From Zygaena filipendulae (lineage: Eukaryota; Arthropoda; Insecta; Lepidoptera; Zygaenidae): a stretch of DNA of 64,000 nucleotides. The position numbers were made by a program, and so were the translations under genes. The stretch covers positions 9,364,501-9,428,500 of the forward strand of contig OU015660.1 in NCBI GenBank assembly GCA_907165275.2, written 5' to 3'. The number at the start of each line of letters is the position of its first letter. The first letter of the stretch is position 1. This document shows positions 1-64,000 of the stretch, piece after piece. The notes under the pieces are model-generated. The model was given only the letters and a program-made list of their open reading frames with translations. It did not search any database and was not told the DNA's origin.

Positions 1-12
1 ACCCCGGCGCCG
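1..12 (+). CDS. Possible tail of an upstream Kal1 exon
   Basis: The first 12 bases are followed by a GTAACT donor-like site and would leave one base of a split codon. The next Kal1 exon (637) needs exactly that phase. The join would read Pro-Gly-Ala-Gly before SVSVRLEW, plausible for the start of a fibronectin III strand. The stretch is too short to be sure and could be chance. Confidence 0.3.
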
Positions 13-135
13 GTAACTCAGCATTCGTCCGATTCTCAGCCGGATTCGGTTTGTCGCGGACTTCCAGGGGGCGCATCACGGCGCCTTGCGGCGGCCCGTG
101 GAATTCGGCGCCCGTTTGCACCGCACACCCTGCAC

Positions 136-163
136 CTCAGAAGAATATAATTATTCTTCTGAG
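136..163. mobile_element. 28-bp palindromic insert with 8-bp target duplication (copy 1)
   Basis: A 12-bp arm CTCAGAAGAATA and its exact inverse surround a 4-base loop. The insert is flanked on both sides by CCCTGCAC (128-135 and 164-171), an 8-bp direct repeat like the target duplications of hAT or P superfamily transposons. A second copy lies at 1220-1249 with a different 8-bp repeat. It may be the bare inverted ends of a DNA transposon that lost its whole interior. Confidence 0.6.
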
Positions 164-240
164 CCCTGCACTAAAGGCAGGATCGGCCCTGCCCGTCAGC
201 GTGTTGCTTAGCAACTTGCGTGCTTAATTTTTATGAATAA

Positions 241-446
241 TCCTACTAATATTATAAATGTGAAAGTGTGGATGTTTAGATGTTTGCATTTTTGTTACTC
301 ATCACGCAAAAAAGGCTGAACGGATTTGGATGAAATTTGGCATGCACATTCTCAGGACTACAGAGAAGGACATAGGGTACTTTTTATCCCGGAATTCCCG
401 CGGGAACTCTGAAATTACTGCGGGTGAAACCGCGGGGCACCGCTAG
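241..446 (+). mobile_element. Helitron-like Lep1-type repeat, full length
   Basis: The copy starts TCCTACTAATATTATAAA and ends in a CCGCGG hairpin followed by CTAG, preceded by A and followed by T, as expected for Helitron insertion between A and T. It carries the shared inner motif (CGGATTTGGATGAAATTTGG, then a CCCGCGGGAA block). No coding capacity, so non-autonomous. It lies in a Kal1 intron. Confidence 0.7.
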
Positions 447-636
447 TTATTTATAATTGAAAGATAAATTTTGTGGTTTTTTTTAAATATATGAGACAAC
501 AATCGGCCACTGAACACACTCCTTTAATAAGTTTCTCGTTTACACCCTGTACCTATGTAGGTACCTCTATGTAAATTAGGTTAGATATTCTTCAATGATG
601 ATTTTAAAGATAAATAAATCTCTCATTTTAACTCAG

Positions 637-779
637 GGTCAGTATCAGTGAGACTGGAGTGGAGAGAGCCAAAGTCAGATTTACCTATAATGAGATACAA
701 GGTCTTTTGGAGCCGCAGAGTTCGTGGGCTCGGCGAGGAACTCAATTCCGTTCTTGTCAATTACCAGACAGTTCCGAAG
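637..779 (+). CDS. Kal1: Kal1 exon, first half of an FN3 module
   Basis: The acceptor is TTTTAACTCAG and the donor is AAG/GTATCA. The exon starts with two bases of a split codon and ends on a codon border (phase 0). It encodes the A to C strands, with RLEWREP and the conserved MRYKVFWSRR. Confidence 0.8.
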
Positions 780-3763
780 GTATCACAATTATTACTTACT
801 TACTACTTACTTTTTTGTAACAACTTTATAAGTAGGTACTATACTATGTAACTGGCTTTCTCTTTGTTATTATTATCATTGCGTGCGTTAAAGAATTTGT
901 TGAATAAAATTGTTTACATTTTTATCCACGAATTTCACAATAAAATTGTGGCTCTAAAATTAATATACGTTTATAGTTTGATATTTTTACTAAGTTATAC
1001 CTACTTACATATCGTGATAAAAAAGGCCCTTGATCATTTTCAATGAATTGTCAAGGTAATCTTTATTGTAATTCGTGAACCGAAATATTAATATAAATTT
1101 ATTTTTCATTACTCATACTCGGAAAGTAGGTTTGAAGTTGCCTGAGAAGCGGGTTGAAAGTAACCCTTTTCAGCCCTAGGGAGAATCGCTTTCAACTGAC
1201 AGCTGGATACTGCAGAAACCTCAGAAGAATAACTAAATATTCTTCTGAGGCAGAAACTCAAGTTTTTTTTTTTATGTCATAGAGGGCAAACTGGCCAGTA
1301 GCACACCTAATGGATGATTTATGTAAAATAAAATTCATTCATTTTTTCTTTAGCTAATTCCTATTTTTATTTTGACTTTCCTTGCATTCGTAATGAAAAG
1401 CACAGTGTTATCCTCGGGAGAAAGACTTATTTAGTCCCGAGACGGGGTTTGGCGCCCGAGCGTAGCGAGTTACTTTCACCCCTAGGATAACAATGTACTA
1501 TTTTTGATTAGGCTTTAAAAATTTTTATCTGATGAAAATTATTTAAGTTCATTCTGCGTTAAGTACCTATATAATTTTTTAGCTAGATTACTATGTATTG
1601 TATGTAATTATATTGGTAGGTAATAATTCGTTTTTCTTATTTGCAGGAAAAAACTTATATAGAAATAAATGATTTGCTACCGCATTCGATGTATTTTCTT
1701 CAAGTTCAAACGATAACTCGATACGGCGCTGGAAAATTACGAAGCGAAAAAGCAGCTGTTTTCTACAACACTACTAATAATAATAATATCAACAGCGCGC
1801 CAAGTTCAGGTGAAAAATGATTAGCTACTTAATTGTTACTACAGATTTAGTGGGCAGCAGATCGTGTGGTTTGTCTGTTTACAAACTCCACCCACTACAA
1901 CGCGTTTTCTGACCTCAGTATTAAACTCACAAATAATCCGGTGTTTGCGCACCTACAGACGAAATTTCTTTGTTTGCTAAAGATATATTCTAAAGAAAAT
2001 ACTTAGCTGCAAATATTTGCAGGGTTGAAAGTATACAGTATACACCATTATAAATAAACATGTACATTAAATAAATAAAAAAAAATTATTGGTCTTAATT
2101 ATAGAGCGACCTCCAGAGTCACTAAGGAGACGGGAGAAAAATCCCATAAGGGGATTAAAGTTACAAAAAATTATTTGGTACAATAATAAACTAAAAGCGA
2201 GAATCTCTTGGGACCCCATGACGAACGCTGGAGATTCTCCCAAAAGGTAAGCGGTTTACTTGAATAATTTCAAAGGAAACTAGGCATTAGCTACCTATTA
2301 GAAAATATACTACGTCTATTACTTATTAGATATTGTTTTGCAAATATCTGTCAAATATGTTTAATTTTATTTTAAAACACGTACCTACCTATGCACTGAG
2401 TACGTATCTGTTATATTAATTCCATAAATGAAATGCTAATAACGCTTACGGTAAAATACGTGATTTTAGAATTAGTGCCATAGAACAAGTTAGATCCCCT
2501 GAAATGGTATCTACAGAGACTGTGTAGAGCATGTAGAGGGTGTAGGAGTACCTACGCTAGGATCTAATCATGATTATGAAAATTTTTGTTTCTTACAGAT
2601 ACTTTATCCATTGGCGAACGGATAAATGTGAAAATTCCCAAATTCCAGCGAAGGATCTTTTAGCTACGACTGAGGTAACACATAAACCATGTTACAAATA
2701 CTGCGTCGGTCACAGCGGTCATAGCCAACTGCTAAAAAGCTAGTACCTACGTATAGTCTTAGAGATATGAATATGATAGCTGGTACGTTAGTTAACTAGT
2801 AGATAAAGATCTAGTAGGTTATCGACTATCGACGGTTTACTTGCGGCGACGGTTAGGTATCACTATCACTAATAATTCACTACCACGGATCACTAGATCC
2901 TTATTATTATGGTAAATGCGAAAGTGAGTTTGTTTGTTTGTTACGCTTTCACGCCTCAACGGTCATCATTAAATTTTGCATTACACGTTATCAGGGGTAC
3001 AGAGAAGGGCATAGGGTACTTTTATCCGGGAATTCCCGCGGGAACTCCCATGTTATCGCGGGTGAAACCGCGAGGCACAGTTGGTAATATAAAACAAAGT
3101 CCTCCCGCCGGCAGACGTCTGTTTGCGATAGTCAAAAAACTACCTACTGAACGGATTTTCATGCGGTTTTCATAAGGAATGTTTAGGTACCTACCTATAT
3201 GGTTTGTCAAGGTTTTGTGAAAATTGATTGAAATTCTTATAAGTAATCTAGTAAGTTAGTAAGCTAACAATTCGAAAGTGAGTTTGTTCGTTAGTTTGTT
3301 ATAATGCTTTCACGCCTCAACGACTCAACTGATGAGCATGAAATTTTACATAGGTAGGTACATGTTGTCAGGGGTAGATATAGACAAGGAGATAGGATAT
3401 TTTTCAACCCGCATTTCCCGCAGAATCTCAGAAATCACCGTTGGTTCAACCGAGGGGAACAGTTAGTTATTGGATATGGCAGGATTTACCCATTTTTTTA
3501 ATGGACTTCATTTGCAAGTTCGTGGTGTCGTTCAATCACAAGGCTACGTTCAAAAATTCTTAATAATATGTAAATTTAATATTTAATCTTTTCAGAAAAC
3601 TGTTTTCGAGATATATGAGCTCGATTACCATTGTATCTACAAAGTGAACGTCAATAAATCAACGAAACCAAAATCTTCTGATTCTGAACTGAACATCACT
3701 GTTCCAGGATGTGAATATTTTAAGCGAAGAATGAAGGATACTAATTTAAATTGTGTTACGTAA
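637..3763 (+). CDS. Kal1: Anosmin-1 homologue (Kallmann syndrome protein), 3' exons
   Basis: Anosmin-1 is a secreted, heparan-sulfate-binding matrix glycoprotein acting in cell adhesion, epithelial morphogenesis and axon branching. Five exons join in phase: 637-779, 1647-1809, 2105-2246, 2599-2674 and 3596-3763. They encode fibronectin III modules; the first contains YKVFWSRRV and later YFLQVQTITRYG, close to the vertebrate YKVFWSWMV and VVELQAITYWG positions. The second contains ISWDPM, YFIHWRTDKC and YHCIYKVNV, matching the anosmin module whose cysteines pair across strands. The protein ends soon after PGCEYFKRR, so the two extra C-terminal modules of the human protein are absent, which fits a short insect form. 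The 5' part, with signal peptide, WAP domain and first FN3, lies before the window. All five acceptors and four internal donors are canonical. Assignment is firm at family level. Confidence 0.85.
1220..1249. mobile_element. 30-bp palindromic insert with 8-bp target duplication (copy 2)
   Basis: It has the same 12-bp inverted arms as the copy at 136-163 but a 6-base loop. The flanks are GCAGAAAC at 1212-1219 and 1250-1257, an exact 8-bp direct repeat unrelated to the one around copy 1. The insert splits another repeat. Confidence 0.6.
1260..1313 (-). repeat. SINE/LINE 3'-tail fragment
   Basis: Read on the minus strand, this is the common lepidopteran tail ending GCCCTCTATGACATAAAAAA. A related tail ends the SINE at 21443-21808. 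It is 5' truncated with a poly(A) end. Confidence 0.5.
1647..1809 (+). CDS. Kal1: Kal1 exon, second half of an FN3 module
   Basis: The acceptor is TTTGCAG and the donor TCAG/GTGAAA. It starts in phase 0 and leaves one base. It encodes the E to G strands with YIEINDLLPHSMYFLQVQT and a Ser/Asn-rich linker. Confidence 0.8.
2105..2246 (+). CDS. Kal1: Kal1 exon, linker and start of the last FN3 module
   Basis: The acceptor is TTAATTATAG and the donor AAAAG/GTAAGC. It opens with a basic linker (RRREKNP), as expected for a heparan-sulfate-binding protein, then KARISWDPMTNAG. Confidence 0.75.
2599..2674 (+). CDS. Kal1: Kal1 exon, middle of the last FN3 module
   Basis: The acceptor is TTTCTTACAG and the donor GAG/GTAACA. 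It encodes YFIHWRTDKCENSQ, matching the Y-H-V-R-W-F-P-E-A-C position of vertebrate anosmin. This small exon has no ORF of its own long enough to be noticed by simple ORF calling. Confidence 0.75.
2897..3084 (+). mobile_element. Helitron-like Lep1-type repeat
   Basis: Shows AATGCGAAAGTGAGTTTGTT, the CCCGCGGGAACTCC block and the terminal GTGAAACCGCGAGGCACAG hairpin. The end reads TTGG instead of CTAG. Intronic in Kal1. Confidence 0.55.
3265..3466 (+). mobile_element. Helitron-like repeat, diverged
   Basis: Same motif order as the copy at 2897-3084 but more decayed; it ends GGGGAACAGTTAG. Intronic in Kal1. Confidence 0.45.
3596..3763 (+). CDS. Kal1: Kal1 last coding exon
   Basis: The acceptor is AATCTTTTCAG. 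It contains 55 codons and a TAA stop. FEIYELDYHCIYKVNV matches the conserved cysteine-bearing F strand of the anosmin module. The chain ends in a short basic, cysteine-containing tail. Confidence 0.8.
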   Translation, partial: KTVFEIYELDYHCIYKVNVNKSTKPKSSDSELNITVPGCEYFKRRMKDTNLNCVT

Positions 3764-3975
3764 TATTTTTATGATAAACATAAAAACAATAATAATAATA
3801 TATACCTAGTTAATTAATTTATATAGTACCTAAGCTAAACACTGTCCGTTAAATGTTTTATTTATTTACGTGTCAGTACCTATAGGTACCTACCTAACTT
3901 CTTTAGTCTGATAGGTAAGCTTAGAAATATTAATGAATTAAGATTGTTTAGTTCCTAATTGACGTTATTTTCACA

Positions 3976-3981
3976 AATAAA
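3976..3981 (+). promoter_or_regulatory. Candidate Kal1 polyadenylation signal
   Basis: AATAAA lies 213 bases after the Kal1 stop, before the retroelement. It is a motif match only; the 390 bases between stop and LTR hold no other recognisable feature. Confidence 0.35.
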
Positions 3982-4152
3982 CCTATTTGACTACACTTAA
4001 TTTGTAAACTTATTTTTACAAGTATCTACTTACCTAAAGCTATTAGCAGTTTAGGACCCAATATCATTTTATTTTTAAGGGTAGGTAATTCAAAACAAGG
4101 GTTTATACACACCCTCGATATAAATCTTAAGAGTAACTTAAAAAATGAAACT

Positions 4153-4408
4153 TGTTAGAGTTGCATGTTATGGATGTTGTATAGGCACATACATGGACTG
4201 GCAATCTACAAAAGAAAAACTGTGATGACTTAATTGTCACAGTAATAAAAAGAATGCAACTAGAGAAAAAGTAATGTCAGCTTTGATATCTTATATTTAA
4301 TCGAGTTGAAGATAAAATGTTTTCTTGTGTTTCCTAAATGTGTTTGTATTGTTAAATAAAAGCGTTTCACTTAGCCTCCTATACTGCGTATAACTGTTAC
4401 CTTCATCA
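4153..4408 (+). repeat. Copia 5' LTR
   Basis: Starts TGTTAGAGTT and ends CTTCATCA; 256 bp. An AATAAA signal lies at 4355-4360. It shares the variant GTTGCATG with the outer 3' LTR, whereas both internal LTR stubs read GTTGCTTG. Confidence 0.85.
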
Positions 4409-4418
4409 GGTTATGGGC
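4409..4418 (+). promoter_or_regulatory. Primer-binding site, initiator-tRNA-Met half type
   Basis: GGTTATGGGC directly follows the LTR. It is complementary to the anticodon stem-loop region of initiator tRNA-Met, not its 3' end, which is the priming mode known for Drosophila copia. Confidence 0.5.
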
Positions 4419-4442
4419 ATCGCAAAATATAAGTGAATCGCA

Positions 4443-6170
4443 ATGTCGACTTCGGAATCCCAAATTAACCAATGGTATTCGGAACCTACTGTCACTAGCA
4501 GACAAGCAGAATCGACAGCGAGTATGAGCTGGCAAACTATAGAAAAGTTAGAAGGCAGCTCAAATTACAGCACATGGAAATTTCTCATGGAATTACAACT
4601 CATCCATGACGATCTTTGGGAATACACTGAGAGAACACCAGCCTCAAGTGATGAGATCAAGAGAGATCAAAAGGCACGAGCGCGAATATGTCTTTCGTTA
4701 AAGCCACACTGTCTAGTTCATGTACAGACAACAAAAACAGCTAAAGAAGCCTGGAGTGCGCTGAAGGCAGCCTTTGAGGATACAGGTATCAACAATAGAT
4801 GCAGATTACTGTCGAAACTTGTCAGTATAAGACTAGAAACATACCCCTCATTAAGAGAGTACGTAACAGAAGTTCTTACGGTGGCGCAGAAGTTACGAGA
4901 TCTTGGAAAAGAGATAGATGATGAACTTTTGGCCACGTTGATACTTCAAGGGCTCACTGAAAAGTATCAACCATTGAGATTAGCCCTGGAAGCAAGGAAC
5001 GAACCTCTTACATCAGACTTTGTTAAAATGAAACTCCTGCAGTTAGAAGATCCTCATCAAGCCTCCACCTCTTCTTCGACCTCAGCTTTGTCAGCAAAGA
5101 AAAACAAAAGAGTAGTTAAAAGCAACAAAGATAAAAGGAAAATCAAATGCTACATCTGTGAAGGTCCGCACAAAGCTATTGAATGTCCTCAAAATCCGAA
5201 GAAGAAAAATGATGCGTTTTACGCTTTTGCTACGAGTGGAAAAGAAACCGGTCAAGATTGGATCATTGATTCTGGCGCTTCTAATCATATGAGCAATAAT
5301 AAAATGTGGATGAAGGATATGAAAGCTATCGAGAAGCGTGAGATTACGTGTGCAAATGGAGAGAAAGTATCTGCACAATGTATGGGTACTGTAAGTATGG
5401 AGAAACATAGTCTGACTGTGAAGGATGTCTGGTATGTACCAAATCTTTCAAATAATTTATTAAGTGTAAGTACGATAGTAAAAAATGGTCATACAGTCGT
5501 ATTTAAATCTTCAGGATGTGATATTTATTTGAATAATGATTGCAGGGTGATAGGTAAGGTGGCTGTGAAAGGCGTATTAGAAAGGGGCGTGTATAAACTA
5601 AAACACTGTCTACAGGGAGCAGCCCTGTGTACCACGTCGAACGCTGAGTTAAAGCTATGGCATCAGAGGATGGCGCATCTTGGAATACGTAACCTAAAGC
5701 TTCTTAGAGATAAGATGGCAACCGGGGTGAGTTTTTCCAATTCTTCAACAAAGTTCGAGTGTGCAGAGTGTCTGTTTGGAAAACAGACTGTACAATCTTT
5801 TAGTAAAAGTGGAGCTACAAGAGCTACGGAGGTACTCGAGCTAGTCCACACGGATCTTTGCGGACCCATGTCCGTAGAATCACATAGCGGCTATCGGTAT
5901 TTTATGACTGTTATAGATGATAAAACTCGTAAAACCTTTGTTTATTTATTAAAACAGAAGAGTGAGGTTTTTCAAAAATTAAAAGAGTTTAAGGTTTTTG
6001 TGGAAACACAAACAGGGAAAAGAATCAAAAACATACGGTCAGATAACGGGCGTGAATTTGTGAATCGAGAAATAGATGATTTCTTAAAACTTCATGGAAT
6101 TCATCACCAGTTAACAATCGATTACACACAAGGGAAGGTGTTGACTACTCAGAAACTTACAGTCCAGTAG
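4443..6170 (+). pseudogene. Copia gag-pol piece A, 5' part, truncated in integrase
   Basis: The ORF begins 35 bases after the LTR. Domains in order: gag (residues 1-230), zinc knuckle CYICEGPHKAIEC near 240, aspartic protease IIDSGASNHM near 275, the integrase HHCC region (WHQRMAHLG ... CAECLFG) near 400-440, and the integrase core with HTDLCGP and IRSDNGREF. The frame breaks at 6129/6130: the following 985 bp of normal pol, present in piece B, are missing. That removes the catalytic glutamate region, and a frameshift gives about 13 foreign residues before the stop. Confidence 0.8.
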
Positions 6171-7465
6171 TTCGACATTCATCTCTGCGACTTCTACTAG
6201 CTCTAGCTGCGAGAGAAGGTCTTTCTATAGACCAAATGGATGTGAAGACTGCTTTCCTCAATGGCAACCTATCTGAAACAGTTTTCATGCAACAGCCTGA
6301 AGGTTTTCGAGAGAAAGGGATGGAAAATCATGTTTGTCTTCTAAAGAAATCGCTTTATGGATTGAAGCAGGCGCCTCGAGCCTGGAATCAGAGACTCGAC
6401 GCGGCTTTAAAACTGAGGAAGTTTCAAGCGTTAGAAAGCGAACCTTGTGTCTACATTAGAAAAAGCCAGCATAGAATATTAATCGTCGCTGTCTACGTAG
6501 ATGATCTTCTTATTTTTTGGCAAAATAAAATCGAAATGGAGAAAGTCAAGAAGGAATTGATGGAGTCGTTCGAAATGCGTGATTTAGGAAAAGCAGATCT
6601 TTTTCTTGGAATGCATATTAATCAGTTTAAGGATTGCATTACCATTTCACAAGAGAAGTATATTGGTCAACTTCTTAAGCGTTTTAATATGGAGGAATGC
6701 AAGATTGTATCCACACCAAGTGTTGCTGGACAGCATCTAGAAAAGCCAGGTCCAGATCACAAATTGGATCATAGCATTCCTTACCGTGAGTTGATTGGCT
6801 CACTAATGTATCTGGCTGTGTGTACGAGACCTGACGTAGCTCATGTGGTGAATTCGCTCAGCCAATACAATAGCTGCTATGCAGAAGAGCATTGGGTAGC
6901 AGCAAAGAGAGTCCTTAGATACCTTAAGGGTACTAAAGCCCACGGACTAAAATTTACGGTGGGTAAAACAAAAGTGTTTATTGAAGGATTCGCTGATGCA
7001 GATTTTGCGGGAGATTTCGATAGAAAATCCTATTCGGGATATACGTTTCTTTGTCAAGGAGGAGCTATATCGTGGCAAGCAGTTAAGCAGCGCACTGTGG
7101 CATTGTCGACTGCAGAAGCAGAGTATGTAGCCCTTGCTGAGGCTACTAAAGAAGCTATACTTCTACGCAGAATTGTTAGTGAGTTGAGATGTTCTCAACC
7201 GGATGACATCACTATCTACTCTGACAGCCAGTCAGCAATCGCTATTGCCCAAAACCCTGTTCAACATCAGCAGACAAAACATATTGATGTTAGGTACCAT
7301 TTTCTGAGGGGTGCCCTTGCAGATGGTGTAATAGAACTGAAATACAAGAAGACGGATGATATGGTTGCGGATGTTCTGACCAAGCCGCTTTCGCGAGGAA
7401 AGTTTGAGAGATGTGTGAAAAGTCTGGGTGTCTGTCAAATTTTTAAAGAGAAGTGTATAAAGTGA
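6131..7465 (+). pseudogene. Copia pol piece A, 3' part (reverse transcriptase and RNase H)
   Basis: It resumes after the 985-bp deletion in a different frame. It holds RT motifs QMDVKTAFLNGNL and YVDDLL, then RNase H with DADFAGD, STAEAEYVALAEA and KHIDVRYHFLR, and the usual copia C-terminus VADVLTKPLSRGKFE. Without an aligned gag-integrase frame it is non-functional as it stands. Next come a GGAGGAG polypurine tract and the LTR stub. Confidence 0.8.
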
Positions 7466-7489
7466 GAGAAAGCTGAAATTAAGGAGGAG

Positions 7490-7692
7490 TGTTAGAGTTG
7501 CTTGTTATGGATGTTGTATAGGCACATACATGGACTGGCAATCTACAAAAGAAAAACTGTGATGACTTAATTGTCACAGTAATAAAAAGAATGCAACTAG
7601 AGAAAAAGTAATGTCAGCTTTGATATCTTATATTTAATCGAGTTGAAGATAAAATGTTTTCTTGTGTTTCCTAAATGTGTTTGTATTGTTAA
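7490..7692 (+). repeat. Internal copia LTR stub 1 (first 203 bp)
   Basis: Starts TGTTAGAGTTGCTTG after the polypurine tract and stops after TATTGTTAA, where BEL/Pao sequence begins. The last 53 bp of the LTR are missing. Confidence 0.8.
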
Positions 7693-9715
7693 TCATCTGA
7701 AAACTCTCCAGGCCGCGGTGAGGCATCCGAACTTCCTATCAAAAAATGGTTCGGAGTAAGTGCTTCTTCATCATCAATATCTAATGATACATGAGTAAGT
7801 GGACGACTATTTACAATATTTTCCGCTTCTAATAATAAAGTGTGAAGAACTTCCTCTTTTGGAGATATTGTTAACAACGTTGAGGATAAAGCCGTCTTCA
7901 CAGATCTAACTAATCTCTCCCAAACTCCACCCATATGTGCAGCGTCAGGCGGATTAAATGTCCATCTTACACCTTGCTCATTCACCTTCTGAGCCATATC
8001 ACTAGACGACAACATCTCTTGAACAGCTTTTCGTAATTCTTTATCTGCACTCCGAAAATTTGTGCCATTATCAGAGTGAATTTGTCTAGGAAAACCACGA
8101 CGAGCTGCCATTCTTCGGATAGCTAAAATAGTCGAATCAGTTGATAAAGAAGATGCCAGTTCAATATGTACTGCACGAATGCTAAAACATGTAAAAATTA
8201 CACCCCAACGTTTTTCTTTTCGACGACCAATAGTAACCATCATTGGACCAAAAAGATCGATACCACAGTAAGTGAAGGGTCTACAATGATGTTGGAGTCT
8301 GTTCTCAGGAAGAGGTGCCATCATCGGCTGCACTGGTCGACTCCTCTTAGTTTTACAGACGACACATTTATTAATCATGTTCTTTACCGTAGTCCTAAGT
8401 CGAAAAATATAATAACGTTGACGTAACTCATTCACTAGTGTTTCTGCGTTATTGTGACCTAGTCTCTTATGAAAATGGTTAATAATCAATTTTGTTACGT
8501 TATGTTTGGCATCTAAAATGATTGGTCGCCTCAGATGTAAAGGAAGATCTTTACTCGAATCTAAACGACTTTTAGCTATAAGTAAACCATCTGTATTTAA
8601 TTCAGGGTTCAATCCGAGTAATTTACTGCATGACTTTAAATCTTCAAGTTTCTTGAGGGCAGTAATCTCAGCTTCAAACATTTCAGACTGTGCTTGCCTT
8701 AATATAATTTTTTCAGCTCGTTCTTCATAGTCAGGAGAAATAAGCAATATCACTGACTTTTTTAAACAGAATCTATCTACAAATAATAAAACATATGACA
8801 TACTTCTTACAAGGCGGCGCCAATTAGAAAAACGCGTATCAAGTATAAGTTTTCGTGGTTCTTTAGAACTTGAGATTGAGAAAATGCTCTCAATTTCGGG
8901 TTCTGGATTCATCTGGGGCCATTTTTCTTCCGGGAGGCACAAAAATTCAGGACCACTAAGCCACTTGTCGTTTATATTATCCTTATATCTAGTAGCTTCA
9001 TCGGCAACATTAAGGGTCCCGGGTAACCATCTCCACTCCTGAGGTTTGGTTAATTCATCTATTTCTGCTAAACGATTTGAAACAAACACTCCATCCTTTT
9101 TAGGGTTTTTATTTATCCAAAACCAAACAGTCTTTGAGTCAGTCCAAAAATACCTTTTACTGATGACAAGAGACTGTTCTTTTATAACAGTTTATCCAAG
9201 TCTTGCTCCTAAAAGTGCTGCTTGAAGTTCAAACCTGGGTATCGTTGCTGATTTCAACGGCGCTACGCGACTCCTTGCCGCAATGAAAACAACTTGTTCG
9301 TACCTACGCGAATACACCACGCAGGCATAGGCTTCTTCGAAGGCAGTCATAGGGTACATTTTATAAATACGAGGTGGAATCTTCCTGTTCATACGCCATA
9401 GGAAACGTTTATCATTCTGGTCTTGCTTAATATTCTTCACCTGCATAAACATCTCACGAACAATAAATCGCAGAATATCCGGTTTATTGGGATTTCTTAC
9501 GCCCAGCAAGCCTGTCTCCCTCATATTTCCTATCTTCCTAAACTTAGTGCCAAAAATATCTACAGCACGAAGTTCATCACGAGCGTATTTTTTATCAGCT
9601 TGATATAGGCTATGACAGTTGTCGTCACTATGTTGCAAATAACAAGACACAAATGTATTTTCCATCAGGGATGTTGAGAAACCATGTAAAACCCATCCTA
9701 GCAGCGTTCTGGATG
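7693..9715 (-). pseudogene. BEL/Pao retrotransposon pol fragment (RNase H and integrase)
   Basis: On the minus strand one frame runs the whole way, broken only by an in-frame TAA at 9192-9194 after AALLGARLG. Order: end of the RT region (TLLGWVLHGF), Pao-type RNase H (PRFELQAALLGARL), integrase zinc finger (CVVCKTKRSRPVQP), and an integrase core with GIDLFGP, HSDNGTNF and HMGGVWERLVRSVK. Neither end is a natural BEL terminus: there is no LTR, primer site or target duplication. The left border joins an LTR stub, and the right joins copia at an AAGAG overlap. It was probably captured as RNA during reverse transcription of the copia element. Confidence 0.8.
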
Positions 9716-12183
9716 AAGAGTTTAAGGTTTTTGTGGAAACACAAACAGGGAAAAGAATCAAAAACATACGGTCAGATAACGGGCGTGAATTTGTGAATCG
9801 AGAAATAGATGACTTCTTAAAACTTCATGGAATTCATCACCAGTTAACAATCGATTACACACCGCAGCAGAACGGTGTTGCTGAGCGAGCAAATCGCACC
9901 ATTACTGAAAAGGCGCGCACTATGCTCTTGGGAGCTCAGCTTGATAAGAAATACTGGGCTGAAGCTGTAAATACTGCAGTTTTTCTTAAAAACCGTTCAC
10001 CAACAATAGCCGTGAGGAATAAGACTCCAGAAGAAGCTTGGTCTGGAAAGAAAACTGATCTAAGTTTTCTTAGAACTTTTGGATGTAGGGCATTTATGCA
10101 TATGCCAGACCAGAAACGTAAGAAATGGGACCCAAAGAGTAAGGAGTTACTTTTCGTAGGGTACTGTGAGCAGTCTAAAGGCTATCGACTGATTGACCCT
10201 TCTACACTGAAGGTATATAAGGCAAAAGATGTCGTATTCTTTGAAGATCAGAAGTCTTTGTCCTCATCTAGTAAATCTCACATGATGGAAGGAAATGACA
10301 ACCATCAGTTCTTCATAGATCAGCCTACAGGAGATGCTGCTCCACAAATAGCTCCACTTACAGGTGAACTAGAGAGATCATGTGAAGAAGGAGCTACAGG
10401 GGAAAATGAAGAGATTGTTGTTTGTCCAGAATCAGAAAATGTTGAGACCAACGAAGAGGCAGAGCAACCAAGTGTTTCCGAAGAGAGAGAAGATGTTCTA
10501 GAGGATATGGAAACTCCCGCTTCTGAGGAACCGGCAACAAGGAGATATCCTCTAAGAGACAGGAAACCTAAAGAATTTTCTGACTATTACCTCTACCAAA
10601 CAGCTCTAGACCCTGAGGCAGAAGAACCACGATCTATTCAAGAGGCTCTGTCAGGGAGACATGGAGAGGAATGGCGAAAGGCGGTTCAAGAAGAAATGAA
10701 TGCCTTAAGAAAAAATAAAACATGGATCCTAGTTGAACCACCAGCTGCCCAAAATGTCATAGATTCTAAGTGGGTACTTAAAATCAAGACAGAGGGGGGA
10801 GGTAAAAGGCGGTTCAAGGCCCGACTGGTAGCTAGGGGTTTTAAACAAAGGGAAGGTGTTGACTACTCAGAAACTTACAGTCCAGTAGTTCGACATTCAT
10901 CTCTGCGACTTCTACTAGCTCTAGCTGCGAGAGAAGGTCTTTCTATAGACCAAATGGATGTGAAGACTGCTTTCCTCAATGGCAACCTATCTGAAACAGT
11001 TTTCATGCAACAGCCTGAAGGTTTTCGAGAGAAAGGGATGGAAAATCATGTTTGTCTTCTAAAGAAATCGCTTTATGGATTGAAGCAGGCGCCTCGAGCC
11101 TGGAATCAGAGACTCGACGCGGCTTTAAAACTGAGGAAGTTTCAAGCGTTAGAAAGCGAACCTTGTGTCTACATTAGAAAAAGCCAGCATAGAATATTAA
11201 TCGTCGCTGTCTACGTAGATGATCTTCTTATTTTTTGGCAAAATAAAATCGAAATGGAGAAAGTCAAGAAGGAATTGATGGAGTCGTTCGAAATGCGTGA
11301 TTTAGGAAAAGCAGATCTTTTTCTTGGAATGCATATTAATCAGTTTAAGGATTGCATTACCATTTCACAAGAGAAGTATATTGGTCAACTTCTTAAGCGT
11401 TTTAATATGGAGGAATGCAAGATTGTATCCACACCAAGTGTTGCTGGACAGCATCTAGAAAAGCCAGGTCCAGATCACAAATTGGATCATAGCATTCCTT
11501 ACCGTGAGTTGATTGGCTCACTAATGTATCTGGCTGTGTGTACGAGACCTGACGTAGCTCATGTGGTGAATTCGCTCAGCCAATACAATAGCTGCTATGC
11601 AGAAGAGCATTGGGTATCAGCAAAGAGAGTCCTTAGGTACCTTAAGGGTACTAAAGCCCACGGACTAAAATTTACGGTGGATAAAACAAAAGTGTTTATT
11701 GAAGGATTCGCTGATGCAGATTTTGCAGGAGATTTTGATAGAAAATCCTATTCTGGATATACGTTTCTTTGTCAAGGAGGAGCTATATCGTGGCAAGCAG
11801 TTAAGCAGCGCACTGTGGCATTGTCGACTGCAGAAGCAGAGTATGTAGCCCTTGCTGAGGCTACTAAAGAAGCTATACTTCTACGCAGAATTGTTAGTGA
11901 GTTGAGATGTTCTCAACCGGATGACATCACTATCTACTCTGACAGCCAGTCAGCAATCGCTATTGCCCAAAACCCTGTTCAACATCAGCAGACAAAACAT
12001 ATTGATGTTAGGTACCATTTTCTGAGGGGTGCCCTTGCAGATGGTGTAATAGAACTGAAATACAAGAAGACGGATGATATGGTTGCGGATGTTCTGACCA
12101 AGCCGCTTTCGCGAGGAAAGTTTGAGAGATGTGTGAAAAGTCTGGGTGTCTGTCAAATTTTTAAAGAGAAGTGTATAAAGTGA
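9716..12183 (+). pseudogene. Copia pol piece B, 5'-truncated but otherwise open
   Basis: Starts inside the integrase core at FKVFVETQTGKR and stays open to the normal stop. It contains the integrase catalytic stretch (IRSDNGREF ... QQNGVAERANRT), the copia integrase C-terminal region, an acidic linker, RT (WVLKIK, RARLVARGFKQ-like motif, MDVKTAFLNG, YVDDLL) and RNase H. It supplies the 985 bp missing from piece A. Apart from a few substitutions (for example HWVSAKRVL against HWVAAKRVL) it matches A, so the two come from very close relatives. It lacks gag and protease. Confidence 0.8.
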
Positions 12184-12207
12184 GAGAAAGCTGAAATTAA
12201 GGAGGAG

Positions 12208-12298
12208 TGTTAGAGTTGCTTGTTATGGATGTTGTATAGGCACATACATGGACTGGCAATCTACAAAAGAAAAACTGTGATGACTTAATTGTCACAGT
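12208..12298 (+). repeat. Internal copia LTR stub 2 (first 91 bp)
   Basis: Starts TGTTAGAGTTGCTTG, the same variant as stub 1, and breaks after GTCACAGT. Confidence 0.8.
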
Positions 12299-12427
12299 TG
12301 ATGAAAGTAACAGTTACACGCAGTATAGGAGGCTAAGTGAAACGCTTTTATTTAACAATACAAACACATTTAGGAAACACAAGAAAACATTCTATCTTCA
12401 ACTCGATTAAATATAAGATATCAAAGC
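12299..12427 (-). repeat. Inverted copia LTR stub (last 129 bp)
   Basis: Reads TGATGAAAGTAACAG, the reverse of the LTR end CTTTCATCA, and continues to ATATCAAAGC. It starts exactly at the LTR terminus, so an intact LTR end has been joined to an internal LTR site, as integrase would do. It carries a few differences from the outer LTRs (GAAAG for GAAGG, TTACACG for TTATACG). Confidence 0.8.
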
Positions 12428-12428
12428 G

Positions 12429-13799
12429 TTCAAGGCCCGACTGGTAGCTAGGGGTTTTAAGCAAAGGGAAGGTGTTGACTACTCAGAAACTTACAGTCCA
12501 GTAGTTCGACATTCATCTCTGCGACTTCTACTAGCTCTAGCTGCGAGAGAAGGTCTTTCTATAGACCAAATGGATGTGAAGACTGCTTTCCTCAATGGCA
12601 ACCTATCTGAAACAGTTTTCATGCAACAGCCTGAAGGTTTTCAAGAGAAAGGGATGGAAAATCATGTTTGTCTTCTAAAAAAATCGCTTTATGGATTGAA
12701 GCAGGCGCCTCGAGCCTGGAATCAGAGACTCGACGCGGCTTTAAAACTGAGGAAGTTTCAAGCGTTAGAAAGCGAACCTTGTGTCTACATTAGAAAAAGC
12801 CAGCATAGAATATTAATCGTCGCTGTCTACGTAGATGATCTTCTTATTTTTTGGCAAAATAAAATCGAAATGGAGAAAGTCAAGAAGGAATTGATGGAGT
12901 CGTTTGAAATGCGTGATTTAGGAAAAGCAGATCTTTTTCTTGGAATGCATATTAATCAGTTTAAGGATTGCATTACCATTTCACAAGAGAAGTATATTGG
13001 TCAACTTCTTAAGCGTTTTAATATGGAGGAATGCAAGATTGTATCCACACCAAGTGTTGCTGGACAGCATCTAGAAAAGCCAGGTCCAGATCACAAATTG
13101 GATCATAGCATTCCTTACCGTGAGTTGATTGGCTCACTAATGTATCTGGCTGTGTGTACGAGACCTGACGTAGCTCATGTGGTGAATTCGCTCAGCCAAT
13201 ACAATAGCTGCTATGCAGAAGAGCATTGGGTATCAGCAAAGAGAGTCCTTAGGTACCTTAAGGGTACTAAAGCCCACGGACTAAAATTTACGGTGGGTAA
13301 AACAAAAGTGTTTATTGAAGGATTCGCTGATGCAGATTTTGCGGGAGATTTTGATAGAAAATCCTATTCTGGATATACTTTTCTTTGTCAAGGAGGAGCT
13401 ATATCGTGGCAAGCAGTTAAGCAGCGCACTGTGGCATTGTCGACTGCAGAAGCAGAGTATGTAGCCCTTGCTGAGGCTACTAAAGAAGCTATACTTCTAC
13501 GCAGAATTGTTAGTGAGTTGAGATGTTCTCAACCGGATGTCATCACTATCTACTCTGACAGCCAGTCAGCAATCGCTATTGCCCAAAACCCTGTTCAACA
13601 TCAGCAGACAAAACATATTGATGTTAGGTACCATTTTCTGAGGGGTGCCCTAGCAGATGGTGTGATAGACCTGAAATACAAGAAGACGGATGATATGGTT
13701 GCGGATGTTCTGACTAAGCCGCTTTCGCGAGGAAAGTTTGAGGGATGTGTGAAAAGTCTGGGTGTCTGTCAAATTTTTAAAGAGAAGTGTATAAAGTGA
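12429..13799 (+). pseudogene. Copia pol piece C (reverse transcriptase and RNase H)
   Basis: Begins at FKARLVARGFKQ, directly after the inverted LTR stub, and runs open to the normal stop. Same RT and RNase H motifs as A and B, with private changes such as FQEKGME, PDVITIYS and KFEGCVK. The polypurine tract AAGGAGGAG leads into the outer 3' LTR. Confidence 0.8.
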
Positions 13800-13823
13800 G
13801 AGAAAGCTGAAATTAAGGAGGAG

Positions 13824-14079
13824 TGTTAGAGTTGCATGTTATGGATGTTGTATAGGCACATACATGGACTGGCAATCTACAAAAGAAAAACTGTGATGAC
13901 TTAATTGTCACAGTAATAAAAAGAATGCAACTAGAGAAAAAGTAATGTCAGCTTTGATATCTTATATTTAATCGAGTTGAAGATAAAATGTTTTCTTGTG
14001 TTTCCTAAATGTGTTTGTATTGTTAAATAAAAGCGTTTCACTTAGCCTCCTATACTGCGTATAACTGTTACCTTCATCA
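13824..14079 (+). repeat. Copia 3' LTR
   Basis: 256 bp, TGTTAGAGTTGCATG to CTTCATCA, no difference seen from the 5' LTR. Followed by the AAACT target duplication. Confidence 0.85.
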
Positions 14080-14344
14080 AAACTAAATAAAAAAAACATT
14101 TAAATCACACAGAAAACACTTAAATAAAAACGCGGGTTTACAAGGGTGAAGGACTGTTACATTTAATTTAATAAGTAGCTAACACTATACTTAGATAGCT
14201 ATTTAATTTATTACCTAATTTTTTTCCAATTATTGTTACTAAAAATTTATAAATAACAATTATTATTAATGCTGTCGAATTTTTAATATTAAATATTGAT
14301 CTTAAAAAATCTAGAGACTTTTTCGCTTTGGACTAATTTTTTTT

Positions 14345-14965
14345 TATAAATAGTACATTGTTATCCTAGGGGTGAAAGTAATTTATTTAGTCCCGAGACG
14401 GGGTTTGGCGCCCGAGCGTAGCGAGGGCGCTAATAGATCGAGGGACTAAATAAATCTTTCTCTCGAGGGTAACACTGTGCTTTTCATTACGAATGCAAGG
14501 AAAGTCAAAATAAAAATAGGAATTAGCTAAAGAAAAAATGAGTGAAGATCGGATAGTCGCTTGACACTTTCCCACCTATTTCTTTTTCTTTGGCCGGCTA
14601 GCTATTCAGCCAGTATTTTTTATTTACATTGTGGCGACCTAAAAAAAATATTATCTTTAATTATTAATTATTAATTAAAGAAAATAAAAAAATATAAATA
14701 GGAATTAGCTTAAGAAAAAGTGAGTGAATTTTATTTTAATTAATACCTACTTAAACTTTACGTTATTTCAATTTTACATCGCGCTGGCTGTATAGAAAGT
14801 TGAAACATGGTTCAATAGAAATGTGAAAATAGACCTAGTTTTTTTTTTAATAATTTGACAGTTGTCAGTTGAAAGCGATTCTCCCTAGGGCTGAAAAGGG
14901 TTACTTTCAACCCGCTTCTCAGGCAACTTCAGACCTACTTTCCGAGTATGAGTAATGAAAACTAA
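14345..14965 (-). repeat. Two-block MITE-like repeat, inverted copy
   Basis: Carries blocks Q (14347-14560) and P (14862-14965) of the repeat at 1105-1503, here reversed. A second partial Q border (AGGAATTAGCTTAAG) lies at 14699-14745. The rest of 14085-15470 is AT-rich intergenic DNA with nothing else recognised. Confidence 0.5.
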
Positions 14966-15472
14966 TATTTTCACTCTAATAATTTCAAAACTAAGGCAAA
15001 AATCTTGGTACTATTTATTTTATTTATTTTAAACTTTTTACTATCTAACATTATTTCATTTACGGGGATTTAGGGGATTTTGACTTAACTTTTAGGGGTA
15101 AATATTTTCGAGAGTTGGTAACACTGCTTTTCGAAATGTCAAAAAGTGGATAGGAAATAGGGAAATAAAATAAAATAGTTTTTTAAACAATATCTAATTT
15201 TTAGCGATAATTAATAATTTTCATGGTATTTACTAACTTTATACTCTTTTTCCGGCACGGATTTTTATTGTAAAACGAAGAAGCACGCCAAGCATATGCC
15301 CGTACAGTATTTTAATATTTATTAGTATAATATGCACAATTTAAGCTTATTTACTATATCTCGTCATTTATTTATGAATAAAGTAAAATTTTTCGTGTTA
15401 AAATATAAAATGGTGTTCATGTATTAGCCGATATCTTCGAAAGTTTCAATCTTCGTCTCAGGGCGTAACCTT

Positions 15473-15505
15473 ATGGAAGTCCGATCGAAGGCTGTGCGAA
15501 AATGA
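15473..15505 (+). promoter_or_regulatory. Upstream ORF in the CASK leader
   Basis: An ATG with ten codons and a TGA stop ends 48 bases before the CASK start. If it lies in the mRNA leader it could lower translation. The transcription start is unknown. Confidence 0.3.
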
Positions 15506-15553
15506 TATTTTCCATCTTTTTCTGAAACGTAGTGTAACAAATTTTTGTCAAAA

Positions 15554-25233
<9,680 letters not shown>

Positions 25234-25276
25234 GTCAGTCTTATATAGGTAGAGCTTATCTACATAAATACTATAA

Positions 25277-25667
25277 CTAGCTGTCCCCCGCGATTTCATC
25301 CACGGTAATTTCGGAGTTCCCGCGGGAATTCCGGGAAAAAGTAGTTAACGGTGATTAGCTGTTCCCCGCATTAATTCCGGAGTTCCCGCGGGAATTCCGG
25401 GAAAAAGTAGTTAACGGTGATTAGCTGTTCCCCGCATTAATTCCGGAGTTCCCGCGGGAATTCCGGGAAAAAGTAGTTAACGGTGATTAGCTGTTCCCCG
25501 CATTAATTCCGGAGTTCCCGCGGGAATTCCGGGATAAAAACTATCCTATCTTTTAAGTTGGACCATTTTATGAATGGTTACAAAATTTTATCAAAATTCG
25601 TTCAGTAGTTTCGGAGTCCATCGCGGACAAACAACGTGACACGTGATTTATATTATAAAAGAGTAGA
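25277..25667 (-). mobile_element. Helitron-like repeat with tandemly repeated 3' end
   Basis: Inverted copy. Its hairpin end (CCCGCGGGAATTCCGGG plus GCTGTTCCCCGC) is present four times in a row: three exact-looking 66-bp units plus the terminal one at about 25280-25545. The opposite end is TATATTATAAAAGAGTAGA at 25649-25667. In CASK intron 10. Confidence 0.65.
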
Positions 25668-25699
25668 ATCCGCGATTTTGCACTTTGAATATTTTTACC

Positions 25700-25951
25700 T
25701 AAAATTGACAGAGGTGATAAAGAGTGACCAAGACCAAAAAAAAGTTTTTAAAATTCTTTTCTGTCTGTCTGTCTGTCTGTCTGTTCGCGATAATCTCCGC
25801 ATCTACTGAACCGATTGTCATGCGGTTTTGACAGGTAGATTAAGCTTAACCTGGAGCTACATAGAGGCTTTGTTTCATTGAAATCGGATGTCGGGAAAAA
25901 AGTTGTTGTATAAAAACCTTTTATGCGGGTGAAACCGCGAGGCACAGCTAG
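25700..25951 (+). mobile_element. Helitron-like repeat, CTGTCTGTCTG subfamily
   Basis: Poly-TCTG start, CTACTGAACCGATTGTCATG middle and GCGGGTGAAACCGCGAGGCACAGCTAG end. 25952-26260 holds a short (TATG)n run at 26015-26045 and nothing else recognised. Confidence 0.55.
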
Positions 25952-26261
25952 TTTAAACTAAAATTGCACGCCCCACTACTCTCAATAAGCAGTTTTAGAC
26001 GTGCCATGTCGTATTGTATGTATGTATGTATGTACATATGTATCTCTTTAATAGTGTGAGTGCGGCGACACTATGCGGCAACTGAGGACGAATGGCAAGA
26101 CCAGATTTATATGTGTCGTATCGATATTTTTACGGTTGTGCGTGTGCGTATGCCCGATGGAAGGGCGCTTTAGCTTAGCTTTAGATTTAGCTTGAATGAG
26201 CTCTACCTACCTACTAGCAAAGAATACAGAATAGCTGGCTATTTGACTACTTTTTTTTCCA

Positions 26262-26515
26262 AATTCTATTTAGTCCGTCAGTTAGATATTAAAAAAATAA
26301 TGGACACGTATTTTTTTCTTAACATACCTGGATAAAGCGCATTAAAGTTTGGGAGTGGGGGCTCGTAACGTCATAACGCAGCTAAAACCTACGCCTGCTT
26401 GTGACGTCACGCGACATTTCGACTCAACGTATCTCCGTTATTTTTTGCTTACAGGAAAAAAGAATAATACGTGTCTAATATTTTTTATGGATCTACACGA
26501 CGGGCTAAAAATAAA
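26262..26515. mobile_element. MITE with CRE-like palindrome (copy 3)
   Basis: AGTCCGTCAGTTAGA at left, CACGACGGGCTAAA at right, GACACGTATTTTTT and AATACGTGTC inside, GTGACGTCACGCG in the centre. The most complete copy. Confidence 0.55.
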
Positions 26516-26575
26516 TAAATAGTCAAATTGCCTATTATAAAATAGGTCGGAATGTGTTGGCCGTTGGCCCCACAG

Positions 26576-26665
26576 AGAAAATAAATTAAATAGAGAACAC
26601 AATATGTTGTAAACGGGGCAGGCGCGCCACTGTTGCAAAGTAAGTTAGAGCGATTGCTCGAATGC
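26576..26665. repeat. Dispersed repeat with GCAGGCGCGCCAC core (copy 1)
   Basis: Shares ACAGAGAAAATAAAT, GCAGGCGCGCCAC and AAGTTAGAGC-type segments with 43075-43165. Unclassified. Confidence 0.4.
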
Positions 26666-29600
26666 TAACTATTTATATATTTTATAAAAACTCACATAGA
26701 TACACCCACATACATTTATTATGCTATACATATGCTATTATAAGTATTAAGATGTTTTCTTGTCTAAACATTGAAGTAGAACTTTTCTAGGTACGTTTAG
26801 ATTTAAACTACTAGATTTAATCATTTCAGTGTAGTGTTTAGCACGAAATGTTTCTGAGGCAAAAAGGACGAATAATTTATAAATATTATTGATATTGTTG
26901 TTGGACTCGATTGTGTCCCTTTGTGACGTCATAAGAAGTTTCACTTCTGATATGTGTACCGAGTTGAGTGAGACTTTTTTCAACAGCGAATTTATCAAAC
27001 AACCGTTTCCCGCAGCTTTACCTGCGTGTAATTTGATGATTTCTTACTCACTGACCCCTTTTAACGTTATAATTCATAGAAATTCTTTCATAATATAAGT
27101 CGCTGTCTTAATTTTAAAAGGTAGAATATATTTTCCGAAATTTACGTTCCCAGCTTTAACTGTTAAGATAATATGCGATAACACGTAATATTTTATACTA
27201 TAAAGATAACAAACTTACATATTTGTGAAATGGATACCTAAATGAAAATATTTTTTATACCTAACTATTTTGTCCAATAATACGAACGAGAAGCGAAGCT
27301 ATTAGTTTTGATCGCGTATTGTCTGTTTCTTTCTGAGGGACAATTTTCCAGTATTTTTTTATTTTATTAATAACATCGTTGAATTAAATCTTAGAAGGGA
27401 GATGTTGCGAGACGTTTAATTAAAATTTGAGAGTCGAGATTAGGAAGTTAGTAATCTCTGCTTTGACTTTGTCTTATCATTCAACTTGTGCGCACTAACT
27501 GCAGGCTTCCACGAGGCTGCCCGAAAAAGTGTCCACAAAACATTGCTGTGAGCAGGACACGAGTCATATTGCGAATTATTTATAGCGTGTGCTGTGTCGC
27601 CTTATAAAAGTTCCATTTCACGCCACCGTATCTCTTTATTTACATGATTTAGTAGGGCAACCACACAATCCGTGCGCGCCCGTATCGAGAAGTTTTATGG
27701 ACTTAACCATTTTTAGTGGGTGTTTGTTTTAGTTGTGGGGCATACAAAAGCTGTAGTTACAGCCTGAGGCGTCGTCTGGTTTTATTTCGCTACCTTTTGT
27801 GTGTGCTGTTTTATTATTTACTAGGGAAATATGGAGATACTTGTACAGATGTTATATTACGTTAAATCCTACTTTGTCGAACGTAATACCATAGTAATTG
27901 TTTATGTTGCGCTGTGAAGAGAAAGTAATAACTCTTCGTACACAGATCGTTTTTGTTACTTTTATTATTTGACCTTTTAATGGAGAGTATTTGCTTAGTT
28001 AAATAACTAACCATTTATATACTATCGTACTCAGTTTCAATATACAAATCTTTTCATCGGATTATAATATATTATGTACACTTAGTAAGCAATTAATATT
28101 TGAATATCTACATAAAAAAGAAGTCTTTGTAGCATTAAGAATATCTCTTTTAATTTTTTTTTCTTACCTTTGTATTGAGCGAAAACTGTCCCTATGGAGA
28201 TGTCGTCCGTAAAATCAATTGAAGTATATATTCATGACTGGCAAACTAAAAACTAGGTATCTAATTGAAATTAAATAGGTAAGTAAAACCTTTTTATTTT
28301 CATTATCAATGTCCATATACTAGAGAATGACTACCTTTATCTGTACACTGTTTTACCTACTGTAATACTGTATATATCATCTATTTTGTATACATACTCT
28401 TGCAAGTTTCAATTACCTACTCTTACATTAACTTTGGTAAATAATGTAGTTGTGGGTTTGAACAAAAAACATACTTTAATATTAAACAAAAATAAAACCA
28501 TACTTACTAAACTACCTACTCCATAATTTTTATGAACACGCATTTTAACAAAACAGTTAATTTTAATGACCGTACAAATCGTAGTTTTCTTATTCATATT
28601 TATCTCGTCTTTCTTAAATACGGTATTCTCGACACGGAGACTTAAATTTCGAACTAGTGTATTTAGCTTGTAAATTATAATTTTACAGTCCCAAATAATT
28701 TTCGTTTTGACCGTCTCAGGGATTGGAACATTGTAAATAGACACTTTGATTAAATAGTACCTTACTATATACCTATAATCAAAGCGTAGACATTTAAACA
28801 AAAAACGTTACTTCGTAGAAGTTATATAAATATAGCTTCTACAAAGGAGCGTTTCGGTCCCCGGGCTGACGGTCGGCATCCTTTAAGAGCTTTTGTAAAA
28901 ATTGTATTATGCATGCACCAAACTATTCCCAACGGGAAATAGTGCTGATCTTCAAAACTGACTTATGCTTACAGTAGATTGAGTGAGCACAAAAATAATG
29001 ATTGAATTCGAAATGACATTTTCTGCATACTACATATTTTGCATTGTCAATCCAAGTAGTTTGTTATATCAAACGAATAAAGTTGCTTTCCTGCAATACC
29101 TACTTTACTACTACCTACTTATACCACTTACTAAGTGGGTATCGTATCTAACCGCCATTTAAAAGCTGGTCGTATTTAATTATCTATCTAATCTTCTAAT
29201 CTTTTGTCTTGCTCATATATAACTGAAAAACAGACGAACAGTTTAGGAGCATAGGTACATATCTAATTTGAAATGCGTTTATTGATACAGATCATAGGTT
29301 AAAACACCTCTAAATGAAACAAATCTCTAAAGGATAGAGTTCATCTTTGAAGTCGAATGAAAATGATTAACTATGCATGCCTACATAAGAACAAACGTAG
29401 GTATTGGTTTAATATGTATTTAACTTGGCGCCTCCGAGTGTCAACCCTAATTAAAGTAACGAAATGGGATCAAGTTTGTTGACATTGTTAATTAAACCAG
29501 ACTGCGTTGCCAAAGGCACGTCATTGTATTCTGAATCGTAAATACTGTAATAACGTTAATTATTAAAAATCTTTGTTTCAGTAGGATAGCGATATTTCAA

Positions 29601-29718
29601 CCATATACCTACCCTTTTGTATTTTTGTATAAAAATTAATACGTTTCCAAAAGGGTGCAATTATAATTTCTGAGATAATAATTTTTCATAATATTAACTA
29701 AACAATAGGTATGATTAC
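26666..29718. other. CASK intron 10, AT-rich stretch without recognised features
   Basis: No gene, RNA or complete repeat is supported here. The longest open frame (28409-28801, minus strand, 130 codons) has no recognised domain and AT-driven composition. Confidence 0.4.
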
Positions 29719-29943
29719 TACCTACTAATATTATAAATGTGAAAGTGTGGATGTTTGGATGTTTGAATGTTTGGATGTCTGGATGTTTGTTACTCAATCA
29801 CGCAAAAACGGCTGAACGGATTTGGATGAAATTTGGCATGCACGTTATCAGGAGTACAGAGGACATAGGGTACATACTTTTTATCCCGGAATTCCCGCGG
29901 GAACTCCAAAATTACCGCGAGTGAAACCGCGGGGCATGGCTAG
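29719..29943 (+). mobile_element. Helitron-like repeat, GTGTGGATGTTTGG subfamily
   Basis: Nearly the same as the copy at 241-446, with a short GGATGTTTG internal repeat near its start; ends CCGCGGGGCATGGCTAG. Confidence 0.65.
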
Positions 29944-30930
29944 TATTTAATAAAAAAGGAAAAAATAGCTTATCTAGATTTATCTGCGTAAATTGATGGT
30001 AATAGGAAATTTGAAAATTCACAACTTACCTATAACTGAGTTATAGGTAAAATAACTATTGCCGTAATAAATAACAAGATAGTAGTAACTACAGTTAGTT
30101 ACAGTACAGCACCGTTATAAAAGAGACAGACATAAAACCGCTGCTCGGCCGTGGTCTGCCGGGGATTTGTCAAGGACGATGCAACTTAATAACTTAACAA
30201 ACCTTTGCTAGAATATTCCAGTGAATGTCTAATGCACGATAGAGTCTAATTTTTACAGTGAAACTTTTGAAACAGAACTGAATGTCAGTAGAAAAGATGA
30301 ATAGTTAATTAGCATGATGATTTCATAATCGTTTGGTAAAATAACTACATAATTGCGTGAAAACTGAAATTTAACTCTTCAAAGTACAGAGGACAATATT
30401 ATAATAGTATATGTACCTACATAGTTTCTTTATGACCTTTTTAGATGACAGAAATAACAAAAGTTGAACTCATAAAAGTGTCAGTGCATGGCTTCTAAGT
30501 ATTATTTTAAACTTCTCTTTATCTCCATCTTCATAAAATCTTAAATAACACCAAAAAGGTGAAAAAGAAATGCTCTTATTTGTTTCAAAGTCGGCTATTA
30601 AAAATTATTTCCTCTATAATATATATATGTATATCACTTCCTGACTTAAAATGGCCAACTAGAAGCCAACTAGCGTTTAAAACAAACTTCCTCCTCGAGC
30701 TCAATCGATATGAAAAATTCGAAAACTTCGTATAGAAAGAATGTGAAAATTGAAAACTTTGCTAAAAATACGACAGATATGGTGGCGGCGTTAAATACGA
30801 ATATTATTCGCTATGGAGATTTTTGCTGTATTAGCATCGTTGAGTTTCGGAGTTCATTAATCAAACACTAATGACTGCCGCCGCTCGGAGTTTTTAACTG
30901 TGCAACGTGTGCTTATCGTGAGATAATAAT
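29944..30930. other. CASK intron 10, no recognised features
   Basis: AT-rich. A somewhat more GC-balanced segment at 30780-30900 could be a conserved noncoding element, but nothing in it is diagnostic. Confidence 0.3.
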
Positions 30931-31500
30931 ATATCCCATCAAAAACAAACTTGTAAAAAATCCAAGTCTCGCAACTCAGTTCTTCTACATTAAAAAGTTG
31001 TGAGATCAATGTAATACCAAGTCGGTTAATTTATTCAGTGCCTACTTAAGGGTCCTTCTGTCTAAAGTTATCATGTTATAAGCTAATCTAATAACATTTT
31101 ATAGTGACCATATCAAATTTAAAAATCTTTTATGTTTTAGATAGATTGATTGGCTTGGCGATCACGTGAAAACACAATATATCTCACATGTAATACATAA
31201 TTATGGTTCTAAACAATCTAATTTAATTATAATATGTATTACTTGTGAGATACATTGTGTTTTCATGTGATCGCCAAGCCAATCAATCTATTTAAAACAT
31301 AAAAGATTTTTAAATTTGATATGGTCACTATAAAATGTTATTAGATTAGCTTATAACATGATAACTTTAGACAGAAGGACCCTTAAGTAGGCACTGAATA
31401 AATTAACCGACTTGGTATTACATTGATCTCACAACTTTTTAATGTAGAAGAACTGAGTTGCGAGACTTGGATTTTTTACAAGTTTGTTTTTGATGGGATC
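30931..31500. repeat. 570-bp near-perfect foldback (long inverted repeat)
   Basis: The left arm (about 30934-31195) is matched in reverse by 31235-31499, from TCCCATCAAAAACAAAC to GTTTGTTTTTGATGGGA, with only a few mismatches, around a centre of about 40-50 bases. Transcription would give a hairpin RNA with about 260 paired bases. It has no coding content; the ORF at 31423-31623 is just an arm read through. Confidence 0.75.
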
Positions 31501-31725
31501 TCATTTCTTTTTGTAAATGGTCTTCCTCCTTTGAGCAATTTAGTCTATTTTAATAACTTGAAAGATTTTTTCTTGCTTTTTCATTCCGTTGACCATTGTA
31601 CCTTTGAACATAATTATGTCTAGGTAACTATGTATCTACACTTTATATCTAGGTAGGTAACTAGCTACACTTATTATTATTATTTATTAATATCTGGGCA
31701 ACCGAGCTTCGCTCGGCTTAAATAG

Positions 31726-31905
31726 CTGTTCCCCGCGGTTTAACCCACGTTAATTTCGGAGATCCCGCGGGTATTCTGAGATAAAAGTACTTACTACCCT
31801 ATGACCTTTCCTGTACCCTTGACAACGTGTAGTATGCAATAATTAATTCACCCGCGTTGATATCAGAGTTCGCGCGGGAATTCCAGAAATGAATCCTAGC
31901 TAGAT
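31726..31905 (-). mobile_element. Helitron-like repeat, inverted, compound
   Basis: AGCTGTTCCCCGCGG start with two CCCGCG blocks, ending near CGGGAATTCC. It abuts a forward copy, giving a head-to-head compound. Confidence 0.5.
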
Positions 31906-31929
31906 CGATTTATGGCCCCCGAAATCCCC

Positions 31930-32158
31930 TGTATACAAAATTTCATGAAAATCGTTGGAGCATTCAGATTAGGGTAATTTTATTTCTGAATTCCCGAAGG
32001 ATCTCCGAAATTAACGCTGGTGAAATCTCATGACATTTTGCATGCACGTTGTCAGGGGTAAAGAAAACCTAGGGATATAGGGTACTAACTACTTTGCATT
32101 TCTGAATTCCCGCGGGATCTCCGAAATTATCGCGGGTGAAACCGCAGGGAACAGCTAG
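31930..32158 (+). mobile_element. Helitron-like repeat
   Basis: TGCATGCACGTTGTCAGGGG, CCCGCGGGATCTCC and terminal GGGAACAGCTAG. A tandem array starts 10 bases after its end. Confidence 0.55.
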
Positions 32159-32167
32159 TCTCATATA

Positions 32168-32345
32168 TTTATATGGGATTACAAAGTTATTTGTGCAGTT
32201 GGTACATATAACTGCATATATAACTTTGTAATTCCATACATTTATATGGGATTACAAAGTTATTTGTGCAGTTGGTACATATAACTGCATATGTAACTTT
32301 GTAATTCCATACATTTATATGGGATTACAAAGTTATTTATGCAGT
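32168..32345. repeat. 73-bp tandem repeat with internal hairpins
   Basis: About 2.4 units begin TTTATATGGG at 32168, 32241 and 32314. Within each unit, GGATTACAAAGTTA and TAACTTTGTAATTCC are inverse, so each unit can fold. Confidence 0.65.
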
Positions 32346-32735
32346 TGGTGTATCTAGAAAACTGTACCGAAATTGCAAAATATTTCAATTTTTCCTTGAT
32401 TTATACAATAAACACTAATTGTATTCTAAATTTCAAACTTCTATGTCTGCTAGAAGTGCCTTAGAGTTTTGATGATCGGTCAGTGAGTGAGTGAGTGACC
32501 TACAAAATTAAGAAACTTTGACTAGTTATAATTCTTAAACTACTGGTTCAAATCGAATGAAATTTAAATTATACCGTCTTTATACAATACCTGCTTGTTT
32601 ACTAAAAATTCAGGCTTCTAGTTTTATCCACAACGAAGTTATAGGGGGTCGAAAATGGCCTGAATTGCTTCGAGAAAAGGATAGTACGGCCGTGCCGCTT
32701 TTGTTGCTCGACTTGGCGGGGGCACTGCCGTGCCC
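32346..32735 (+). repeat. Unclassified lepidopteran dispersed repeat
   Basis: Contains CTTAGAGTTTTGATGATCGG with (GTGA)n, then TATAGGGGGTCGAAAATGGC and AGTACGGCCGTGCCGCTT, a string I recognise from many moth and butterfly genomes. Class unknown. Confidence 0.4.
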
Positions 32736-33064
32736 CCAGATGTTTTTCATATTATTCAACCACCGAAGGAGTAGGTAAGTACTTTGAATAACGGGTATGA
32801 GGGCCCAAAAAAACTACCTACTTAACTTAAAAATGAAGCCAACTTCACCGTTTTATTCGCAGAAAGAATTTGTGAATCAATCTTGCCCTAAAACAAACGA
32901 TTGCGTCGTTAGAAGTCGTTACTCATTTCATCCGAGGTTGTATTCAAGTCGACCCCAATCAGTTGCAGGAAAGGTCTAGATGTTGCAAACAATAGATAAA
33001 ATCAAAGGCTTATGAGTACAATAATTTTTATCTGTATCTGTACTACTACTGTATCTGTACTCTG

Positions 33065-33346
33065 TACTAATAAATAAAATGGCAGTGTCTGTTTGTAATT
33101 CCAAATTAACAGCTATAAATTACATGAAAGTATATACGGTACTTACATATTTTTTTTATAATTCTTGTGTGTCTGTCTGTCTGTTTTTCCGACTGATCTC
33201 TGAAACGGCTGGACTGATTTTGATGGGACTTTCACTGGCAGATAGCTGATGTTATTAAGAGTAACTTGGCTACTTTTATTTTAGAAAAAAAGTTCCTGCG
33301 GAAATTCCGAAACTCATGCGGGGTGTACCCGCATGGCACAGCTACT
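33065..33346 (+). mobile_element. Helitron-like repeat, AAATAAAAT subfamily
   Basis: Sister of 18160-18450: CTGTCTGTCTG, CTGAAACGGCTGGACTG, GATAGCTGATGTTATTAAGA; the final hairpin is mutated (CATGCGGGGTGTACCCGCATG). Confidence 0.55.
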
Positions 33347-34467
33347 TCTACAATATAATCTTCTTATATCTATAATCTTATATTATAAAAATGGCGAGTA
33401 GGCTCGAGAGGCATTCGAGTACATTGAAGATATTTATTTTAAAAGAAATAATGCACCAAGTCAACACTTCATGCTAGACTAGCCGTGTTCAAAACAATGA
33501 TTTTTAACTTTGTATGTAAAAGAATCACACTAAACTACTAAATGGAATTGAATTTAAAGAAATGGTGTTTTGCAGTTAGCTTGATAAGTTTCAGTAAGAA
33601 AATCGATTCAAGGAAAAGGGAGTTATGACAACTTGGAAAGCGCTAAGACGTCAAAGATACCACGCGATCGGAGCACCTAGCTAGTAGCTAATAGCTTAGT
33701 CAGTGGATCATATGCATTGATAATAATGGTCTCATGTACAAGTAAATATCATGAAAGCATATCGACGACATTTCCGTCGCGTCGTTATTAAATTAAACTT
33801 TTTGCTAGGTCCAAACCCATTCACAAAGGCCGCCTCGCTCTAATGGTCCGTAATTTTAGTGAGGTGTATGCAAAAATTTTAATGCCGCTCTGTGAGCTGA
33901 TTATATTCTTAAAGACGGTATCTTTTCCGATAGATGCTTAATATAGGAAACTGAATAGGAATGATAGCTCGTTTGTTTCCTTACGAGCTAGCAAGCGGTG
34001 CTCTCGTTCGAGTCGATAACGGTTATTGGTCATTGTTCTAGCTAAGATTAATTGAAACGTTTGCGTTCCTACAGAATATTCATTTAGATTCCGAACGTCT
34101 TAGTAGTCTTATCGAAGTAAATTCTGTTGCCGATAAATGGTGCGTTTGAAGAATTTAAAAACTTACTTCTAGGAGTCAGATTTTGTATTCCACAGTTCTT
34201 TTAAAAGTGCAGTCAAAATTCGGAAAAGAAATGCCATTACCAAGAGATATCAATACTTATTTAAGAGCAAACATTGAAACAATAAAGCACCTCCGTAAGT
34301 CACCTCTAATGGTAGAATCACGACATAATTTATTTAGACTCGGCTATCCGTAAACAATAGATACATATTATTTGGAATATGGCGTTCCGCATTATGCTCA
34401 ATATACCTACTCTTTGCCACTGAGAATGCTCATTACCAACACAACACATCCTCCCGAACAGAAGGAA
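33347..34467. other. CASK intron 10, no recognised features
   Basis: AT-rich with a more balanced stretch at 33770-34060. No ORF or repeat is supported. Confidence 0.3.
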
Positions 34468-34664
34468 GCTACGATCTCAGACGAAATAAAAACTCAAGAC
34501 GGAGCGCTGTGAACAAAGAAGTGAAGCCGTAAAACTACGCCTCGGCGTGTACATGCACAGTTACACGCACACACATATAACGAAACTACGCCTTACCTTG
34601 TCAGTCAAGCTATTCCGACGCGCGGAGTGTCACGCTGTAATAATTTCTATTTTTTAAAGAAAAA

Positions 34665-34760
34665 ATGCCGAATTTTGTAGTTAGAGGGTGTAAAAACCAA
34701 TCTTCGAAAAATAAAAAGCAGGATAGAACCACATTTTTAATAAAATATCAATTTTATTAA
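34665..34760 (+). pseudogene. Decayed THAP-like zinc finger start
   Basis: MPNFVVRGCKNQSS, then TTFLIK and a stop after 31 codons. The MPxx...GCKN layout resembles the start of THAP (C2CH) domains, but the first cysteine is missing and the chain is cut before the FHxFP motif. A remnant of a transposase N-terminus. Confidence 0.4.
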
Positions 34761-34908
34761 TTTATGACAACTTGGAACACAAAACCTCCACAACTTTCAT
34801 AAGTGTTGCTACTAGTGAGCGTCACAATAGTCCCCATTTTTTGGGTAAGTTAATGTGATCTGGAACGTAATGTAACACGTTTATTTACCTATTTCGATTT
34901 TAAGTTTT

Positions 34909-35672
34909 TAACCGACTTTCAAAAAGCAGGAGGTTATGCATTCGATTGTATGTATGTTTTTTTTTTTTTTTTATGTAGATTCACCGATTACTCGAAGACG
35001 GTTGGACCAATTTCGAAAATTCTTTTTTTGTTTGAAAGGGTTTACTCTCAATTAGGTCCCATTGCCACCAAATCGGGATCTGATGATGGGATCTTGGAGA
35101 AATCGAGGGAACTCTTCAAAAATAATAAGCACACCTATACCGATTTGAGTATTTTTTATAGTAAATCGTTCATTTGCTTTCGGAAAGCAAAATTTGAAGA
35201 AGTGGAACTGATTATGAAGACCACAGACTACTCAATAATAGGTATTTCACGAGTTCCGATTCGTTAACTTTAAATGGTTCCTAAATAATTTATGCTCGTC
35301 ACAACTCACAACGTATATGGCAAAGTGGAACTGAGTGTGATGTACCAGGAGAACTCCTCAAAAATTAACGTCCCTGCATCGAGAAGAGCAATATTTTGTA
35401 AAAGATGATGAGTAGTTAACATCAGGCTATTGTAACTTAGATAAATTACAAACCGTCTCAAGAAATTAACAAATTTTTAACAAAAAGCACAAAACTAAAA
35501 AGCTTAAATATCAAAATACCGATTTAATCCAACAGACAATAATACCTACCTAATCGAAAAGTGGTAGCACAAACCAGTAATAGTAGGTATTACGTTGTTG
35601 GTCTGTTGGATTAAATCGGTATTTTGTTATTTTTAGCTTTTTAGTTATGTGTTTTTTGGAAGTCGGTTTTAA
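34909..35672. mobile_element. Nested element with AACCGACTTYCAAAAA inverted ends
   Basis: The left end ACCGACTTTCAAAAAG and right end TTTTTTGGAAGTCGGTTTT are inverse. Near the right end a hairpin of about 55-60-bp arms (35482-35539, 35600-35660) is centred on ACCGATTTAATCCAACAGAC. A truncated relative lies at 37869-37930. It interrupts the THAP-like transposon. Confidence 0.5.
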
Positions 35673-35983
35673 TTATTTTGTAAAAAAATTTAATATTCAT
35701 AAAATTAATGTAAGTGTAAGTAGGCGTTAATTTTTATTTTCCATGTTTTATCATAAATTCGAAACCTATATTTTTAAGGTTCTCGAATATACAACCGAGG
35801 TATACAACTTAAAAAAATACTAAATTTACTTATCCATTCATCTTTCTAGAACTTAACAATTTTGGGTAATAAGTTTTCACTGCACGGCAACACTCACTAA
35901 ATGCTCACATGTTTACGATACGGGCTTCACTTTGTTGTTGACAGCGCTCCGTCTTGAGTTTTTATTTCGTCTGAGGCTACGAT

Positions 35984-36286
35984 GTTAGATTTATTATATC
36001 AAGCATTGTTCCCGGGTCGGTGAGACTAACTAGATTCAACATGATAAATGTGCTTCGCGAGACACGCGCCGACTACTAACTTGATTAACGTTGATTAACT
36101 TAGCAATATGAAGTGGGTCGCGTGAGGAAATTCAATTTTTTTTTTGCCCCTCAAACTAATGTAGTTTACCACACCATTTAACCGAGACGGTAAAAGCCAT
36201 TATTCAGACGTTTCAGTTGCCAACAATGAAATTTGCGTTCGGTAGCGCTTTCTTGATTGTAGAATACTAATATCTATATTATAATA
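35984..36286. other. CASK intron 10, no recognised features
   Basis: Short unassigned AT-rich stretch between the THAP-like transposon and a truncated Helitron. Confidence 0.3.
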
Positions 36287-36395
36287 GTACTAATATTATA
36301 AATGTGCAAGTGAGTTTGTTATCACGGCTAAACGGTTCAAGCTATTACAAAATTTTGAATGTACACGTTGTCAGGGGTATAGAGAAGGACATAAT
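36287..36395 (+). mobile_element. Helitron-like repeat, 3' truncated
   Basis: TACTAATATTATAAATGTGC to GTTGTCAGGGGTATAGAGAA; cut by LINE-tail-like sequence (36396-36440). Confidence 0.5.
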
Positions 36396-36637
36396 AATAT
36401 AATAATATAAAATATTTATTCCCAGTCACAATGACTAAAACTAATTACACAAAGTTTAAAAAAAATACTTATTAAGTACACTTATTTGAATGTAGAAGTC
36501 AAAGCAAAGGTGAGAGAGCGGAATCCGTGCTAGGATATCCCATGTTACGTATTCCGGCCCACATCGGCATCCGACCAATGGTTAAAGCAAAATGAATATA
36601 AAACAAAAGAAAGTAGGATTTAAAAATATTATACTCT

Positions 36638-36770
36638 AGGACTGTGTGTATGTGTGTGCGTATGTGTGTATGTGTGCGTGTGTGTGTGTGTGCGCGCGCG
36701 TGTGTGTGTGTGTGTGTGTGTGCGTGTGTTTTTGTGCGTGTGTGTACATGCGTGCATACGTGTAGTAGGT
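36638..36770. repeat. (GT)n microsatellite, impure
   Basis: About 130 bases of TGTGTG/TGTGCG repeats, with a CGCGCG centre. Confidence 0.8.
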
Positions 36771-36994
36771 TCGCGGTTTGTTATTGTGTTTGATGTATGT
36801 ATGCGTGTAATGATATAGATATAAATAGGTAATGAATTAAACCGTCTTCAAAAAACATTCCGTATCTTCATAACTTTTCTGCTTTAAGAAGTTCGTAACT
36901 GTTTGCTTACATTTGTAATGAACTAAAGAGTGGATGTTGATTATATGATTAATTTTATTATAAAGATATGGACCAAGGAATAATTGATGATGTT

Positions 36995-37198
36995 TTGCAA
37001 AGGGCGAATAGGGTACTTTTTATTCCGGGATTCGCGCGGGAATCCCGAACGCGGAAGAATCTATATTAAATTTTGCATACTACCTACACGTTACATACCT
37101 ATAGGGTATGGTAGGGTACCAAGTAAGTACTTTTATCTCGGAATACCCGTGGGTCGTGGGATCTCCGAAACTAACGCGGGTGAAACCGCAGGGAACAG
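36995..37198 (+). mobile_element. Helitron-like repeat, rearranged
   Basis: Contains two GGGTACTTTTTAT / ACTTTTATCTCGG blocks and ends CGGGTGAAACCGCAGGGAAC. Confidence 0.45.
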
Positions 37199-37868
37199 CT
37201 AATGATACTATATAAAGCTTGTTATAAAGTGTTAATAAAGCTTCTTGTGTAACGAGTTGCTGGATAGAGCTTGCTCTTAAGAATGCAAAATATTTTTAAT
37301 TAGTCTTCTGCTTGTGTCATCATTAATTCCCGGAACATTTTTAATCGAAATAGACTTAAGCTTCGGCTTAGCGGGAATATTCGATGTCTTCCCCTTTAAC
37401 TTGTAACAAGATACTAGAGTTTGTTCAAAATATTAAGGCAAAGGAAATATGAGGTTTCTAAAATATGTAATTTCACGTCGCGGAGTTATTAAAATTTCAA
37501 TTTAACTAGGATGCCTCCTGAAAAGTTTCGCTTGTTATTGGGTTCGTTACAAGTTGTTCTTTTTCACTCTCCATGTTTTAAACATTATTTTGTTTTTTTT
37601 TCCTTCTTTTAGTTAATTAAAAAATATGTTTCGCGGTTCGTGTTTTTTTTTTAACGTTAAATTGGACTGTCTCTACTAATAGTTTCGTTAAGCATTTGCC
37701 ACAGTAATAATATAACAAACAATAGTAGATATGTTATTTGGATGAAATAACCCTCGAATGGAGATAGCTTACACGCTGAAGTAACACGTAGGATTCCTTT
37801 TATGAGGAAAGAAAGGAGGAGGAAATCTCAAAACTGACGTGATGATACCACGGCGGACCGTTAGTATT

Positions 37869-37930
37869 TTTAACCGACTTCCAAAAAGAGGAGGTTCTGC
37901 ATTCGGCTGTAGGTATGTATGTTTTTTTTT
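37869..37930 (+). repeat. Truncated ACCGACTTCC element end
   Basis: TTTTAACCGACTTCCAAAAA followed by GAGGAGGTTCTGCATTCGG, the same left end as the element nested at 34909. Confidence 0.45.
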
Positions 37931-38246
37931 ATGATACTGATGTGATAGTTGTTAATAAATAAATAAGATTATGAAGGCCCAAATGCAGCTGAATTCGTAT
38001 ATAATCCGACATCTGTGTCGTACCACAAGCTAGCGAACGTTTTTCAATATAATTTGTCGGTACCATTATGATAATAATGTTCTCTGGTTATGTTTCAAGG
38101 CTTTTTGGGATTAAAGGCGACAAGATTTTCAAGGGCTCTTACCTAGAAACCTTTTACCTAGAATCTGTGATGTGATTGAAGAGTGAACGGTAGAAGCTCT
38201 TTAGTTCTTAGAATGGCACAGGTAGGTAGGTATTATTTATAACAGT

Positions 38247-38405
38247 TCCCTCCGCGCTGTGGTTTCGCCTTTGCCAATATTAAGACTACCTCGGGAACTC
38301 TCCGAGATAAAACTATCGTATATTACCGTGAAAGAATTTTTTAAATCGGTTCGGTAGTCACTAGTCCCAGAGATGACCAAATTTTCCTCTGTGTAATATT
38401 AATTA
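38247..38405 (-). mobile_element. Helitron-like repeat, inverted, decayed
   Basis: CAGTTCCCTCCGCGCTGTGG to TCCTCTGTGTAATATTAAT, with GAAAGAATTTTTTAAATCGG in the middle. Confidence 0.45.
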
Positions 38406-38699
38406 TACATTTATGGTAGTAGTGTAAAATGTGTAGGTACCTACGCAAATGCATAAAGTTCAATTACCTGTTGATTTAACTGGTAGGAAATAATCCAAAA
38501 TCGTGGCAGGTAATCCATGTGACGTCACCAGCTTGTTTGCGGTGATTAAAACGTGCAATCAATCAACTCGTATACGATCGACAAAAGCTTCATTAAAGCT
38601 AACGCCCCTTGGGGGCATAAGTCAAGATCGTAGCACTGTGCAGGTGACGGGTCTTAATCGTAATCCCTAATCAATTTAACAAACAGGTGCTCAGGTGTT

Positions 38700-39120
38700 T
38701 GCCTATATAATATTACTGTCGTCGGCATACTGTGCGATTCGTCGGTTTACGAACAACCGGCATTTTGCATAATTTCGAGAGTAGAAAGTGCGTTGTGGGT
38801 GCACGCGTATCGTCAATCTGTAACATTTGACACCTTTGCTAAGAGGGAAAATCCGTTTGCGTGGATACATGGGTTGTATGAGACTCTTTGCCGTAATAAG
38901 GTTGGCATGCCCACTAAAAACCCTGGAGCATACTACCTCGGCGTCTTGTGTCGGGGTTACGGGAATCACAGCCCCGACAGCACTAGTTCATAGCTTTGCT
39001 TCTCCTCGAGAGCTACTCGCGCCCCTTCGACTTGGCGATGCATCGGTACACTATGACGCACCGCCATCCTCTCGGGGACCTTATTTCCTAACCTAACGGC
39101 TAACCCTTGTTGTTAGTCTA
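38700..39120. other. GC-balanced unassigned segment
   Basis: About 420 bases of more balanced composition than its surroundings, with overlapping short ORFs on both strands and no recognised domain. Could be a degraded repeat or an unrecognised noncoding exon. Confidence 0.25.
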
Positions 39121-39494
39121 GGGTGTTCTCAAATACACATCAGTGGCATTTTCTGTTCTCTGAATATCAGACGTCCATAAACCGATGAGTTATACGATTT
39201 GCCTGCGACTTATACAACGTATATATTATGTAGAGATATACAACTACAATAGTCGACATTGTTAATACTTCACATAATTCATCCCTGTAGACGATACCTT
39301 TGAGTTTCGGTGTTCTAGATCACGAAAAGGACGCTCTAATTTTTTTATCTATTCATAGCAATATCCAACTAAAGTAGGTACAAATTCTTTTTATTCGTGG
39401 AATGTTCCAGCTCTACAAAATTGATATTAGATATAGGTAGGTAGGTGCTACAAAAATAATAAAACCAGATGGTCCCCGTGATTTCCACCCGCGT

Positions 39495-39540
39495 TTTACC
39501 GACTTTATTTTATTTTATTTTATTTGGGAAAACAAACAAT
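39495..39540 (-). repeat. (TTTTA)n LINE tail
   Basis: TTTATTTTATTTTATTTTAT followed by TTGGGAAAACAAACAATCG looks like a reversed LINE 3' end. 39541-40248 shows nothing else. Confidence 0.35.
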
Positions 39541-40248
39541 CGTACATTATATACTACAACTCGATATACAGTATAACTATAAGTAAATGTACAATCCACT
39601 ACGTTTCCACAAGTTACTAGCTAATATTAGATACATTTTGGTAAAATTACGTAAAATCAATAAATGATAACAATACAGTTATATTTAATTATCATTAGTC
39701 TAGAGGTAAATAGGTGCTTAAGCTATACAAAATTAATTTTACTTATACGGAGTTTTAGCGGGGACTCCTAAATTAACGCGATTGCGGGTAAACTGCGATA
39801 GTGTAAAATAATTTGACGTCGACCTCTAAATACCATAAATACTTTCGTATTCCTTTTCGATAACATCGCTTAAAAACGTTAATTGAACGCTAAATAAAAT
39901 TACATTCTTTAGATTAGCCCAAAAAAATCTCATTTCGTAACGTCTGGGTTATTAAATTTTCTGCTGGCAAAACGTGTGCGGAGTAAATGCAAAAATGTCA
40001 AAATATACATGACTGTGTGTTACGGTATGTAGTCGTGGCTCCCACAGATTCTTTGCGTTCGTCCTTAATAAAATAACTTCCGCTGTTCGCATAATTGCTA
40101 TTCATAAATTTGATCTCTGCTGCCACAAAATACCCATGTTATCATGCCTAAAAATATTATATTTACCTTCCACGAAATTGGTTTTTCGACACCAGAAAAC
40201 ATGCCTTTATTGATATGAGAAGATGGACCATTCCTTTTATGAGAAACA

Positions 40249-40320
40249 AGCTGTGCCCCGCGGTTTCATCCGCGTTAATTTCGGATTTCCCGCGGGAAGT
40301 CTGTGCGCCATGCTTTTTGG
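40249..40320 (-). mobile_element. Helitron-like repeat end, inverted, truncated
   Basis: AGCTGTGCCCCGCGGTTTCA to TTTCCCGCGGGAAG only. Confidence 0.45.
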
Positions 40321-40332
40321 AGTTATCTATGT

Positions 40333-40510
40333 ATTGTAAAGAGGAAAGATTTGATTAGTTTGTTTGAACCCAAAAACTAATGGACCGATTTCAAAAAATA
40401 TTTCACCATTAGAATGCTACATTATCCCTAAAAAACATAGGCTATATTGTAACCCGAAATTCCCGCGGGAACTCCGAAATTGTCGCGGGTGAAACCGCGG
40501 GAACAGCTAG
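40333..40510 (+). mobile_element. Helitron-like repeat, GAGGAAAGATT subfamily
   Basis: AAAGAGGAAAGATTTG, CTAATGGACCGATTTC, CATAGGCTATATTG and terminal GGAACAGCTAG. Confidence 0.6.
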
Positions 40511-40960
40511 TCCTAAAAAAAATCGATCCTATAATATTAAACTATTTATTTTTCAGAGTTCATATCGCTTTCTAAAATTTTGTGCTATTTTATCAAGAAT
40601 ATCCTTTTAGAGATGAAAGTGTGTTATTTATGGTTTAAAAATAAAAATATTTGTTCAAGTGTCGAGCGGGACACGTACCTACATTTCTTTCAACATACTT
40701 AGAAATAGGAGTACCTAGGTGGTACTAGAAAAATATTTTTGTGATAATATTCTCAATCTACTCTATGCTCTCAATACAACCTCAGTTGTTAAAGAATAGC
40801 ATTATTAGACATAGACATAACTTTATTTGGCACCACAAACTTTCTTAAAAATAATGTTATGCTTGTTTATTAATTATTTATTATTATTAAAATTTTATAC
40901 ATCAATAGCTATTCCGTAATAACTTACTAAGTTCTAATCAGTAGGTACAACTTTAACAAA

Positions 40961-41178
40961 TCTATACTAGATAATATTATAAAGAGGAAAGATTTGTATT
41001 TTTGTTTGTTTGCTTGTTACGATTTGACTCAAAAACTACTGAACCGATTTAAAAAGTCCTTTCACCATTAAAATGTTACATTCCTCTATTATCCCTGAGT
41101 AACATAAGGTATATTGTAACTCGGAATTCTCACGGGAACTCCGAAAATACCGCGGGTGAAATCGCGGGGAACAGTTAG
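40961..41178 (+). mobile_element. Helitron-like repeat, full length, GAGGAAAGATT subfamily
   Basis: Starts A|TCTATACTAGATAATATTAT and ends CGGGGAACAGTTAG|T. This is the textbook lepidopteran form, with ACTGAACCGATTT and TGAGTAACATAAGG motifs. Confidence 0.65.
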
Positions 41179-41610
41179 TACCTACGCAATAAAATAATTT
41201 ATAGTTTCCAGACTCCAGTTTCATAAAGAAGTTTGTTATTAAAAACTCATTCTCTGTAATATTCATAAAATTTTCGAGTTTTCAGCTGTTGAAAGCTGAC
41301 ATGAAGTGACTTTGTAAACAATAGGTACATTTTCTTTTAACAAGAGTAATAAATAAAGAATTTTTAGTTCTGTTTTTACGTCAAACCAGCTAATTAACAA
41401 GATCTTATGTTGTGTAAAAGAATGGAATATTTTTATTTTTTTGCTATTCCCAACGGCTTTTATTCTTAATTAAGCGGGACCGTATTTTTGTTTTAGTAGA
41501 ATGGCATTAAGTTCGCCATTTTTGTACCTTTTTGTGCAAGAAAGAATAAATAAATGGTTTTATTTTAAATTATTAGTAACTTAATATCTTAATATCGAGC
41601 GAATAATCGA

Positions 41611-42246
41611 TAATAGGGTACTTGCATGAAATTTATAATAAGAAATTGTGTCAATATTTCAAAAATAGAGCCTTAGAAAAGTGTTATCGTGAAAGATTTA
41701 CTACAAAATTTTCAATAGTTTCCAAAATATTCAACTTTTAATTTTGTGAAACGGAACGTTGCAACGAAACACCAATCACAGCCAAGATACACATGACGTC
41801 ACTTTTATTTTTTAGGAAACATTTACCTCTTTCAGAGAAGGCAAAAGAAACTAAGTGCATACAGTCAACGCATATTTTCCATTTTCTGAAGTTTTTTTAC
41901 TTTAAAATGCATCGGTAACATGCATTTCGATTCTTTACTGGAACTTTTGGAAGTAAATCGACACAGTTCGACCTTAATTTCACTCTTGGATATTGAAGTT
42001 ATCTGTCTGTTAGTGTCACATGACCCTGCCAATACGACAGTGCCATTTCTATCACAGATTAATAAGGCGTGATTTTGAACAAGTGACGTCATTCCGCGTT
42101 TCGGCGGTAAGGTCTAAAGTAGGAACTTTGAAACGCTCTATTTCATTAATTTATGCATATATTTTTTTCTTTTTCTTGCTTTGTTTAAGTAGGCCATATA
42201 TCTTTAAAATAGACTGAAAAAAAAAATTCATGCAAGTACCCTATTA
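41611..42246. mobile_element. About 630-bp TIR element with TA flanks
   Basis: ATAGGGTACTTGCATGAA at 41613 and its inverse TTCATGCAAGTACCCTAT ending at 42244, both flanked by TA, as for Tc1/mariner-like MITEs. No transposase. Contains TGACGTCA-type motifs. Confidence 0.6.
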
Positions 42247-43074
42247 GATATAGGGTAAATTTTAAGTGGGCGTGGATGGCCAAATCCGAAACTGCATAAT
42301 ATTCAACGTACATAATTGCGGATTCTACTCTTTTATTATAGTATAGATAATAATAATGTCTCCATCAAAGATTTAATGTTAGTGCTGTTACTGTTTAATG
42401 TAGACTTGATAAAAACATCTAAACTATAATAGCCTGGTTTATCCAGTTTAGATATAACATTTCCCGTATTCTTCTTAAAAAATGATAAGTCTGAAATTGA
42501 TTATAATATTTCGTTTTTTGTTAAAGTTTTTGGGCTTACGGTCAAAGCTTTGCCAGCCGAGGCTCTCGGCTCGTTACGGCTTTTGCTTTGCCTCAAAAAA
42601 TGTGGATCATACACATGTGAAACTGCACTTGCATGTTGCACAGACGACCCGAAGCCAGCGGCGCTCGCAATTCTGGCTCTGCAAACAAACGACCGGCATT
42701 CAGGCATCCAACCTCTGCGCTGCCTACATAGAAATATATTGATATGGCTTCTACTGAGAATATCCTTGAGAAATGAATCCTTTGTTTCGAGGAGCTCATT
42801 GTTTGCACACCCCCATAATAATCTCGCTGGTTTTCGAGTGTGCTCATTGTTGTATATTTTTATTATAAAGAATTTTCCAACAGATGACTTGAGGAAATAA
42901 TTAGGCAAGTAAAAGATCTGTAGCCACTTTTCAGAGGAGCTTTACCTTGCGATCAAACGTTACATGATTATATTGTTACCAACTATATTTTGTAATAATA
43001 AAATTAAAATTACTACCAACATCAATCGTATTTCTAAATAGCTAAATTTATGGTTTATACTGTTATTGTATTCA
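42247..43074. other. CASK intron 10, no recognised features
   Basis: Overlapping ORFs of 84-135 codons on both strands at 42500-42908 arise from a GC-balanced patch. None shows a known domain or splice context. Confidence 0.3.
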
Positions 43075-43165
43075 CAGAGAAAATAAATCTACTAGAGATG
43101 ACATGTAGGCGGCGCAGGCGCGCCACGGTTGTATAGGAAGTTAGAGCAAATGCTCTAACTTGCCC
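43075..43165. repeat. Dispersed repeat with GCAGGCGCGCCAC core (copy 2)
   Basis: Partner of 26576-26665. It ends in GTTAGAGCAAATGCTCTAAC, a perfect 20-base palindrome. Confidence 0.4.
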
Positions 43166-44049
43166 AAAACTTCTTTGGCCACTAGCCCAAGTATATTTTC
43201 TACAATATTCCCAAAACTGTGAATTTTAAAAATAGTGACTACCTAAGTAAAAAAGTAACCAAAAAGCGTTTAATACATGTTTTAGTGCGTGATGAATAGT
43301 TTTTTGTGCGAAAATCACCCGGCGACACTGGTGTTTTCATACTAAACCAAGTTGATGTCCCTTCTATCAGTTATTTTCTGTTCTTTGGTTGTATTGCTTT
43401 TACAGAGAAACTTTTTTCCAATCGTCCATAGTAGCTAATGATAATACTTAATAAAAGAAAAGGCTTAACTCATCGCTACTCAGCGCAAATTTATATAGTA
43501 TTTTTTGTGAATAGGTATACCTATATTATAATACGCCATGACACAGGGCAAACAAATGTTCATCATGCACATACCTAAATGTTTGCCCCGACGCTGAAAT
43601 CGAACCCCGACCGACACTAGACACTACTGTCGTATGAAACGTAGAAAATGCTAAACGTCGACAACTACTTTTTTCCCCGCCCACCCTTGATTTGCCCTCC
43701 TTTCTTACTCTGTAAGATAAGCCTGTAACGCCCCACTGCCCTCCTTCTAGCTGTAAGAAACTGAAAGTCACTCAGGTTAAACATCGTGATTTCGCCCACT
43801 GTCGAGCAGAGATTGTTAAGCTCGATTATCGGTATTTACTGCATATTATAAACGCGCATAAATAGCCTCTTTAGGAGGCTAGATGGGCTAATGGATAGAT
43901 GTTGGATTATTACGAATTTGCCTTACATTCATAAGTCTTCACAAATGCACACTCTTTTATAATATTCTAAGGAGCTTCTTTATGCAAAGACGTCCTCGAC
44001 CTTTTCGACGCACATCTACTCAGCAAGTCCCTTCCAGTTTATCTATACT

Positions 44050-44160
44050 TGCTATTCCCTGCGGTATCACCCGCGAAAATTTCGAAGTTTCCTTTGGAAT
44101 TCCGATGTGAAAGTACCCTATCACTCGAGTAGTTAAGCCGTGAAAGCGTAACAAACAAAT
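44050..44160 (-). mobile_element. Helitron-like repeat, inverted fragment
   Basis: GCTATTCCCTGCGGTATCAC, GAAAGTACCCTATCACTCG and GTGAAAGCGTAACAAACAAA in inverted order. Confidence 0.45.
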
Positions 44161-46930
44161 AAAATAGTGTATATTATTTCCATCTATGCGATTCAAATAA
44201 CCATCTCTAAATTTAAACAAATGTTTACTAATAACAACGATTTTCACACAACATGGTTTTCTAACAAGACTATTACTAAACTAAACGCTCCGCAGAGGAC
44301 CGGTTCAATTGCTTTTTGCAACCAAATTTTAGCTTTCACCATCGAAAATGTAATGAAGTTACCAGCTTTGATAAGTTTCTAATGTAAGAGATTCACTTCG
44401 GTCGTTTGTGCCTTTATTAGTAAACCACATATACCTATATTGGTTTCCACACTCTGTTATGTGGCTGACCATTGGACCTCTGATTCAATACATAGCTACA
44501 TAAAATATTAAAACTATAGTGAGGTTAAGATTATAGAAAGGAAAAAACAACAACAATATAATTGCAAAATAACCTACGTCATGATACTCAAAAGAAAAAG
44601 AATACGCAACTACCGTTTGCGGTTCCATCTAAATATGGTTTCCTTTTATGATTGCATGTCTTCATGTTGCTTTTGTGGACGAAATTCGAGACAATTATGC
44701 AAAACAAATGAATAATTAATTAGCAGCACCTCAATATAGGTTTGTAGCGCGTGTGGCGTTTTCCGAGTTGTGTGTCTTGTGAGGAATCTTTGTGCACGTG
44801 TGGGAGGAATATAAAACGCTGACGTTTGTGGAAATTGCGCTAATTTTTGTTACAGCCGAAAAAGAGGACTGTTATAAATATGCGTTGTTTGAAATTTTCG
44901 TTAGGTATACTAATTACGTATAAAATGACATATCTTCACCTACATACATTGTTTCAGGCATCTAATGTTCCCCAAAAAAGGTTTTCTACCTTTTCCTTTT
45001 TAATTTCGTACATGCTCATTTCCAAACTTTTGCTTAGTAGAAATGTTCAAATCCATATAACCCTTATCTAAATGAACTGTTACAAAAAAAAAAAAAAACA
45101 GAATGTTAAAATATACATAAAAGAGAAAATAGAAACACGGGTTATGATTTTCACTCCGTTGAAAGTTGAAACGTTTTAGCATAAATCTTGCAGAAAAAAA
45201 ATGTAGGGAACACAACAAAAGAACGTCCGGCGCGTCCCCAAGTTGCGGGTGGCCTCGTCCACAAAACAAAACTATATTTTAAACCGCACTTTGTATTGTT
45301 TATCTAGAATGCAGAAGACCTTGCATGTTTTGTTTGTTAAAAAACTATTTGTCTTGCAACCCCTCTGTGACGTGTTTTTAACATGATTCAGTGTGTCCTA
45401 CTTTTGTTTTTGGCATAGATTGCATTACGTACATACGTTATTTTTTAGAGCGATTTGTCTGGTAATAATAGCAAACTTTATCATGTGTAATGAGGACAAA
45501 ATAAACAAGACCAAAATAAAAAAGAATATCTTTGCAGTTCTAATTAGAAAGTTCCAGTACCAATCTTCCACCTCTATCTTGAGACCGTTGTCATCATTTG
45601 AAGGTACTCCTGGCAACAGAACAATCCAGCCGACGACGCTCGACTGTCCTGCCATTTTCCATCAGGGAGTTTTAGTTCTTAAATTCGAGCTTCATCATCA
45701 GATCAGCTTGATGGTACTTTAATATTGCATCATCTCGCTTTTTTAGATGTACAGTCAACAATAGATATACAGGCACACCAAGTATTCAAATAGTTCTGCA
45801 CTGCCAAGTACGTGTTAAAATCTCATGAAAATCAGGCCAATAGTTCCAGTAGTTTTTGGTGATACCACTTTTGGAATAGGTATACTCTTAGGTAGCCTTG
45901 AGACTTATTCAGTGACCTGTTCAACCGGTTTCCCATTCAAACAAAGACATCGTGTTTCCATACCCCTTACATATAGATTAAGTAAAAAATATACCGGTAT
46001 ATTATTTGTTTCGAAGTTTCTTGTAGTCATATGTACAAAGAATGAAAAATTAGCTGATTCCCGGGCGGCGTTCAGCCCTAACCGACCTCATGAGGATAGG
46101 TGCGTTAAGCTTACGAGGGGCTCGACTTGCGATTAGGTCGAGAATTAACTACGGATTTTATCCACCTACAGATAAATAGCCTAGTTAGCCTGAATATTTC
46201 ATCCTTTCTTTACGCTTGTCCTTAACAATATATTTCTTAATTGGATCCTATCTTTCTTAATCTTTTGCCTTCAATTTAACTTTTTCTATTAAGGTTGAAA
46301 ATTTAATTTGCGCCGTATAAAATAAATAGCTGATAGTTTCGTTTTTGTAGCCTTTTTTTTTCTTCAAAATATTTTAAGATTCTTTTTTAAAATAAGAGTG
46401 TTGCACGTGCAATTAATTCTAAAGCGAGTTTTAAAAACAATCATAGTCGCTTTAATCTCACCTGACAAAATTATTCGTGATATAACCGCAATATGCCGTC
46501 CGCTTAAGTGTTGTGAAGGCGAAAAAATAATTAATTTTATTGCCAGCGGCAAACGGTATACCTTGATATTATGAGTTGCAGAGCTACGAAGTTTTTGTCC
46601 ATAGCGAATCCCGTTCGCGGTGAACTTTGAATGATTTATCTGGAATGAAGATAGCAGGTGTATTAGCTGGTCGATACTCGGCGTAGCCGGTGTTTGAATT
46701 ATTGCCGTACACTCGGGCTTCTGGTGCTATACAGTCTACTTAGATATTTACTACGGGAAGTGTATGAGACGTTTGATCATTTCAATCCACCTGGTAGTCG
46801 TATAACATAATTGTGTCTTTTACACACACATATATTGTATTTTATCACACGGATTCACCTCAGAAGCTGAATTTCCAAAATCCCTTTCTTGGTGCTTGCT
46901 TAAATTACGTATTGTCATAAACGCCGTGAT
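44161..46930. other. CASK intron 10, no recognised features
   Basis: AT-rich. Short ORFs up to 109 codons (45393-45722) lack domains. A poly(A) run lies at 45084-45098. Confidence 0.3.
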
Positions 46931-46934
46931 ATAA

Positions 46935-47134
46935 AGAGACAGTAAAGAAGGTCGTGTCTGGACTATGCTGTTCTTTCGCTTCTGTGCCATGCATCACGCG
47001 AAAGCTACTGGATGAACCTAGATATGCCTAGGATATACCCGGATATACCTAAGATTCTTATAGCCTGATATAATAAAGCATTGCAGATGGAATATCGAAA
47101 TCAATGCGGATATAAAACCGCGGACATCAGCTAG
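46935..47134 (+). mobile_element. Helitron-like repeat, diverged
   Basis: ATCACGCGAAAGCTACTGG and the end AAACCGCGGACATCAGCTAG. Confidence 0.45.
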
Positions 47135-48429
47135 TTAATATAAACTTGTTCCGATTATGTCACTATCTTTTCATCTTTATGCAGCACTATAGAGTTACCT
47201 GTTCAGTGAAATCAGCGTTAAGTACTGCCTGGAAGAACCACTTAATATGCTGTAGGTACTGGACGCCTTTTTGTTGCGGCACGGTGGATTTTTTTATTTC
47301 TATATATTTTTATTAAGTGCCGTGAAAAATAAAGATTATTATTTTTATTTGTTGTATACAACGCTTGAAAAACCGATTGAATTTAAAGTGCTTCAGCGCC
47401 CACGTAGGTATGGACTTGCGCTTTGAAAGACCGACAGATCCCAAATCGATTTCAATATCTGCAATGGCATTCGATTATAGAGAAATTGGTCGTTAAACAT
47501 CAAAAGGTAAGACAAAGGTGAAGTGTTTCAAAGAATTGCGCCGAAATGATTTCGAATGCCGAATAGCACGGATACTCGTTACAACTGATTTGGTTAGAGT
47601 GAAGTGAAGAAAATGAAATATTTTAGAAGATAATATGATTGTTTTCAAACCAGTGGCGCTGGTAGACGGGATTTGTTTTTACATACTTATATCTCTTGAG
47701 AGTTGGGGTCTAGTGATAGTATAGACTCCTATATAATACTTATACTTTAGTATTTTTTTGGCAAGCAAGATAAAAAGACCATCATTTCGTCTATAGATAC
47801 TACTTACTTACTCAATTCGGTAGGTATTGGATAGTAAAACATCTTATTTCTCGAATATCTATGTATATGGAAATGAATCGCTAAACGTATTTCTCATATC
47901 TTTTTTAGTTTATTTAAGTACAGACAGAATAAGAATTATTTTAGAAAAATAACACAGTGCAAAGACATTTTGCACAAGAAGGCAAAATTAATATAAATTC
48001 GTCACAAACAAGGGTTGTTTTCCACGATTTGGTTACGTAGAGGGTGTGCACGTCGTAGTTATTTAAAAACTAGATGTTATTGTGGTCTTATATTTTCCCA
48101 CGCGTATATATGGGATATTTTCCTAACACTTCAATTTATTAGTTTATATCGATAATTTTTTGATAATAATGAATTTTTTTGTGATTTGGTGGATAATTTT
48201 CTTCACGCGGCCATGGCCCGTGTGTGTATTTAGCACGGTAATCGTAGGGGTTGACCGTTTTCTATTATTATATCATACCTATTCCTATTATGCCATCAAG
48301 TAAAATATTCTTTTGATACTCTCTTTTTATGTCTCATCGTCGAATGTACATTGTGCATGTTATTTTATATGTTAATGTTATCGATCCTAAAGTAACACAA
48401 TAGCCTACACCTTATGATATCATATTTTG

Positions 48430-48906
48430 ACAGCCCCGTTGATCTAGTAGTTAACGAACTTTGCTTCTACGCCAGGTATCGCGGGTTCGATTTCTGCCTC
48501 AGGTTGAGAAAAACATTTAAATGTTTTATATTTTGTAAATTACGCGGGAATTGAACGTAAAAACATAATGTACTCAAAACGCGAAAATCTAAAAATTTAA
48601 ATGTTTACCCTAATTCCGAGTGTTTAGTGTGTCATACAAGAAAAAGTGTATGTGTGTATATCACTTTTGCTGGTTTACATAGCTCTGCTTAGTTTGGGAT
48701 CAGAGGACTAATTTTGCTCATGCAAAATACCATTGGTCTCCCGACATATATCAATATTGGCACACTCGTATTAAGCCGATCGCTCATCACGGCGGGGGTG
48801 TATGGAGGGGAGACTTTTATACTCTCAGCAGGTTTTGTGTTTTGGGTGAACGGAATTGGTAGTGACTTGTGAGAGATATAAGCAAGCATTATTATTATTA
48901 TTTATT
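48430..48906 (+). repeat. tRNA-derived SINE, second family
   Basis: The head CCCCGTTGATCTAGTAGTTA and GCGGGTTCGATTTC give A- and B-box matches. The body shares TACTCAAAACGCGAAAATCT with 52015-52040, and the tail is (ATT)n at 48889-48903. 47135-48429 before it holds nothing recognised. Confidence 0.5.
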
Positions 48907-48923
48907 AATGAATATTCTTTTAA

Positions 48924-49117
48924 TCTATACTTTATGTTATAAAGCTGAAGAGTTTGTTTGGTTGAACGCGCTAATCTCAGGAACTACCTACTAGTTTGAA
49001 TTGAAAAATTCTTTTTGTGTTGAACAGTCCATTTATCGAGGAAGGCTTATAGGCTTATCACGCTACGACCAATAAAAGCGGAGCATCAAAGTAACGCAGG
49101 TGAAACAGCAAGGCTAG
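48924..49117 (+). mobile_element. Helitron-like repeat, GCTGAAGAGTTTG subfamily
   Basis: A|TCTATACTTTATGTTATAAA, CGCGCTAATCTCAGGAACTA, CATTTATCGAGGAAGGC and terminal CAAGGCTAG. A degraded relative follows at 49130-49293. Confidence 0.6.
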
Positions 49118-50144
49118 TCTGAATATATAAAAGAGAAAGCTTACTTGACTGAGCAGTGAGCATAAAATTTCGAAGACTGATTGACCTATGAAGCTGAAAT
49201 GTGGCAGGCAGGAGACGTCAACTAAGAAAGTACTTCACGGAGTTCCCACGGAAACTCCCAAATTAAAGCGTGTGTGTGTGATAATTAGTTGCTTATAAAA
49301 CTGTCGTCTTCGCAGGTTATATTATGTAAATTAAATGTCGATCCCAAAGTAACACCTACTCGTATGAACACACCGCATATTGAAAGCAGCCTCTGTGTAG
49401 GTATATGTACGTATATACTCGTATAGAGGTAAGTATGAATTTCATAGCCGTATATCTGTTCACGCACATCCAATTGACTGTCAGTCGCTGCTCGTATTAT
49501 CGGCTTGAGGTCTTGACGTTTGCCTGTTTAACTGACGAGGGTACAACCGTCGTACTCGCACCACAAATGCTACAATATGATAGATAAGCAATAGTGTGTT
49601 AACCCACACTGGAGAAATTTTGAGTAAATCGTATTTTAAAAGTAGGAGCGCCATTTTGTGTCAACATTTTTTATGTTCAATATTTAGTTACATATTTAAG
49701 CAATGTAATAAGGTAAACATATAATTAAAAAACGTTCCCTAACTCTCGATAAATCGTTCTGAATCAATAACTTAATTTTGTGGGTTAACATGTTATTGCT
49801 TATCTGCGTCCATTTATACGCGCAAGTTATTGTGTTGGTTCACTCCACGCGCCGTCTAACTTCGAGTGTATGTTGGCGCTACCGGCGTCGGTCATATTTT
49901 ATTTATACCGAGAAGTGTTTTACGGATAAGAACTCCTCAGATGTGGCCATGATAAAGGTTTTGATTTACGCACTATAACGCCTTCCTTCGAGTTTTATCC
50001 TGTACCTACCTACCTATCTACTAGCTGTTATATACCTGCGGTTTTGCCTAAGTAAATTGTGTAGTAAAAAGTGAAGTGCGTTTTTTTGGCCGTTTTGTTC
50101 CGAAACGGCACACCGGAATTTCATGAATTTAGTTTCTTACCTAC

Positions 50145-50330
50145 CTCATGTGCCCCGTGAATTCACCCGCGTGAGTTTCGGCATTCCCGCAGGAACTCTA
50201 AAGTACGCTAATTTACTCCTTATAACATCAGCTCATTAGCAATGAAAGCCCCGTCAAAATCGGTCTTACCGTTTCGGAGATTCATCCGTGTGAATTACGG
50301 GACTCCCGCAGAAACTCCTTCTGCTCCTTA
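50145..50330 (-). mobile_element. Helitron-like fragments, inverted
   Basis: Two partial blocks (GTGCCCCGTGAATTCACCCG and TTCATCCGTGTGAATTACGG), each followed by CTCCCGCAG-type motifs. Confidence 0.35.
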
Positions 50331-51586
50331 CAATAACAAAGAACAAAAAAAGAATTAGCAAATGTTCCAGCCGTTCACGCGTGATGCAAATAGAGATTTA
50401 TTTTTATACGAAGTTCCCGCGGAATTGTTCCATACAATCTTTGCAACCCCTTTTCTTCCCTTTAGGGGTTGAATTTAATGGTTCCCGGCTTATGCTGAGC
50501 TGGTAGCCTTTTTGTTGCGACACGCTGTTTGTGCTACTTTTTTTTAATGCATACTACCTAATTTATTGTTGTTACGAATAAACTTTCATTTAATTTTTCA
50601 TTTAATTTCATTTTCATTTCAATTTTCAAAAATCCTTTCTTATCGGATGCCTAAGTCATATAAAGAACACACCCTCCAAGTTTCAGGTCTCTACGATCAG
50701 TGGTTTAGGCTGTGCATTGATCCATCCCATCAGTCATTCAGGACAAAGCATTTTATATGTATAGATATACATATAGATTCACTAGGACGAAACCGCGGAG
50801 ATCAGCTAGGTAGGTATGATGATAGTATAGTCATGAAAATTAGTGACTAATAACAATCAATAAGAGAGTGTGAGTGTGTGGATGTAGTTTAAGTAAATTA
50901 TAGTTTTCAGTTTGTAACACATAAAACAAACATTGAATTCACAAGCGGAAGTTCTTTTTCATACATCCATATTTAAGTAGAGTAGATCTCGAACAAATTG
51001 TGACGGAAATGCAGTCTGTGTCGGAGCTGACCGCATTAATTAACCCGGACAAAACAGGAAGAAAATTCTTTTGTTTATTCCATTTTTATTTTATGAACCA
51101 ACTTAGCTCGGAGAAGCCGCAAATGACGTTGTTTATGTGAGTTGTGGTCCACTAGAATGGGTATATTAGGTATATTAATGTTTATTACTTTGCAAATTGT
51201 ATAAATTAATACTATCCAAATCTATACATAATATGATAAACTAACTATTGCCCGCAGCTCCACTCGCGTGGCGTTTGCAAAATTGCAAGTGTTCTGACGT
51301 CACTATAATGTCTAATTGCCTATCGTATTTAAGTACTTGAAACTTTCGGGTTTAAATGGTCCTCCTCCTCCTGCAACTCCTCTTTTGCGCACCGATTACG
51401 ATGGTACAAAACCCGTGTTTTAAGTTAGAATAGAATATATGTATAAGAAAGGAAACTGCGAAATGCTTATTAAAATCCGTTCGGTGGTTCAAATTCAAAT
51501 CTTTCTTCTTTATTCGAAATAAATAAAATAGAAACTATAAAAATGCTACCAGTATCAATACTGAGAATAGACAGTTTTTAAGGTTC

Positions 51587-52161
51587 CGTACCTACCCTAA
51601 GGTTCCAAACGGAGCCCTATTGCTGTCACTCGCGTGTCCGTCAGTCCGTCGTCTATCACACGGGTTTTACAGCCAAACCGTAGAAGCTACAGTCTTTAAT
51701 GACCCGAAGCTATACAAATTGTCAAAAAATATATTTAATGTTTTTTATAAGAGGGGCAAATTTTTTTTGTTAACTTAATCGAGTGGAGTAGGTATTAGGT
51801 ATAGGTACCTATCGTTGAATAGAGCTCATTGAGTAGATAAAAGCTGTAATTTTCGTTATTAACAACATCAGAAAACAAAGGCGTGATGAAGTTTTTTCCA
51901 ACTTCCCGCTGACTTATGAATTTAAAACTTGGTGATAATATTTATTATTACATTTATTTTATACTATGTAGAATTACGCAGCGGGTTCAAGTCCCGCGTA
52001 ATTTTACATAATATGTGCTCAAAACGCGAAAATCTAAAAACTTTAATATATGTATTTATTTAACCAACAAATACCAACATATTGAAAACTCGATGTTTTT
52101 TTTTAAATTCTATGAATCTACATTTGGTAAATATGCGAAGTCCGACACGCACGTGGCCGGT
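51587..52161. repeat. Dispersed element, GGTTCCGTA ... CACGTGGCCGGTTTTTTT
   Basis: Starts AAGGTTCCGTACCTACC, has ACGGAGCCCTATTGCTGTCA and ends TCCGACACGCACGTGGCCGG. Both ends are signatures of a very common lepidopteran interspersed repeat. Inside, 51970-52045 repeats a segment of the SINE at 48430. Confidence 0.5.
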
Positions 52162-53640
52162 TTTTTTATTAACGAACGATTCATACAAGTCTAATCAGAA
52201 AATAAAAGCAAAAATTTAATAATCTGTCTAGAAAGGCAATAAATCAAAGTTTCGGTACAGAAATCCACTTAACCACTTCCTATAGATACTTACAGCATTA
52301 CGGTTTTTATTGTTTCTCGCAATGGCCTCATAATAAAGCCATAATTCGTGTTCCGATATAGCCCCACGAGAGTAAATGAGATTCGATCGCTTACTAGATC
52401 TTTTCAAGCTGTTTTTCGCGTTCTAATCCTTTATCGCATAAATAATAATAATTGAGTCACAAACATCCATTTTTTATTATATTTCACATATTATTACTCG
52501 TATTTCGGTAATAGGTTTAGATTGAAGGCGGTTTGATAACCCCATCCTATGATCTGTCCTAAAATTGAATTACTGCCCATTTGCATTTCCTCCTCTTTTT
52601 GTGGGCCGACACCATGCCGGCACTGAGTCCGCAATTTGCATTGATGTATTGTCATTCGTCCCACACGTATAGACTACGCGGAAAATTTAGGCATTAAATT
52701 GCGTTATGTCACCTTTTCTTTTTATAGACCATTATTATCTTTATTTTTAACCGACTTACTAGGTACTACATATTTATCTGGATACAAAATTTCGTATTTC
52801 CTTATCAATAGATTTTTTGTACTAATTTTTCCTTGCGGTTTTAACTGCGTGGAATATAGATTTATTATCCTCATTTAATCCACAGAGAATGAAGAAAATA
52901 CCCTATTTACTTACAGTAGGGAATGTGTCGTAACTTTTAATTGTTTTGTTTCTGTTTAGCTTCGGTTGTTTCTTTTATGTGGTTTTGTCGATCGCACAAT
53001 TCTACCTCTTTATTTTATTAATTACACTAGTAAATTTTAATTGTTCCAGTTTTTATTTGCAGTATCTAAACAAACACAACGTATTAAGTTGACGAAGGAT
53101 CTAAAGCTTAGGTAAGTTTAAATCCTTCCAAAGTTGTCCTGTTATTTATATTTCTAAAGGGGAAAGCCGGAAAATTTCCTTTTGCCTTTCAATTTACGAA
53201 CCTTTAGAAAGGAATCGCAAGAACAAAGACTCCCTACAGGTATTGGGAAGTATAAGTAGATCGATCAGTATATATTATAACTTTCCTTTCTTTATATTTC
53301 TTATCTCACTTTTAAGGTTTAATATTAGTAACGTTACGAAAAATCCAAATATATTATGTACTGTATCTAATGGCAGCTCAAATTTCACCTTTTTCAAATT
53401 GCCCTTGACCGTTGCTATTCTGAAGGGAAGCTATGAAATACATAGAGAGTTATCCTAAGTAAATATGTCTCCTTTGTCACGAGAATTTTTCAAACAAATA
53501 ATCGTTTATCACCGTGTTGTATCCGTTCTTGCCGTAATATTAGAACGACGAACGGGTGGCGAAGATATTATGTACGTTTTAAACCCTTCTCAGATTTAAT
53601 TGGATACATAATATTAGCACGTTGCTCGGGTCTTATAATT
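52162..53640. other. CASK intron 10, no recognised features
   Basis: AT-rich; nothing supported. Confidence 0.3.
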
Positions 53641-53835
53641 TGGGTGAAAAGAGCACATGCCGCATTAAAAATGTCACCGTTTCGAGCCGGGCACCGCCGG
53701 TGGTGTGCGATTGAATGATGGCGGGGGCGTATAGTCCGCGCAGCCTCCAACGCACCCCGGCCGCCTGGCAGTCGGGAGCACACAGAGCGAGCACCGCCAC
53801 GCGCCGCTCGCTCTGAACACGTCCATCGAATAATC
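53641..53835. promoter_or_regulatory. GC-rich island in CASK intron 10
   Basis: About 195 bases rich in GC and CpG stand out sharply from the flanks and contain repeated GAGCGAGCACCGCCACGCG-like sequence. Could be a promoter, a noncoding first exon or an enhancer. No ORF with recognisable product. Confidence 0.3.
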
Positions 53836-56800
53836 AAATTGTGACAGTCTTATGTGTAAACTTCATCACAGTTGTTGTAAGTTATAAAAATACGGGGTGA
53901 ATCTCCCATACACATACGGTTGTGTGGTATAGCGGTAAATCGAAAGCGACCTCGTCGAAAACGAACGTGTTCAACTTGTAAAGCTGTGTGCAGGTCGCTG
54001 CTATTTGCAATTTTGCGTCGTTTATAGAGCAATTTACGGTTGTCAATGTACCAGGGTGTATTGGTCGGTACATTATGTATATATGTACAGGAAATGTCTT
54101 TGGGCACCTAGAGGCCGCCGCGTAGCCTTCATCACGCTTTATGAGCACCGAGTGACTGACTGACAGACTGATTGGTGCGCGCGTTTGTCATAAATTCAAC
54201 ATCTTTTACTTTGTCTTCATTTTATTCTCACTTTGCTGCCGTAATTTTTTATGTTACACGTCTACAGAATTATTTGTCCTCTTGTTTAGAACAGTAAACC
54301 AATTGTGCATTGGTTCTTTATAATAAATATTATACATTCTCTATATATCTTGTTCGTACCCACCTATATAATCTTGAATAAATTAAAATGTTAATCAATG
54401 GCAAGGACTAGTAATTTGAAAGGTTTAATAGCAAAGTTTAATCAAACATCTCTAACAGCTATTTATCGTCCATTAAAACTTGATCTTAAATTGATTGTGC
54501 TCCAAATAGCTACAATAGGGTGAAATTCAGTAGTTTGTAGTGTGCAAGGGGAAACTTTAAAACTGGACATACCCGATCAACCATGGCGACTAGTTCGACG
54601 AGCAAACCAATAATCTAATAACGCCCTCTTCGTGGCTGCTTGAGGTGTTACTTTCTAAGGCATAATCTAATGCAGACCCTTGTCGATGGCCGTATATTTT
54701 AAATTTCGTTTTCTGTGTGTAAACCTATTATATTTTTAAGAACAAAATTTTCGCAAAGTTAAGTGGTAGGCTTTTCATCAAGAAATGTACCTAATGGAGA
54801 CTTTCCTTGTTTTTGTTAAATCCAACCTTGTATCCTGACTTGACAAAGTTGTCTTATGTACGAGAGCTCTTTCTCCTTCGTAGTTTCGTTCATATTCGCT
54901 TAAAAGACAAATATTGATAATAAATCTGGATAGGCTTTAACCAAAAGAGATTAAAATTGGAGAGGCTAATCTTTCGCACACCCTTGTCGCAGCCGCTTCT
55001 CTATCTACCAGCAAGAGATGGAAAGAGAATTGAGAAATTGAAAAGGATTTAGTTTGCGAGAGTGAGTCCGTTTGTCGGATTATGTTGGCTTAGTTTGGAT
55101 CCTGCGGGGTCTCTGACCAAGTTTAACATGTACGGCCTGCTTTTGTTTTTCTATTATATAATCTTCATACTAATTTTACTTATCAATTACTTAATTTAAT
55201 AATTTTAATTATATGCGTCTATGAAAAACTCTATATAAACTAACAATTCATTCTCTAATACAAAAACATTCTATAATATTCAATTTTCAATTTATTTACT
55301 GTAACTTTAATTTCATATTTAAACTCCTTAAAAGCTTGTATATTTTATGCTTCTATTGCCTTTGAGATTACAAGTTTTCAGACACTTAACTCTGAAAATA
55401 TGTTCGATAACTCTATTCTGTTTAACTATAGGTAACTGGAATTATGTTATCAATTAAGTTTTAATTTCTCTTTCCTTCATGGAAGAATTCCCAACCATTT
55501 TGCTTCATACATAAAAAAAAATTCGGCCATTAATTAATTCCGATTCAATCTCGTGGATTGGTCTGCCAGTCGGAGGTAAGATACTTAATCAAATAAGCTA
55601 TGGCTATGCCCATCACATTATTCTCTTTATCCCCCGTTTAAGTTCGCCTGGTGACTTAATTTTTTATTCCTTCTGTAGAATGGATCCACAAATCCTTGCG
55701 GTCTACATTTACCTTCTCGTATAAAGTTTTCCGCAGAGAAACGGAAACTGAGCATTTACCTAATGCGACCCTGACCTAATTTTCTATACGGTCTGGAGAG
55801 ACACTTCGATACGTGCTTCGGGTTTCGGGTAAAGTGTCTTTTATGCATAGTAATAAAAATAAAACTTTTACTGACCGTATCCTAGCACTAAAGTTGACTT
55901 ATGCTATTACCTAATTTTATTTATTTCAACCCTTCTCGTGTCACCGCGGCCGAGCTTCGATGCGGTTTACGCGTAGCTTATATTTGAAATGGAATGTTAC
56001 TTTGCCTTCACGGAATAAGGGATAAACAATAACCCTCCCCGCATTGTTTTCAGATTCGCGTCGTTGGAATAGGGGTTTTTCTCATTCACATACTGTTATA
56101 TTATGTTATTTCCATTTGAGCTTCTCGGTTCAACTCTTGAAATGAGCATAAGTTTTCGACGACCCAAGACACTCGAGGAACGTATTGAGATTTCAAGATA
56201 CAGAATCACGCTGTGTTGGTTTATTTAGATTATCGTGATTTAGCTGCGGACGTGGTTCGAACCTCGAGCGATATTTTTAATCCCATATGGGGAAGAACGC
56301 CATGCCTAAAATTAATAAAGCGACGAAAAAGCGTACCGGCTGGACAAAAATATTTCTTTGAAAAAATACATCCCTTTGGTTCGGAAAGTGGCCAAGTTTA
56401 TTTTCTATAAAAAAATGTTTTGGGAAGATTCGGTAACCGGTGGTGAAAACCGGGTCGTCTCTGCAGAGATATCTCATTGTATGACAACGAATACGAATTG
56501 ATGGCCCGGTGACCTGATTCTGTGCTGCAGCCGTCGGGGGCTTGTTACCTTCAATTTTGTTTTGTATTCTGATGTCGGAATCGTGTTTACTAAGTAACGT
56601 ATCCATATTCATAGTGGTCTGCTACTTGTCGTCTGTTAATGAATACGACGTTTATTTGTGGAGAAAATTTATTTATGGATGACATGTGTTTTTACATTAC
56701 TCGGAAATAATCTCAAAATAATTTTAAAACATTTGTGTAATTTGCTGACGTATCTTCAGTTTCCATTTTGTGTTTGACTTATGATATCTTTATCACATAT

Positions 56801-57329
56801 CTACACATATTTTTATAATGTGAGTTATGTCTATAAAAGTGTCGTAAAATTTATATAATGTTGTTTCCATGTTTATGTTAGAAGTTTCACCATTAGGGAT
56901 GATTGTAATCATATTAACGACCTTTATTTGGCGGTTTGATGCATAATAATCTGTTACTTTTTTCTGTGAACTGAAAACTTCTTTAGCATCGTTGTGATTT
57001 GAATCTCGATGAAACGAAAAAGTGACTGTAAAAAGAGACAACCACATACATCTAAAGGATGACAAGTGCGACAGAATGAGATAGAAGGCATTCAATCAGA
57101 AACGTGAAAGAAAGTAAGCTTAGTATGAATATCATCAGAAATAAACCCTACAATTATCCTATTCCTGACATTCTGTCTTCATCTTCTTGAAGTTCACATT
57201 TTTGAAGGTTTCACTTGTATGTACCGCACACATGTTTTTTTTTTAATTATGGTTATTTTTGTCTCGACAAAACTAATAACACCGTGTTAGTATTGTCTTA
57301 ACAATCGTTTCGGAGTTCATCAACAATAA
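53836..57329. other. CASK intron 10, no recognised features
   Basis: Mostly AT-rich, with short balanced patches at 53930-54170 and 56220-56560. No supported gene or repeat. Confidence 0.3.
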
Positions 57330-57643
57330 CTGCTCCCGCGCTGTTTGAACCGCGCGAATTTCGGGAGCCCCTCTGGAACACTAGAAAGTCTATCCTATAT
57401 CACTCAGGGATAATATTGTAGCTTCCTATCAATGAAATAATGTTTCGAACAAAATTAATAAAAAAACCCAGAGATTATTCCTTTCATACAAAAACCTACT
57501 ATTCTGTCTGTCTGTCGTCACCTTACGTTGTCAGTAGTAGAGAAAAGAACATAGGATACTTTTTACCCCGGGATTCTCGCAGGAACTCTAACGTTGGTGA
57601 AGTTTTACCATCGTTAATTTCCCGAAAAAATGAGAACAGCTAA
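57330..57643. mobile_element. Two Helitron-like fragments, head to head
   Basis: An inverted piece (CTGCTCCCGCGCTGTTTGAA to CCTATCAATGAAATAAT) followed by a forward piece (CTGTCTGTCGTCACC to GAGAACAGCTAA). Confidence 0.4.
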
Positions 57644-58747
57644 TTTTCATAATATGTATTATCATAGAAAACTCATCTATCCTTGTAGTAAAAGATTGCA
57701 GTATTTTTGGAATAACATTTAAATTTGGTACTCAAGGAATTCAGGGTAAGGTTTCACAAGGAAAGTCTACAGGGAAATCAACAATAACATTGAAAGATTC
57801 GTAGAATATTGTGTACTATCTCGATTGAGGCGACCTTAAGTAATTGTATTGTCGGTAATGTTCATCTAGCTGTTATCGAACATGTTCCAAACGTATTTCT
57901 GTACGAAATATATGTTTAAAAGCTACTATAGCAGTTGATTACGATTTTACTTGGGTAGTTTCTTTTTATACTCAATCGACAGATAAGCAGTCAGATTGCC
58001 TACTAATCCTATAGTCTATACACAACTTGTTACACTTCTGAACTTCTCAATTTAGCCCTTATTTGAGAATTGAACAATCATCCCTTTATTTGAATGTATT
58101 CCTATGGCCTGATTCAACATATATTATCTTGAAAAATCAAAGAGCTCCGAGGGAGTCCTAAAATTCATGCATCCAGAACACCGGGCACCGGCTAATTCGT
58201 AGTCAAAATTGTAAACATTGTCTCAGTGAAGTTCGTAATAACAGAATTATGCACCATTAAATGTGCTTGAACTCCTCCGTTGTTCCCAAGGTTCTCTTTA
58301 TTTGTCGTTCTACAATCAGCATAAGCGAGGCAATGAAATTTAACGAGCCACTCATTCGGGTCAAGGCTTTTTTTTAATGTTACACAAATGTTTCTTCCAG
58401 ACGTAGTAGATACGCTAATTATTATTTATCAAATACAATTTCCTACGTAAAAGCTCCAAGATGTCGAGATCTGATAGTCTACTACAGTTATTTGATACGA
58501 TATCATCGTATTTAGCAACTTACTATGCGAATATGAAGATTAAGCAGTCCCACAAGCATCCTAGTGTGGCGCGGTACAAAAGAATTTTGGAGTTGATGTA
58601 TGATATAAATATATATTGTTCATATTTACATACAAAAAAATATATAAGTATAATTAATAACATAGAGCGGTACTCATTTTTAAAAGCCTTAAAGCATTTA
58701 AAACCACATGGCGCTGCGTGGTCATGTCGGAGCATTACTATTTATTA

Positions 58748-58966
58748 CTAGTTGTGCCCCGCGGTTTCACCCGCGTTAATTTCAGAGTTCCCACGGGAAT
58801 TCCGGGATAAAAAGTACTCTATGTGTTAATCTGATGTATAAGCTATATTATTGTAAAGTTTCATTTAAATCCATCCAGTAGTTTTTGCGTGAAAGAATAA
58901 CAAACATCCATCCATCCATCCATACATTCTACAAACTTTACAATATTATTTTTAATATTAGTAGGA
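58748..58966 (-). mobile_element. Helitron-like repeat, inverted, full length
   Basis: CTAGTTGTGCCCCGCGG to AATATTAGTAGGA, with T after and a (CATC)n run inside; close to the copy at 24225-24423. Confidence 0.65.
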
Positions 58967-59379
58967 TTTATCTAGTTTTTCATTTTAACTGAAAATGAGA
59001 AATTAATTAGACAAGTTTAAGAAGCCTCCTTCGAACTGATCAATTTTATTGTTAATCAACAAAGTATGAGCACTTACCTATTTTTTCCTAATTAAATGCA
59101 CAGCACAATAAGTCTTTTATCTCGTTTATAACTTAGATTTTTATATCAGTCTCTAGGGAAATAAAGCGGGATATGGTAATCCGAAACTTTCGTTTTTATA
59201 TGAGAAAAAAAAAAATGGTCGGTTAAAACTCGTGATTTAACTCGTGTGTTAAAAGCTTTTCGAGCACTGAAAAATTACGGACGGAATAATAACTCTCCGG
59301 TAGTCTTGATACCTGTGGTTTGTGTTTAATGGAGAATATTTTTATATACCTACTGATTTTTACTATCTCCATAGTAAAA

Positions 59380-59541
59380 AATAATGTCGTTTCCCGCCGT
59401 CTGTATGCTTAGAATACTACGCGATGGATTTTAATGCGGTTTTCATCGATAGATAGAGTGATTTAAGAGGTCGCACAGTTTATCCCAAAATTCCCACGGG
59501 AACTCCCAAATTACCGCGGGATAAACCGCGGAGTCAGCTAG
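59380..59541 (+). mobile_element. Helitron-like repeat, 5' truncated
   Basis: CGATGGATTTTAATGCGGTT and ACCGCGGGATAAACCGCGG ending CAGCTAG. Confidence 0.5.
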
Positions 59542-61720
59542 TTTTCTATAAAAATGAAACCTTTTTACTAAAAAGGTGTTAGTCTTTTTGCCTGAAAATT
59601 ATAGTGCCCTGTAGTATTTAATTCTGACGTAAAATCGCTGCCAGATACTGCTACTACATGTTGCAATTATAAAATGTTTTTTTTTTTTTTTAATAAATAG
59701 TTCCAGAGATAACCCCTAAACAAAAAGCTTTTTGTCTTCGATATATTATTAAACATTAGCTTTATAGAGTAATAAAAGATTATACTGTTGATAAAACATG
59801 TGCAGTTAATGCATATGCAGCAATTTAAATGTAGTTTAGACGAAGCATATTAAATAAGAGATTGTATTAAATTTGATCGTACAAAACTAGACTGAAGTTG
59901 TTTTCAAAACTGTAACTAGTGCCTGAAGAGTTGTGAATTGTAATCCAATTACACCCTAATACACATTCCATGTACGTGAACATGTTACAAAACGATGTTT
60001 TTCGTAACTATTATAGGTACGATGCGTGAACTATGGACAAAGTAGAATAGAGTCATTTGAACGAAGTAGTTTAATATCTATTATTGAAAATGGTTTCCGT
60101 TTTTCTTACCTTGGAAAAGTTTGTGGAAGACGGCTACTGATTCTAGACTTTCCGGCGCCAACTTTGGCTACACTTTGCAATTTATAATCAAGTTCATTCT
60201 TTTCGAAATCAAATAATAACTTTTTTGATTCCATTGTTATTCTACAGTGTCCTCGAGTAAGTCTTCAAGTGTTATAAATTATTTTTTTGATGTTTTTAAA
60301 CTTTCTTGTTACTTGTTAGGTATAACTCAGTAGACAATTGTCAATTTACTTTGGCTTCAAGATCGGATAGGTTATGTAAAGGAATATATAAACCGATGGG
60401 CAGTAAATACATGGCCTAGTTCCGTTGGGACAAGAACATGATTTGTGTTCGTGTCATAATAATTGTAAACTGGAATCTCATGCGGAGACCGCGCTTGTGT
60501 TCCAAACGTGTGCCTATCCTGGTTTTACTTTCAATAATAATAACTGGGTTCAACCTTAGTGGCGACTTACGAGTATTAAACATGTTTACTGTTTTTTTTT
60601 TTTTCCTTTTTTTCCTTTCTAATTTTCTGCTAATTGTATTATTGTGTACCGCCACTTCGCCAAACTTTTATCAGATCAAAAAAGTCAAATAAATCGTTTT
60701 TCTCTTTTATTATCTAGCTCTCTTTTTTCTGGCCTTGTCCCGTTTCAATTGGTGCCAACTCTCTTTATTTTACATTCTAGACTCTAGAGCAATACAAAAT
60801 CGGAAAGGGTTCGATTAAAAAATGCTTTTAAACTATTCCTTTTGACGACGACAAATTTAAGCAATATCTCCTGCAAGGCAGCTATATTGCTCGGCTAAGA
60901 CTGCGCTACAGATGGCTGGACAAAGCGTTTTACTATCGTTCAATGTCACACCAATAAGATTTCTCGTTAGAAAACGGCTGCACAGTTACTAATTCTCGGT
61001 GCTAAAACTTACAGCTATAAACCAAGCTTATGCTCTCAAATGGAATCCTTTGCCAAATCTGTGCTCCAATTCGCTCGCGCCGTTACTGGCTTTGGAGGAT
61101 AAATGTTTTATGGTCCATACATACCTGTGTGGCAGTAGGCAGTTGTAAATTTGTGTAACAATTCCATTTCATTTTACTAGATGTGACAATCCTCAACTGC
61201 GATTACGTACCTCGGGACAAATTATCATTATGAATTATACCTATGATTTCTCGAGATTTGCATTGCGGTGGAGTAGGTAACTATTATTGCACCAGTTTCA
61301 TGTTTAACAATGTATTTCCTTACTATCAATAGAGTAGGAACTTGAGGCATTTGTATGTAGCGCTTTCGTTACGTATACATTACGAGTATAAAATATATTC
61401 TTGTAATTTAAGTCATAGTTTTATTTGTATGCAATAACGTTTTCGGAGAGGTCGAATCGATTATGAAATCTTTATTTCATTGAACTAGTGTCAATTCAAG
61501 TTCCTAAGAGCAATTTCACATAAAAATATCTGTTACGTTTTCAGTGTAGGTAGGTACCTATCGGATTTTATCATACACCTTTAACAGATATTTGTAAGAG
61601 TGAACTTACCTATCACGCAAGTGTTGTGGATATCCAAGTGTCGAAAGAGGTGCTGGTAAATTATGGTGTGAAGTAAAAAAAAAAAGAAACGTGCCAAGTG
61701 TCCGTGCGCAATCGTCTCGA
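59542..61720. other. CASK intron 10, no recognised features
   Basis: AT-rich up to the CpG-rich first exon. No repeat or gene supported. Confidence 0.3.
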
Positions 61721-61728
61721 ATGATAGG

Positions 61729-61767
61729 ATGCGCGGCTGGCGGTTACCCGCGCGGCGGAGACGCTAG
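61729..61767 (+). promoter_or_regulatory. Upstream ORF before the alternative first exon
   Basis: An ATG, 11 further codons and TAG, in frame with the main ATG at 61921. It would sit in the leader of the transcript starting here. The start site itself is not known. Confidence 0.3.
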
Positions 61768-61920
61768 CGGAAACGAGACCGGCGAACGGGAAGGGTGTCG
61801 GGCCGCGAGCGCGACGAGTGGTGCCCGCACGAGGCGCGGCGGCACGCGCTGACGTGCGCGCGTCGCTGCGCGTGCTGCGGTGCGGCGCGATGCCCCCCCG
61901 GGCCCGCCCCCGGGCTTGAC

Positions 61921-62199
61921 ATGGACGAGGGCGGCTACTGGCGGCCGTCTTGCTCGACGCTGTCGCTCGCCGAGCACCATGGCAGCGCGACGCACCTGTG
62001 CGCGCGGCACGCCCCGCAGAGCGCGCGGCTCGCGCACCGGCACCCCCACCCCCACCCGCACCCGGCGCACGCGCACCACCCGCACGCGCACCAGCACGCG
62101 CACGCGCACCACATGCAGCACGCGCAGCACGCCGTCTCGTGTCCAGTGCATAGCCCGTTCAGACAGCCCACGCCCGAGTATTGCGCGGCCCATTCGCAG
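61921..62199 (+). CDS. Histidine-rich first coding exon, candidate short-CASK N-terminus
   Basis: The ATG has a fair context (TTGACATGGAC) and is the first in its frame after a TAG at 61765-61767. 93 codons encode MDEGGYWRPS, a long His/Pro/Ala-rich run (HPHPHPHP, then AHAHH repeats) and PFRQPTPEYCAAHSQ before a CAG/GTAACG donor. The exon ends in phase 0, the phase needed to replace CASK exon 10 upstream of the next CASK exon, and it has the same strand within the same intron. Flies are known to make a short CASK lacking the kinase domain. The link is an inference; it could be the first exon of another gene. Strong GC and CpG content also produces several shadow ORFs. Confidence 0.5.
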
Positions 62200-62213
62200 G
62201 TAACGATAATTAA

Positions 62214-62431
62214 ATCCTTACTATTAGAAATGCGAAAGTTGCTTCTTACGCCTTAATGGCTCAACCGATCGCCATGAAATTTTGCAAACAGGTTGTCAGA
62301 GGTACAGAAAAAGACATAGGGTCCTTTTATGTGGGGACCAATAAACTCCTTTTCTTTCTTTCTTTCTAGGATAGGTACTTTTATCCCGGGATTCCCGCGG
62401 GATCTCCGCGGGTGAAACCGCGGGGAAGTAC
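62214..62431 (+). mobile_element. Helitron-like repeat with an internal insertion
   Basis: TTACTATTAGAAATGCGAAA, CCGATCGCCATGAAATTTTG, CCCGCGGGATCTCCG and a hairpin end. The GGGTACTTTTATCCC block is interrupted by about 55 bases with (TTTC)n. It lies just downstream of the first-exon donor. Confidence 0.5.
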
Positions 62432-62511
62432 TACAGATAGTATCGATATAAGTAATTGTATTCAAATTTTTGTTTGACTGTCCATATATCCGTCACTGCC
62501 GCATCAAACAC

Positions 62512-64000
62512 ATTCAAAATTCAAAATTCAAAAGCTCTTTATTACTTAGGATTGGTTACAATCACTTGTAATCGTCAGCAGGTTCTTAAAACTATAAATT
62601 ACCGTCAGTTCGGAATACGTCGTCTGCTGAGAAGAACTGACAAGAAGGGCTCAGCAGGGCTGTCTTTAAATGATCTTACTTATAAACTAGGAGAACAAAA
62701 AATAGTAATTGGATAGAGCAATTCATTCCCAAACGTCTGTATCATTTAAATAGTCTACTACACTATAATATGCTTTATCGCATAATCTGTGTTTAATAAG
62801 CGTCTTGAATTTATTAATTGACAAATTAATTACATCGTTTGGGAGTTTGTTGTAAAAGCGTATACATTGTCCTTTAAATGACTTAGAAATTTTATGGAGC
62901 CTAGTCTTAGGCACAGCGAGTTTATCTTTATTTCTTAAGTTAAGATTATGTAAATCACTGTTTTTCTTAAAGTTGACTAAATTTTTGTGAACATATAATA
63001 AATTCTCGTATATATACTGAGAATGTACAGTCATTATTTTAAACTCGCTGAATTTAGTTCTCAGTGAATCCCGAGGGCCCAACTTATAGATTGCGCGAAT
63101 GGCTCGTTTCTGCAACACGAATACAGAATCGATATCCGCGGCACTACCCCACAGCAGTATGCCGTATGACATAATGCTGTGGAAATAACTAAAATAAACT
63201 AAACGCGCGGTATTAATATCAGTAAGTTGACGGATTTTCTTAACAGCATAAGCCGCCGAGCTTAATCTACCTGATAACTTTTTTATATGTGGGCCCCATT
63301 GTAATTTTGCATCTAATGTTATACCTAGAAAGACAGTTTCATCGACCATTTCCAAATCCTCATTATTAATCAGTAATCTGGTTTTTACTTGTTTAACATT
63401 TTTTGTCACAAATCTTATACATTTGGTTTTATCACGGTTTAGTAATAAGTTATTAGCATTAAACCAGTGTACTATTTTAGAGAGAGCATTGTTCACATCG
63501 TCTACAGCCGATTGCTGTCTATTAACCTTAAACACTAAAGATGTATCATCTGCAAACAATACTATCTCATGGTTGTCCCTCACTAGATAAGGTAAGTCAT
63601 TTATATAAACAAGGAACAGGAATGGTCCTAATATAGATCCTTGGGGTACTCCCATTACCACTGCAGAACCATGTGATCGTTTTCCGTTGACATCAACCCT
63701 TTGGATCCTATCACTCAAGTACGAAGTAAGAAGATCCAAAGCTACACCTCGTATTCCGTAATAGTGTAGTTTCCCGACCAAAGTTGTATGCTCAACACAA
63801 TCAAAGGCCTTGGATAAATCACAAAACACTCCATAAGCATCACGTGACTCCTCCCAGGCCTCAAAAATATTTTCAATTAATTTAATTCCTGCATCAGTTG
63901 TAGAGCGACCATGAGTAAAACCGAACTGTTTATGATGCAGCAAGTCGTTTTTATTAAAGTATGCGAGTAGTTGGCTAAGTATAAGCTTTTCAAATATTTT
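62512..64000 (-). mobile_element. Non-LTR retrotransposon (Jockey/CR1-like), 3' half
   Basis: The element runs on the minus strand off the right edge. Its 3' end is a run of ATTCAAA units at 62512-62532, a microsatellite tail typical of these LINEs. The 3' UTR is about 190 bases. Confidence 0.7.
62723..64000 (-). CDS. LINE reverse transcriptase, 5' partial
   Basis: The open frame covers 425 codons to a TGA. RT motifs in order: KQFGFTHGRSTTDA, VFCDLSKAFDCVEHTTL, GVPQGSILGPFLFLVYINDL and the catalytic FADDTSLV, then the thumb region LNRDKTKCIRF and FLGITLDAKLQW. The C-terminal part (SYGILLWGSA, FVLQKRAIRAI) is as in Jockey/CR1-group elements. No stop or frameshift is visible, so it is young or intact in this part. 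The endonuclease and ORF1 would lie beyond the window. Confidence 0.8.
   Translation of the reverse strand, partial: KIFEKLILSQLLAYFNKNDLLHHKQFGFTHGRSTTDAGIKLIENIFEAWEESRDAYGVFCDLSKAFDCVEHTTLVGKLHYYGIRGVALDLLTSYLSDRIQRVDVNGKRSHGSAVVMGVPQGSILGPFLFLVYINDLPYLVRDNHEIVLFADDTSLVFKVNRQQSAVDDVNNALSKIVHWFNANNLLLNRDKTKCIRFVTKNVKQVKTRLLINNEDLEMVDETVFLGITLDAKLQWGPHIKKLSGRLSSAAYAVKKIRQLTDINTARLVYFSYFHSIMSYGILLWGSAADIDSVFVLQKRAIRAIYKLGPRDSLRTKFSEFKIMTVHSQYIYENLLYVHKNLVNFKKNSDLHNLNLRNKDKLAVPKTRLHKISKSFKGQCIRFYNKLPNDVINLSINKFKTLIKHRLCDKAYYSVVDYLNDTDVWE

What the first reader, a model, noticed from the sequence alone, without database searches (positions are those of the whole stretch)
136..1249. Two 28-30-bp palindromes, each flanked by its own 8-bp direct repeat
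At 136-163 and 1220-1249 the same 12-bp inverted arms (CTCAGAAGAATA / TATTCTTCTGAG) surround loops of 4 and 6 bases. Each is bordered by an exact, different 8-bp repeat (CCCTGCAC; GCAGAAAC). That is the signature of transposition with 8-bp target duplications, yet the insert is only the two inverted ends. Either these are the smallest inserts of a MITE family, mobilised with no interior, or both copies are deletion products of longer elements. Two independent identical deletions seem less likely. A hairpin footprint from host excision would be built from flanking DNA, not a shared sequence.
Basis: partly seen in the sequence, partly recalled or inferred. Interest (0 to 1): 0.75.

Follow-up and report, generated by a model that had tools for sequence, protein, structure and literature searches.

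The report
Palindromic scars left by departed transposons
The two tiny palindromes are best read as scars left when a jumping gene, probably related to fly P elements, cut itself out and the cell glued the ends together; hundreds of similar palindromes lie across the same genome, a natural record of past transposon departures and of how the breaks were repaired.

Summary
The window's assembly holds 484 palindromes with the same 12-bp arms and a 0-20-base centre; the backward-read control gives 0. Of 52 read with flanks, 38 have an exact 8-bp repeat and 45 have at most one mismatch. They fall into 20 interior forms, so this is not one MITE. One-armed and partly trimmed versions between exact 8-bp repeats also occur.

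A second family has a long element. At 34476-35975 lies a 1,500-bp element with a 35-bp inverted repeat beginning CTCAGACGAA and an exact 8-bp repeat. Its ends also form 764 short palindromes genome-wide. In 134 both arms reach 17 nt or more; 5 places have an arm of 21 nt or more.

Best explanation: P-type excision scars. P transposase cuts 17 nt inside each end, and end joining leaves two 8-bp repeats around up to 17 nt of each end.

Weak points: no intact CTCAGAAGAATA element was read, its right end is inferred, and no transposase is tied to either family.

The parts
128..135 (.). 8-bp target duplication, left copy (CCCTGCAC)
136..163 (-). Excision scar 1, 28 bp. Read on the minus strand: 13 nt of one end (CTCAGAAGAATAA), TT filler, 13 nt of the other end (ATATTCTTCTGAG)
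   Evidence: the split into arms and filler is inferred
164..171 (.). 8-bp target duplication, right copy (CCCTGCAC)
1212..1219 (.). 8-bp target duplication, left copy (GCAGAAAC)
1220..1249 (+). Excision scar 2, 30 bp: 17 nt of the left end (CTCAGAAGAATAACTAA) joined to 13 nt of the right end (ATATTCTTCTGAG)
   Evidence: the split is inferred
1250..1257 (.). 8-bp target duplication, right copy (GCAGAAAC)
34468..34475 (.). 8-bp target duplication (GCTACGAT) of the related long element
34476..35975 (+). Related element (family B), 1500 bp, perfect 35-bp terminal inverted repeat beginning CTCAGACGAAATAAAAACTCAAGACGG; no long transposase frame seen (longest stop-to-stop frame 137 aa)
   Evidence: L009 holds a second copy of its right part, 92% identical over 318 aligned columns
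34665..34736 (+). Open start MPNFVVRGCKNQSSKNKKQDRTTF, resembling the beginning of a THAP domain (resemblance recalled; no tool confirmed it)
   Evidence: not confirmed, and not among the THAP matches listed
35976..35983 (.). 8-bp target duplication (GCTACGAT), right copy

Best explanation
The palindromes are excision scars (footprints) of P-type cut-and-paste transposons. An element with ends CTCAGAAGAATA... inserts with an 8-bp target duplication. Later its transposase releases it by cutting one strand at the very end and the other about 17 nt inside each end, so the two flanks keep about 17-nt 3' single-stranded tails of element sequence. The host joins the tails by end joining, using 1-2 matching bases, trimming, or adding a few bases. 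The product is two 8-bp repeats around a near-palindrome of about 34 bp or less, plus any filler, because the two tails are inverted copies of each other. Shown: copy number, 8-bp repeats, the spectrum of joins, one-armed scars, the same kind of palindromes in a second family whose long element is in the window, and an arm limit between 17 and 20 nt in that family. Inferred: that the enzyme is of the P superfamily, that the cut is at exactly 17, the right-hand end of the CTCAGAAGAATA element, and that the joins were made in the germline.
For: 484 palindromes genome-wide, control 0. In 52 read copies: 38 exact and 7 one-mismatch 8-bp repeats and 20 junction forms. All 38 exact repeats differ from one another, and the target motif is palindromic and reaches 3 bp outside the repeat (G first 20 of 38, C last 18 of 38), as in 8-bp-duplicating transposons. 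With 17-nt tails CTCAGAAGAATAACTAA and CTCAGAAGAATATGCTT, 31 of 52 joins use shared bases, 10 are blunt and 11 need filler; with the first tail fixed, TGCTT ranks first of 1024 five-base endings of the second. The tails were chosen after seeing the data. Scars with one arm or trimmed arms between exact 8-bp repeats: 12 nt only (9354507) and family B 17 nt + G (9359679); L007:1336, L014:2827 and L037:75. The same scans also gave a few unrelated rows: 2 of 6 and L013:873. Prediction test: the family of the window's long element, with different arms, also has palindromes, 764 genome-wide, control 0. There, 134 have both arms at least 17 nt, and 31 of the first 50 of those are exactly 35 bp; an arm of 21 nt or more occurs at 5 places. 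Mechanism and matching Drosophila junction tables: PMC7776569, PMC10983969, PMC2895639.
Against: No intact CTCAGAAGAATA element was read. The right end that the 17+17 reading needs (CTCAGAAGAATATGCTT, not followed by T at +7) occurs at only 17 places, letters not shown. The left-type end under the same rule occurs at 344 places; that class includes a few short scars (L015, L039 and L007:1336 are among the 50 printed). Of the 50 printed, 25 run on to the 21-mer CTCAGAAGAATAACTAAAGCA followed by 13 different triplets, which simple 17+17 joining does not predict. In family B the commonest size, 35 bp (10 of the first 50), needs one added base or an 18-nt tail, and L028:152 and the 32-bp places suggest arms of 20 nt in a few cases. 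The THAP-like start was not confirmed and is not among the THAP matches listed (150 of 225 candidates scored). The one listed THAP match inside DNA I held is not in a CTCAG-ended element; the other listed matches were not examined.
Confidence: 0.8

Rival explanations
1. Smallest mobile MITE: the 33-bp form (and perhaps the 27- and 26-bp forms) is itself cut and pasted by a transposase supplied elsewhere, and the other forms are damaged copies.
For: One form makes up 15 of 52 copies and two more make up 8 and 4; most copies have their own 8-bp repeat.
Against: 20 forms in 52 copies. One-armed copies between exact 8-bp repeats. An independent family shows the same class of palindrome. A 33-bp unit has no room for two tails of about 17 nt plus transposase binding sites (inference from the P mechanism). 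The commonest form is also what joining the two inferred 17-nt tails by one matching base would give.
Confidence: 0.08
2. Excision scars of the same kind but with uneven cuts: one end cut about 21 nt inside, the other about 12 nt inside.
For: Matched to a 21-nt end CTCAGAAGAATAACTAAAGCA, the long arm peaks at 21 (15 of 52), the short arm is 12 in 38 of 52 and 13 in 13 of 52, and only 1 of 52 has both arms of 14 or more. 25 of the 50 printed places run to the same 21-mer. Two places 565 bp apart end in this 21-mer on opposite strands (C1:6930506 and 6931047).
Against: In family B, whose two ends are identical in the one element read, 134 of 764 have both arms at 17 or more and only 5 places have an arm of 21 or more. 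This reading explains fewer family-A joins by shared bases (12 of 52 against 31 of 52) and leaves more needing filler (15 against 11).
Confidence: 0.12
3. Scars of hAT-type elements, which also make 8-bp duplications.
For: 8-bp repeats and a palindromic target motif also fit hobo (PMC3276498 Tables 3 and 4, passages).
Against: Ds footprints are described as V(D)J-like end joining through an intra-helix transesterification intermediate (PMC1978519 abstract); that this makes footprints from flank bases and not from both element ends is recalled. The ends begin CTCAG; the usual hAT start CAG is recalled, not tested.
Confidence: 0.06
4. Two-ended internal deletions of longer copies during replication or gap repair, without transposase excision.
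For: Would also leave both ends between the 8-bp repeats.
Against: Deletion endpoints would scatter through the element. In family B the counts fall from 134 (both arms 17 or more) to 5 (one arm 21 or more).
Confidence: 0.04

Closest known systems
Drosophila P-element excision footprints (end-joining products at 17-nt 3' tails)
   Same: Two 8-bp repeats around inverted terminal bases of the element, variable join, shared bases or short fillers, some products with little left of one arm (PMC2895639 Table 1, passages)
   Different: Those come from induced excision of one marked element. These are hundreds of natural scars of unlike end sequence (CTCAG... instead of CATGATGAAATAACATA) in another genome.
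P-MITEs of Anopheles gambiae
   Same: 8-bp repeats and P-type inverted ends (PMC1562414, passages). The 244-bp element at C11:9347879-9348122 has a similar plan.
   Different: P-MITEs keep P-like stretches of about 100 bp and an interior; the palindromes have none.
Zebrafish Pdre2 / THAP9 elements
   Same: Short (13-bp) terminal inverted repeats, 8-bp duplications, excision followed by repair (PMC10983969, passages)
   Different: Excision there is reported with small to larger flanking deletions; different end sequence; no transposase identified here.
hAT (Ac/Ds, hobo) footprints
   Same: 8-bp duplication (hobo)

Membership tests
P superfamily | 8-bp target site duplication | tested here: met
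   38 of 52 exact, 45 of 52 with at most one mismatch; long element GCTACGAT
P superfamily | Terminal inverted repeats on long elements | tested here: met
   Perfect 35-bp repeat in the window element; a near-perfect one in the 244-bp element. Family A's own long element not read.
P superfamily | Excision tails of 17 nt | tested here: inconclusive
   Family B counts drop between 17 (134 with both arms at least 17) and 21 nt (5 places). The test at 18 nt did not complete.
P superfamily | Transposase with THAP, RNase H and GTP-binding domains | tested here: inconclusive
   THAP-like start in the window element not confirmed and not listed. The genome has at least 143 THAP matches; one was examined and is not between CTCAG ends, the rest were not examined. 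The GTP-binding domain search did not complete.
P superfamily | Palindromic target motif near GTCCGGAC | tested here: inconclusive
   Palindromic motif with G first, C last and A/T three bases outside; it fits P and hobo alike
MITE family of 28-33 bp | Copies share one interior | tested here: not met
   20 interior forms in 52 copies
MITE family of 28-33 bp | Two ends present in every copy | tested here: not met
   One-armed copies between exact 8-bp repeats
hAT superfamily | Footprint made of flank bases, not element ends (feature recalled) | tested here: not met
   Scars keep up to 17-20 nt of element ends

The most novel reading that the evidence does not exclude
Family A is a ghost transposon: it is known almost only from its scars, because in this lineage excision followed by end joining outran copying back, so that scars far outnumber surviving elements. 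The genome then carries a sequence-level archive of more than a thousand natural P-type excisions in two families (484 + 764 palindromes, one-armed scars not counted; flanks read for 52 of the 484 and 1 of the 764), from which the cut position and the host's join preferences can be read without an experiment.
Probability: 0.35. Interest if true: 0.75.

Novelty: new member of a known kind. Interest (0 to 1): 0.55.

Why it matters
P-type excision scars are familiar from Drosophila experiments. A genome that stores hundreds of them, in two end families, would let one read transposase cut sites and host end-joining habits from an assembly alone. Two-ended, interior-less palindromes with target duplications could otherwise be mistaken for the smallest MITEs. 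It also suggests that copy counts of such elements understate how often they moved.

Tried and rejected
Rejected: a single 28-33-bp MITE; hairpin-type footprints; chance.

A decoding I changed twice: I first read the commonest 33-bp form as 17+17 with unlike ends (note), then as 21+12 with like ends (notes), and returned to 17+17 after the family-B counts. Both readings are in the report.

A repeat related to the DNA around scar 2 lies at 14442-14970 in inverse orientation. I hoped for an empty site, but its middle does not align.

Viral contigs hold no exact match to the palindrome or to the family-B end. Rfam found nothing in the window at its gathering scores. The 24-aa THAP-like start found nothing in Pfam, in PDB sequences or in the protein search. 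The THAP domain at C11:9199865-9200086 (L054) is genuine (Pfam E 3.1e-14), but no 8-bp repeat with CTCAG ends was found around it.

Paper searches for natural genome-wide P-type footprints: one search found no paper; two searches listed 20 of 58 and 20 of 50 papers, none of which I recognised from title and abstract start as describing such footprints. I do not claim that none exists.
Full report
Observation. Both palindromes are present as described, with exact 8-bp repeats on either side. In the 64-kb window the exact 12-mer occurs only there (4 matches, 0.01 expected). A blind scan for an exact 8-bp repeat around an insert of up to 1500 bp with inverted ends of at least 8 bp picked out the two palindromes and one long element, 34476-35975, whose ends begin with almost the same bases, CTCAGACGAA. 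The other rows were four that pair one place with a 66-bp tandem array and one at 37429. Twenty Markov controls gave one row in all.

Genome scale. The window lies in a 365.9-Mb assembly, unnamed. I take it for a moth or butterfly from recalled sequence habits; this was not tested. The palindrome with a 0-20-base centre occurs 484 times and its backward-read control 0 times. I read flanks for the first 50 places listed plus the two in the window, 52 of 484. Of these, 38 have exact 8-bp repeats, 7 have one mismatch and 7 have two to five. The 38 exact repeats are all different. Their composition is palindromic: G first in 20, C last in 18, and A or T three bases outside in 69 of 76 positions counted on both sides. 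P and hobo elements have target motifs of this general kind (PMC3276498, passages).

Not one element. The 52 copies have 20 different centres. The commonest, 33 bp, accounts for 15, then a 27-bp form for 8 and a 26-bp form for 4. There are also inserts between exact 8-bp repeats that keep one arm or have one arm trimmed: 12 bases only at C11:9354507; 20+8 at L007:1336, 10 bases at L014:2827, and 10+7 at L037:75 lying directly beside a second scar that uses almost the same target. The scans that found them, for inserts starting CTCAG or ending CTGAG, also returned a few unrelated rows (2 of 6; L013:873). A unit with one arm cannot move by cut and paste, so the class is better read as what is left after something moved.

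A second family as a test. If these are scars, the family of the long window element should leave them too, with its own ends. It does: CTCAGACGAA, 0-30 bases, TTCGTCTGAG occurs 764 times, control 0. One of these was read with flanks: L028:152, 31 bp, exact 8-bp repeat. A one-armed scar of the same family, not counted in the 764, lies at C11:9359679-9359696, where exactly 17 nt of the end plus one G sit between two copies of TAATGAAC. Because this family's two ends are identical for 35 bp in the window element, arm length can be counted. 134 palindromes have at least 17 nt on both arms. Of the first 50 of these, 31 are exactly 35 bp and none is 34, so the commonest has one base between two 17-nt arms: an added base, or an 18-nt tail on one side. 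Only 5 places have an arm of 21 nt or more together with at least 10 nt of the other; four of the five are 32 bp long, and in the one whose letters were shown the 21st base could belong to either arm. So the arms stop between 17 and 20 nt. The query that would fix the limit at 17 or 18 did not complete.

Mechanism. P transposase cuts the transferred strand at the end of the element and the other strand 17 nt inside, leaving 17-nt 3' tails, and makes 8-bp duplications (PMC7776569, its section 5 read, passages; PMC10983969, passages). After excision in Drosophila the flanks keep these tails, and end joining gives two 8-bp repeats around parts of both tails, often sharing 2 bases, sometimes blunt, sometimes with filler (PMC2895639, Table 1 as shown). 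The joins here look the same. With tails CTCAGAAGAATAACTAA and CTCAGAAGAATATGCTT, 31 of 52 joins share bases, 10 are blunt and 11 need filler. With the first tail fixed, TGCTT fits best among all 1024 five-base endings of the second. Scar 2 of the window is then 17 + 13, and scar 1, on the minus strand, is 13 + TT + 13. The tails were chosen from the same data, so this is a fit and not an independent test; the independent test is family B.

What does not fit. I read no intact family-A element. Ends of the second type not followed by T at +7 occur at only 17 places, letters not shown, against 344 of the first type under the same rule; that rule removes most but not all of the palindromes (L015, L039 and the L007:1336 scar are among the 50 printed). 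Of those 50, 25 continue to the same 21st base and then diverge into 13 different triplets, 7 of them TAG. These could be ends of several internally unlike elements, one-armed scars, or a sign of uneven cuts at 21 and 12. An uneven-cut reading also describes the 52 copies, but it is contradicted by family B unless the two families differ. I keep it as a rival.

Which superfamily. 8-bp repeats, inverted ends and the 17-20-nt arms point to P. Near its 5' end the long element has an open start that resembles a THAP domain to my eye, but no tool confirmed it, and it is not among the THAP matches listed genome-wide (150 of 225 candidates scored). The assembly holds at least 143 THAP matches. I examined one, the one inside the larger stretch I held; it is not enclosed by CTCAG ends. 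P membership is therefore probable, not shown. hAT also makes 8-bp repeats, but Ds footprints are described as V(D)J-like (PMC1978519, abstract), and that they keep no inverted element ends is recalled.

Verdict. The finding is real. It is ordinary in kind, since P-type footprints are known from fly genetics, and unusual, to my knowledge, in amount and setting.

Noticed in passing
L037:75-126: Two different scars lie almost back to back, the second using a target that overlaps one 8-bp copy of the first (GGTGTAAC, then GTGTAACC): apparently insertion and excision twice at one spot.
   Followed up: no
L006:1501-1802: Three inserts with exact 8-bp repeats within about 300 bp, one of them a complex 38-bp insert with extra templated-looking pieces.
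   Followed up: no
C11:9347879-9348122 (in L069): A 244-bp element with ends CTCAGACCAAATAAAAACTAAAGACGG and exact 8-bp repeats CTAACATC, a relative of the window element.
   Followed up: partly
window 4153-14080: Copia-type pol fragments repeated at about 99% identity (6130-7692 and 12464-14026, 10805-12298 and 12423-13914), with an integrase reading frame on the other strand between them.
   Followed up: no
window 32162-32349: 2.6 copies of a 73-bp unit that is itself a hairpin, so an apparent 8-bp repeat around a 65-bp palindrome there comes from the tandem array.
   Followed up: partly
G000 C6:12313208-12376682: Seven family-A ends on one strand, mostly spaced about 12 kb apart, as in a tandem array of long units.
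   Followed up: no
G000 C25:2368199-2756007: Many THAP-domain matches crowd into about 390 kb of one contig.
   Followed up: no
G000 C1:8336438-8338895: A THAP match lies about 2.3 kb from a family-A end pointing towards it; with this many THAP matches and ends one such pair could be chance.
   Followed up: no
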